Assembly: GCA_018262095.1 (NCBI GenBank)
Contig: JAGTRW010000032.1
Location: 1-45,159 of the forward strand
Length of the DNA stretch: 45,159 nt
Source of the DNA: Pseudomonadota bacterium
GTDB lineage: Bacteria > Pseudomonadota > Gammaproteobacteria > Burkholderiales > Rhodocyclaceae
Direction of reading: 5' to 3'
Below are positions 1 to 45,159 of the stretch, piece after piece (position 1 is the first letter of the stretch; every line of letters starts with the position of its first letter). Made by a program: the position numbers and the translations under genes. The notes below the pieces were generated by a model. The model saw only the letters and a list, made by a program, of their open reading frames with translations, was not told where the DNA came from and made no database searches.

Positions 1-1
1 G

Positions 2-2167
2 GGTTGGGGGGCTGGGGGGCTTGCCTTCATCACCGAAACCGAACTCTACGCCGGCAGCCCGACGCGGCGTACGCGGCACGCCGCGCAGCGCAAGGCCTCG
101 CTCGACAACTGGCTGCGCGACCTGACCGAGCTCAAGGTCGGCGACCCGGTGGTGCATGAGCAGCACGGCATCGCGCGCTATCAAGGCCTGGTGCTGCTCG
201 ACCTGGGCGAAGGCGACATGGAGTTCCTCGAACTGCACTACGCCAACGACGCCAAGCTCTACGTTCCGGTCGCGCAGTTGCAGCTCATTTCACGCTATTC
301 GAGTTCCGACCCGGACACCGCGCCGCTGCACACGCTGGGCACGCCGCAGTGGGAGAAGGCCAAGCGCCGCGCCGCCATGCAGGCGCGCGACACCGCCGCC
401 GAGCTGCTGGCGATCTACGCGCTGCGCGCGGCGCGCCAGGGCCACGCTTTCGAATTCAAGATGCACGACTACGACGCTTTCGCCGACGGTTTCGGTTTCG
501 AGGAAACGCCCGACCAGGCGGCGGCGATCAACGCGGTGATAGCCGACATGAAGTCGGGCCGTCCGATGGATCGTCTGGTCTGCGGCGACGTCGGCTTCGG
601 CAAGACCGAGGTCGCGCTGCGCGCGGCTTTCTGCGCGGTGGCCGGCGGCAAGCAGGTGGCCGTGCTGTGCCCGACGACGCTGCTTTGCGAACAACATTTT
701 CAGACCTTTTCCGACCGCTTCGCGCAGATCGGCAACGACTGGCCGGCGAGAATCGTCGAGCTGTCGCGCTTCAAGAGCGCCAAGGAAATCGCGGCAGCGC
801 TCAAGGAGCTCGCCGAGGGGCGCGTCGACATCGTCGTCGGCACGCACAAGCTGCTGCAAAAGGACGTCAAATTCACCCGTCTTGGCCTGGTGATCATCGA
901 CGAGGAACACCGCTTCGGCGTTCGCCAGAAGGAGGCCCTAAAAGCGCTGCGCGCCGAGGTCGACGTGCTGACGCTGACCGCGACGCCGATCCCGCGAACG
1001 CTCGGCATGTCGCTCGAAGGACTGCGCGACTTCTCGGTGATCGCCACCGCGCCGCAGAAGCGATTGGCGATCAAGACCTTCGTCTCGCGCTTCTCCGACG
1101 GCGTGATCCGCGAAGCGCTGCTGCGCGAGTTCAAGCGCGGCGGCCAGGTCTATTTCCTGCACAACGAAGTCGACACCATCGACAACATGCGCGAGAAGCT
1201 CGCCAAGCTCGTCCCCGAGGCGCGCATCGTCGTCGGCCACGGCCAGATGAACGAGCGCGAACTCGAACGCGTGATGCGCGACTTCACGCAGCAGCGCGCC
1301 AACCTGCTGCTATGCACGACGATCATCGAGACCGGAATCGACAACCCGCACGCCAACACCATCATCATCAACCGCGCCGAGAAGTTCGGCCTCGCCCAGC
1401 TGCACCAGTTGCGCGGCCGCGTCGGCCGCTCGCACCACCAGGCCTACGCTTATCTTTTGACGCACGGTGATGTCGGCCATGACGCCGCGAGCTCGGGGCT
1501 GACCAAGCAGGCGCGGCAGCGGCTCGAAGCGATCCAGATGATGGACGAACTCGGCGCCGGCTTTTACCTCGCGATGCACGACCTCGAAATCCGCGGCGCC
1601 GGCGAAGTGCTCGGCGAGAATCAGTCGGGCGAAATGCAGGAAGTCGGCTTCAATCTGTTTACCGAAATGCTCAACCGCGCGGTATCGGCACTCAAGCAGG
1701 GCAAGGACCCGGACCTCGCGCAGCCGCTCGAGATCGCCGCCGAAATCAACCTGCACGTCCCGGCGCTGCTGCCCAACGACTACGCGCCCGACGTGCACGA
1801 ACGCTTGTCGCTCTACAAGCGGCTGGCCAACTGCACTGCCGTCGACGAAATCTCCGACATGCAGGAAGAGCTGATCGACCGCTTCGGCGAACTGCCGCCG
1901 CAAGCGCAGTCGCTGCTCGACAGCCACCGCCTGCGCCTGTCATGCCGCCCGTTGGGGATCGTCAAGCTCGACGCCACCGCCGAGCAGATCGTGGTGTGTT
2001 TCGAGCCCAATCCGCCGATCGAACCGATCCGTATCATCAACCTGATCCAGAAAGACCGGAACTACCGGCTCGCCGGACAGGATAAACTGTCGCTCAAACG
2101 CCACTGCCCGACGCTCGCCGATCGCGTCGCCGCCGTCAAGGACCTGCTGAGGCAATTGAAACCATGA
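2..2167 (+). CDS. mfd: Transcription-repair coupling factor Mfd, C-terminal part (5' end off window)
   Basis: Mfd is an ATP-driven translocase that removes RNA polymerase stalled at DNA lesions and recruits UvrA. The reading frame is open to the left edge, so the annotated start is the contig edge and roughly the first 40% of the usual ~1150-residue protein is missing. Visible parts in order are the RNA-polymerase-interacting region (around VHEQHGIARY, base ~155), Walker A GDVGFGKT (base ~586), the DEEH box (IIDEEHRFGV, base ~893), the helicase motif QLRGRVGRSHHQAYAYL (base ~1405) and the C-terminal TRCF domain. The first six codons come from a G-rich stretch (bases 1-20) that fits Mfd poorly and may be an edge error. 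The stop overlaps the aroG start in an ATGA. Confidence 0.95.
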   Translation, partial: GWGAGGLAFITETELYAGSPTRRTRHAAQRKASLDNWLRDLTELKVGDPVVHEQHGIARYQGLVLLDLGEGDMEFLELHYANDAKLYVPVAQLQLISRYSSSDPDTAPLHTLGTPQWEKAKRRAAMQARDTAAELLAIYALRAARQGHAFEFKMHDYDAFADGFGFEETPDQAAAINAVIADMKSGRPMDRLVCGDVGFGKTEVALRAAFCAVAGGKQVAVLCPTTLLCEQHFQTFSDRFAQIGNDWPARIVELSRFKSAKEIAAALKELAEGRVDIVVGTHKLLQKDVKFTRLGLVIIDEEHRFGVRQKEALKALRAEVDVLTLTATPIPRTLGMSLEGLRDFSVIATAPQKRLAIKTFVSRFSDGVIREALLREFKRGGQVYFLHNEVDTIDNMREKLAKLVPEARIVVGHGQMNERELERVMRDFTQQRANLLLCTTIIETGIDNPHANTIIINRAEKFGLAQLHQLRGRVGRSHHQAYAYLLTHGDVGHDAASSGLTKQARQRLEAIQMMDELGAGFYLAMHDLEIRGAGEVLGENQSGEMQEVGFNLFTEMLNRAVSALKQGKDPDLAQPLEIAAEINLHVPALLPNDYAPDVHERLSLYKRLANCTAVDEISDMQEELIDRFGELPPQAQSLLDSHRLRLSCRPLGIVKLDATAEQIVVCFEPNPPIEPIRIINLIQKDRNYRLAGQDKLSLKRHCPTLADRVAAVKDLLRQLKP

Positions 2168-3267
2168 ACCATCCCGACAAAACCAATCTCAACACGCCCG
2201 AAATCGAGAACGTCAACATTCTCGACTTCGATGCTATGCCCTCGCCCGAGGAAATCCACGCGCTGGTGCCGCTCACCGAGACCGCCGTGCGCACCGTGAT
2301 GGCCGGGCGCGAAGCGCTGCGCAACATCCTCGACCACAAGGATCCGCGCCTCTTCGTCGTCGTCGGCCCGTGTTCGATCCACGACCCGGTCGCCGGTCTC
2401 GACTACGCGCGCCGGCTCAAGGCGCTTGCCGACGAAGTGAGCGAGACGCTGCTGGTGGTGATGCGCGTCTATTTCGAAAAACCGCGAACGACGACCGGCT
2501 GGAAGGGCTACATCAACGATCCGGACATGAACGACTCGTTCCGCGTCGACCAGGGGATGAAAAAAGCGCGCCAGTTCCTGCTCGATGTGGCGGAGCTCGG
2601 CCTGCCGGCCGGAACCGAGGCGCTCGACCCGATTTCGCCGCAGTACCTGGGCGACCTCATCGCGTGGACGGCGATCGGCGCGCGCACCACCGAATCGCAG
2701 ACGCACCGCGAAATATCGTCGGGTCTATCGACGCCGGTCGGCTTCAAGAACGGCACCAACGGCGACGTCACCATCGCCGTCAACGCCATCCTCTCGGCGT
2801 CGCGGCCGCACAGCTTCCTCGGCATCAACGGCGAGGGCCGCACCGCGATCGTTCGCACGCGCGGCAACGCCTACGGCCACGTCGTTCTGCGCGGCGGCGA
2901 AGGCCGCCCCAACTACGACACGGTCAGCGTACAGATGGCCGAGCAGGCGCTCAAGAAAGCCAAGCTGCCGGCCAACATCGTCGTCGACTGTTCGCACGCC
3001 AACAGCTACAAGAAAACCGAGCTGCAACCGCTGGTCATGGCCGACGTCGTCAATCAGGTGCGCTTCGGCAATACCTCGCTGGTCGGCGTGATGATCGAAT
3101 CGAACCTGATCGCCGGCAACCAGCCGATTCCCGACGACCTCGGAGAGCTCAAATACGGCTGCTCGGTGACCGACGCCTGCATCGACTGGGAAACGACCGA
3201 AACCCTGCTGCGCAACGCCGACCGGCAACTGCGCGAGGTGCTGCCGCAACGGCGCAGCGCGCTCTAG
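2164..3267 (+). CDS. aroG: 3-deoxy-7-phosphoheptulonate (DAHP) synthase, class I AroG type
   Basis: Condenses phosphoenolpyruvate and erythrose 4-phosphate to DAHP, the first step of the shikimate pathway, in the cytoplasm. The 367-residue length is usual for the feedback-regulated AroFGH type. Diagnostic stretches are VVVGPCSIHDP near residue 67, MRVYFEKPRTTTGWKG near residue 100, PAGTEALDPISPQY near residue 149 and the metal/substrate segment VDCSHANSYKK near residue 277. The ATG lies inside the mfd stop (ATGA), so translational coupling is likely. The inhibiting aromatic amino acid cannot be told by eye. Confidence 0.95.
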   Translation: MNHPDKTNLNTPEIENVNILDFDAMPSPEEIHALVPLTETAVRTVMAGREALRNILDHKDPRLFVVVGPCSIHDPVAGLDYARRLKALADEVSETLLVVMRVYFEKPRTTTGWKGYINDPDMNDSFRVDQGMKKARQFLLDVAELGLPAGTEALDPISPQYLGDLIAWTAIGARTTESQTHREISSGLSTPVGFKNGTNGDVTIAVNAILSASRPHSFLGINGEGRTAIVRTRGNAYGHVVLRGGEGRPNYDTVSVQMAEQALKKAKLPANIVVDCSHANSYKKTELQPLVMADVVNQVRFGNTSLVGVMIESNLIAGNQPIPDDLGELKYGCSVTDACIDWETTETLLRNADRQLREVLPQRRSAL

Positions 3268-3277
3268 CGACCGCCGG

Positions 3278-4045
3278 TCAAGGCGCGCGACCGAGAATGG
3301 CCGAGGCGTTTTCCATCGGCGCGATCGAGACGGTGACGACTCCATCGAGCGGACTATCCATCTCGAGGATCACGAAGATGGCGCTGGTCGCCAAGAGCGC
3401 GCCGCCGAGCAAACTGCACAGCACCGTCGCATTGTTTTCGGTAATCAGCCCGAAACCGAGAAAAATGAACGCCAGCCAAGCGACCAACGCGATGAAGAAG
3501 ATCTGCGGAATCGAACTGCGATTCTGCTCGGCGATCAGCCACCTCGTTTCGGCCAGTCGCCAGCCCTGATCGACGACATAGGCCTTGAGCTGGCGCTGCT
3601 CGTCGTTCTTTGGTTTGAGCTGGCGCAGACTGCTAAGAAAAGACTCGAGGCCGGCCTGGCGTACCGAGTCGTCAGACAAAATGCCATTCTTGCTCCTGAC
3701 CTGGTGCAGGTAATCGACCGCAGCAGTGTGCGCGCGGCTCAGCAGCCGCCTTGATTCGCTTGCCTCGCTGCCGTATTGGATCAACATGCGGTCGAGGAAA
3801 ATCGTTTGCGCTGCAGTCTGCGCAACCTCGTCGTTGAGCTTGCTGAACGACGAATGCGTCGATGAAACCATCAAACCAAGCACCAGACTCGCGAGCGTCG
3901 CGGCAAGGCCAGTCGTGAGCGAGACGGCGAGCAGCGAATCGCTGCCCAAATGATGTTCGGGCAAGGCCCGCCGAACATAAAAACCGATCAGCGCACAGCC
4001 TGAAATGCAAAGGAATACGATCAGCGACTGTGCTATCGCGCTCAT
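3278..4045 (-). CDS. DUF4239 (bestrophin-like) membrane protein
   Basis: A 255-residue predicted inner-membrane protein. I chose the ATG at 4045 because it opens directly onto a hydrophobic helix; upstream in-frame sequence is basic and not protein-like. Membrane segments are at about residues 6-25, 38-60, 181-201 and 207-227, with a long polar loop between the second and third. The C-terminal MDSPLDGVVTVSIAPM resembles the signature of the DUF4239 family, whose fold is related to bestrophin channels; the function is unknown. It is convergent with aroG (10 bp gap) and divergent from the next gene. Confidence 0.7.
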   Translation of the reverse strand: MSAIAQSLIVFLCISGCALIGFYVRRALPEHHLGSDSLLAVSLTTGLAATLASLVLGLMVSSTHSSFSKLNDEVAQTAAQTIFLDRMLIQYGSEASESRRLLSRAHTAAVDYLHQVRSKNGILSDDSVRQAGLESFLSSLRQLKPKNDEQRQLKAYVVDQGWRLAETRWLIAEQNRSSIPQIFFIALVAWLAFIFLGFGLITENNATVLCSLLGGALLATSAIFVILEMDSPLDGVVTVSIAPMENASAILGRAP

Positions 4046-4230
4046 GCTCGACCGCCCGCAAAGGTGAAGTGAAAAGCGCATTCTATAAGCCCGCGCCATC
4101 GCCAGATCGCCGATGGATCGCATAAAATGGCGGCATGTACGCTTTTGTCGCTTTATTTCCACAGCCCTGCCCGCATTGCGCTTTGCCGCGCCTGTAGCCG
4201 CCTTGATCGACGCTCGGGAAGAAACCAACC

Positions 4231-4797
4231 ATGCAATTCTTGAAACTTCTGCTCGGCTTTGCGCCCTGGCTGGCATTTCTCTTCATCGCGCACGGCAGCC
4301 TGTTCAGGCTCAAGGTCGGACTGATCGTCGCGCTGCTGCTGTCGATCGTCATGGGACTGATGAAATTGCATCGCGGCGTGATCCTGTGGGTCGGACTGGT
4401 TTTTTTCAGCGTCTCGACGCTCGCCGTGGTCTGGCTCGAAAACATGTGGACGATGCGCCACATGGGGATTCTGGCCAACAGCGCGATGGCGCTTGCGACG
4501 TGGTACACGGTCGCCGTCAAGCGCCCGTTCACCATGGACTACGCGCGCGACAACACGCCGCAGGCGCTGTGGTCTGAGCCCGCTTTCCTGCGCACCAACA
4601 TGATCATCACCTCGGCCTGGGCCGCGTGTTTCACGATCAACGCCGTGCTCGCTTGGCACAAGATGTCGCGCCACGATCTGCCCGACTGGGGATACGAAGC
4701 GATTTCCTACACGTTCATGCTGCTTTGCGCGCTGATCAGCACCTGGTATCCCGCGCATTTGAAGCGCCAGCGCGCAGCGTCAGGCAGCGCGCGCTAG
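4231..4797 (+). CDS. Uncharacterised multi-spanning membrane protein
   Basis: A 188-residue protein that I cannot assign to a named family. It has five or six hydrophobic segments (about residues 5-22, 27-45, 50-68, 77-92, 121-142, 155-173). A conserved-looking polar stretch, VKRPFTMDYARDNTP, sits near residue 94, followed by a Trp/Asn-containing helix (ITSAWAACFTIN). The overall look recalls septation-protein-A-like or other small integral membrane families, but that is weak. The sequence GGAAGAA ahead of the ATG is an acceptable ribosome binding site. The gene is divergent from the DUF4239 gene and about 50 bp ahead of the DUF1015 gene. Confidence 0.75.
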   Translation: MQFLKLLLGFAPWLAFLFIAHGSLFRLKVGLIVALLLSIVMGLMKLHRGVILWVGLVFFSVSTLAVVWLENMWTMRHMGILANSAMALATWYTVAVKRPFTMDYARDNTPQALWSEPAFLRTNMIITSAWAACFTINAVLAWHKMSRHDLPDWGYEAISYTFMLLCALISTWYPAHLKRQRAASGSAR

Positions 4798-4851
4798 CCG
4801 GCCGACCACAATCCCTTATACTCTTCGCCATCACCCATCAAGGAGAACCGA

Positions 4852-6093
4852 TTGACTTCCGCCCGCCCCCTGATCCGCCCGTTCACCGGACTGCGTCCGC
4901 GCCCCGACGCTGCCGCCGCCGTCGCCGCGCCGCCCTACGACGTGCTCTCGAGCGACGAAGCGCGCTTGCGCGCCGCCGGCAAGCCTTACTCGTTCCTGCA
5001 CATTTCCAAGGCCGAGATCGACCTGCCGCCCGCAGTCGACCACTACGCGCCCGAGGTTTATGCCAAGTCGGCCGAAAACCTCAAGACGCTGATCGATTCC
5101 GGCGTGCTGCTGCGCGATTCGACGCCCTGCTACTACGCTTACCGCCTGGTGATGGGAGACCACACGCAGACCGGACTGATCGCCGCCGCTTCGGTCGCTG
5201 ACTACGATGCCAATCGCATCCGCAAGCACGAATTCACTCGCCCCGACAAGGAAGACGACCGCGTTCGCCAGATCGAGGCGCTCAACGCGCAGACCGGCCC
5301 AGTGCTGCTGGCGCACCCCGACAGCGATGAAGCCGAGCGCTTGATCGCAGCCGCCACCAGCGGCTCGCCGGTCGCCGACCTCACGGCCGATGACGGAATC
5401 CGCCACACCGTCTGGCGCATCGACGAGCAAACGACGATAGCACGCATCGGCACGGTGATCGGCGCCATGGGCAGCCTCTACATCGCCGACGGCCACCACC
5501 GCTCGGCGGCCGCCTCGCGCGTCGCCGCGGCGCGGCGCGGCCAGGGCCGACCTGATTCTGCCGAGTACTTCCTGGCGGTGATCTTCCCGGCGCGCCAGAT
5601 GCGCATCATGGATTACAACCGCGTCGTCCGCGACCTTAACGGCCACTCGGTCGCCGAACTGCTCAAGGCGGTCGGCGAGCGCTGCACGGTGACGCCGGCG
5701 ACGGCCGCGGTCGCCCCCGAGCGTACAGGGACCTTCGGCATGTACGTCGACGGGCGCTGGTACCACCTGGCGATCCGCGCCGAACTCGTGCCGACCGCCG
5801 ACCCGGTTCGCCGGCTCGACGTCTCGGTGCTCTCCGAACAGATCCTGGCGCCAATCCTGGGAATCGCCGACCTGCGCCGCGATACGCGAATCGATTTTAT
5901 CGGCGGCATTCGCGGCCTCGCCGAACTCGAGCGACGCGTCAACAGCGGCGAGATGGCCGTCGCTTTCTCGATGCACCCGACGCAGATGAGCGAACTGATG
6001 TCGGTCGCCGACGCCGGCGAAGTAATGCCGCCCAAGTCGACCTGGTTCGAACCCAAGCTCGCGGACGGACTGGTCTCGCACGTCCTCGACTGA
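4852..6093 (+). CDS. DUF1015 family protein
   Basis: A 413-residue cytoplasmic protein of the DUF1015 family, with no established biochemical role. Family hallmarks are the N-terminal IRPFTGLRP...VAAPPYDVLSS, the motif YIADGHHRSAAA at about residues 210-221 and the C-terminal MHPTQMSELMSVADAGEVMPPKSTWFEPK. The start is TTG, set by an excellent AAGGAGAA at 4840-4847. The gene is followed at once by a strong hairpin, so transcription probably stops there. In other bacteria the family often sits near serine or hydroxy-acid metabolism genes; here the neighbour is an amino-acid exporter, which is only suggestive. Confidence 0.9.
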   Translation: MTSARPLIRPFTGLRPRPDAAAAVAAPPYDVLSSDEARLRAAGKPYSFLHISKAEIDLPPAVDHYAPEVYAKSAENLKTLIDSGVLLRDSTPCYYAYRLVMGDHTQTGLIAAASVADYDANRIRKHEFTRPDKEDDRVRQIEALNAQTGPVLLAHPDSDEAERLIAAATSGSPVADLTADDGIRHTVWRIDEQTTIARIGTVIGAMGSLYIADGHHRSAAASRVAAARRGQGRPDSAEYFLAVIFPARQMRIMDYNRVVRDLNGHSVAELLKAVGERCTVTPATAAVAPERTGTFGMYVDGRWYHLAIRAELVPTADPVRRLDVSVLSEQILAPILGIADLRRDTRIDFIGGIRGLAELERRVNSGEMAVAFSMHPTQMSELMSVADAGEVMPPKSTWFEPKLADGLVSHVLD

Positions 6094-6098
6094 TCGCC

Positions 6099-6138
6099 AT
6101 CGCCGGCTGATGCCCGACAAGGCGCATCAGCCGGCGAT
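6099..6138 (+). terminator. Strong hairpin after the DUF1015 gene
   Basis: A perfect 15-bp inverted repeat (6099-6113 with 6124-6138) around a 10-nt loop begins 6 bp after the stop codon of the DUF1015 gene. The T-run after it is short (TTT), so termination may be partial. A second hairpin follows 10 bp later. Confidence 0.65.
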
Positions 6139-6148
6139 TTGCCTGGGG

Positions 6149-6197
6149 CATGCCGTGAAAGCCGTATGAATAATGGCTTTCGCGGCATGTTGCCGCG
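6149..6197 (+). promoter_or_regulatory. Two mutually exclusive hairpins in the leader of the ThrE-type gene
   Basis: Arms 6149-6163 and 6175-6189 form a 15-bp stem with one G-U pair and an 11-nt loop. The right arm overlaps bases 6181-6187, which can instead pair with 6191-6197 (7-bp stem, 3-nt loop). Only one of these two structures can form at a time, as in attenuators. The ThrE-type start codon is about 70 bp downstream. No known riboswitch was recognised; the regulatory role is an inference. Confidence 0.45.
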
Positions 6198-6264
6198 CGA
6201 TGGCGTGCCTGCTGGCTTGCCGGGCATTGCCTTCTAAACCGAAGCGTTTTTCAAGGTCTGCACG

Positions 6265-7503
6265 ATGGCGGAAAACCTCGATCAACTCGCCGGCTTCCTG
6301 CGCCAGCTGGCGCAGGCGCTGCACATCAGCGGCATGCCGGCGCACGATCTCGAGCGCCACCTCAACACGCTCGGGCAACGCCTCGGCGTTCGCGTCGACT
6401 GCTTCGCCGTGCTCACCATGCTGACGCTCAACATCACCGCCGACAACACGACGCAACGCGTCGAAATGCTGCGCCTGCCGGCCTACGACTACAACATGGC
6501 GCGCCTCATCGCGCTCGAACAACTGCTGCGCGAGATCGAAGGCGGCGACAACCTGGCGCGCTGTGCGCTGCGCCTCGACGAGATCATGCAGACGCCGCCG
6601 CGCTGGTCGGGCTGGCCTTTGGCGGTGCTCGGCTTTCTGCTCTCGTCGTCGGTCGCCGTGCTGCTCGGCGGCGGCTGGACCGAAGTGCTGTGCGGCGGCT
6701 TCATCGGCCTGCTGTTTGTATGCGGCAGCCTGGCGCTCGCGCGCGTGCCGCGGCTGGCACCGGCGGCGCCGGTGATCCTGTGCGCCGCGGCAGCGCTCTA
6801 CGCGCACGCGCTGGCGCTCTTCTTCCCGCAGCAAAGCCCGTTCATCACCGCGGTCGCTGGCGTCGTGCTGCTGCTGCCGGGCTTCACGCTGACCATCGCG
6901 ATGTCCGAGCTGGCGACGCAGAACCTGCTCTCCGGCACCGGGCGACTGGCCGGCGTCGTGCTGCTGCTGTTCATGATGGGCGCCGGTCTGGTGATCGGCA
7001 CCCAGCTCGGCCAGCACCTGATTCCCGAGCACAGCACCGGAACGCTGGCGCCGCTGCCCGCATGGATGGTCTGGCCGGCGATCGCCGCGCTCGGCATCTC
7101 GATGCTCGGCGTATTGCAGGCGCCGCTGGCGTCGGTGCATATCATGGTCGGCGGCAGCCTGCTGGCGTGGGCGGTCTTTTCGCTGGTCGACGCCGTTTTC
7201 GGCAACGTCGTCGGCGCCTTCGCCGGTGCGCTGGCGGTCGCCGGCGCTGGCCACCTCTACGCCTATGCGACCGGCCAGCCCGACATCCTGGTCAAGATTC
7301 CCGGCCTGATCGCGCTGGTTCCCGGCAGCATGGGCTTTCGCGGCGTGCACGCGCTGATCGAGCAGGACAACGCCGTCGGCGTCGTGCTGATGACCAATAT
7401 GGCGCTGACCGGCGCCGTTCTCGCGGTCGGCCTGCTGCTCGCCGACAACATTGCGCCGCTGCTCTTCGCGCGCAGCGACTCCCAACCACAGAAAGACGCT
7501 TGA
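6265..7503 (+). CDS. thrE: Threonine/serine exporter, ThrE family (fused form)
   Basis: A 412-residue inner-membrane protein matching the ThrE family, which exports threonine and serine in Corynebacterium. The N-terminal ~115 residues are hydrophilic, with the family-like opening (residues 1-45: AQALHISGMPAHDLERHL). About ten membrane segments follow in two blocks corresponding to the ThrE (about 120-250) and ThrE_2 (about 270-400) regions. The second block contains KIPGLIALVPGSMGFRG near residue 346. The substrate is by family analogy only. A weak AAGG lies 9 nt ahead of the ATG. The GNAT gene begins 3 bp after the stop, so the two are probably co-transcribed. Confidence 0.85.
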   Translation: MAENLDQLAGFLRQLAQALHISGMPAHDLERHLNTLGQRLGVRVDCFAVLTMLTLNITADNTTQRVEMLRLPAYDYNMARLIALEQLLREIEGGDNLARCALRLDEIMQTPPRWSGWPLAVLGFLLSSSVAVLLGGGWTEVLCGGFIGLLFVCGSLALARVPRLAPAAPVILCAAAALYAHALALFFPQQSPFITAVAGVVLLLPGFTLTIAMSELATQNLLSGTGRLAGVVLLLFMMGAGLVIGTQLGQHLIPEHSTGTLAPLPAWMVWPAIAALGISMLGVLQAPLASVHIMVGGSLLAWAVFSLVDAVFGNVVGAFAGALAVAGAGHLYAYATGQPDILVKIPGLIALVPGSMGFRGVHALIEQDNAVGVVLMTNMALTGAVLAVGLLLADNIAPLLFARSDSQPQKDA

Positions 7504-7506
7504 CCC

Positions 7507-8001
7507 ATGATCTCGATTCGTCGCTATCAGGACGCGGACTGGCCGCTGATCCACCCCTTCCTGCACGCTACCTTCGCCGCCGGCGATACCTATGCCTATG
7601 CGCCGCACAGCAGCGAAGCGCAAATCCGTCACGCCTGGATCGAATCGCCGGCCGCCACCTACGTCGCCTGCACCAGCGACGGACGCGTGCTTGGCACCTA
7701 CTACATCAAAGCCAACCAGCCGGGCCTCGGTGCGCACGTCTGCAACTGCGGCTACGTCGTCGCGCAAGAAGCCCAGGGCCAGGGTGTCGCCAGCGCGATG
7801 TGCGAGCATTCCCAGCGCGAGGCGGTGGCGATGGGATTCCTGGCGATGCAGTTCAATCTGGTCGTCGCCACCAACGAGCGCGCGGTACGCCTCTGGAAGC
7901 GGCTCGGCTTCGCGGTCGTCGGCACGCTGCCCGGCGCCTACCGGCATCAGAAACTGGGCCTCACCGATGCGCTGGTGATGTACAAGGCGCTGCCCGCTTA
8001 G
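7507..8001 (+). CDS. GNAT family N-acetyltransferase
   Basis: A 164-residue cytoplasmic acetyltransferase. The acetyl-CoA binding motif A is visible as VVAQEAQGQGVASAM (Q/R-x-x-G-x-G/A) near residue 84, and the closing strand NERAVRLWKRLGFAVVGTLPGAY near residue 121 is typical of amino-acid- or phosphinothricin-type GNAT enzymes. The substrate is unknown. Its 3-bp spacing from the ThrE-type exporter suggests a joint role, possibly modifying an amino acid or analogue that is also exported; that is inference. Confidence 0.85.
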   Translation: MISIRRYQDADWPLIHPFLHATFAAGDTYAYAPHSSEAQIRHAWIESPAATYVACTSDGRVLGTYYIKANQPGLGAHVCNCGYVVAQEAQGQGVASAMCEHSQREAVAMGFLAMQFNLVVATNERAVRLWKRLGFAVVGTLPGAYRHQKLGLTDALVMYKALPA

Positions 8002-8029
8002 CAGCGCCGAAGCGCCCTGCCTTATGACG

Positions 8030-8058
8030 TTGTATGGCATGGGACCGGGGTCTATAGT
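8030..8058 (+). promoter_or_regulatory. Sigma70-type promoter for the 63-residue ORF
   Basis: A -35 box TTGTAT (8030-8035) and a -10 box TATAGT (8053-8058) are separated by exactly 17 bp, about 30 bp ahead of the ribosome binding site of the small ORF. The flank GGGTCTATAGTGG is nearly the same as the one at the usp promoter (39413-39425). Confidence 0.6.
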
Positions 8059-8087
8059 GGGTTCTGGATGCTATTGAGGAATTCGCC

Positions 8088-8279
8088 ATGACCTTTCTCG
8101 ATTCCCCGATCGGCCGTTGTGAAGCCGAACGCACGCTCGTACTGACCGATCAGACCCAGCAACAGTGCGCCCTCGAGCATGGTTGTCCGCCCGGACGAAA
8201 TTGTCCGCTCGACGGTTGTTTCGCCAGAATTTCAGGCTTGAGCGAAACGCAGATCCCGGAAAAAATCGCCGGCAAATAG
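8088..8279 (+). CDS. Small cysteine-rich protein of unknown function (63 aa)
   Basis: I do not recognise this protein. Support for it being real: a sigma70-like promoter just upstream, GAGG at 8076-8079 ahead of the ATG, and position between the GNAT gene and phaC on the same strand. It has five cysteines (C11, C27, C33, C39, C44); the last four form C-x5-C-x5-C-x4-C in CALEHGC-PPGRNC-PLDGC. That spacing could bind zinc or an Fe-S cluster or form disulfides, but no known motif matches. There is no signal peptide or membrane segment. Confidence 0.55.
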   Translation: MTFLDSPIGRCEAERTLVLTDQTQQQCALEHGCPPGRNCPLDGCFARISGLSETQIPEKIAGK

Positions 8280-8353
8280 CGCGCTGCGGCGACCAGCCGG
8301 GGAGTTGACCGACTGGCCATGAACCAGGGTGATGGCGGCCAGGGGAGAACATC

Positions 8354-10108
8354 ATGGGCGGCAACGATTCATTTGACAAACAGGCTTTCGCCGTCGATCT
8401 GACCGGAGTCAGAACCTACGAGGGCTTGCTGGCGGCGTTTGAGCAGCGCTTCGACCCCTTCGGCGTGACCACCTCGATGCTCAACGCGCAGGCCGCGTGG
8501 CTGATGCATCCGCAGGAGTTGTCGCGGGCGGTGAGCGCCGCGTCGGGCGATATTCTGGCCTTGCAGACGCACCTGATGCGCCGCGCGCTGGGCATGCCGA
8601 GCCACGACGTGATCAAGCCGCACGCCGATGACGCGCGTTTCGCCGATCCGGTGTGGTCCGATGCGGCGACCTGGGACATCATCAAGGAGTCGTATCTGGC
8701 CTTGACGCACCGGCTTGAGGACATGCTCTTCGAAACGCCCGGTCTGTCCGACAAGGAACGTCGGCGCGCCGCATTCTGGGCCAGAGAATGGCTCAACGCG
8801 ATGGCGCCGACCAATTTCCTGTTCACCAACCCGGTTGCCCTGCGCAAGTGCGTGCAGACGCGTGGCGAAAGCCTCAAACAGGGCTTCAAGCACCTGCTGC
8901 GCGACATCGAGGCGAAAAACATCCGCATGGTCGAAGCCGACGCCTTCACCGTCGGCGTCGATCTGGCGACGACACCAGGCCGCGTCGTTTTTCGCAACCG
9001 CCTGCTCGAACTGATCCACTACACGCCGACGACCGCCCAGGTGCATGCGACGCCGATCGTCTTCATCATGCCGTGGATCAACAAGTTCTACATCCTCGAC
9101 CTGACGCCCAGGAAGAGCCTGGTCAAGTACCTCACCGACCACGGTTACAGCGTCTTCATCACCAGCTGGAAGAATCCGACGGCAGAGATGGCCGACGTCA
9201 CTTTTGACGACTACCTGCACGAAGGCGTCGACCAGGTCGTCGGCACGGTGCGCCAGCTCTGCCAGGCTGAACAGGTGCACCTCACCGGCTACTGCATCGG
9301 CGGCACGCTGGTGACGACCTATATGGCCTGGGCCAGCCGCCACTACGGCGAGAAACACATGCCGGTCGCCCACTGGACCTTGTTCACCACGCTCACCGAT
9401 TTTTCCAGGCCCGGCGACATCGACGTCTTCATCGACGAGGCCGCGATTCGTTCGCTCGAAGCGAAAATGGCGAAAACCGGCTATTTGCCCGGCGACGACA
9501 TGGCCTCGAGCTTCCGTCTGCTGCGCTCGAACAGCCTGGTCTGGCACTACTTCGAGCTAAGCTACCTGTTCGGCGAGCCGCTGCCGGCGTTTGACGTGCT
9601 GTTCTGGAATATGGACACGACGCGCATGCCTGCGGCGATGCACTCCTACTACCTGCGCCAGATGTACCTGCACAACAACCTGATGAAGCGCGATGCGCTG
9701 ACCATCGCCGGCGAGCCGATCGACCTCGACCGCATTACCCAGCCGCTCTACGCGGTCAGCGCCGAGGACGACCACATCGTCCCCTGGCGCCAGTCGTATC
9801 GCGTGCGAAAATACATCAACGTCAAGGCCCGCGTGCGTTTCGTGCTGTCCACCTCGGGCCATATCCTGGGCATCGTCAATCCGCCGGTCAGTCCGCCCAA
9901 GCGCAGTTTCTGGGTCGCCGAACCCGAGCGCAACGAGCATTTCGAGCACTGGCAGGGGCGCGCCGAAAAAACCTCGGGATCGTGGTGGGACGACTGGCTG
10001 GCCTGGCTTTCGCCGCAATGCGGGCCGCTGCTCGCGCCGCCAGACACCAAGGCGGCGAGCTATCCCGATCTTGGCGCGGCGCCCGGCACCTACGTTTTCG
10101 AGAAATAA
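8354..10108 (+). CDS. phaC: Class I poly(3-hydroxyalkanoate) synthase PhaC
   Basis: Polymerises (R)-3-hydroxyacyl-CoA into PHA storage granules. The 584-residue length is typical of class I synthases. The N-terminal PhaC_N domain covers about residues 80-250 and is followed by an alpha/beta-hydrolase core. The lipase-like box GYCIGG carries nucleophile Cys314; the general base pair is Asp473 (EDDHIVP) and His503 (SGHILGIVNPP), spaced as in the Cupriavidus enzyme. GGGGAGAA ahead of the ATG is a good ribosome binding site. No phaA or phaB is adjacent, but a MaoC-type hydratase fusion that could supply hydroxyacyl-CoA lies 1.5 kb downstream. Confidence 0.95.
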   Translation: MGGNDSFDKQAFAVDLTGVRTYEGLLAAFEQRFDPFGVTTSMLNAQAAWLMHPQELSRAVSAASGDILALQTHLMRRALGMPSHDVIKPHADDARFADPVWSDAATWDIIKESYLALTHRLEDMLFETPGLSDKERRRAAFWAREWLNAMAPTNFLFTNPVALRKCVQTRGESLKQGFKHLLRDIEAKNIRMVEADAFTVGVDLATTPGRVVFRNRLLELIHYTPTTAQVHATPIVFIMPWINKFYILDLTPRKSLVKYLTDHGYSVFITSWKNPTAEMADVTFDDYLHEGVDQVVGTVRQLCQAEQVHLTGYCIGGTLVTTYMAWASRHYGEKHMPVAHWTLFTTLTDFSRPGDIDVFIDEAAIRSLEAKMAKTGYLPGDDMASSFRLLRSNSLVWHYFELSYLFGEPLPAFDVLFWNMDTTRMPAAMHSYYLRQMYLHNNLMKRDALTIAGEPIDLDRITQPLYAVSAEDDHIVPWRQSYRVRKYINVKARVRFVLSTSGHILGIVNPPVSPPKRSFWVAEPERNEHFEHWQGRAEKTSGSWWDDWLAWLSPQCGPLLAPPDTKAASYPDLGAAPGTYVFEK

Positions 10109-10337
10109 CGCGGTCTTTCGCTCAGCGGCAGCGAGCGACAACGGCCATTTCCACCCTGACCGGCGGCAGTTTTTGCCGCCGCGCTGCTTGGCGTTCGACC
10201 AAGCGCCTGCCATTGCAGGCATCGACCGCACCGCAAGATCTGGCCCGGATATTGCTCGTACACCACCAGTTTCATCGAGCGCCCGAACGCCGGTCGCGCA
10301 ATCGTCGGTTTCAAACCATTGCCGCAGGAGTCGTCTC
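10109..10337 (+). promoter_or_regulatory. Intergenic region after phaC: hairpin and PhaR-like palindrome
   Basis: A hairpin with 8-bp arms (10161-10168 and 10174-10181, 5-nt loop) may end phaC transcription, though no T-run follows it. At 10205-10220 lies a perfect palindrome GCCTGC-CATT-GCAGGC. It fits the CTGC-N3-4-GCAG pattern that I recall for PhaR, the PHA-responsive repressor of Paracoccus. No convincing promoter was found for the next gene. Confidence 0.4.
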
Positions 10338-11327
10338 ATGTCCCCCTTAACCATCGCCAGCACCCTGTTCAGTCTCGTTCAATCGAGTACGGCCACCAGC
10401 AGCGGCCAGGCCGGCAAATCGGCGGGTTCGGCGACGTCAACAGGCACTGATTTTGCGTCGTCGCTGACGCTGCGAATGGCGGCGCTTCAGGCGCAGTCAT
10501 TCAATTCGCTGCTCGACGTGGCGAGCGGCCAGGCGAACGCCAGCGCTTCCAGCCTCGATTGGCTGACCGGCGCCAGCAGCACGCAAGCGGGGTCAGGCGA
10601 TCCACTGCTCGGCAGTTCCGGCACGGCGCTTTCGGCGAGCGGCTACAACATGTCGCTGTTCGACCCGCAATCCGCCTACACGATGATGAGCATCATCAAC
10701 AGCCAGGATGTCAGCTACAAAGCCCAGTTTTCCGAACTGAGCGACATGAAGACCGCAGTCGCCGGTCTGCAGGACGCCGGCCAAACGCTGAGCAAGCTCA
10801 GCGCGGCGACCGACAACGAAGCCATCAAGACCCAGTTGCAGACCTTTACCGCCAAGTACAACGACTGGATCACGCGCTTTGACGGGACAGTCAAGAGCGG
10901 TGGCGTCCTGGCCGGAACGCAGGCGGCCGAAATCTCGCTCTACGAACTCGAGCAGAGCGTCGAGAACCCCTTCAATGGCGCCAGCGACGGCTTTCACGGC
11001 CTCGCCGACCTGGGCCTGAGCATTGACGAAAGCACCAATCTGGCGACGCTCGACACCACTGCGCTCGATGCCGCGCTGTCGAGCAACAAGGACGGTGCGG
11101 TCAATACGCTGCAGGAATTTGCCGTCCACTTTGCCAAATCGGCGGAGTTGCTCAATTCGCCCAATAACTTCATCCCCAACCGGCTCGACAATCTGGACCG
11201 CGTCATCGACTACGTCGCTGACAACAAATCGTCGCTGCAGGCCGAATTCGGGCTGGGCGCAGCGGCCAAGCCATCAGCGCAGGTCGCCAAGGCGCTGGCC
11301 GCGTATAACAAGACCGTCAGCAGCTAA
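10338..11327 (+). CDS. FliD-C-terminus-like protein of unknown role
   Basis: A 329-residue protein. The ATG at 10338 is chosen because CAGGAG sits 7 nt ahead; the frame is open further upstream but overlaps phaC and is not protein-like. The N-terminal ~110 residues are rich in Ser, Ala, Thr and Gly. The C-terminal half (about residues 190-300) resembles the end of flagellar cap protein FliD: GGVLAG..., LADLGLSIDESTNLATLDTTALDAAL, then a helical tail. No flagellar genes are nearby, and the D0/D1 N-terminal half of FliD is absent. Related stand-alone proteins are usually annotated as hypothetical. A role at the granule or cell surface cannot be inferred from sequence alone. Confidence 0.7.
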   Translation: MSPLTIASTLFSLVQSSTATSSGQAGKSAGSATSTGTDFASSLTLRMAALQAQSFNSLLDVASGQANASASSLDWLTGASSTQAGSGDPLLGSSGTALSASGYNMSLFDPQSAYTMMSIINSQDVSYKAQFSELSDMKTAVAGLQDAGQTLSKLSAATDNEAIKTQLQTFTAKYNDWITRFDGTVKSGGVLAGTQAAEISLYELEQSVENPFNGASDGFHGLADLGLSIDESTNLATLDTTALDAALSSNKDGAVNTLQEFAVHFAKSAELLNSPNNFIPNRLDNLDRVIDYVADNKSSLQAEFGLGAAAKPSAQVAKALAAYNKTVSS

Positions 11328-11613
11328 GACGGCGTCAGCCCGGCTTAAGGCTTGCCCGCAGGGCATGTCGCTCGCGATGCAATAAATATTTTGCATGCTG
11401 CAGCGCAGCAGATTACAATTCCCGGCATAATTCGAAAAATCGATCGCTGCGTATCCCGGCTTCAGGAGTACGCGGCAAAAGGCAGGCGTCGCAAAGAACG
11501 CCAGCGACCTCAGCTGCGCCGCTGGCGATTGCTGCAGGCGAGTTTCCGACTGAAATGGCTATCGGCACTACGTGCCTTCGTGCGGTTGAACGGGTCTTTT
11601 TCGGAGCTTGATG
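11328..11613 (+). promoter_or_regulatory. Promoter and operator region of the MaoC-Pta gene
   Basis: A -35 box TTGCAT (11391-11396) and a -10 box TACAAT (11414-11419) are 17 bp apart. An AT-rich imperfect palindrome at 11377-11396 (outer arms ATGCAA/TTGCAT) covers the -35 box. Inside the spacer, CTGC-AGC-GCAG (11398-11408) fits the remembered PhaR pattern CTGC-N3-4-GCAG, so both look like repressor sites. The predicted leader is about 190 nt and contains an 8-bp hairpin (11499-11506 with 11520-11527). No gene is convincing in this stretch. Confidence 0.5.
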
Positions 11614-13035
11614 ATGCGCATTGAAACTCACCAGCATTTCCTTGAAAGCCGGATTTTCGACGAGATCCACATCGGCGACAGTTCGTCACTGGTGCGCTCG
11701 CTGCGCGCCGAAGACGTCAAGCTCTTCGCTATCATGTCCGGCGACATGAATCCGGCGATCGGCGACCAGGAATTCGCCAACAGCGGCATGTTCCGCGAGG
11801 TCATCGCGCACGGGATGTGGAGCGCCTCGCTGATCTCGACCGTGCTCGGCACGCAATTTCCCGGGCCGGGAACGGTCCTGGTCGACCAGGCGCTGCATTT
11901 TGCGCAGCCGGTTCGGCTTGGCGACACGATTACCGTGACGGTCATGGTCAAACAGATGTTCGTGCACAACCAGCACATCATCTTCGACTGCTCGTGCATC
12001 AATCAGGACGGCATGCAGGTGGTGCACGGCACCGCCGAAGTGCTGGCGCCGGCCGAGAAGGTGATCACCAAACGCGTCAATCTGCCGGACATCACCATTT
12101 CGGACAAGTTCGCGCGCCTGCAAACGCTGGTCTCGCGGGCCAAGGGGCTGGCGCCGATCGACATGGCGGTGGTCCATCCGTGCGACCTCGAATCGCTCAA
12201 AGGCGCGCTGATGGCCGCCGAAGCGGGATTGATCGACCCCATCCTGATCGGTCCCGAGCCGAAAATTCGCGCCATCGCCGCCGAATTCGGGCTCGACCTC
12301 AAACAACACCGCATCGTCAACGTCAAGCACAGCCACGAGTCGGCGGCGATGGCCGTGACGCTGATCCGCAACGGCGACGCCGAGGCGCTGATGAAGGGCA
12401 GCCTGCACACCGACGAGTTGATGGCCGAAGTCGTCTCACGCGCCGCCGGCCTGCGCACCGCGCGGCGCATCAGCCACGTTTTCCTGATGGACGTACCGAC
12501 CTACCCGCGACCGATCCTGATCACCGACGCGGCGATCAATATCGCGCCGACGCTCGAAGAAAAAGTGCATATCATCCAGAACGCCGTCGACTTCGCGCAC
12601 ATCATCGGCATCGCCGAACCGAAAGTGGCGATTCTCTCGGCGGTCGAAACCGTCAATCCCAAGATCCAGTCCACGCTCGACGCCGCCGCGCTATGCAAGA
12701 TGGCCGACCGCGGCCAGATCACCGGCGGCCTGCTCGACGGCCCGCTGGCCTTCGATAACGCAGTGTCGATCGAAGCGGCCAAGACCAAGGGGATCAATTC
12801 GGTGGTCGCTGGCCGCGCCGAAATCCTCGTCGTCCCCGACCTCGAATCGGGCAATATGGTCGCCAAGCAGCTCGAATACCTGGCCAACGCGTTGACCGCC
12901 GGCATCGTTCTCGGCGCCAAGGTGCCGATCGTACTGACCAGTCGCGCCGACACCGCCGAGACGCGCATCGCCTCGTGCGTGATCGCCACGCTGATCGCCC
13001 ACGCCAACCGCAACAACGCCCTGACGCCTGAATAA
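11614..13035 (+). CDS. Bifunctional MaoC-type enoyl-CoA hydratase / phosphate acyltransferase
   Basis: A 473-residue fusion. Residues ~10-155 form a MaoC/hot-dog hydratase domain (AIMSGDMNPAIGD near residue 40, then REVIAHGMWSASLIS near residue 65); these motifs are typical of (R)-specific enoyl-CoA hydratases. Residues ~165-470 form a phosphotransacetylase/phosphotransbutyrylase domain (e.g. LMKGSLHTDELM and the Gly-rich GGLLDGPLAFDNAVS). The expected reactions are hydration of enoyl-CoA and exchange of acyl-CoA with acyl phosphate. The ATG at 11614 is preferred because CGGAG at 11602-11606 is 7 nt ahead; TTG at 11608 is too close to it. With phaC upstream, a role in making hydroxyacyl-CoA or recovering acyl-CoA energy is plausible. 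Confidence 0.88.
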   Translation: MRIETHQHFLESRIFDEIHIGDSSSLVRSLRAEDVKLFAIMSGDMNPAIGDQEFANSGMFREVIAHGMWSASLISTVLGTQFPGPGTVLVDQALHFAQPVRLGDTITVTVMVKQMFVHNQHIIFDCSCINQDGMQVVHGTAEVLAPAEKVITKRVNLPDITISDKFARLQTLVSRAKGLAPIDMAVVHPCDLESLKGALMAAEAGLIDPILIGPEPKIRAIAAEFGLDLKQHRIVNVKHSHESAAMAVTLIRNGDAEALMKGSLHTDELMAEVVSRAAGLRTARRISHVFLMDVPTYPRPILITDAAINIAPTLEEKVHIIQNAVDFAHIIGIAEPKVAILSAVETVNPKIQSTLDAAALCKMADRGQITGGLLDGPLAFDNAVSIEAAKTKGINSVVAGRAEILVVPDLESGNMVAKQLEYLANALTAGIVLGAKVPIVLTSRADTAETRIASCVIATLIAHANRNNALTPE

Positions 13036-13416
13036 ACGAAATCATCCTCGACATCTCTCCGTCGATAAAGCTCGCTCTTCGCGCGCGAGTTCCGATCGCC
13101 AGCGATCGAGCGCAAACCACCGCGCTCACGTAGACGAATCGCGCACGGCGAGCCGATTGCCGCAGCGCAACAAAAATAAATTTCAACGCCCGCAAAACGG
13201 TGATTCCACAGCCTTTTCAGGGCTGCATTGCACAATCCGGAACAACTACATCTAGTCAATTTCTTGCCTAGACCAACTACCTGTAGTAGATTTACCCCAT
13301 TCTGAACAACCCGCCCCGCCAGTTGTCCATGACAGCATGGTTGGCGCCGGTCTGACGACTCGAATCAGGCGCCGCGCCCAAACCGAAAATTGCAGCTACC
13401 AGAGAGGTAAAAAAAG
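13036..13416 (+). promoter_or_regulatory. nrdJ upstream region with two NrdR-box-like palindromes
   Basis: Two 16-bp sites, 13243-13258 (core ACTACATCTAGT) and 13274-13289 (core ACTACCTGTAGT, perfect 5-bp arms), have centres 31 bp apart, about three helical turns. This matches the paired boxes bound by NrdR, the ATP/dATP-responsive repressor of ribonucleotide reductase genes. A promoter TTGCCT (13264-13269), 17 bp, TAGATT (13287-13292) is overlapped by the second box. The rest of the 381 bp holds only short hairpins, e.g. CGATCG-CCAG-CGATCG near 13095. I found no cobalamin riboswitch. Confidence 0.7.
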
Positions 13417-16302
13417 ATGAGCCAGAATTCGCAGCAACTGTCCCTGACCGCGATCGCCGAAATGCCGCAGATCGCGCCGCTCGCCGAACAGGAAATCTCC
13501 GCCGAGGTCCTGGTCGAGAAGTACGCCAAGGGCAGCGAAACCAGTGTCCATGACGTTCGTTTGCGCGTCGCGCGCGCCCTGGCCGCCAACGAAGAGGAGA
13601 AATACCGCGCCAAGTGGGAGGAGCGTTTCCTGTGGGCACAGGAAAACGGCTTTGTTCCCGCCGGACGAATCAACTCGGCGGCCGGAACGCCGCTGGCGGC
13701 GACGCTGATCAACTGTTTCGTGCAGCCGGTCGGCGACTCGATCGTCGAACTCGTCGACGGTAAGCCCGGAATCTACAGCGCGCTCGCTGAAGCGGCCGAG
13801 ACGATGCGGCGCGGCGGCGGCGTCGGCTATGACTTCTCGACGATCCGGCCGCAGGGCGCTCAGGTCAAGGGCACGCAATCGCGTGCATCGGGCCCGGTCT
13901 CCTATATGCGCGTCTTCGACCGTTCGTGCGAAACCGTCGAATCGGCCGGCGCGCGCCGCGGCGCGCAGATGGGCGTGCTGCGCTGCGACCACCCGGACAT
14001 CGAAGTCTTCATCCACGCCAAGGACCACGGCGATCTGTCCAACTTCAACATTTCGATCGCCGTCACCGACCCCTTCATGCAAGCGGTTGAAACCGATACC
14101 GACGTCGAGCTCGTGCACCGCGCCGAACCCAACGCCGACATGAAGGCCGCTGGCGCCTATCAGCGCGACGACGGCATCTGGGTCTATCGCAAGGTGCGCG
14201 CGCGCGACCTCTGGGACCAGGTGATGAAGTCGACCTACGATCACGCCGAGCCGGGAATCCTGTTTCTCGACCGCATGAACAAGGACAACAACCTCTATTA
14301 CTGCGAAGTCATCGAGGCCACCAACCCCTGCGCCGAACAGCCGCTGCCGCCTTACGGCTGCTGCTGCCTCGGATCGATCAACCTGACGCTGTTCATCAAG
14401 AACGCGTTCACCAACCGCGCCGAATTCGACTTTGAAGCCTTCGGTGAAGTCGTCAAGGTGTCGACGCGAATGCTCGACAACGTGCTCGACGTCACCGTCT
14501 GGCCGCTCGACCGTCAGCGCGAGGAAGCCGCCAACAAGCGCCGCGTCGGCCTCGGCTACACCGGACTGGGCGACGCCTTGTGCATGCTGTGCATGCGTTA
14601 CGACCGTCCGGAAGCGACCGCCATGGGTGCGCGCATCTCCGAATACATGCGCGACACCGCCTATCTGGCGTCGGTCGAACTGGCCAAAGAGCGCGGCGCG
14701 TTCCCGCTGTTCAACGCCGAACTGTATCTCTCCGGCGGCAATTTCGCCTCACGCCTGCCGGCCGAGGTCAAGGCCGAGATCCGCAAGCACGGCCTGCGCA
14801 ACTCGCACCTGCTGTCGATCGCGCCGACCGGGACCATCTCGCTGGCCTTCGCCGACAACGCCAGCAACGGCATCGAGCCGCCGTTCTCGTGGACCTATAG
14901 CCGCAAAAAGCGCATGCAGGACGGCACGCTCAAGGAATACGCCGTCGAGGATTACGCCTGGCGCCTTTACAAGCACATGGGCGGCGACGTCGAAAAACTG
15001 CCCGACTACTTCGTCACCGCGCTCGAAATCTCGGCGCAGGCGCACAAGGACATGGTAGCCGCCGTCGCGCCGTACATCGACACGTCGATCTCGAAGACGG
15101 TCAATGTTCCTGCCGACTACCCCTACGCTGACTTCCAGGACCTCTATATGAGCGCCTGGAAAGCCGGCCTCAAGGGCCTGGCGACCTACCGCCCGAACAG
15201 CGTGCTCGGCGCGGTGCTCTCGGTCGAACCGAGCAAGAAGGCCGAAGACAAGAAGCAGCCGCAGGACTTCATCAACGGCGATGCCAACCGCCGCCTGTCG
15301 ATCAAGAACCTGCCGGCGCCGGTGCTCTCCAGCCTGCGCTGGCCGGGCCGTCCCAACCTGCCGGAGGGCAATATGGCGTGGACCTACATGATCGAACACG
15401 AGCACGGCAAGTTCGCGCTATTCGTCGGCCATGTCGAGGAGGACGACCGCTCGTGGCCGTTCGAAGCCTGGGTCAATGGCCCGGCGCAGCCGCGCGGCCT
15501 GGGTGCCGTCGCCAAGACGCTGTCGATGGACATGCGCGCCAAGGACCATGGCTGGCTCGCGCTCAAGCTCGAAACACTGGCCAAGACGCCTGAAGGCGAC
15601 GGCTTCGACATGCATTTCCCGCCGCACGGTGAACGTCTGCGCATGCCCTCCTTGGTCTCGGCGATGGCGCGCCTGATCCAGTTCCGCGTCGAACAGCTCG
15701 GCGCCTTCAAGAACGCCGGCCCGACGCCGGTGCTCGACGCCATGTTCAGCCTCAAGGAACCGAAGACCGGTACCGACGGCACGCTGTCATGGACAGTCGA
15801 CATCTTCAACCCGGCAACCGACGAAGACTTTGTCCTCGGCCTCAAGGAGATCACCTTGCCCGACGGCGTCACGCGCCCCTACTCGGTGTGGCTCTCGGGC
15901 AACTACCCGCGCGCACTCGACGGCCTGACCAAACTGCTCTCGCTCGACATGCGCGTGCTCGACCCGGCGTGGATCGGCATGAAGCTCAGGAAGCTGCTCG
16001 ACTACCCCGAGCCGCTCGGCGACTTCATGGCCTTCGTTCCCGGGACGCGCCGGCAGGCCACCTACCCGTCGACGGTCGCCTATATGGCGCAACTGATCAT
16101 CCACCGCTACGCGATGCTCGGCATCCTCGACGAAACCGGAATGCCGCTGCAACAGATGGGAATCCTGCAGACGCCGTCTACCAGCACGACGCCCAAGCCG
16201 ACCGCTGGCAAGCTGTGCGGCGAATGCGGCAACCACACGATGATCCGCAAGGACGGCTGTGATTTCTGCACCGCCTGCGGCGCCGTCGGCAGCTGCGGTT
16301 AA
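13417..16302 (+). CDS. nrdJ: Adenosylcobalamin-dependent (class II) ribonucleoside-diphosphate reductase
   Basis: Reduces ribonucleotides to deoxyribonucleotides using B12 and works with or without oxygen. The protein has 961 residues. The catalytic barrel spans about residues 20-590: first redox Cys100 (NCFV), radical/proton residues Cys305 and Glu307 in NPCAEQPL, and the [10 protein letters not shown] loop. Two TSCPD-type repeats follow (about 640-760 and 770-890). The tail has the zinc-ribbon-like pattern CGEC...CDFCTAC near the C-terminus, probably the disulfide-relay end. GAGAGG precedes the ATG. The gene stands alone behind NrdR-like boxes and ends in a strong terminator. Confidence 0.95.
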
Positions 16303-16327
16303 GCCAGAGTCTGCCGCGCTAGGCAAC

Positions 16328-16358
16328 CAGGCCCCGGGATCCGCTATCCCGGGGCCTG
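16328..16358 (+). terminator. Rho-independent-like terminator after nrdJ
   Basis: A perfect 13-bp GC-rich stem (16328-16340 with 16346-16358) has a 5-nt loop and starts 26 bp after the nrdJ stop. The downstream T-run is poor (TGTCGTT). Confidence 0.75.
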
Positions 16359-16427
16359 TGTCGTTCACGGCCCGGTACGCCACAGGCCCGGTGGCGTCGC
16401 GACGCCATTGCGACGAGAATAGCGAAA

Positions 16428-19202
16428 ATGAACCCGCTCATCGCTGCCCTGCGCGCACACCTGCCTGCCGATCGCGTCATCACTGACGAGTTGCGGCGGC
16501 TCGCCTGGGGTAGCGACGCCAGTTTCTACCGGCTGCTGCCCGAAGTCGTCGTGGTCGTCGATAGCGAGGACGAGGTCGCGCAGGTGCTGGCGGTGGCGCG
16601 GCAGCACGCGCTCCCGCTGACCTTCCGCGCCGCCGGCACCAGCCTCTGCGGGCAGGCGATCAGCGACGGTATCCTGGTCCTGCTCGGCGACGGCCTGGCC
16701 GGCTTTGAGCTCGCGCCCGATGCGGAGACTGTGCGTCTCGGACCGGCGATCGTCGGCGGCGAGGTCAACCGGCGCCTGGCCCCGTTCGGGCGCAAGATCG
16801 GCCCCGATCCGGCGTCGATCGCCACCTGCAAGATCGGCGGCATCGCCGCCAACAACGCCTCGGGGATGTGCTGCGGAACCGCGCAGAACAGCTACCGCAC
16901 GCTCGTCGGCCTGCGCGTCATGCTCGCCGACGGCAGCGTCGTCGACAGCCAGGACGCGGCCAGCGTCGCCGCGTTTCGCCAGAGCCACGCGGCGCTGCTC
17001 GGCGAGCTCGCGCGCCTGGGCGAGGAGGTCCGCGCCGACGCCGCGCTCGCCGCGCGCATCGAGAAGAAATACAAGATCAAGAACACCACCGGCTACAGCC
17101 TCAACGCGCTGATCGATTACGCCGACCCGATCGACATCCTGACGCACCTGATGATCGGCTCGGAAGGCACGCTCGGCTTCATTTCGCGCATCACCTACCG
17201 CACCGTCGCCGAGGAAGCGTGCAAGGCCAGCGCACTGATCTTTTTCCCGGATATCGCCACCGCTTGCCAGGCGGTGGTCGGCCTCAAATCCCGGCCGGTG
17301 GCCGCGGTCGAGCTGCTCGACCGCGCGGCGCTGCGCAGCGTCGAAAACCAGCCCGGACTGCCCGCGCTGATCCGTACGCTCGGTGAGACGGCGAGCGCGC
17401 TGCTGGTCGAGGTCCGCTCGCCCCACCCTGACGGGCTGCAAGCCAACATCGACGCGGCGCTGACGGCGATCGCCGGAATCGCGACGATCGAAGCGGCGCA
17501 GTTCGCGCGCGATGCGCAAACCTGCGAGACGTACTGGAAGGTACGCAAGGGAACCTTCCCATCGGTCGGCGCCATGCGGCGCAGCGGCACGACGGTGATC
17601 ATCGAGGACGTCGCCTTTCCGGTCACCGCGCTCGCCAGCGCGATAGTCGACCTGCAGGTGCTCTTCAGGCAGCACGGCTACCACGAGGCGATCATCTTCG
17701 GCCACGCGCTCGAGGGCAATCTGCACTTCGTATTCACCCAGGATTTCGGCGACCCCGCCGAGGTGGCGCGCTACGCCGGCTTCATGGAGGCGCTCTGCCG
17801 CCTGGTGGTCGACGACTACGACGGATCGCTCAAGGCCGAGCATGGCACCGGTCGCAACATGGCGCCTTTCGTCGAGATGGAATGGGGGCGACAGGCGACC
17901 GACCTGATGCGCCGCATCAAGGCGCTCTTCGATCCGGAAAACCTGCTCAATCCGGGAGTCATTCTCAACGACGACGCCGCGGCGCACCTCAAGCACTTGA
18001 AACCGATGCCGGCGGCCGACGCGCTGGTCGACCGCTGCATCGAATGCGGCTTTTGCGAACCGCTCTGTCCTTCGCACCAGCTCACGCTGTCGCCACGCCA
18101 GCGTATCGTCGGCTGGCGCGAAATCGCACGTCGTCGCGCGGCGGGTGAGCACGAGGGCCGCGCGCTGGTCGAGGACTACCGTCATTTTGGCCTCGACACC
18201 TGCGCCGGCTGCGGGCTGTGCTCGACCGCCTGCCCGGTCGGCATCAATACCGGCGAACTGATCCGCCGCCTGCGCGGCCTCGCGCACGGCCCGGTCGAGC
18301 GCCGCGTCGGCCGCCTCGCCGGCGAACACTTCGGCCTCTTCGCGGCCGGCGCCCGCCTGGGCTTGCGCATCGCTCACCAGGCGAGCGCGGTGTTCGGCGA
18401 CCCGGCGCTCGCCCGACTCTCGGGTGGCGCCTGGCAGCTGCCGATGCCGCGCGCCGGAAAAGCACTCAAGCTCCGTGCCGGGCAAGGCGATCCGGTGGTC
18501 TACTTCCCAGCCTGTGGCGGGCGCATTTTTGGTCCGAGCAGCGAGGCAGAAGCCGAACTCGGCGAGGTCATCTTGCAACTGCTGGTCCGCGCCGGCTACG
18601 CGCCGCGTTTGCCGCAGGATTACGCCGCGCTATGCTGCGGCCAGATGTTCGCCAGCAAGGGTCTGGCCGAAGTCGCAGAGGCCAGCGCTGCCCGGCTCGA
18701 GGACGCGCTCAGGGCCGCCAGCGACGACGGGCGATACCCGATCATCATGGACGCCAGCAGTTGCAGCGCGCGCATGCAAGCGTACCTGGCCGGCCGTCTA
18801 CCGCTCCTCGACTTTCACGAATTCGCCCACGACGCACTGTTACCCAGGCTACGGCTCACCCGGCAGCGCGGGCCCATCGCCCTGCACATCAACTGCAGCG
18901 TGCGCCAGAGCAGCTCGGCCGCCAAGCTGCAAAAGCTGGTCAGCGCCTGCGTCGAGCAGGTCGTCGAACCGGCCGGGGTGAACTGCTGCGGTTTTGCCGG
19001 CGATCGCGGCTTCGTCGTACCCGAACTCAACCGCCACGCGCTACGCAAGCTCGGCGACGAGCTTCCTGAAGATTGCCGCTGCGGTGTCTCGAGCAATCGC
19101 ACCTGCGAGATCGGGCTCTCCACGCAAAGCGGACGCAGCTACCGCTCGGTCGCCTACCTGCTCGAAGAATGCAGTCGCGACATAAGCCCCGGCGCTTGCT
19201 GA
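16428..19202 (+). CDS. FAD- and Fe-S-binding oxidoreductase, D-lactate dehydrogenase (Dld-II) type
   Basis: A 924-residue fusion. Residues ~35-250 form the PCMH-type FAD domain ([13 protein letters not shown], then [14 protein letters not shown]). Residues ~250-530 form the FAD-linked oxidase C-terminal domain, with the substrate/FAD motifs [10 protein letters not shown] and [13 protein letters not shown]. Next come two 4Fe-4S motifs, [13 protein letters not shown] and [14 protein letters not shown] (about 538-605), and two CCG domains ([20 protein letters not shown]). This layout is that of respiratory D-lactate or D-2-hydroxyacid dehydrogenases feeding quinone or cytochrome. The exact substrate is inferred from the family. 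It stands alone, with a degraded chemoreceptor end on the opposite strand directly after it. Confidence 0.85.
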
Positions 19203-19258
19203 GGCGTTTGGCCCGCACGCCACAAAGCCAGGCCCGGTAGTCTTTGCCCCGCCCCGCG

Positions 19259-19515
19259 TCAGATCCGGAAGCGCGCGACCGACTGACCAAACCGCTGATC
19301 GGGTCGGTTGCCTTACCGATTCGTTCGGCCAGCTTGCGCACCTCGTCGGCGACCACCGCGAAACCGCGTCCCCGCTCGCCAGCGCGCGCCGCCTCGATGG
19401 CGGCGTTGAGCGCCAGAAGGTTGGTCTGATCGGCGATTTCCTTGATCACCCGAGCAATCCCGCCGATTTCGCGCGAGCGCTCGCAAGCCGCGTAACTACC
19501 CGTTGCTGAAATTCA
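19259..19515 (-). pseudogene. Remnant of a methyl-accepting chemotaxis protein
   Basis: Read on the minus strand, 19515 to ~19306 encodes the signalling tip of a chemoreceptor: [20 protein letters not shown], then [12 protein letters not shown], then [23 protein letters not shown] stop lies directly upstream at 19513-19515, so the periplasmic and HAMP parts are missing. After KAT the frame breaks, and a typical receptor ending (QSVARFRI-stop, 19259-19285) appears in another frame, implying an internal deletion. It is not functional. Confidence 0.8.
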
Positions 19516-19879
19516 GGACAAGCGGCGGAACCGGGCGCCCCCGGTTGAAGCCGCGATCAGTTCCGCTCGACATCGAAGGCCTTAGCAGATCATTCGAGAA
19601 CAGAACGAGATGATGAATTGCAATGACTTGCGCCCCGATCAAAAGCGGCCGAGAATCGCGACGGGGGTCAAAGTAAAGAGAGCGGTTTGAGCGACTGCGT
19701 GAGTCGTCGGTCGTTTCGAAAAAAAGCCGCGCGCGTCGCAGGCGATCGAGCCAGCGATGCAACAGCCGATGATTCTCGCCAAGCAGCGAAAGATCGAGCG
19801 TCGCCGGACAGCGCTCTGCGCCGACCGTTTGCTGCCCGAAAGCAAAGAAAACCAACGAGGTCATCGAGGGGGGCAGCGG
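19516..19879. other. Gene-free junction upstream of the hydrogenase operon
   Basis: No confident gene or promoter was found here. A hairpin lies near 19529-19565 (inner arms AACCGGG/CCCGGTT, outer arms GCGGC/GCCGC). A 122-residue frame on the minus strand (19864 to 19496) has no ribosome binding site and no recognisable homology. The stretch looks like eroded DNA between the chemoreceptor scar and the hydrogenase genes. The hydrogenase promoter probably lies here but was not identified, and I saw no good FNR or sigma54 site. Confidence 0.5.
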
Positions 19880-21898
19880 ATGAACAGATCGGTTTATGGT
19901 GTCTGGGACGGAAAGGTTCACGACTTCCGCCTCATCGAACTTGGCGAGCAACCCGCCGTATTGACCGGGCTCGACGACTTTGCTCCGCACAACGAAACGA
20001 AGGCATTCATTGCCGACCGGGGTTTTCTGGTCTTTGACCGGGACATGAGCCTGGTCGAAGCGTTCAGCCAGTACCTGAGTCAGGCCGCCAGGGAATCCTG
20101 CGGCCGCTGCGCGCCCTGCCGCGTCGGCACGCAAAGGATGCGCGACCTGCTGCAGAAGTTCTCGGCGGGATTGACCGCCAACGGCATCCTCGATGACATC
20201 AAGGAAATCGCCGAACAAGTCGCCGAAACCTCGCTGTGCGGCATGGGGCAATCGTGCGCCAAGGCGTTGCTCGATGCCTTGCACTATTTCAGCGACGAGT
20301 TCAAACCGCTGAAACCGGCGCAGGCCATTTTCCAGCACAGTTTCGTCTATACCACGGCGCCGTGCATCGAAGCGTGTCCATCCAAGGTCGATGTGCCCAA
20401 GTACATCGACGGCGTCAAAGGCGGCAAGTTCGACTTTGCACTGGGCGTCATCCTTGACAAATACTCGATGGCGGCAAGCTGCGGCAGGGTTTGCGTACGC
20501 TTCTGCGAAATCGCCTGCCGCCGGCGAAGTGTGGAAGGCGCGGTCGGCATCCGCATGCTCAAGCGCTACGCCGCCGATCAGGCAATTGCCAACGACCGGC
20601 TGCGCTTTACCAAAAGTCCGATCCGGCGCAACCAGCGCGTGGCGGTGATCGGCGCCGGCCCGGCCGGAATCACCTGCGCCTACAAGCTCTTGCTCGAAGG
20701 CTTCCAGGTCGACGTTTTCGACGCACAGAAAACCGCCGGCGGAATGGCGTCGATCGGAATTCCCAGCTATCGACTGCCCAAGGACGTGCTCAAGGCCGAA
20801 ACCGAAGACGTCGTCCGCCAACTGGGCGGTCATTTCTTCTACGGCAAGGTGCTCGGCGAAGACTTCACCGTCGATGACCTGCAGGACAAGGGCTACGACG
20901 CGGTCTTCCTGGCTTATGGCGCGAGCCGCGGCAGTCTGCTCGGCATCCGCAACGAAGACCCGAAACTCGCGGGCTACGCCTCCGGCGTCGATTTCCTGCT
21001 CAAGGTGCACCAGCATGTCGAGCACGGCGAGCCTTTCGCAGTAACGGGAGACGTCATCGTCGTCGGCGGCGGCAACGTCGCGATGGACTGCGTTCGCTCG
21101 GCGCGGCGCATGGGCGCGCGATCGGTGCATCTCATCTATCGCCGAACCGTCGAGGACATGCCGGCCGAAGACGACGAAATCGTCGCTGCGCAGCGCGAAG
21201 GCATCGTCTTCCACTGCCTGACCAACCCGTCCGGCTTGGTCGTCGAAGACGCCCAGGTGCGCGGCGTTGAGCTGGTCAGCATGCGCCAGACCGAGCTTGA
21301 TTCGCGCGGACGGCGCAGCGTTGAGGCGCTGCCCGATTCGGGCTTCTTGATGCGCTGCGACCTACTGGTCGCGGCGATCGGCCAGCAAGTCGAGCCGTCC
21401 GTTCTCAAGCCCGAAGACGGCATCGAACGCGATCGCTGGAACTGCATCACGGTCGATCCCGACACGCTTGAGACCTCGCGCCAAGGCGTTTTCGCCGGCG
21501 GCGACTGCGTGCTCGGGCCATTGACGCTGGTCAATGCGCTCGATCATGGCGAGCGCGCCGCAGCGGCCATTCGCGACTATCTTGACGACGGCGAGGTGCG
21601 GATCAGGCCCGAGCGCCGGATGCAGAACTTTCTGGCCAAGAACAAGCTGTTTGCGGGCGAATGCCTCAAAACACCGCCCTTGCATCAGGACCCGGTGACG
21701 CTGCCAGAGCTCGACGCCAGTGAGCGCATCAAGCACTTCGGCGAAGTCGATCGCGTGATTTCGAAAGAAGACGCCTACGCCGAAGCCAGCCGCTGCCTGC
21801 GCTGCTATCGGCTCTACTCGGTCGTCACCGCCAAGCCGCTGCAACAGCCAGTCCGTGCCGCGCATAAAGAATCGACCTTTACGAGTAATCGTCCATGA
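19880..21898 (+). CDS. NuoF-type Fe-S module fused to GltD/NfnB-like NAD(P)H flavoprotein (hydrogenase partner)
   Basis: A 672-residue fusion. Residues ~45-145 match only the C-terminal part of NuoF/HydB: the cluster motif ESCGRCAPCRVG gives Cys74, Cys77, Cys80, and the fourth ligand is Cys120 (SLCGMG). The FMN/NADH-binding half of NuoF is absent. Residues ~150-245 form a GltD-type 4Fe-4S domain (Cys162, Cys166, and Cys201, 205, 209, 213). FAD motif GAGPAG lies at 258-263 and the NAD(P)H motif GGGNVAMD at 396-403. I chose the ATG at 19880 because GAGGGGGG is just ahead. The stop overlaps hydA (ATGA). It probably carries electrons between NAD(P)H and HydA; this resembles the GltD-linked hydrogenases classed as [FeFe] group A2. 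Confidence 0.85.
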   Translation: MNRSVYGVWDGKVHDFRLIELGEQPAVLTGLDDFAPHNETKAFIADRGFLVFDRDMSLVEAFSQYLSQAARESCGRCAPCRVGTQRMRDLLQKFSAGLTANGILDDIKEIAEQVAETSLCGMGQSCAKALLDALHYFSDEFKPLKPAQAIFQHSFVYTTAPCIEACPSKVDVPKYIDGVKGGKFDFALGVILDKYSMAASCGRVCVRFCEIACRRRSVEGAVGIRMLKRYAADQAIANDRLRFTKSPIRRNQRVAVIGAGPAGITCAYKLLLEGFQVDVFDAQKTAGGMASIGIPSYRLPKDVLKAETEDVVRQLGGHFFYGKVLGEDFTVDDLQDKGYDAVFLAYGASRGSLLGIRNEDPKLAGYASGVDFLLKVHQHVEHGEPFAVTGDVIVVGGGNVAMDCVRSARRMGARSVHLIYRRTVEDMPAEDDEIVAAQREGIVFHCLTNPSGLVVEDAQVRGVELVSMRQTELDSRGRRSVEALPDSGFLMRCDLLVAAIGQQVEPSVLKPEDGIERDRWNCITVDPDTLETSRQGVFAGGDCVLGPLTLVNALDHGERAAAAIRDYLDDGEVRIRPERRMQNFLAKNKLFAGECLKTPPLHQDPVTLPELDASERIKHFGEVDRVISKEDAYAEASRCLRCYRLYSVVTAKPLQQPVRAAHKESTFTSNRP

Positions 21899-23694
21899 AA
21901 GCTCACATCAACGGCAGGGAATTCTCCTTCGAGCACGACGAGACCATCCTCGAGGTCGCGCGAAAAAACGGGATTTTCATCCCGACGCTGTGCGAGCTCA
22001 ACGACATCGACCATGCGCCAGGCACCTGCCGGGTCTGCCTGGTCGAGGTCGATCGCCAGGACACCGTTGGGCCGCACTACGTGACGGCCTGCGACACGCC
22101 GCTCGGCGACGGCTGGAAGGTCATGACGCGGACGCCGAAGGTGCAGGAGATGCGCCAGCTGCAGATGGAACTGATCATGGCCGACCACCATCAGTCCTGC
22201 GCCTCGTGCCCGCGCAACGGCAATTGCGAGCTGTTGGCGACGGCCAATTCGGTCGGCCTCAAACAGGTGCGCTTCCACTATACGGAAGGCTGGGAAGATC
22301 TCGAACCGGACCACGGCAGCCAGCCGGTCATTTACGACCGCAGCCGCTGCATTCGTTGCCAACGCTGCGTCGCCGTCTGCCGCAAGATCCAGGATGTCGA
22401 TGCGCTGGAACTCGCCGGTTGGGGCAACGCCGCCGGAATCCGACTCAAGGGCGGCTCGGTGGCGGCATCGCCGTGCGTGACCTGCGGCCAGTGCGTGATG
22501 GTCTGTCCGACCGGCGCGCTCGCCGAGCGCGACCAGACCCAGGACGTCCTCGACTACCTGGCCGATCCGCAAATCGTCACCGTCTTCCAGACGGCGCCGG
22601 CGATCCGAGTCGGCATCGGCGAAGAGTTCGGACTGCCGGCGGGAACCAACGTCGAAGGCCAGATCATCGCCGCGCTGCGCCTGATGGGCGCCGATGTCAT
22701 CCTCGACACCAACTTTGGCGCCGACGTGGTGATCATGGAAGAGGGAACCGAGCTGCTCGGTCGTCTGAAAAAGAGCTATCGGCCGACCTTCACGTCCTGC
22801 TGCCCGGCGTGGATCAACTTCGCCGAGAAGCACTACCCGGAAATCCTGCCGCTGCTGTCGAGCACGCGCTCGCCGCAGGCGGTGATGGGCAAGATCGCCA
22901 AGACCTACCTGGCCGAAAAACGCGGCATCGATCCAAAGCAGATGCGCATGATCGCGATCATGCCATGCACCGCCAAGAAGGAAGAGGCTGCCCGCCCCGC
23001 ACTCGGCGAAAACGGCGTTCCGGACGTCGACATCGTGCTCACCATGCGCGAGTTCGCGCGCCTGCTGCGCCGCGAAGGAATCGACCTCAAGCTGCTCGAA
23101 CCGTCAGCCTACGACGATCCGCTGATGAGCGAGTACTCGGGCGCCGCGGCGATCTTTGGCACCACCGGCGGCGTCATGGAGGCGGCGGTGCGCACCATGT
23201 ACTACGTGGTCAACGGCAAGGAACTCGAACACATCGAGGTCGCGCAGCTGCGCGGCTTCGAGAACGTTCGCTCGGCCAACGTCGAGCTCGGCGGCGAGTA
23301 CGGTCAGATCAAGGTGGCGATGTGCCACGGCCTCAAGGGTACCCGCCAGCTGGTCGACGCCGTGCTGGCGGGCACCGCCGACTTCGACTTCATCGAAATC
23401 ATGGCCTGCCCGGGCGGCTGCGTCGACGGCGGCGGCACGCTGCGCTCGAAGAAGTCGTACATTCCGCATGCCATGATGCGCCGCGAGACGATGTTCGGCA
23501 TCGATCGAAAAACCAAGGTTCGCCAGTCGCACAACAACCAGCAGGTGCAAAAACTCTACGCCGACTTTCTCGGCGCGCCGCACTCCGAAAAAGCGCACCA
23601 GATGCTGCACACGCAGTACAGCGCCAGGCCCTGCGGGGTGATCGCCGACATCCAGGCGGCGTGGGACGAGCTCAAGAAACAGGGCGGGCGCTGA
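21895..23694 (+). CDS. hydA: [FeFe]-hydrogenase catalytic subunit (M3-type)
   Basis: Catalyses reversible H2 formation at the H-cluster; cytoplasmic, no signal peptide. The 599 residues run as follows: N-terminal 2Fe-2S domain (LCELNDIDHAPGTCRVC), His-Cys cluster HHQSCASCPRNGNC (about 98-111), two 4Fe-4S motifs (CIRCQRCVAVC and CVTCGQCVMVCP), then the H-domain. L1 is TSCCPAW with proton-transfer Cys302 and ligand Cys303. L2 is MPCTAKKEE with Cys358. L3 is EIMACPGGCVDGGG with Cys505 and Cys509. The small-subunit-like helix (LYADFLGAPHSEKAHQMLHT) is fused at the C-terminus. All H-cluster ligands are intact. It overlaps the flavoprotein gene and leads directly into the maturase genes. Confidence 0.96.
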   Translation: MKAHINGREFSFEHDETILEVARKNGIFIPTLCELNDIDHAPGTCRVCLVEVDRQDTVGPHYVTACDTPLGDGWKVMTRTPKVQEMRQLQMELIMADHHQSCASCPRNGNCELLATANSVGLKQVRFHYTEGWEDLEPDHGSQPVIYDRSRCIRCQRCVAVCRKIQDVDALELAGWGNAAGIRLKGGSVAASPCVTCGQCVMVCPTGALAERDQTQDVLDYLADPQIVTVFQTAPAIRVGIGEEFGLPAGTNVEGQIIAALRLMGADVILDTNFGADVVIMEEGTELLGRLKKSYRPTFTSCCPAWINFAEKHYPEILPLLSSTRSPQAVMGKIAKTYLAEKRGIDPKQMRMIAIMPCTAKKEEAARPALGENGVPDVDIVLTMREFARLLRREGIDLKLLEPSAYDDPLMSEYSGAAAIFGTTGGVMEAAVRTMYYVVNGKELEHIEVAQLRGFENVRSANVELGGEYGQIKVAMCHGLKGTRQLVDAVLAGTADFDFIEIMACPGGCVDGGGTLRSKKSYIPHAMMRRETMFGIDRKTKVRQSHNNQQVQKLYADFLGAPHSEKAHQMLHTQYSARPCGVIADIQAAWDELKKQGGR

Positions 23695-23736
23695 CGCCGT
23701 GACAACGAAAATCGACCCGCCCGGAGCGTCGCGACG

Positions 23737-25146
23737 ATGAGCCAATACCCGACCAGTGACTGGCTGCGCGCCGGCGAGGTTGATGAGCTTCTCCAAGGCG
23801 CAGTTCGCGACGACGCGAAAATTCGCGACGTGCTGCACAAGGCGCGCGAACTCAAGGGCCTCAGCCTGGCCGAGGTGGCGACGCTGTGCCAGATCGCCGC
23901 GCCGCAACAGATCGAAGAATTGTTCGCCACCGCGCGCAGCGTCAAGGCGCAGATTTATGGACAGCGAATGGTCCTCTTCGCGCCGCTCTACATTTCCAAC
24001 GTCTGCGGCAACGAATGCACCTACTGCGCCTTTCGCAGCTCGAACAAGGCCTTGCCGCGCGTCGCGCTTAAGCGCGCCGAAATTCAAAGCGACACCGCCG
24101 AGCTGATCCGTCAGGGGCACAAGCGCCTGCTGCTGGTCGCCGGCGAAGGCTACTCGGCAGCCAACGGCGGTTTTCAGTACATTCTCGACGCCATCGCCTC
24201 CGTCTATGACGTCACCGAGGCGTCCGGCAACATCCGCCGGCTCAACGTCAACCTGGCGCCGCTCGAGGTCGATGAGTTCCGCCAGCTCAAGCAAGCCGGC
24301 ATCGGCACCTACCAGCTGTTCCAGGAAAGCTATCATCGCAACACCTACGCCGCGGTGCACCTCTCCGGCAAGAAGCGCGATTTCGACTGGCGCGCATCAG
24401 CGCTCGACCGCGCCATGCAGGCCGGCGTCGACGACGTCGGCATGGGCCTGCTGCTCGGACTGCACGACTGGCGTTTCGAGCTGCTGAGCCTGATGCAGCA
24501 TATCGGCCACCTCGAACAGCGGTTCGGTGTCGGCTGCCACACCGTCAGCGTTCCGCGCATCGAGCCCGCCGATTCTTCCGCGCTGTCGATGGCGCCGCCG
24601 GCGCCGGTTTCCGATGCCGACTTCCGCAAGATCATCGCCATCTTGCGCCTGGCGGTTCCCTACACCGGAATCATCCTGTCGACGCGCGAATCGGCGCCAA
24701 TCCGCCGCGAATGCTACGCGCTCGGCGTCTCCCAGATTTCCGCGGGCAGCCGTACCAATCCGGGCGGATACAGCGCAGGCGAGACTGGCCACCAGCACGC
24801 AGCCGGCCAGTTCCAGCTCGGCGATCATCGCCGGCTGGAAGAGGTGGTCGACGAACTGGCGCAGCTCGGTTTCATCCCGTCGTTCTGTACCGCCTGCTAC
24901 CGCCTGGGTCGCACCGGGCGCGACTTCATGGATCTGGCCAAGCCCGGCCTGATCCGGCAGAAGTGCGATCCCAATGCGCTGACGACCTTCCAGGAATACC
25001 TGCTCGACTTTGCCCCGCAGGCCGTTTGCTCGAGCGGCGAGGACGCCATCGATCGAGCGCTCGAGGCAATGAGCGCCAGGCCGCGCCGGACGGCCGAGCG
25101 GATGCTGGCCAAGATCCGCTGCGGCAAGCGCGACGTGTGCTGCTGA
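23737..25146 (+). CDS. hydG: [FeFe]-hydrogenase maturase HydG (radical SAM tyrosine lyase)
   Basis: Cleaves tyrosine to supply CO and cyanide as an Fe(CO)2CN unit for the H-cluster. The 469 residues have the radical-SAM motif CGNECTYC (Cys90, Cys94, Cys97) followed by AFRSSN. The auxiliary cluster motif is CTAC (Cys384, Cys387) followed 22 residues later by Cys410, exactly the CX2CX22C spacing of HydG and absent from the tyrosine lyase ThiH. The gene starts 42 bp after hydA, with GGAG about 10 nt ahead of the ATG. Confidence 0.95.
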   Translation: MSQYPTSDWLRAGEVDELLQGAVRDDAKIRDVLHKARELKGLSLAEVATLCQIAAPQQIEELFATARSVKAQIYGQRMVLFAPLYISNVCGNECTYCAFRSSNKALPRVALKRAEIQSDTAELIRQGHKRLLLVAGEGYSAANGGFQYILDAIASVYDVTEASGNIRRLNVNLAPLEVDEFRQLKQAGIGTYQLFQESYHRNTYAAVHLSGKKRDFDWRASALDRAMQAGVDDVGMGLLLGLHDWRFELLSLMQHIGHLEQRFGVGCHTVSVPRIEPADSSALSMAPPAPVSDADFRKIIAILRLAVPYTGIILSTRESAPIRRECYALGVSQISAGSRTNPGGYSAGETGHQHAAGQFQLGDHRRLEEVVDELAQLGFIPSFCTACYRLGRTGRDFMDLAKPGLIRQKCDPNALTTFQEYLLDFAPQAVCSSGEDAIDRALEAMSARPRRTAERMLAKIRCGKRDVCC

Positions 25147-25177
25147 GGCGATCGCCATACTGACTTAAAGGATCGAC

Positions 25178-26413
25178 ATGCTCGAAGCCCCCAAGGCGCT
25201 GCGCCTGCACATCGGACTCTTCGGTCGCCGCAACAGCGGCAAGTCGACGCTGATGAATGCCTTGATCGGACAATCGATTTCGATCGTCTCCGACCAGCCC
25301 GGAACCACCACCGACCCCGTCGAAAAGGCCTTCGAACTCGCGCCGATCGGTCCGGTAGTGTTCATCGATACCGCCGGTTTCGACGATCAGGGCGCGCTCG
25401 GCGAACTGCGCGTCAAGAAGACCCGCGACGTTCTCGAACGCGTCGATATCGGGCTGGTCGTCGTCGGCGAGCAAGGGCTGGGTGGGTTTGAACTGGCGCT
25501 GATTGCCGCGCTGCGCGAGGCGCAAACGCCGCTGCTGGTGGTCTTCAACAAAGGCGATCTGGCGTCCCCGACGCCCGACCAGCTGGCGCAGCTCGAGCGC
25601 GACGCGATTGACGCCGTCGCCATCTGCGCCGTGCACGCGAGCGGCATCGACCGTCTCAAGGAAGCGCTGTTCCGCCTGGCGCCCGACGCCGGCAGCGAAG
25701 CGCCGCGTCTGGTCGGCGACCTGATCGGGCCGGGCGACCTGGTCGTGCTGGTGGTGCCGATCGATCTGGGCGCACCCAAGGGCCGGCTGATCCTGGCTCA
25801 GGTGCAGACGCTGCGCGACATCCTCGACAGCGACGCGGTGAGCCTGATGGTCAAGGAAAGCGAACTCGCTACAGCGCTCTCGCAGATGACCGCCAAGCCT
25901 GCGCTGGTGATCTGCGATTCGCAGGTGGTGCTCAAGGTCGCAGCGGAAACGCCGCCCGGGATACGCATGACGACCTTTTCGATCTTGATGGCGCGCTTCA
26001 AGGGCGAGATGCTCGGACTCGCCGCCGGCGCCGGCGCCATCTCGCGGCTCAAGCCCGGCGACCGGGTGCTGATCGCCGAAGCGTGTTCGCACCATCCGCT
26101 GGCCGACGACATCGGCCGCGTCAAGCTGCCGCGCTGGCTGCAGCAGTACGCTGGCGGTGCGCTCGATATCGACGTCAGGTCGGGCAACGATTTTCCCGAA
26201 GACCTCGCGCCGTACGCGCTGATCGTTCAATGCGGCGGCTGCACGGTGACGCGCAAGCAGATTCTGGTTCACCAATACCGCGCGGCGCGCCAGGGTGTTC
26301 CGATGACCAACTACGGCATGGCCATCTCGGTGTCGCAAGGCGTCATCGAACGCGCGCTCGAATGCTTCCCCGCGGCGTGGAACGCCTATCGGCAAGGCGT
26401 CACCGGAGGCTGA
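25178..26413 (+). CDS. hydF: [FeFe]-hydrogenase maturation GTPase / scaffold HydF
   Basis: HydF assembles the 2Fe subcluster and delivers it to HydA. The 411 residues contain an N-terminal GTPase domain: P-loop GRRNSGKS (16-23), TT in the switch I area (PGTTTDP), DTAGFDD and NKGD. A dimerisation domain and a C-terminal cluster-binding domain follow. Cluster ligands are Cys303 with His305 (CSH) and Cys352/Cys355 (CGGC). The residue before CGGC is Gln351 where many HydF proteins have His. AAAGGA precedes the ATG, and hydE starts 2 bp after the stop. Confidence 0.94.
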   Translation: MLEAPKALRLHIGLFGRRNSGKSTLMNALIGQSISIVSDQPGTTTDPVEKAFELAPIGPVVFIDTAGFDDQGALGELRVKKTRDVLERVDIGLVVVGEQGLGGFELALIAALREAQTPLLVVFNKGDLASPTPDQLAQLERDAIDAVAICAVHASGIDRLKEALFRLAPDAGSEAPRLVGDLIGPGDLVVLVVPIDLGAPKGRLILAQVQTLRDILDSDAVSLMVKESELATALSQMTAKPALVICDSQVVLKVAAETPPGIRMTTFSILMARFKGEMLGLAAGAGAISRLKPGDRVLIAEACSHHPLADDIGRVKLPRWLQQYAGGALDIDVRSGNDFPEDLAPYALIVQCGGCTVTRKQILVHQYRAARQGVPMTNYGMAISVSQGVIERALECFPAAWNAYRQGVTGG

Positions 26414-26415
26414 CG

Positions 26416-27510
26416 ATGACCGCCACTGTCTCGGGCGAAGCGCTGGCGGCCAGGCTTGCCTTTGGCCCCCCCGATCGCGAACTGCTGCGCCAGATTCTCA
26501 GTACGCAACAGCCCGACGAAATCGAAACCATCCGCCGCGCCGCCGAACAGACGCTGCTTGAAAATCACGGCGATGCCGTCCGCTTGCGCGGACTGATCGA
26601 GTTCTCCAACCGCTGCAGTTCGGACTGCCGCTACTGCGGAATCCGGCGCAGCAACCGCCAACTTGACCGCTACACGCTGACGCTCGGCGAGATCGTCGAG
26701 GCCGCCAGTTGGTGCGCGCAGCGGGGCTACGGATCGATCGTGCTGCAAGCGGGAGAACGACGAGATGCCAAGTTCACCCGCTTGGTCAGCGCAGCGGTCC
26801 GCGCCATCAAAGCAGCCACCGAGTCGCCGACGCTGCCGCGCGGCGTCGGCATTACGCTGTGCGTCGGCGAGCAGTCAGCCGACACCTACGCCGAATGGTT
26901 CGCTGCCGGCGCGCACCGCTACCTGCTGCGCATGGAAACCTCATCGCCCGAACTGTTCGCCGCGCTGCACCCGCCAAGCCAGACCTGGAGTTCGCGGCTA
27001 CAGTGCCTGAAGAGCCTGAAGACGCTCGGCTACCGAGTCGGCACCGGGGTCATGATCGGCTTGCCGGGGCAGAGCCTCGACGATCTGGTCGACGACCTCA
27101 TTTTCTTCCGCGACATCGGCGCCGACATGATCGGCATGGGACCTTACATCGCGCATGAACACGCTGTTTTGCCAGGCGGTGCGGCGATTCCCGACGGCGC
27201 AACGCGCCTGCAACTGGCGCTGCGAATGATCGCCGCCGCCCGCCTGCTGCTGCCCCGGATCAACATCGCCGCGACCACCGCGCTGCAAACGCTGGCGCCC
27301 GACGGCCGCGAACAGGGACTGCGTTTCGGCGCCAACGTCATCATGCCGCAGGCCACGCCCAATCGTGTTCGCCGCCTGTACACGCTCTACGATGGCAAAC
27401 CCTGCCTCGACGACAGCGCCAAGCAGTACGCAGCCTGTCTCGAAACGCGGATCAGCTCGGTCGGCAGACGGATTATCAGCAATGACTGGGGAGATCCGGC
27501 AAAGCACTGA
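26416..27510 (+). CDS. hydE: [FeFe]-hydrogenase maturase HydE (radical SAM)
   Basis: HydE works with HydG and HydF to build the bridging dithiolate of the H-cluster. The ATG at 26416 is chosen because CGGAGG lies just ahead and the N-terminus then fits the family (364 residues); an earlier in-frame start would overlap hydF by 330 bp. The radical-SAM motif CSSDCRYC gives Cys67, Cys71 and Cys74, followed by GIRRSN. Later elements MIGLPGQSLDDLVDDL and NVIMPQATPNRVR fit HydE and the related biotin synthase fold. The second, optional C-terminal cluster motif is not complete. It is the last gene of the hydrogenase operon. Confidence 0.94.
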   Translation: MTATVSGEALAARLAFGPPDRELLRQILSTQQPDEIETIRRAAEQTLLENHGDAVRLRGLIEFSNRCSSDCRYCGIRRSNRQLDRYTLTLGEIVEAASWCAQRGYGSIVLQAGERRDAKFTRLVSAAVRAIKAATESPTLPRGVGITLCVGEQSADTYAEWFAAGAHRYLLRMETSSPELFAALHPPSQTWSSRLQCLKSLKTLGYRVGTGVMIGLPGQSLDDLVDDLIFFRDIGADMIGMGPYIAHEHAVLPGGAAIPDGATRLQLALRMIAAARLLLPRINIAATTALQTLAPDGREQGLRFGANVIMPQATPNRVRRLYTLYDGKPCLDDSAKQYAACLETRISSVGRRIISNDWGDPAKH

Positions 27511-27617
27511 GAAGTAGGCGCCTTACATTATCTCATTGACCTGATCTTGTTTTCTGCTGACGCACGCCCCTATGCCGCCAACCCGTTCTGTCGCAAGTTC
27601 AGGATAACGGCCGGCAA

Positions 27618-27646
27618 TTGACTCAGCCGAGACGCTCAACGATACT
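27618..27646 (+). promoter_or_regulatory. Sigma70-type promoter ahead of the PaaK-like gene
   Basis: A -35 box TTGACT (27618-27623), 17-bp spacer and -10 box GATACT (27641-27646) place a start site about 50 nt ahead of the ATG at 27702. The 191-bp gap after hydE shows no obvious terminator hairpin, so read-through from the hydrogenase operon remains possible. Confidence 0.5.
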
Positions 27647-27701
27647 GAGCATCTTGCACTTTCCATCCTTGATTATCGATTGCCAACCAGAAAAAAAAGA
27701 T

Positions 27702-29000
27702 ATGTATTGGGAAAAAGAACTCGAAACCATCGACCGGAGAGCGCTTGAATCGCTGCAGCTTGATCGACTGAACAGTTCGTTGCGTCAAGCCGTAAAATCT
27801 CCAGGTTATTGCCGGATTCCGGAAATCAGCAAAATCGTCAAATCGGGGATGACATCGATAGCGCAGCTTGGCGAGCTTCCCTTCACCACCAAGGAAGACT
27901 TGAGGCAGGGCTTCCCCTGGGGATTTCTTTCGATGGACAAAAAAAACGTCGTTCGGCTGCATAGCTCAAGCGGCACCACCGGAAACCCGACCGTTGTTTA
28001 TCACAACCGGGAAGATCTGCAAAGCTGGGCCAATCTGATGGCGCGCTCGCTATTTTCCGCGGGAATTCGCGATACCGATGTCTTTCAGAATATGTCGGGC
28101 TATGGGCTATTTACTGGCGGTCTTGGCTTCCAGTATGGCGTCGAGAAGCTCGGCTGCCTGAGCATTCCTTCCGGTGCGGGAAACAGTCTGCGTCAGATAA
28201 AATTGATGCGCGATTTTGGCACGACGGTCGCGCACGCGATTCCCAGTTATCTCGGACGATTATTCGAGGTATTCAAGGACGAGGGGCTCGACCCGCGCCA
28301 GGATACCCAACTGCATACGCTGGTCATTGGCGCCGAGCCGCATAGCGAAGAACACCGACGGCGAATCGAGGAACTGTTCGGCGTCAAGGCGTATAACTCG
28401 TTCGGCCTGTCCGAAATGAATGGTCCGGGGGTGGCATTCGAATGCACCGAACAGAACGGTCTGCATGTCTGGGAAGATGCGTATGTGGTCGAGATCATCG
28501 ATCCGCTCACGCTGCAGCCCGTTGCCGCTGGCGAGATCGGCGAGCTGGTGATGACCACGCTCGACCGCCAGGCGATGCCGTTGATCCGCTATCGCACGCG
28601 CGATTTGACGCGCTTCATTCCCGGCCCCTGCCGCTGCGGTCGAACGCACCGTCGATTGGACCGGATCGCCGGGCGTTCCGATGACATGTTTATCATCAAG
28701 GGCTGCAATATTTTCCCGATGCAGATCGAAGGTGTTCTGCTCAAGCTACCTGAAGTCGGCGACGATTACCGGATAATCATCGAAACGATTGCCGATCAGG
28801 ACGAAATGCTTATCGAGGTCGAAGTCAAAAAGCAGTGGTTTACCGGCGATCTCGATTTTCTCGCGAAGCTTGAGAACCATATCGCTCGCCTCATCCGCGA
28901 CGAAGTGCTGGTGCGCCCGCTGATCAAACTCGTCGAACCGGGATCGATACCCAAATCGGAAGGCAAGGCGGTCAGGGTTTTTGATCATCGCCAGAGATAG
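27702..29000 (+). CDS. Phenylacetate-CoA ligase-like adenylate-forming enzyme
   Basis: Activates an aryl or related acid to its CoA thioester via an acyl-adenylate. The ATG at 27702 gives a 432-residue protein, the usual PaaK length, starting MYWEKELETI. The AMP-binding P-loop-like motif HSSSGTTGNPTVVYH is at about residues 86-101. AYNSFGLSEMNGPGVAFEC, the hinge region DRIAGRSDDMFIIKG and the C-terminal ligase domain follow. PaaK-like ligases beside ACT proteins are common in anaerobes near indolepyruvate oxidoreductase genes; those genes are absent here. Codon use is more AT-rich than in the genes around it. The substrate is not certain to be phenylacetate. Confidence 0.85.
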   Translation: MYWEKELETIDRRALESLQLDRLNSSLRQAVKSPGYCRIPEISKIVKSGMTSIAQLGELPFTTKEDLRQGFPWGFLSMDKKNVVRLHSSSGTTGNPTVVYHNREDLQSWANLMARSLFSAGIRDTDVFQNMSGYGLFTGGLGFQYGVEKLGCLSIPSGAGNSLRQIKLMRDFGTTVAHAIPSYLGRLFEVFKDEGLDPRQDTQLHTLVIGAEPHSEEHRRRIEELFGVKAYNSFGLSEMNGPGVAFECTEQNGLHVWEDAYVVEIIDPLTLQPVAAGEIGELVMTTLDRQAMPLIRYRTRDLTRFIPGPCRCGRTHRRLDRIAGRSDDMFIIKGCNIFPMQIEGVLLKLPEVGDDYRIIIETIADQDEMLIEVEVKKQWFTGDLDFLAKLENHIARLIRDEVLVRPLIKLVEPGSIPKSEGKAVRVFDHRQR

Positions 29001-29083
29001 CCGTTTCGCCGGAATTGCGTTTTTTTACATTAAGCAATCGTTATTTTTTAAAAAAAATGATGCATAATCGAGCCTAGACGACC
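29001..29083 (+). promoter_or_regulatory. AT-rich spacer before the ACT-domain gene
   Basis: This short gap contains runs of T and A (29020-29058), unlike the GC-rich window, and a possible -10 box CATAAT (29063-29068). No clear -35 box was found. Such curved AT-rich DNA is a typical H-NS target, and an H-NS-like gene lies 0.5 kb downstream. Confidence 0.35.
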
Positions 29084-29515
29084 ATGACCTATCAGGTTTC
29101 TGTTTTTCTCGAGAACAAACTGGGCCGCCTGGAAAAGGTGACCGCGGTATTGAAGCAGGCAAAGATCAATATCCGTTCAATTCATCTTAACCATACGGCA
29201 AATGGCTGGGGAATCCTGAACCTGGTCGTTTCAAATCCGGAGCTCGCGCTGCGGTTATTGAATGAAGGCGGAATGTCGGCGGCATTACGCGAAATTGTCG
29301 TCGTTAAAATGGCCGATGCGCCCGGCGGACTCGACGACTTGCTCAAGGGAATCGCCACGGCAGGTGTTAATTTCACCAATGCCTACGGCCGGGTTGTCGA
29401 TGATGGTGGTAGCGCCTTGTTGGTCATCGATATCCAGGATATTCCCGACGCGCGAATAAAGCTCGGGACTATCGGATTCGAAATCGTTGCCGATTCGCAG
29501 GTGTACGGGGTTTAG
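29084..29515 (+). CDS. Tandem ACT-domain protein
   Basis: A 143-residue cytoplasmic protein of two ACT-like halves: residues 1-70 (YQVSVFLENKLGRLEKVTAVLKQAKINIRS) and 71-143 (VVVKMADAPGGLDDLLKGIATAGVNFTNAYG). ACT domains bind amino acids and regulate enzymes. Stand-alone tandem forms next to PaaK-like ligases are presumed sensors or regulators for aromatic amino-acid or aryl-acid metabolism. The gene is 83 bp after the ligase. The ribosome binding site is weak. Confidence 0.85.
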   Translation: MTYQVSVFLENKLGRLEKVTAVLKQAKINIRSIHLNHTANGWGILNLVVSNPELALRLLNEGGMSAALREIVVVKMADAPGGLDDLLKGIATAGVNFTNAYGRVVDDGGSALLVIDIQDIPDARIKLGTIGFEIVADSQVYGV

Positions 29516-29573
29516 TTGTATCGCATCGAAAATATAACGATCCCGATTATTTTTTCACTTTAAAGGAAATGCC

Positions 29574-29876
29574 ATGTCAAGCTATCAAGAATTAGTCGCC
29601 CAACGCGAAGCACTCGACCGCCAGATCGACGCGGCTCGCCAAGCCGAACAGTCGAAGGCGATTGAAACGGTCAAAAGCCTGATCAAGCAGTTCGAGCTGA
29701 GCGCTGACGATTGCGGTTTCAAGGCGCAAAAAGGCGCCGCCAAGGCCAAGCAGGTCGTTCCCGTCAAATTCCGCGGCCCCAACGGCGAAGGCTGGTCCGG
29801 ACGCGGCCGGATCCCGGGATGGCTGGCCGCGCTCGAAAGCCAGGGCGCCACGCGCGACCAGTTCCGCATCGCCTAA
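29574..29876 (+). CDS. H-NS family nucleoid-associated protein
   Basis: A 100-residue DNA-binding protein. The N-terminal half is a coiled-coil oligomerisation region (LVAQREALDRQIDAARQ). The C-terminal half has the H-NS/BpH3-type DNA-binding core KFRGPNGEGWSGRGRIPGWL at about residues 65-84. Betaproteobacteria carry several such short paralogues. AAAGGAAA precedes the ATG. Its place at the end of an AT-rich island suggests that it may silence neighbouring acquired DNA; that is inference. Confidence 0.9.
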   Translation: MSSYQELVAQREALDRQIDAARQAEQSKAIETVKSLIKQFELSADDCGFKAQKGAAKAKQVVPVKFRGPNGEGWSGRGRIPGWLAALESQGATRDQFRIA

Positions 29877-29882
29877 ACAAGC

Positions 29883-29916
29883 GGCAGGCTACGCTCATAA
29901 AACTGCATGGCCTGCC
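29883..29916. terminator. Hairpin between convergent H-NS-like and selD genes
   Basis: Seven-bp arms GGCAGGC (29883-29889) and GCCTGCC (29910-29916) flank a 20-nt loop between two convergent stop codons. It may act as a bidirectional terminator; no strong T-run is present. Confidence 0.4.
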
Positions 29917-29937
29917 ACCCCCACCTGCTGGGGAGCC

Positions 29938-31002
29938 TCATTTGAACTCAACCTGCGGCGCGCCCGCTTTGATCTCGCCGATCACGCTAGCGTAAGCGAA
30001 ACCTTGTTGCCGGAAAACCGCCAATACCTCGGCAGCGACCTCGGGCGCACAGGCAATCAACAGACCGCCGCTGGTTTGCGGATCGGTGAGCAGCGCGCGT
30101 TCGGTGTCACCGAAACGCGCGTCGAGCACGACGCTTTCGCCGTAGCCCGCCCAGTTGCGCGCCGAGGCGCCGGTCACGCAAGCGCGTGCGGCATAGTCGA
30201 GCGCGTTGGGCAGAATCGGTAACGCAGCGTAATCGAGCACGGCAGTCACTGACGAGCCCTTGCAAATTTCGACCAGGTGGCCGAGCAGACCGAAACCGGT
30301 GACGTCGGTCATGGCATGAACGCCGGCCATACCGCCCAAGGTCGAACCCGGCGTATTAAGCTGCGTCGTCGAGGCGATCATCGCCGCGTAGTCGCTGTCC
30401 GCCAGCAGACCTTTCTTGAACGCCGCGCTGTACAGGCCGACGCCCAATCCCTTGCCGAGAATCAGCTGGTCGCCGGGCCGCGCACCGGTATTGCGCCGAA
30501 CGTTCGCGGGATGCACCAAGCCGATCGCCACCAGCCCGTAGATCGGCTCGACCGAATCGATGGTGTGACCGCCGGCGATCGGGATCCCGGCTTTGGCGCA
30601 GATCGACTCGCCGCCTTCGAGAATCAGCCGGATGGTGTCGAGCGGCAGCGTGTTCACCGGCATGCCGACGATCGCCAGCGCGAAAAGCGGTGTGCCGCCC
30701 ATCGCGTAGATGTCCGAGATGGCGTTGGTCGCCGCGATGCGGCCGAAATCGAAGGGGTCATCGACGATCGGCATGAAGAAATCGGTGGTCGCGACGATCG
30801 CCTGCCCATCGTTGATCTGATAGACGGCGGCGTCGTCGCTCGTTTCGATGCCGACCAGCAGTTGCGGCGGGATCAGCGCCGGCGCGGTCTTGGCCAGGAT
30901 CTTTTCGAGCACGCCGGGAGCGATCTTGCAGCCGCAGCCGCCGCCGTGCGACAGTTGGGTCAGGCGGACCGGCGCGACGGGGGTAGGTTCATTCGTGGAC
31001 AT
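29938..31002 (-). CDS. selD: Selenide, water dikinase (selenophosphate synthetase)
   Basis: Makes selenophosphate, the selenium donor for selenocysteine and selenouridine. The 354-residue protein has the N-terminal catalytic motif HGGGCGCK with Cys23 and Lys26 (a Cys form, not selenocysteine). Next come the ATP/metal segment [33 protein letters not shown], the motif IAGGHTID and [21 protein letters not shown] is a good ribosome binding site. It lies 26 bp after the CopZ-like gene and is probably co-transcribed with it. No selenoprotein or other sel gene is in the window. Confidence 0.95.
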
Positions 31003-31028
31003 GGTCGTCCTTTATAGAAATTGATCGA

Positions 31029-31238
31029 TTACAGCGTAAAGTCGAATCCCGCGCCTTCAACCGCCGCGCGCAACTGCTCGGCGCCGACCGTCGCCGGATC
31101 GTAGGCGATTCGGGCCGTTCCGGCTTCAAGCGACACCTCGACGGAGGACACCCCGGGCAAGGCGAGCAAGACGGCCGTGACATTCTTGACGCAGCCCTGG
31201 CAGCTCATTCCGCCAACGCCGATATCGATCTTTTCCAT
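31029..31238 (-). CDS. copZ: CopZ-like heavy-metal-associated (HMA) copper chaperone
   Basis: A 69-residue ferredoxin-fold metallochaperone with the Cu(I)-binding motif GMSCQGC (Cys13, Cys16). It would carry copper to the nearby CopA ATPase in the cytoplasm. GGAG lies 10 nt ahead of the ATG. It is separated from copA by 262 bp, so it may have its own promoter, and it leads into selD with a short gap. Confidence 0.9.
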   Translation of the reverse strand: MEKIDIGVGGMSCQGCVKNVTAVLLALPGVSSVEVSLEAGTARIAYDPATVGAEQLRAAVEGAGFDFTL

Positions 31239-31500
31239 GTTGAGTTTTCTCCAATAAACCTAAAAACTGCAGTTCGAACCACAACGACACGACGGGCACA
31301 ACGAAGAAGCTTGGCTTTCTTGGATTCTTGTAAATCACCTCGTGGTGATACGGAAACACATGGCAAGCCATTGTTTTTTCGTCGTGATCGTTGTCCCACA
31401 GGGATTGGCTTCGCGGCATGTTCGTCGTGGTTAATCGCTTTTCCCAGGATAAAACGCCGCCCGGACTGCGCCGGACTGAAATGATACCAGCGCCACCCGA
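31239..31500 (-). other. copA-copZ intergenic region
   Basis: No gene was accepted in these 262 bp. A small hairpin ATCACC-TCGT-GGTGAT is near 31336-31351. I found no clear CueR-type operator or strong promoter, although copZ probably needs one. A minus-strand frame crossing this region lacks a ribosome binding site and resembles nothing known. Confidence 0.4.
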
Positions 31501-33909
31501 CTAGTGCCGGCCGGCGCGCCAACGGCGCAAGAGCAGTGAATTCGAAACGACCGACACCGAGCTCATCGCCATCGCCGCGCCGGCAAAAACCGGATTGAGC
31601 ATCCCCGCCGCCGCCAAAGGGATTCCCAGGACGTTGTAGATGAAAGCGAAAAAGAGGTTCTGCCTGATCTTGGCGAGCGTCGCGCGCGACAACGCGATGG
31701 CGTCGGCGACGCCGTGCAAATCGCTGCGCACCAGCGTCATGTCGGCGGCCTCGATCGCGGCGTCCGAACCGGCGCCGATGGCGAAGCTGATGTCGGCGGC
31801 AGCGAGCGCCGGCGCGTCGTTGATGCCGTCGCCGACCATCGCCACGACTTGCCCGTCGCTTTTGAGTTCATTGACCGCAGCGGCCTTGTCGCCGGGCAGG
31901 ATGCCGGCGCGAAAATCGGCGATTCCGGCCTGCGCTGCGATCGCCGCCGCCGTGCGCTCGTTGTCGCCGGTCAGCATGACGACGCGGATTCCCATCGCGG
32001 TCAGGCGCGCCAACGCTGCGCGCGAGCTCTCGCGCAGCGGGTCGGCGATCGCCAGCAGCGCCAGCGCGACGCTGCGCCCGGCCAAACTTTCGGCGAGCAC
32101 CACGACGGTCTTGCCATCGCCTTGCAGGCTGGCGATCTGATCGCCCGGCAGCGCGAGTTCAGCAAACCAGTCGGGAGCACCAAGCTGCAGGCGACGTCCA
32201 TCGACCGTTCCTTCGACGCCGTGTCCGGCCAGCGCGCGAAAATCGACGACGGCAGGCAGCATCGAGCCCTTGGCGCGCAGCAGGATGGCGCGCGCCAGCG
32301 GGTGCTCAGAGCCCTGCTCGAGCGCCGCAGCGAGTTGCAGCGCCGCTTCGGCGTCGAGCGCCAGCGGCACCAGGTCGGTGACGATCGGTTCGCCGCGCGT
32401 CAGCGTTCCGGTCTTGTCGACCGCCAGCACGGAAATTTTCTCGGCGTGTTCGAGCGCTTCGGCGTTGCGCACCAGAATCCCGGCGCTGGCGCCCTGCCCG
32501 GTGCCGACCATGATCGCCGTCGGCGTCGCCAGACCGAGCGCGCAAGGACAGGCGATCACCAGCACGGCGACGGCATTGACCAACGCCTCGCTAAAGACGC
32601 CGCCGAACCACCACCAAGCGGCGAAGGTCAGCAGCGCGATGGCGCAGACGACCGGAACGAAGATCGCCGAAATGCGGTCGGCGAGCCGCTGCACCGGCGC
32701 TTTCGAGCCCTGGGCCTGCGCCACCAGGCGGATGATCCCGGCCAGCAGCGTGTGTTCGCCGACGCCGGTGGCGCGGCAGCGCAGCATTCCCTGACCGTTG
32801 GCGGTCGCCGCGAAGACGCGGTCGCCGGCAGCCTTGGCGACCGGCATGCTCTCGCCGGTGAGCCTCGCTTCATTGACGCTCGAAGCGCCGTCGATCACCT
32901 CGCCGTCGACCGGCAGGCTCTCGCCCGGGCGAACGATGAAGACGTCGCCGGGAATCAGCAAGCCGACCGGCAGTTCGATCAACTGCCCGTCGCGCTCGAC
33001 GCGCGCGGTTTTGGGCTGCAGGCGAATGAGCGCTTCGATCGCCGCGGTCGTCTTGGCCTTGGCGCGCGCTTCGAGCAGCTTGCCGAGCAGCACCAGCGTG
33101 ATCACTGCCGCCGACGCCTCGAAATAAACTGGCAGGCCATCGATTGCGCCGAGCGTCACAAAAAGGCTGAAGAAATACGCGGCACTGGTCCCCAGCGCGA
33201 CCAGTACGTCCATGTTGGCGCCGCCGCCGCGCAAGGATTTCCAGCCACCGTCGTAGAAACGCCAGCCGATCCAGAACTGCACCGGGGTCGCCAGCACGAG
33301 CTGCAGCCAGCGCGGCAGCAGATCCTGATGGTGATGAAGATCGCCGCTGAACATCGTCGCCATCTGCGCCAACAGCGGCAGCGTCAGCGCCGCTGAAATC
33401 CAGAAGCGCTTAAGCTCGGCCTGATACGCGGCGAGTTTTCTCGCCTTTTCGTCGTCGCGCGAGCTGTCGTCGGCGACCCGGGCTTTGAATCCCGCTTTTT
33501 CAACCGCGGCGATCAGCAGCGCGGCGTCGGCGACGCCCGGCGTGTAACGGATTCGCGCGCGCTCGGCGGCGAGGTTGACCGCTGCATCGACGCCCGGCAG
33601 ACGGCTCAATACTTTCTCGATTCGCGTCGAACACGCAGCGCAGCTCATTCCTTCGATGGCCAGCTCGACGCTCTGCTGCGGAACACTGAAACCCGCTTTC
33701 TCGATGGACTCGACGATCTGCTGCGGCGTCGTCTGCCCTGCAGCCAACTCGATGCGCGCACGCTCGCTCGCCAGATTGACGGTCGCCGCGACGCCGGGCA
33801 GCCGATTGAGGACTTTCTCGATACGCGCGGCGCAGGCGGCGCAGGTCATTCCGGCGAGCGGCAGATCGAGGCGGTGGGTGCTTGCAATGGATTCAGAAAT
33901 GGTCGTCAT
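31501..33909 (-). CDS. copA: Copper-exporting P1B-type ATPase CopA
   Basis: Pumps Cu(I) out of the cytoplasm at the inner membrane. The 802 residues carry two N-terminal HMA domains, MTCAAC (Cys23/Cys26) and MSCAAC (Cys90/Cys93). Eight membrane helices include the metal-binding CPC motif (Cys454, Cys456). LTGES in the actuator domain, phosphorylation Asp498 in DKTGT, the SEHPLA nucleotide-site motif and [10 protein letters not shown] are all present. It begins 6 bp after the TauE-like gene. FixI/CcoI-type ATPases feeding cbb3 oxidase look similar, and the DsbD/TauE-like neighbour keeps that option open, but the two HMA domains favour CopA. Confidence 0.93.
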
Positions 33910-33915
33910 GGTCGC

Positions 33916-34587
33916 TTAGAGTTGAAAGATCAGCCGCAGTGCCATGAACAAGCCCCGCAGGCCAAAACAAAGCACCAGCAGCCCGGCGACGAAACGGACC
34001 GCCGGCTTCGCCGCGTAGGCCTTGAGGCGAACAGCGAGCAGTCCGGCGAGCAGCAGGTTGGGCAGCGTGCCCAGGCCGAAAGCGAGCATCGTCAATGCGC
34101 CGCTGGCTGCCGAGCCGCTGGCCAGCGCAGTGACCAGCGCGCTATAGACCAGGCCGCACGGCAGCCAGCCCCACAGCACGCCGAGCGGAAAGGCCTGCGC
34201 CATCGTTCGCGCCGGCAGATAGCGCCGCGTCAGCGGCTGCAGGTGGCGCCACAGTCTTTGCCCGAAACGCTCGCTGAAGGCCAGCGCGCGCGTCACGCCC
34301 AGCAGATAGACGCCGAGCGCGACGAGCATCAGGTTGGCGAGAACGAAGAGCATGATGCGCACCGGCAACTGGTCGGCGAGCGCCAGGCTGGCGCCACCGA
34401 GCGCGCCTGCGATGGCACCGGCAACGCCGTAGCTCAGGATTCGCCCGGCGTTGTACGCCAGCTGCAGCGACGGGCGCGTCGCGGCGCCCAGCGACAGCGC
34501 GCCGACGATGCCGCCGCACATCCCGATGCAGTGCGTCCCGCCGAGCAGGCCGATCAGGAACAACGCGAAATAGCTCGATTCGGGCAT
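33916..34587 (-). CDS. TauE/SafE (DsbD_2-like) family membrane protein
   Basis: A 223-residue inner-membrane protein with about six helices. I prefer the ATG at 34587; an upstream GTG at 34614 has no better ribosome binding site. The opening LIGLLGGTHCIGMCGGIVGAL (about residues 11-31), with paired Cys and His, is typical of the small TauE/SafE-DsbD_2 proteins found beside copper ATPases and cbb3 oxidase assembly genes. A second Cys is in WGWLPCGLVYSAL. It may help transfer copper or reducing power across the membrane; that role is inferred from neighbours in other genomes. Confidence 0.8.
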   Translation of the reverse strand: MPESSYFALFLIGLLGGTHCIGMCGGIVGALSLGAATRPSLQLAYNAGRILSYGVAGAIAGALGGASLALADQLPVRIMLFVLANLMLVALGVYLLGVTRALAFSERFGQRLWRHLQPLTRRYLPARTMAQAFPLGVLWGWLPCGLVYSALVTALASGSAASGALTMLAFGLGTLPNLLLAGLLAVRLKAYAAKPAVRFVAGLLVLCFGLRGLFMALRLIFQL

Positions 34588-34684
34588 GGGCCGGAAAACA
34601 AGGAGGGAAAACACGGAGTTTAACCGACTTGCAGCGCTGGCCGACCGACAGCCTATTACGCGGGATTGATTCCCGCGCGCAGCT

Positions 34685-34993
34685 TCAGTGGTAATCGTCT
34701 TCGCACTGATGCCGCACCGCCAGGACGGTCACCGTACTGGCGTCCTCCACCTCGAACAGCGCGACGTATCCGGCCGAACCGAAAGGAATCACCAGCTCGC
34801 GAAGAAATGGGTTATCGGGACTTGCCTTGCGGAAGCTGAATGGCGAAAACTCAAGGCTGCGAATGGCGTTCTTGATCGCCTCCAGCGCGCGCTCGGCGTG
34901 CGCCCGGTCGGCTTGATCCTTGGCCAGCAGGAATTCATAGAGGCGCAGCAGATCGGTTTGCGCGTCTTGCGTAAACCGAACCTGATAGCTCAC
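34685..34993 (-). CDS. ParE/RelE-superfamily toxin
   Basis: A 102-residue toxin-like protein with the ParE/RelE fold pattern: YQVRFTQDAQTDLLRLYEFLL at the N-terminus, SPFSFRKASPDNPFLRELVIPF in the middle and a beta-strand ending VTVLAVRHQCEDDYH. The ATG overlaps the antitoxin stop by 4 bp. ParE toxins poison gyrase and RelE toxins cut mRNA; sequence alone does not decide which. The long helix and the C-terminal RHQxEDDY fit ParE better. Confidence 0.85.
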   Translation of the reverse strand: MSYQVRFTQDAQTDLLRLYEFLLAKDQADRAHAERALEAIKNAIRSLEFSPFSFRKASPDNPFLRELVIPFGSAGYVALFEVEDASTVTVLAVRHQCEDDYH

Positions 34994-35256
34994 TTGCCTG
35001 CCTTCGACTCGGCCAGCATCGTTTCGAGGCGAGCGACGACCGCTTCTGAGCTGACATAGGCGCCATTTTGCGAAGCATTGTCACGAGCCAGAAGCCCGCG
35101 CGCGATGAACTCGCGCTGAAATTGCCGGCGTTCGACATTTCCCCTGATCGACTGCTCGACAAAGCTCGAAAGGCTTTCGCCTTCCTCCAGAACTTGCTCG
35201 GCCGCTTGACGCAGCTCGGGATCGACGCGCAAGGATGGAAAGCTTGCCGTTTTCAT
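34990..35256 (-). CDS. Antitoxin partner (ribbon-helix-helix-like)
   Basis: An 88-residue small protein preceding the toxin. The ATG at 35256 is chosen because AGGAG lies 5 nt ahead; GTG codons at 35259 and 35262 overlap the spacing of that site. The N-terminus (KTASFPSLRVDPELRQAAEQVLEEGESLSSFVEQSIRGNVERR) fits a ribbon-helix-helix DNA-binding antitoxin of the YlcI/YnfO type. The C-terminal part would wrap the toxin. A perfect palindrome lies just upstream. Confidence 0.82.
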   Translation of the reverse strand: MKTASFPSLRVDPELRQAAEQVLEEGESLSSFVEQSIRGNVERRQFQREFIARGLLARDNASQNGAYVSSEAVVARLETMLAESKAGK

Positions 35257-35271
35257 CACCACTCCTCATGT

Positions 35272-35285
35272 GTTGCAATTGCAAC
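35272..35285 (-). promoter_or_regulatory. Operator-like palindrome of the toxin-antitoxin operon
   Basis: GTTGCAATTGCAAC is a perfect 14-bp palindrome, 16 bp upstream of the antitoxin ATG. On the minus strand a weak promoter (TTGCAC, 17 bp, CAAAAT) lies just ahead, so the palindrome would sit at the transcription start. This is a usual place for antitoxin autorepression. Confidence 0.6.
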
Positions 35286-35340
35286 GCATTTTGACATCGC
35301 CGCCGATCTGGTGCAACAACGCAGAAGGTGATACGCGGCT

Positions 35341-36732
35341 TCAAATCACCTTCGAATAGCGCTTGCTCTCGCGATCGGCGCGCAGCCGTTTGTCAAAGAC
35401 CATCGAAATCGCGCGAACCAGCATTCGTCCCGGCGGCAGCACGACGATGCGCGCCGCTTCGATGCGCAGCAGACCGCCCTGCACCATCTCCTGCAAGGCG
35501 TCGAGTTCGGTCGCGAAATAGCTCGCGAAATCGACCCCGTAGGCGTTTTCGATCGACTCGAAAGAAAGCTCGAAGTGGCACATCAGCGACTGGATGACCG
35601 CGCGCCGCAGGATGTCGTCAGCGTCGAGCGCAATGCCGCGATAGACCGGAATCTCGCCGCGGTCGAGCAACTCGTAGTACTCGTCGAGCGTCTTGACGTT
35701 CTGGTAGTAACTGGGGCCGACCTTGCTGATCGACGAAATGCCGAAGGACATCATGTCGCAGTCCGAATGCGTCGAATAGCCCTGAAAATTGCGGTGCAGC
35801 CGTTTTTCACGCTGCGCGATCGCCAGCTCGTCGTCGGGTTTGGCGAAGTGGTCCATGCCGATGAAGACGTAGCCCGCGTCGGTGAGCTTGTTGATCGCCA
35901 TCGAGAGAATCTGCAGGCGTTCGTCGGCGCTCGGCATGTCGGATTCGAGAATTCGCCGCTGCGGCTTGAAGAGGCTCGGCAGGTGCGCATAGTTGTAGAT
36001 CGACAGGCGGTCCGGACTCGCCGCGACGACGCGATCGAGCGTTCGCGCAAAACCGCTGACGCTTTGCCTGGGCAGTCCGTAGATCAGATCGACGCTGATC
36101 GACTTGAAGCCGTTAGCGCGCGCATCGTTGATCACGGCGAGCGTTTCGGCCTCGCTCTGAATTCGGTTGATCGCCTGCTGGACGCGCTCGTCGAAGTCCT
36201 GGACACCGATGCTCATGCGGTTGAAACCCAGTTCGCCGAGCAACTTGACTGTGGCATGATCGACCTTGCGCGGATCGACCTCGATCGAGTACTCGCCGTC
36301 ATCGACCAGGCGAAAATGCTGGCGAGTCGCCGCCATCAACTGGCGCATCTCGTCGTGCGAGAGAAAGGTCGGCGTGCCGCCGCCCCAGTGCAGTTGCGCG
36401 ACCTCGTTGTCGCCTTCGGCGAGAAAACTGCTCTGCAGCGCGAGCTCGCGGGCCAGGTACTTCAAATACTTGGCCGATCGCCCGTGATCCTTGGTGATGA
36501 TCTTGTTGCACGCGCAGTAGTAGCAGATGGTGTTGCAAAACGGGATATGAAAATAGAGCGACAGCGGCTGGCGTTCGCTGCCGGCCGAGCGATTGGCCAG
36601 CCAGTGCGCGCACGAATCGGCGCAAAAGCTCTCGACGAAGCGGTCGGCGGTCGGATACGACGTGTAGCGCGGTCCATTGACGTCGAAGCGATTGATGATT
36701 TTCGGATCGAAAACGAGCGTTTCAGCAGTCAT
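35341..36732 (-). CDS. hemN: Oxygen-independent coproporphyrinogen III oxidase
   Basis: A radical-SAM enzyme that converts coproporphyrinogen III to protoporphyrinogen IX without oxygen. The ATG at 36732 gives 463 residues, the usual HemN length. The motif FHIPFCNTICYYCACNK carries Cys66, Cys70 and Cys73; the extra CACNK after the radical-SAM motif is HemN-specific. GGGTPTFLSHDEM and the C-terminal HemN domain are present. The ribosome binding site is weak. It is the last member of the anaerobic/NO-related minus-strand cluster, 76 bp after the SirB-like gene. Confidence 0.94.
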   Translation of the reverse strand: MTAETLVFDPKIINRFDVNGPRYTSYPTADRFVESFCADSCAHWLANRSAGSERQPLSLYFHIPFCNTICYYCACNKIITKDHGRSAKYLKYLARELALQSSFLAEGDNEVAQLHWGGGTPTFLSHDEMRQLMAATRQHFRLVDDGEYSIEVDPRKVDHATVKLLGELGFNRMSIGVQDFDERVQQAINRIQSEAETLAVINDARANGFKSISVDLIYGLPRQSVSGFARTLDRVVAASPDRLSIYNYAHLPSLFKPQRRILESDMPSADERLQILSMAINKLTDAGYVFIGMDHFAKPDDELAIAQREKRLHRNFQGYSTHSDCDMMSFGISSISKVGPSYYQNVKTLDEYYELLDRGEIPVYRGIALDADDILRRAVIQSLMCHFELSFESIENAYGVDFASYFATELDALQEMVQGGLLRIEAARIVVLPPGRMLVRAISMVFDKRLRADRESKRYSKVI

Positions 36733-36808
36733 GGTGTGAGGGCATCCGGTGCGCACGGGTTAGCGGGCAGTTTAAACCAAGTCGCCAGCAGCGGTTCGCA
36801 ACGTCGTG

Positions 36809-37201
36809 CTAAATGAACAGGGCGAAGACGCCGAGCGGACTGCGCGTCATCGCGACCGAGACGATGTAGCCAAAAATCGCCAGCGCCGCGACGAAGAAAA
36901 CGCAACGCACGGCACGACTCCGACCGCGCTTGAGCGCCATCGTTCCGCACACGATATAGGCGAGCAGCGCGACGACCTTGGCCGTCAGCCAGTCCTGCGC
37001 CAGCGGGTACTGCCCGCTGAGTGCCGCCAGCGCGATGGCGCTGGCGAGCAGCGCCGTGTCGACCAAGTGCGGAACGACGCGAACCCAGCGTCGACCGAGC
37101 ATCGGCGAGCCCGACCACATCCACGCTCCGCGCAGCAAAAATCCCGCTCCGCTGAGCACGACGCAGGTCACATGCAGATGCCTGAGCGCCAGGTAAATCA
37201 T
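36809..37201 (-). CDS. SirB family membrane protein
   Basis: A 130-residue protein with four membrane helices (about residues 8-24, 47-65, 73-90, 99-116). The pattern LRHLHVTCVVLSGAGFLLRG and RRWVRVVPHLVDTALLASAIAL fits the SirB2 family, whose biochemical role is unknown. Conserved His residues (His8, His10, His45) could bind haem. The start overlaps the upstream stop as ATGA, so it is translationally coupled to the NnrS-like gene. Confidence 0.85.
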   Translation of the reverse strand: MIYLALRHLHVTCVVLSGAGFLLRGAWMWSGSPMLGRRWVRVVPHLVDTALLASAIALAALSGQYPLAQDWLTAKVVALLAYIVCGTMALKRGRSRAVRCVFFVAALAIFGYIVSVAMTRSPLGVFALFI

Positions 37202-38499
37202 GGCGCGCCGACCACCTGCTTGATTTTCTTGAGGTGTGCGCGATGGACCGCGAGCGCCGACATCAGGTTGAGCAGCAGCCAGCCGTTGGCAACGATCAGC
37301 GCGATCCCCGCCGGATAAACGAAGGCGACCGGCCAGCACACCGCCAGCAGCAACAGCGCGCAGGCGGCAAAGTGCGCCAGCATCTGGCGATCCATGTCGC
37401 GCGTCGCGATGATTTTTTTCATATTGGGCGCCGGAACGCGCCCCTGCTGCCCCTGGTTCTGCAGATGCAGCCAGATCAGGAAGGGAACGATCTTGTAGAG
37501 CATGCCGATAATCACCGACATGAAACCGCCGCACAGCGCCAGCACCCCGCACAGCAGCGGCCAGGCTGGCCACTCGCCGACGGCAGTGAGCGTGCTGGCC
37601 GCCAGCCACAGTGCGCCAGCGGCCGAGGCGCTCAACATCGCCACCCGCCAGCAATGTTGCGACGCATCGAAACGCGCGCGTTTGCTGCGCCGCTGAATAT
37701 CGAGCGTGACGATGGCGAAAAGCACGGCGAGCGCTACCACCACCGTGCCGAGCAAGGCCATGGCGATGTCCAGTTGCAGCCACTCGGCGATCGTCCATAG
37801 CGCCACTGCGGCCAGCGCCGAAAGCGAAAAACTGCGCTCAAACCAGTCCGGATAGGCCGGCGTGATCTGAAACATCGGCACCACCACGTAGGCCACAGCG
37901 GCCAGCAAAACGGCCCCCCAGGCAACGAAGCCCCAGCCCAGATGGATGTCGGCCAGTTGCAACAGCGGAGAATCGAGCGACCAGCCGAGCGATACGCTCA
38001 TCGCAACGCCCAGGCCAACGGTTACCGTCAGACCGGCAAGCGCGTGCTTGAGCCCTTGAATCGTCGGGCTCGGCGAAGCGATGCCGTAGAGCGCCGACGC
38101 CGCCGAGGCGACGAATATACTGATGCCGGCACCGAGCAGGATGGCGGCGAGCTTGAACAAGGCGGGCGAAAAGGTCAGGAACGCGGCACCCAAAAAAAGC
38201 ACACCGAACGTGATTGCGCCATGGACGAGCGTCGCCACGCGCAGCGGTCGGGCCATATTGGCTCCGGCGACGACCGGCAGAATCTGCAGCATCGCGCCGA
38301 GCATCACCTGCAGCATGAAGCCGGCAGCGATCAGGTGGGTCAACGCGAGCACCGCCGGTGTCCAGCGCGAAGCCAAGCTGTCCGGACCGCTCCATAGCAG
38401 CAGGATCCCGGCGAGGATGGCGAACAGCGGCGCCGTCAGGAAAAAACGCAGCGACGCGGCGAGCGGCGGCGACTGGTCGAATGAAAGAAGGGCCGGCAT
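37198..38499 (-). CDS. Polytopic membrane protein, NnrS / haem-copper-oxidase-like
   Basis: A 433-residue protein with about twelve membrane helices. The segment THLIAAGFMLQVMLGAMLQILPVVAGANM (about residues 54-82) recalls NnrS and subunit I of haem-copper oxidases, with a single membrane His. LADIHLGWGFVAWGAVLL and FLIWLHLQNQG add further His residues. The full metal-site set of a working oxidase or NO reductase is not visible. NnrS-type proteins relieve NO stress and are often found next to hemerythrin, DUF2249 and hemN genes, as here. It starts 6 bp after the DUF2249 gene. Confidence 0.7.
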   Translation of the reverse strand: MPALLSFDQSPPLAASLRFFLTAPLFAILAGILLLWSGPDSLASRWTPAVLALTHLIAAGFMLQVMLGAMLQILPVVAGANMARPLRVATLVHGAITFGVLFLGAAFLTFSPALFKLAAILLGAGISIFVASAASALYGIASPSPTIQGLKHALAGLTVTVGLGVAMSVSLGWSLDSPLLQLADIHLGWGFVAWGAVLLAAVAYVVVPMFQITPAYPDWFERSFSLSALAAVALWTIAEWLQLDIAMALLGTVVVALAVLFAIVTLDIQRRSKRARFDASQHCWRVAMLSASAAGALWLAASTLTAVGEWPAWPLLCGVLALCGGFMSVIIGMLYKIVPFLIWLHLQNQGQQGRVPAPNMKKIIATRDMDRQMLAHFAACALLLLAVCWPVAFVYPAGIALIVANGWLLLNLMSALAVHRAHLKKIKQVVGAP

Positions 38500-38505
38500 C
38501 GTCGC

Positions 38506-38793
38506 TTAGGTTCCGCCGCAATCCGGACAGTGCGTATCGGGCGGCACGACCATCGGCGCCCCGCCAGCACGCCACATCAGTATCTCGAAATCGCCGTCGT
38601 CGTTGCGCGCGCTGGTCCAGGAAACCCCGTTGAGTTCGAGCGCGCGGTAGAGCGGGAAGGGTTCGCGGCAAAGCCGCAACATAACGCGCTGCCCGGGCTT
38701 GACGGCATCGAGCGCGGCCATGGTTTGCACGAAGGGCTCGGGCGGCTCCATCTGCCGGCCATCGATCACCACGTCAGCTTGCGCAGGCGTCAT
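38506..38793 (-). CDS. DUF2249 (TusA-like) domain protein
   Basis: A 95-residue cytoplasmic protein. The fold pattern, VVIDGRQMEPPEPFVQTMAALDAVKPGQRVMLRL followed by PFPLYRALELNGVSWT, fits DUF2249, a TusA-like family frequently encoded with hemerythrins and denitrification genes. The C-terminal CPDCGGT (Cys89, Cys92) could bind a metal. Its ATG overlaps the hemerythrin stop by 4 bp. Confidence 0.88.
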   Translation of the reverse strand: MTPAQADVVIDGRQMEPPEPFVQTMAALDAVKPGQRVMLRLCREPFPLYRALELNGVSWTSARNDDGDFEILMWRAGGAPMVVPPDTHCPDCGGT

Positions 38794-39242
38794 TTCATCG
38801 CTCCCGAGATCCCGTTTTTGAGTTGCGCCAGCAGTGTCTCAAGTTGCGTCGCCAGCTGCTGGTCGCACATCGGGTAGAGGATATTCTCTTCTTTCATGTT
38901 GTGCTGCTGCATCATGATCAACAGCGTTTCGGCGGTCCCCGAGTAGTCGTCTGCATCGCGCGCATCGAGAGCAGCTTTTGCCGCGTCCAGCAATTCACGC
39001 ATCTGATCGTGCTCGCCGCGCATCACCCGAGTTGGCCCCATGCTCATTCCCGTACGCGCTTCGAAGGCCGGGAAAAGGATCGCTTCCTCGGCGTCGAAAT
39101 GGTTCTGCATGGCGTCACGCAGACGATCGAATTCGGCGTCGGCGTCGGCCCATGCCGCACGCGCCACCAAGCGCTCGACGGCGACGAAACAGTCGTCGCA
39201 TTGGCGATGGTCGGCGGCCATCAAATCGCGAATATTTTCCAT
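38790..39242 (-). CDS. Hemerythrin HHE-domain protein
   Basis: A 150-residue four-helix di-iron protein. Likely iron ligands are His12, His48 with Glu52 (HFDAE), His78 and His114 with Glu118 (HNMKE). Such proteins bind O2 or NO, or act as repair or sensor proteins (YtfE-like). The ATG at 39242 is set by GGAGAGG. It is the first gene of the cluster and lies about 60 bp downstream of an FNR/DNR-type site. Confidence 0.9.
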   Translation of the reverse strand: MENIRDLMAADHRQCDDCFVAVERLVARAAWADADAEFDRLRDAMQNHFDAEEAILFPAFEARTGMSMGPTRVMRGEHDQMRELLDAAKAALDARDADDYSGTAETLLIMMQQHNMKEENILYPMCDQQLATQLETLLAQLKNGISGAMK

Positions 39243-39297
39243 AAACACCTCTCCAAGTATCGAAGGCCAATGATCGGCGAGCGGCGCGGGCGACATA

Positions 39298-39311
39298 TTG
39301 ACCGAGATCAA
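39298..39311 (-). promoter_or_regulatory. FNR/DNR-type binding site upstream of the hemerythrin gene
   Basis: TTGACCGAGATCAA matches the FNR/CRP-family consensus TTGAT-N4-ATCAA at nine of ten fixed bases. Its centre is about 62 bp from the hemerythrin ATG, consistent with an activator site near -41.5. The usp gene is divergent, 150 bp away. Anaerobic or NO control of the minus-strand cluster follows by inference. Confidence 0.7.
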
Positions 39312-39393
39312 AACGGCGAGAAAAAACGCCTTCGCCCAACAAGTGCTGCGAGAAAACCGCCGCTCCAAGGCCGTGGCGGGCCGCGCAAGACCA

Positions 39394-39423
39394 TTGCCCT
39401 CAAAACGATTTAGGGTCTATATT
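39394..39423 (+). promoter_or_regulatory. Sigma70-type promoter of the usp gene
   Basis: A -35 box TTGCCC (39394-39399) and a -10 box TATATT (39418-39423) are separated by 18 bp. The surroundings GGGTCTATATTGG closely match those of the -10 box at 8053. Confidence 0.55.
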
Positions 39424-39458
39424 GGCCCTACCAATCATAACAACGAAGAGGTTCGATC

Positions 39459-39905
39459 ATGTTCAAGCACCTTCTTGTTCCCACCGATGGTTCCGAACTC
39501 TCGCAGGATACCGCTCGTCGCGCCGTTTCTTTTGCCCGCGAGGCCGGCGCGAGAATTACGGTGTTTTACGCCAAGCCTGAATATCCGGTGACCTATTATG
39601 GCGAAGGCGCGCTGATCGATTCGACGACACCTGAACAGTTTGCCGAGCTCGCCGAGCAGCAAGCGCAGCAGAATCTGGGCTTTGTCGAAGACCTCTGCCG
39701 CGAAGCCGGGGTACCGTGCAGCAAGCTGTCCCTGACCAACGACATCCCCTATGAAGCGATCATCGAAGCCGCGACGCAAAGCGGCTGCGACCTGATTTTC
39801 ATGGCCTCGCATGGCCGCAGGGGATTCAGCGGCCTGTTGCTGGGCAGCGAAACCAACAAGGTGCTCACCCACACGACGATTCCGGTGCTGGTCTATCGCT
39901 CCTGA
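39459..39905 (+). CDS. Universal stress protein, UspA family
   Basis: A 148-residue cytoplasmic nucleotide-binding protein. It has the usual opening KHLLVPTDGSELS (residues 3-15) and the ATP-binding end motif GRRGFSGLLLGSETNKVL, near residue 119, matching G-x2-G-x9-G-S/T. UspA proteins help survival under starvation or oxygen limitation. GAAGAGG is just ahead of the ATG. Its 3' end overlaps the convergent ClpX-like gene by 13 bp. Confidence 0.92.
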   Translation: MFKHLLVPTDGSELSQDTARRAVSFAREAGARITVFYAKPEYPVTYYGEGALIDSTTPEQFAELAEQQAQQNLGFVEDLCREAGVPCSKLSLTNDIPYEAIIEAATQSGCDLIFMASHGRRGFSGLLLGSETNKVLTHTTIPVLVYRS

Positions 39906-40903
39906 CTTCGCCTGAGCAGCCGGGGGTCCTCGAACAGCGAGCTGATTTCGACCCGGTGAATATCCGGGTTGTCCGGAACGACGTAGAGAACCGGCGTCAT
40001 CAGCTCCTCAAATATTCCGCGCAGGCTGCGCGCGCCGGTTTTGTATTCGATGGCGATTTCCGAAATCTGCTCGAATACCCGCGGGCCAATGGCGAGTTCA
40101 ACCCCTTCGGCCTTGAAGATCTCGATGTATTGCCGATAGATCGAGTTCTTCGGCACGCTCATGATGCGGACCAGCATCTCCTTGGATAGACTCTGAAAGT
40201 TGGCAATGATCGGCAGGCGGCCGGTAAATTCCGGAATCAGGCCGTACTCGAAGAGATCAGTCGGTTTGACGCGCTTGTTGAGCCGGTCGAGAATATTCTG
40301 GTTGTCGCCCCCGGTGGTCGAGATGAAACCGAAGCCGTGCGTCTTCGACATGATGTTCTCGAGCCCAACAAACGCACCGCCGCAGATGAACAGGATGTTG
40401 CTGGTGTCGAGGTACTGATTGCTCTTGAGCTTGACCGGAGCGCCCTCCATGATCTTGAGCAAGGCGTGCTGCACGCTCTCGCCGGAGATGACGCGGGCTT
40501 CGACCTTACTGGCCTTGAGCTTGTCGATTTCGTCGATGAAGATGATTCCCAACTGCGCTTTTTCGACGTCGCCGTCGGCCTTGTCGACCAGCCGCTGCAA
40601 TACCGCCTCGATCTCTTCATTGACGTACTTGGTCTGCGCCAGCGACGTCGCATCGGCGGTCACGAAGGGGACGCCGAGCATTCTCGACAGCGTCTCGCAC
40701 ATCAGCGTCTTGCCGGTCCCCGACGAACCGATCAGCAGCACATTGCTCTTGGCGATGGCACCGCTGCTTGACGCCAAGGTCGAAATCTTGCGGTAGTGCG
40801 AATAGACGGCGACGGCCAACACCTTCTTGGCCTCGTCCTGCCCAATCACATACTGATCAAGATAATTGACGATCGCACTCGGTGTCGTTTCTTTGGCTAA
40901 CAA
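39893..40903 (-). CDS. ClpX-like AAA+ ATPase lacking the zinc-binding domain
   Basis: A 336-residue AAA+ unfoldase-like protein. TTG at 40903 is chosen because GAGAGG is 6 nt ahead; TTG at 40921 lies upstream of that site. It starts directly at the ClpX AAA+ core (NYLDQYVIGQDEAKKVLAVAVYSHY). It has Walker A GSSGTGKT (59-66), Walker B IIFIDEID (120-127), the sensor region IPEFTGRLP and sensor 2 GARSLRG. The pore-1 loop, GYVG in ClpX, reads KYVN (92-95). The pore-2 region is shortened (ARVISGESVQ). At the ClpP-binding IGF loop position the sequence is FGF (191-193). It is a paralogue, not the housekeeping ClpX; no clpP is nearby. Confidence 0.85.
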   Translation of the reverse strand: MLAKETTPSAIVNYLDQYVIGQDEAKKVLAVAVYSHYRKISTLASSSGAIAKSNVLLIGSSGTGKTLMCETLSRMLGVPFVTADATSLAQTKYVNEEIEAVLQRLVDKADGDVEKAQLGIIFIDEIDKLKASKVEARVISGESVQHALLKIMEGAPVKLKSNQYLDTSNILFICGGAFVGLENIMSKTHGFGFISTTGGDNQNILDRLNKRVKPTDLFEYGLIPEFTGRLPIIANFQSLSKEMLVRIMSVPKNSIYRQYIEIFKAEGVELAIGPRVFEQISEIAIEYKTGARSLRGIFEELMTPVLYVVPDNPDIHRVEISSLFEDPRLLRRSQER

Positions 40904-41044
40904 GGTCGTCCTCTCGATCAAAAAGATGCCTATTCAAGCATAGCCGCCATGTTATTCCGATTCAGCCGGCTTTGGCGGGTGCATCAGGCATCGATGATGC
41001 GCTATGCTCTCGCTTTTCCGGCAAATCGAGCAAAGGGCGAAATT

Positions 41045-41485
41045 ATGTTCGAGTGGTGGCACTGGATTGTTCTCGGACTTTGCCTGGCGATGATCGAACT
41101 GGCAGTTCCCGCCTTTTTCATTATCTGGTTCGGCATCGGCGCCATCGGCGTCGGCATCGCCTTGCTGATAGCGCCCGATTTTGCCGTGGCGACGCAGATC
41201 CTGCTGTGGGCAGCATTGTCTGCGCTGCTCGTCGGCGTCTGGTTTCGTTACCTCAAACCGCGCACCATGACCTCTGTCGGCACGTCGGCCGCGGCAGTGG
41301 CGGGAGAGGTCGGCCTTCTGGTCGCCGACATTTCGCCAGAGGCACGCGGCCAGGTGCGCTTTCAAAAACCGATTCTCGGCTCCGATCTGTGGGAGTGTTA
41401 CGCCGACACCCAGATCAAGGCGGGCCAACGGGTTCGCGTGATCGCCGTCGAAGGTAGTTTCATCAAGGTGGAGGAAGCAAAATGA
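41045..41485 (+). CDS. NfeD family membrane protein
   Basis: A 146-residue protein with two or three membrane helices (about residues 5-70: WHWIVLGLCLAMIELAVPAFFIIWFGIGAI...) and a C-terminal OB-fold domain (GEVGLLVADISPEARGQVRF...GQRVRVIAVEGSFIKVEE). NfeD proteins partner stomatin-like proteins in the membrane. The ATG at 41045 is chosen for AAGGGCG upstream and because the hydrophobic segment starts there. The stop overlaps the stomatin start as ATGA. Confidence 0.92.
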   Translation: MFEWWHWIVLGLCLAMIELAVPAFFIIWFGIGAIGVGIALLIAPDFAVATQILLWAALSALLVGVWFRYLKPRTMTSVGTSAAAVAGEVGLLVADISPEARGQVRFQKPILGSDLWECYADTQIKAGQRVRVIAVEGSFIKVEEAK

Positions 41486-42342
41486 TCGGCATGACCGTAA
41501 CCTCAGTCGTCTTCCTGGTTTTCGTCGTCATTACGGTAGCCAAGGGCGTGCGCATCGTTCCGCAGGGCGAGGAGTGGATCGTCCAGCGTCTTGGCAAGTA
41601 CCGCGTGACGCTGATGCCCGGCCTGCGTTTCATCATCCCCTACATCGACACCGTCGACTACAAGCTCACGACCAAGGACATCATCCTCGACGTTCAGGAG
41701 CAGGAAGTGATCACTCGCGACAACGCGGTGATCGTGGTCAACGCCATCGCCTTCATCAAGATCACCGACCCGGTCAAGGCCGTTTACGGCGTGCAGAATT
41801 ACTCCGAAGCGATTCGCAACATGATCATGACCACCCTGCGCTCGATTGTCGGCGAGATGGAACTCGACCACGCGCTGTCGCAACGCGACATGATCAAGAC
41901 GCGTCTCAAGGCCGGCGTCGCCGACGAAGCGATGGACTGGGGGCTGACCGTCAAATCGGTCGAAATCCAGGACATCAAGCCCTCGCAATCGATGCAGCGC
42001 GCGATGGAACTGCAGGCCGCCGCGGAGCGCGAACGCAAGGCCATGGTGACACGCGCCGAGGGCGAAAAGCAGTCGATGATTCTGACCGCCGAAGCGCGCC
42101 TCGAATCGGCCAAGCGCGACGCCGAAGCGCAGATCATGTTGGCCGACGCGTCGTCGCAGGCGATTACCAAAGTGACTGGCGCTTTCGGTGAAAACGAACT
42201 GCCAATGCTCTACCTGCTCGGTGAGAAGTACATCACCAGCATGACCCGACTCGCCGAATCGCCTAACGCCAAAATGATTCTACTGCCCGCCGATCTACAA
42301 AGCACGCTACGCGGCCTTTTCCAAAAGCTGCCGAAGACCTGA
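41482..42342 (+). CDS. qmcA: Stomatin/SPFH-domain protein, QmcA-like
   Basis: A 286-residue membrane-anchored SPFH protein. The N-terminal helix (residues 3-22) is followed by the SPFH domain (RIVPQGEEWIVQRLGKYRVTLMPGLRFIIPYIDTV), a long coiled coil rich in Ala/Glu (about 165-225) and a conserved tail. It probably forms a ring in detergent-resistant membrane patches and supports membrane protein quality control. It is coupled to nfeD by ATGA, the usual pairing. Confidence 0.92.
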   Translation: MIGMTVTSVVFLVFVVITVAKGVRIVPQGEEWIVQRLGKYRVTLMPGLRFIIPYIDTVDYKLTTKDIILDVQEQEVITRDNAVIVVNAIAFIKITDPVKAVYGVQNYSEAIRNMIMTTLRSIVGEMELDHALSQRDMIKTRLKAGVADEAMDWGLTVKSVEIQDIKPSQSMQRAMELQAAAERERKAMVTRAEGEKQSMILTAEARLESAKRDAEAQIMLADASSQAITKVTGAFGENELPMLYLLGEKYITSMTRLAESPNAKMILLPADLQSTLRGLFQKLPKT

Positions 42343-42355
42343 ACAGGATGCTCGC

Positions 42356-43246
42356 TTGACTGACCGAAAACAGCTCTTTCGCGGCTACCTGGCCGCCACC
42401 GCGACGCTGATCATGTGGGCCGGCTTCTCGCTCGTCTCGCGACTGGGTGGTAAAAGCATCCTGACACCTTACGACATCTTCGCGCTGCGCCTGATCACCG
42501 CGTCGCTGGTCCTGCTCCCCTTCGCCGGCAGCATGCCAAAGGGCGCCTGGCGCGATCGCCGGCTGTGGTTGCTGACGCTATTGTGCAGTCTGATTTACTC
42601 GCCGCTGGCTTATAACGGTTTCAAGTACGCCCCGGCATCACACGGTGGCATCCTGCTCTCCGGTCTGCAGCCCTTCCTGATCAGCGTCGTCGCCTGGCTG
42701 ATCGTCGGCACCCGACCCAGCCGGATGCGCTGCATCGGACTGTGTTTCATCACCGCTGGCATCGTTTGCGCCGCTATGCCGTATTTCTCCGTGTGGTCGG
42801 CCGACTCCATATTTGGCGACTTGCTGATCCTGCTTTCCTCGATCCTATGGGCGTTCTATGCGGTACTGGCGGCGCGCTGGGGATACTCCGCATGGACGCT
42901 GACGCGCGCGGTGGCATTTGGCTCGGCCGTTGTCTATCTGCCTATCTATGCCTTGTGGCTCCCCAAGGAACTGGCGAGCGCACCGCTTTCGATGATTATC
43001 ATACAGAGCGCCTTTCAAGGCGTTGTCGCCACCATCCTCGCCATGCTAACCTACCTCAAGGCTATTGCGCTGCTCGGCGCCGACCGAACCGCCGCCTTTC
43101 TGGCGCTGGTGCCGATCGTCATCGGCGTTGTCGCTGTTCCACTACTTGATGAAGCGCTAACGCTCTGGCTGTCGACTGGAATTATTTTTGTATCGCTGGG
43201 GTCCTACGTTGCCTCACGCTACGGCAGCACACCATTAAGGAACTGA
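42356..43246 (+). CDS. DMT superfamily (EamA) permease
   Basis: A 296-residue inner-membrane protein of ten predicted helices in two EamA repeats (about residues 12-140 and 150-290). The start is TTG with AGGA 7 nt ahead. The substrate is unknown; relatives export amino acids, nucleosides or drugs. The gene follows the stomatin gene by 13 bp and precedes the alcohol dehydrogenase by 3 bp, so all four genes from nfeD on may be one operon. Confidence 0.88.
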   Translation: MTDRKQLFRGYLAATATLIMWAGFSLVSRLGGKSILTPYDIFALRLITASLVLLPFAGSMPKGAWRDRRLWLLTLLCSLIYSPLAYNGFKYAPASHGGILLSGLQPFLISVVAWLIVGTRPSRMRCIGLCFITAGIVCAAMPYFSVWSADSIFGDLLILLSSILWAFYAVLAARWGYSAWTLTRAVAFGSAVVYLPIYALWLPKELASAPLSMIIIQSAFQGVVATILAMLTYLKAIALLGADRTAAFLALVPIVIGVVAVPLLDEALTLWLSTGIIFVSLGSYVASRYGSTPLRN

Positions 43247-43249
43247 TCC

Positions 43250-44404
43250 ATGCAAAACTTCACTTTCTACAATCCGACACGAATTCTCTTCGGCAGCGGC
43301 CGCATCGCCGACCTCGCCCGCGAAATTCCGGCCAAGGCGCGGGTGCTGATCACCTACGGCGGCGGCAGCATCGTCAAGACCGGAACGCTGGCCGAGGTCA
43401 AAAGTGCGTTGTCCGGCTTCACGGTGTTCGAATTTCCCGGAATCGAGCCCAATCCGAGCTACGAGACACTGATGCAGGCGGTCGAACTGGCGCGTCGCGA
43501 ACGCATCGACTTCCTGCTCGCGGTCGGCGGCGGCTCGGTGATCGACGGAACCAAGTTCATCGCCGCGGCGATCCCCTTCGTCGGCGAACCGTGGGACATC
43601 CTCGCCAAGCGTGCCAAGATCAGCAGCGCGGTCGCCTTCGGCAGCGTGCTCACGCTGCCGGCGACCGGCTCGGAGATGAACAACGGCGCGGTGATCACGC
43701 GGCGCGCCAGCAACGACAAACTGGCCTTTTCGAACGCGCTGCTCTTCCCGCGCTTTTCGGTGCTCGACCCGACCAAGACCTTCACGCTGCCGCCGCGCCA
43801 GGTCGCCAACGGCGTCGTCGATGCCTTTGTCCATATCACCGAGCAATACCTCACCTACCCGAGCGATGCCAAGGTACAGGATCGCTTTGCCGAAGGCCTG
43901 CTGCTGACGCTGATCGAGGACGGCCCCAAAGCGCTGCAGGAGCCGGAAAACTACGCGGTGCGCGCCAACCTGATGTGGACCGCGACGCTGGCGCTCAATG
44001 GGCTGATCGGTGTCGGCGTCCCCAACGATTGGGCGACGCATATGCTCGGCCACGAACTGACGGTAATGCACGGGCTCGACCACGCGCAAACGCTGGCGGT
44101 CGTCCTGCCGGCGATGCTGCAGCAACGGCGCGCGGAGAAGCGCGACAAGCTGCTGCAATACGCCGAGCGGATCTGGGGTTTGCGCACCGGCGACGAGAAT
44201 GAACGAATCGATCAGGCGATCGAACGCACCCGGCAGTTCTTCGAATCGCTCGCGGTGCCGACCCGCTTGGCAGACTACGGCATCAGCCGCGAGGCGATCC
44301 CGGTGCTGGTCGAACAACTGCAAAGGCACGGCATGGTGGCACTCGGCGAACACGCCAGTTTCGGCCTCGATGACTCGCGCCAGGTGTATGAACTGGCCGC
44401 CTGA
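43250..44404 (+). CDS. yqhD: Iron-containing alcohol dehydrogenase, YqhD type
   Basis: An NADPH-linked aldehyde reductase-type enzyme of 384 residues. The nucleotide-binding GGG motifs are YGGGSIVKTG (about 36-45) and VGGGSVIDGTK (about 92-102). The metal ligands fit YqhD spacing: Asp191 and His195 (VVDAFVH), His264 (WATHMLGHEL) and His278 (GLDHAQT). The family reduces short-chain and lipid-derived aldehydes. The gene begins 3 bp after the DMT permease and ends at a bidirectional hairpin. Confidence 0.93.
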   Translation: MQNFTFYNPTRILFGSGRIADLAREIPAKARVLITYGGGSIVKTGTLAEVKSALSGFTVFEFPGIEPNPSYETLMQAVELARRERIDFLLAVGGGSVIDGTKFIAAAIPFVGEPWDILAKRAKISSAVAFGSVLTLPATGSEMNNGAVITRRASNDKLAFSNALLFPRFSVLDPTKTFTLPPRQVANGVVDAFVHITEQYLTYPSDAKVQDRFAEGLLLTLIEDGPKALQEPENYAVRANLMWTATLALNGLIGVGVPNDWATHMLGHELTVMHGLDHAQTLAVVLPAMLQQRRAEKRDKLLQYAERIWGLRTGDENERIDQAIERTRQFFESLAVPTRLADYGISREAIPVLVEQLQRHGMVALGEHASFGLDDSRQVYELAA

Positions 44405-44422
44405 AGTCCCTGCGCAAGGCTA

Positions 44423-44446
44423 GGCCTGGTTCAGGTGCACCAGGCC
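44423..44446. terminator. Bidirectional hairpin between convergent genes
   Basis: Eight-bp arms GGCCTGGT and ACCAGGCC (44423-44430 with 44439-44446) surround an 8-nt loop. The hairpin starts 18 bp after the yqhD stop and overlaps the last codons of the convergent membrane-protein gene. T-runs are weak on both sides. Confidence 0.55.
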
Positions 44447-44850
44447 AGCAACAGAAAGTAGCCGCTGACGCCGAGCACCACGGTCCCGACGACATGCAGG
44501 ATCGGCCGCCAGTAACTGATCTTGTGTGGGTAGCGGCCGGGGATGCGCGACGCCCGGGTCTCTTCGACCCAGTTGATCACCTCGCCCAGCGTGACCACGC
44601 TGGCGATCGAAAAAACGAAGGAACCGACGAAAATGGTCGCCAGTTGGCCTTCGCCGGTTTTGCATGTAAATCCCATGCGCAGCATCCCGCGAGTCATTGG
44701 ATCAAAGCTCGTCGCCAGGCGAAGTACCGCCACCGCAAGCAGCAGCAGAACGGCAATGAGACCGACGTAGATCCAAAACTCACGGGTCCTGACGACCTCG
44801 CCCAGGGTAATGAGCTGGGATTTGAGTTCTCTGAAAAAACGTGAAAACAT
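44431..44850 (-). CDS. Uncharacterised small membrane protein
   Basis: A 139-residue protein that I do not recognise. The ATG at 44850 is chosen over an upstream in-frame start because the protein then begins MFSRFFRELKSQLITLGEVVRTREFW, a plausible amphipathic opening. Three membrane helices are at about residues 27-47, 70-92 and 118-137. The middle loop GFTCKTGEGQLAT and EVINWVEETRASRIPGRYPHK look conserved. It lies between the alcohol dehydrogenase and the rRNA operon end, and may be a regulator or subunit of unknown type. Confidence 0.65.
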   Translation of the reverse strand: MFSRFFRELKSQLITLGEVVRTREFWIYVGLIAVLLLLAVAVLRLATSFDPMTRGMLRMGFTCKTGEGQLATIFVGSFVFSIASVVTLGEVINWVEETRASRIPGRYPHKISYWRPILHVVGTVVLGVSGYFLLLAWCT

Positions 44851-45020
44851 GGTGCTCGAACTCCAAGACAATCAGCGAGATATTAACTAACCGCTGGGAC
44901 ACGCCGCAACATCAATCAACACCGCTCGTTCACCGCTTGTCAGCCTGTCGCCAGGCTCTTATGGACAATGCACCACTCGCCGCATCAAGTCAAACCACGA
45001 TGACGGCTCGTTAACGACAC
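44851..45020. other. Spacer between membrane protein and rRNA terminator
   Basis: No gene was accepted here. The stretch presumably holds the promoter of the minus-strand membrane protein, but no clear -35/-10 pair was found. Confidence 0.35.
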
Positions 45021-45052
45021 AAAGCCCTCGATGCATATGCAAGGAGGGCTTT
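45021..45052 (-). terminator. Terminator of the rRNA operon
   Basis: Nine-bp arms AAAGCCCTC (45021-45029) and GAGGGCTTT (45044-45052) lie 8 bp beyond the 3' end of the 5S gene. The 14-nt loop contains the palindrome TGCATATGCA. Confidence 0.8.
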
Positions 45053-45060
45053 ATGAATGG

Positions 45061-45159
45061 GGAGCCTGGCGGTGACCTACTTTCGCACACGTAGTATGCA
45101 CTATCATCGGCGCGACTTCGTTTCACGGTCCTGTTCGAGATGGGAAGGGGTGGGTCCAA
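45061..45159 (-). rRNA. rrf: 5S ribosomal RNA (5' end off window)
   Basis: Read on the minus strand, the sequence contains the conserved 5S core GGACCCACCCCTTCCCATCT, CGAACAGGACCGTGAAACG, CGCCGATGATAGTGC and the 3' end GCCAGGCTCC. About 99 of ~115 nt are present; the 5' end is cut by the window edge. The rest of the rRNA operon lies outside, as expected for a contig breaking at a repeated rRNA locus. Confidence 0.93.

Follow-up and report, generated by a model that had tools for sequence, protein, structure and literature searches.

A putative NADP(H)-linked [FeFe]-hydrogenase paired with an N3-GltD fusion flavoprotein in a Propionivibrio-like betaproteobacterium

In HydDB, group A2 of the [FeFe]-hydrogenases is recognized by a GltA/GltD-type domain in the protein immediately downstream of HydA, and the part of that source dealing with the group gives its role as undetermined (PMC5037454). 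A rumen study also left the function of group A2 unsettled (PMC6776011), and group naming differs among authors, with CpI placed in group A2 in PMC9431212. Comparable gene pairs are already noted in other bacteria. In Pelobacter carbinolicus, HndD-1 (Pcar_2502) was noted in 2012 beside the SfrB-like Pcar_2503, a one-protein NADPH oxidoreductase that was suggested to oxidise NADPH as the partner of HndD-1, and the pair was predicted to be NADPH-linked, according to the relevant sections of PMC3543383.

The NADP-dependent formate dehydrogenase FdhAB of Moorella thermoacetica (sfrB2/sfrA2/fdhF3) has a 76 kDa beta subunit encoded by sfrB2; in the sections on this enzyme, NADPH is given as the only reductant, and NADP-reducing hydrogenase activity is described in extracts of the organism (PMC13040438). 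The beta subunit, or MOTH_2314, is described as carrying Fe-S, ferredoxin-like and NADP domains (PMC5736913, PMC13040438). The GltD domain of StnC is reported to hand on NADPH electrons without bifurcating at its FAD, and NfnB to have a Glu at the corresponding ligand position (PMC10482914). A long NuoF-GltD beta subunit was noted in Vallitalea guaymasensis in a passage of PMC6163223.

The locus analysed here lies in a stretch of 45,159 nucleotides (the window) from a Propionivibrio-like betaproteobacterium, and all features given below are on the + strand. The gene of an N3-GltD fusion flavoprotein (19880..21898, 672 aa; supported by the ORF, the choice of start, Pfam and alignments) lies upstream of hydA (21895..23694, 599 aa; ORF, Pfam, NCBIfam and PDB match), which encodes an M3-type group A [FeFe]-hydrogenase, and the two genes overlap by 4 bp. 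The start ATG at 19880 was preferred for the fusion gene and agrees with the N-termini of relatives; an alternative longer reading gives 713 aa from 19757. The maturase genes that follow (23737-27510), absent from an earlier sequence-only reading of this DNA, are hydG (23737..25146), hydF (25178..26413) and hydE (26416..27510). They scored 485.5 bits against TIGR03955, 526.9 bits against TIGR03918 and 315.2 bits against TIGR03956, respectively, each above the cut-off. The start of hydE was inferred, and its mechanical ORF begins earlier, at 26083. Because the profile matches of the operon proteins are strong (E down to 5e-208) and the pairing is conserved, chance is ruled out. A remnant pseudogene was likewise ruled out by the open 672-aa frame, the conserved pair and the invariant ligands.

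HydA displayed the Pfam set Fer2_4, NADH-G_4Fe-4S_3, Fer4_7, Fe_hyd_lg_C (E 2.8e-85) and Fe_hyd_SSU. From Pfam and alignment, its N-terminal region (21904..22521) was assigned a [2Fe-2S], a His-ligated [4Fe-4S] and two further [4Fe-4S] accessory clusters; the H-cluster domain (22579..23433, PF02906) and the C-terminal Fe_hyd_SSU segment (23476..23628, PF02256) follow. Its score against TIGR02512, 494.6 bits with a cut-off of 405.95, places it among the group A enzymes. Solved [FeFe]-hydrogenases, namely 7q4v (HydA1, the top PDB match) and 'Iron hydrogenase 1', which we take to be A. woodii HydA1 and CpI, respectively, align with HydA at TSCCP, MPC and MACPGGC and at the Cys/His residues of the accessory clusters. 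These motif and accessory ligands were invariant in 9/9 rows, window included, as were C303, C358, C505 and C509, the H-cluster ligands. The complete set of H-cluster ligands and accessory motifs claimed earlier was thus confirmed. The expectation that such enzymes are uncommon also agrees with HydA profile matches in 14 of 399 genomes of the same order, with the best 3 or 4 candidates scored per genome. A search of the literature for [FeFe]-hydrogenase in Propionivibrio found no report, and Propionivibrio-like betaproteobacteria would join the possible H2 makers.

The bifurcating HydABC enzymes (HydDB group A3, Bfu type 1) have a HydA with the same accessory clusters, but the window's operon lacks both the HydB with an FMN/NADH domain and the HydC by which that type is defined. 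Among the operon proteins scanned, no FMN core domain, NuoE/HydC-like protein or NfnA-like protein was found. A bifurcating enzyme of the A3 type whose FMN subunit is encoded elsewhere in the genome was set aside as less likely, because the fusion already brings the N3 site on which this subunit would rely.

The fusion flavoprotein contains a NuoF-type N3 [4Fe-4S] module at residues 62-142 (20063..20305; NADH_4Fe-4S, PF10589, E 6.7e-23), a Fer4_20 module at residues 159-238 (20354..20593, PF14691), and an FAD and NAD(P)-binding domain at residues 253-557 (20636..21550; Pyr_redox_2, PF07992) with GGGNVA at 396-401 and YRR at 420-422. No Pfam match to the NuoF FMN/NADH domain was obtained in the 672 residues, and the NuoF profile TIGR01959 matched the NuoF fragment weakly (58.7 bits vs a cut-off of 558.65). 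The N3 ligands C74, C77, C80 and C120 were invariant in 10/10 aligned rows, window included, and likewise in 42/42 rows. The Pfam result and these rows bear out the earlier description of a single protein that keeps the NuoF Fe-S module, lacks the FMN domain and carries a GltD flavoprotein. The protein also fits our working definition of an SfrB / FdhB type adaptor (NADH_4Fe-4S, Fer4_20 and Pyr_redox_2 in one chain without an FMN domain), Geobacter SfrB and MOTH_2314 being known here by description only.

Two further predicted [4Fe-4S] sites in the GltD part had been overlooked by the sequence-only reading. Their predicted ligands are C162, C166, C205, C209 and C213, the C-terminal CLRC (C639, C642; 21794..21805) and K228. 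In a HMMER alignment to 5jca_L residues 2-46, this CLRC corresponds to the N-terminal CLQC of NfnB. K228 aligns with the Lys ligand K170 of StnC, where NfnB has Glu, and both K228 and YRR were kept in 42/42 aligned flavoprotein rows. An extra Cys outside this ligand set, C201, could alter the proximal cluster. The best sequence and fold matches of the fusion were StnABC / NfnABC (8oh5 of Sporomusa ovata, 9bov of Caldicellulosiruptor and 9n5u of Thermococcus sibiricus). These share the Lys at the proximal cluster and a GltD domain whose C-terminal end carries a CxxC. They differ in that GltD and NuoG form one chain, that their GltD supplies a separate bifurcating core with FMN, and that an H-cluster is lacking. 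The fold model reached a pLDDT of 38.5 from the single sequence and a mediocre 60.5 from 8 rows, falling below 50 from residue 576 on.

On these features, we consider it more probable than not that the fusion and HydA form a two-subunit NADP(H):H+ oxidoreductase without electron bifurcation. Hydride from NADPH would pass to the FAD of the GltD domain, and single electrons would then move to a proximal [4Fe-4S] held by three Cys and Lys228, to a second [4Fe-4S] with the CLRC among its ligands, to the N3-type [4Fe-4S] in the remnant of NuoF, and from there along the clusters of HydA as far as the H-cluster. The chain from NAD(P)H through FAD and Fe-S clusters to HydA, as proposed earlier, is supported insofar as it can be read from the domains. 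The NuoF remnant would dock onto the NuoG-like N-terminus of HydA, like N3 in complex I, and may have been kept because it serves as this docking piece; the architecture suggests that it may persist purely as an electron bridge and dock. The genes, their domains, the conserved ligands, the pairing and the maturases are observed; complex formation, cluster order, NADPH use and the lack of bifurcation are predictions. If true, this two-gene, FMN-core-free version would connect NADPH with H2 in a very simple enzyme, and it could decide the question of ferredoxin-independent NADPH use by such GltD-linked hydrogenases.

The earlier reading had left both the choice of NADPH or NADH and bifurcation open, and inference narrows each of them. 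NADPH is favoured over NADH because the site is of the GltD/StnC type and the same architecture occurs next to a Moorella-type, NADP-dependent formate dehydrogenase. GltD kin have this YRR/GGGNVA site as well, and the cofactor preference is suggested by the likeness. NADH as the physiological donor of the same complex, as in group A6 hydrogenases, appears unlikely. The NADH-dependent A6 model NF040763 did give HydA its best NCBIfam score, and R421/R422 alone are no proof of NADP specificity, but that score (692.1 bits) falls below the cut-off of 765, the NuoF FMN/NADH domain is missing from the fusion, and NAD(P) would bind there at a site of the GltD/StnC kind. By computation, NADPH at an E' of -370 mV (the value given in PMC13040438) could push H2 to about 3.3 kPa, and NADH at -280 mV (PMC9304861) to about 3 Pa.

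The reaction would be reversible, so that NADPH disposal as H2 and NADPH formation from H2 are both conceivable. A mainly uptake enzyme supplying NADPH, say to biosynthesis or to glutamate synthase, would suit this reversible chemistry as well as the HydDB table, which suggests that in A2 the oxidation of H2 may be tied to the reduction of NAD on behalf of glutamate synthase (PMC5037454). We nevertheless regard it as quite improbable: no glutamate synthase large-subunit domain was found in the neighbouring proteins scanned, a part of the window's ORFs.

Bifurcation is disfavoured because no FMN core or NuoE-like gene occurs among the operon proteins scanned and a StnC-type Lys replaces the NfnB Glu, the ligand of the FAD-proximal [4Fe-4S] in the bifurcating GltD type. 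Bifurcation or confurcation of NADPH with ferredoxin at the GltD FAD, in which H2 would come from NADPH together with reduced ferredoxin, would be in keeping with the homology of the GltD domain to bifurcating NfnB and with R298, which aligns with NfnB R201 and StnC R239. This version too seems unlikely, since an NfnA-like protein is also lacking among the proteins scanned and StnC, with the same Lys and Arg, is described as not bifurcating at its FAD (PMC10482914). A search of the same genome for NifJ gave no match over the cut-off, which says little about ferredoxin use.

Neighbours were read within the fetched stretches of 20 flavoprotein matches and 20 HydA matches; in the genome searches the best 3 or 4 first-look candidates were scored per genome, and the flavoprotein matches are those among the ones listed. 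In the betaproteobacterial flavoprotein lineage of the window, HydA lay directly downstream on the same strand in 20/20 rows, window included, with gaps of -4 to +26 bp from projected starts. One of these loci (L083) ends within hydA.

Relatives of the fusion occurring apart from any hydrogenase had been named as evidence against the earlier reading. This applies in part: of the 42 flavoprotein rows, five, at 34-40% identity, have no adjacent HydA, while the window's own lineage is paired throughout. In a sixth HydA-unpaired row (L121), the neighbour is cut at a contig end. The flavoprotein adaptor as a family is therefore not hydrogenase-specific, as these homologues show. A NuoG-like N-terminus was present on the neighbour in four of the six rows (L119, L120, L121 and L123), and none was seen within the stretch read for L048 and L122. 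The flavoproteins of L120 and L123, compact N3-GltD proteins 39-40% identical to the window's fusion, each have as neighbour a gene for a Moorella-type, NADP-dependent formate dehydrogenase. L123 has the same Pfam architecture as the fusion and an in-frame TGA in the neighbouring formate dehydrogenase gene; in L120 the same gene is split. HydA occurs elsewhere in the genomes of L120 (G1068; L133) and L121 (G916; L189).

CpI, which has the same cluster set as HydA, works with ferredoxin. A ferredoxin-linked HydA, with the flavoprotein as a separate NADPH oxidoreductase merely in the same operon, would accord with this and with the lack of a NuoG-like neighbour in L048 and L122. It is nonetheless very improbable, given the unbroken adjacency in the lineage, the NuoG-like N-termini beside four unpaired relatives, and a retained N3 module whose one evident use would be to dock onto a NuoG-like partner.

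Set beside the described systems, the P. carbinolicus pair likewise joins an [FeFe]-hydrogenase to an SfrB-like protein, but it belongs to another bacterial lineage and is likened here by description, itself a prediction in the relevant sections of PMC3543383. The beta subunit of the Moorella formate dehydrogenase agrees in its domains as far as they are described, and the gene order of L120 and L123 matches that description; its partner is a molybdopterin formate dehydrogenase and not HydA, and M. thermoacetica is likened by description. The NADP-linked [FeFe]-hydrogenase of the same organism shares the substrates H2 and NADP(H), but it is reportedly hexameric. Long NuoF-GltD beta subunits (about 990-1060 aa), with HydA directly downstream in nine complete cases, contain a homologous N3-GltD part; unlike the fusion they keep the whole FMN/NADH domain, and could therefore bifurcate.

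The locus resembles group A2, as had been proposed. The likeness to GltD-linked hydrogenases stands, but it stops short of a shown membership: the gene downstream of hydA is hydG and the GltD protein lies upstream. A literal A2 assignment was set aside on the HydDB downstream-GltD rule. HydDB also asks for a partner other than NuoF, and here the picture is mixed, the fusion having no FMN domain but retaining the NuoF fragment that TIGR01959 matches. The HydDB A2 type and the Collinsella aerofaciens pair (L169) also have a GltD-type flavoprotein adjoining a group A HydA, and the L169 flavoprotein has a Pfam architecture identical to that of the fusion. In the unrooted flavoprotein tree, however, Collinsella-type proteins cluster with the long fusions, outside the window's lineage, and the two sides are separated with support of 100/100. 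A broader reading, held tentatively and at somewhat less than even probability, is that N3-GltD is a general NADPH plug that would dock through N3 on any NuoG-like N-terminus, that the betaproteobacterial enzymes are strictly NADP-specific, non-bifurcating two-subunit [FeFe]-hydrogenases with a flavoprotein separate from the Collinsella type, and that 'group A2' is not one enzyme kind.

In the same tree, the six HydA-unpaired rows form one side of a branch (95/88); the AU test gave p 0.004 for a group that was defined with the tree already in view. A long branch (1.11) carries the compact rows of the Collinsella type, which are nested only weakly within the long fusions (83/96, 80/96). A plasmid scan gave 7 records, 1 of which (Collinsella) covered most of the fusion query. 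The unrooted HydA tree (56 rows) left out L045, L077 and L078, with the catalytic part only, and L083, L131, L132 and L170, which were cut, partial or had the partner out of view. A HydA tree had been suggested as a check, and in it the window's HydA lay outside the NuoF-linked HydAs sampled. The branch that sets HydAs with a compact partner on one side has weak support (66/22), so the HydA and flavoprotein trees differ somewhat.

The fusion gene (19880-21898, + strand, 672 aa) and hydA (21895-23694, + strand, 599 aa) were read as ORFs that overlap by 4 bp, at the places given in the sequence-only reading. An upstream start at 19757, which would lengthen the fusion, was disfavoured; the start at 19880 was chosen because it agrees with the N-termini of relatives. 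The Pfam scan placed NADH_4Fe-4S (the NuoF-type [4Fe-4S] module, N3) at residues 62-142, Fer4_20 at residues 159-238 and Pyr_redox_2 at residues 253-557 of the fusion, and it gave no NuoF FMN domain, in agreement with the earlier description of a fusion lacking that domain. HydA contained the complete M3 module set in Pfam and passed the group A model TIGR02512. Its accessory-cluster and H-cluster Cys/His residues aligned with those of solved [FeFe]-hydrogenases and were invariant in 9/9 aligned rows, window included, which confirmed the complete H-cluster ligands and accessory cluster motifs first recognized by eye; the roles assigned to single residues are presumed. The hydG, hydF and hydE genes are located downstream of hydA.

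The GltD part of the fusion contains a second Fe-S unit that the first reading overlooked. Its predicted ligands are C162, C166, C205, C209, C213, C639, C642 and K228, and these eight are enough for two [4Fe-4S] clusters. The CLRC motif (C639/C642) at the C-terminus is the counterpart, by alignment, of the N-terminal CLQC in the bifurcating NfnB, and the non-bifurcating StnC shows the same displacement of CxxC. At the position of K228, StnC has K170, described as a ligand of the FAD-proximal cluster, and NfnB has Glu (PMC10482914), as was also seen in our alignment. StnC has C114 where the fusion has V172. K228 and the YRR motif were kept in all 42 aligned flavoprotein rows. Given the K228/K170 match, the C-terminal CLRC and this conservation, the GltD domain is, judged by sequence, of the StnC kind and is predicted to hand on NADPH electrons without bifurcation. 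At residue 201 (C201, window 20480-20482), Cys is shared by every one of the 36 compact and long rows, 34 of which have the HydA catalytic part next door; the remaining six rows, those not paired with HydA, have Leu. This pattern speaks for kinship among hydrogenase-linked flavoproteins.

The pair is most likely an NADPH-linked, reversible, non-bifurcating hydrogenase. Electrons would pass from NADPH to the FAD of the GltD domain, then through its two [4Fe-4S] clusters to N3, and from N3 through the HydA clusters to the H-cluster; this route would be reversible and free of bifurcation. Such a route is favoured because no FMN core or NuoE/HydC-like protein was present among the operon proteins scanned, because the Lys ligand is StnC-type, and, for NADPH, because the fusion shares its architecture with the adaptor that sits beside an M. 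thermoacetica-type formate dehydrogenase. For the purified M. thermoacetica enzyme, NADPH is reported as the only reductant (PMC13040438), and domains of this type are described for its beta subunit (PMC5736913). Based on potentials of -370 mV for NADPH (PMC13040438) and -280 mV for NADH (PMC9304861), the computed H2 ceiling was about 3.3 kPa with NADPH versus about 3 Pa with NADH; an enzyme that draws on NADPH could therefore be of use even with no ferredoxin involved. Contig C1 of the same genome also encodes the large subunit of a [NiFe]-hydrogenase, and a HoxU/NuoG-like ORF lies about 5 kb away from it.

The source genome (4.8 Mb, 82 contigs) lies near Propionivibrio; the named near matches, at 69-73% identity, came from two Propionivibrio MAGs, from P. 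dicarboxylicus DSM 5885 and from Paludibacterium yongneupense. HydA matches were found in 33/150 genomes of the family (E 1e-30), 27 of them to the N-terminal ~200 residues only (NuoG/HoxU type); six included the catalytic domain, five with the pair. G141, a genome of the own genus, had none in this search. Across the order, Burkholderiales in GTDB, 14/399 genomes matched the HydA profile (E 1e-90): 11, own genome included, carry the pair, two (G767 and G894) have HydA without the pair within the stretch read, and G747 gave a partial match. Two of the 11 (G868 and G675) have a second HydA with no adaptor nearby. Fusion matches were limited to the own genome in the class (1/274, E 1e-120) and to the own genome and G150 in the phylum (2/398, E 1e-100); the G150 relative (35% identity) had no HydA within the 19 kb read. 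In 20/20 lineage rows, window included, the flavoprotein gene directly precedes hydA in the same orientation (gap -4 to +26 bp with projected starts); a small bias is possible because either partner served as the query that located these loci. In family genome G109 (L042 and L043), the compact pair occurs together with a second HydA that adjoins a NuoF-type protein and has its own hydG, hydF and hydE. P. yongneupense has a second pair copy on another contig (L083), in which hydA is cut by the locus end and the ORF directly upstream is hydE by eye.

In the phylum of a Ruminococcus, 194/249 genomes matched the flavoprotein (E 1e-90), many to the GltD part only, and gene context was read for 20 of these matches. 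Eleven were long NuoF-GltD proteins (about 990-1060 aa), with HydA directly downstream in nine and cut or out of view at contig ends in two. Four were compact proteins (621-634 aa) upstream of HydA, and five were compact proteins not paired with it. Among the latter neighbourhoods, L123 and L120 have a formate dehydrogenase gene directly downstream of the N3-GltD gene; the formate dehydrogenase frame reads through an in-frame TGA (residue 355) in L123 and is split in L120. In L119, the protein lies beside a NuoG-like protein by domain scan, and in L121 a neighbour with a NuoG-like N-terminus is cut by the contig end. The L122 protein adjoins a complex I operon as read by eye and might be its NADPH input. 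In Collinsella aerofaciens (L169), a compact protein with the Pfam architecture of the window fusion precedes a gene annotated as [FeFe] hydrogenase, group A. The sequence-only reading had counted close relatives of the fusion without any hydrogenase against itself; HydA was next door in every own-lineage row, but not in five of the six unpaired rows (34-40% identity), and in the sixth, L121, the neighbour is cut.

In the HydA tree (56 rows), the 19 betaproteobacterial-lineage HydAs formed one clade (100/100), and five other compact-linked HydAs (four genomes and Collinsella) formed another (100/100). Both sets fell weakly on one side of a branch (66/22), and NuoF-linked and long-fusion-linked HydAs were intermixed elsewhere. 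In the flavoprotein tree (42 rows), Collinsella-type compact proteins clustered with the long fusions (100/100), whereas the own-lineage proteins formed a clade apart from these (100/100); a further branch set off the six unpaired rows (95/88). An AU test rejected a topology uniting all compact hydrogenase-linked flavoproteins in one clade (p 0.004), a group picked after the tree was seen. The lineage may have arisen from an SfrB/FdhB-type adaptor, from a long fusion losing its FMN domain, or as an old compact form that was kept; the tree is unrooted and therefore does not choose among these three.

HydDB describes group A2 as 'glutamate synthase-linked (putative)', lists its role as undetermined and bases the assignment on the gene immediately downstream (PMC5037454). 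The likeness to A2 proposed earlier stands for the GltD-type partner, but hydG follows hydA, and the window HydA would not be A2 under the literal rule. A rumen study presents A2 of Sharpea, Olsenella and Oribacterium as functionally unresolved (PMC6776011). The 2012 Pelobacter carbinolicus genome paper describes a hydrogenase whose predicted NADPH-oxidising partner is SfrB-like (PMC3543383), and a hexameric NADP-reducing [FeFe]-hydrogenase of M. thermoacetica is reported in print. No paper on the pair in Betaproteobacteria was found in the open-licence literature searched.

Upstream of the operon, a 924-aa FAD-linked oxidase (16428-19202, + strand; FAD_binding_4, FAD-oxidase_C) is fused to Fe-S and CCG domains; it is GlcD/YdiJ-like and scores far under the curated cut-offs of those models. 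Between this gene and the operon, a short ORF (19027-19449, - strand) matches the conserved tip of the signalling domain of methyl-accepting chemotaxis proteins (PF00015, positions 42-97 of the 172 in the profile), with the remainder of the domain missing, and is probably a remnant. A MaoC-phosphotransacetylase fusion (11608-13035, + strand; PRK08190) lies near a class I-like PhaC (8354-10108, + strand).
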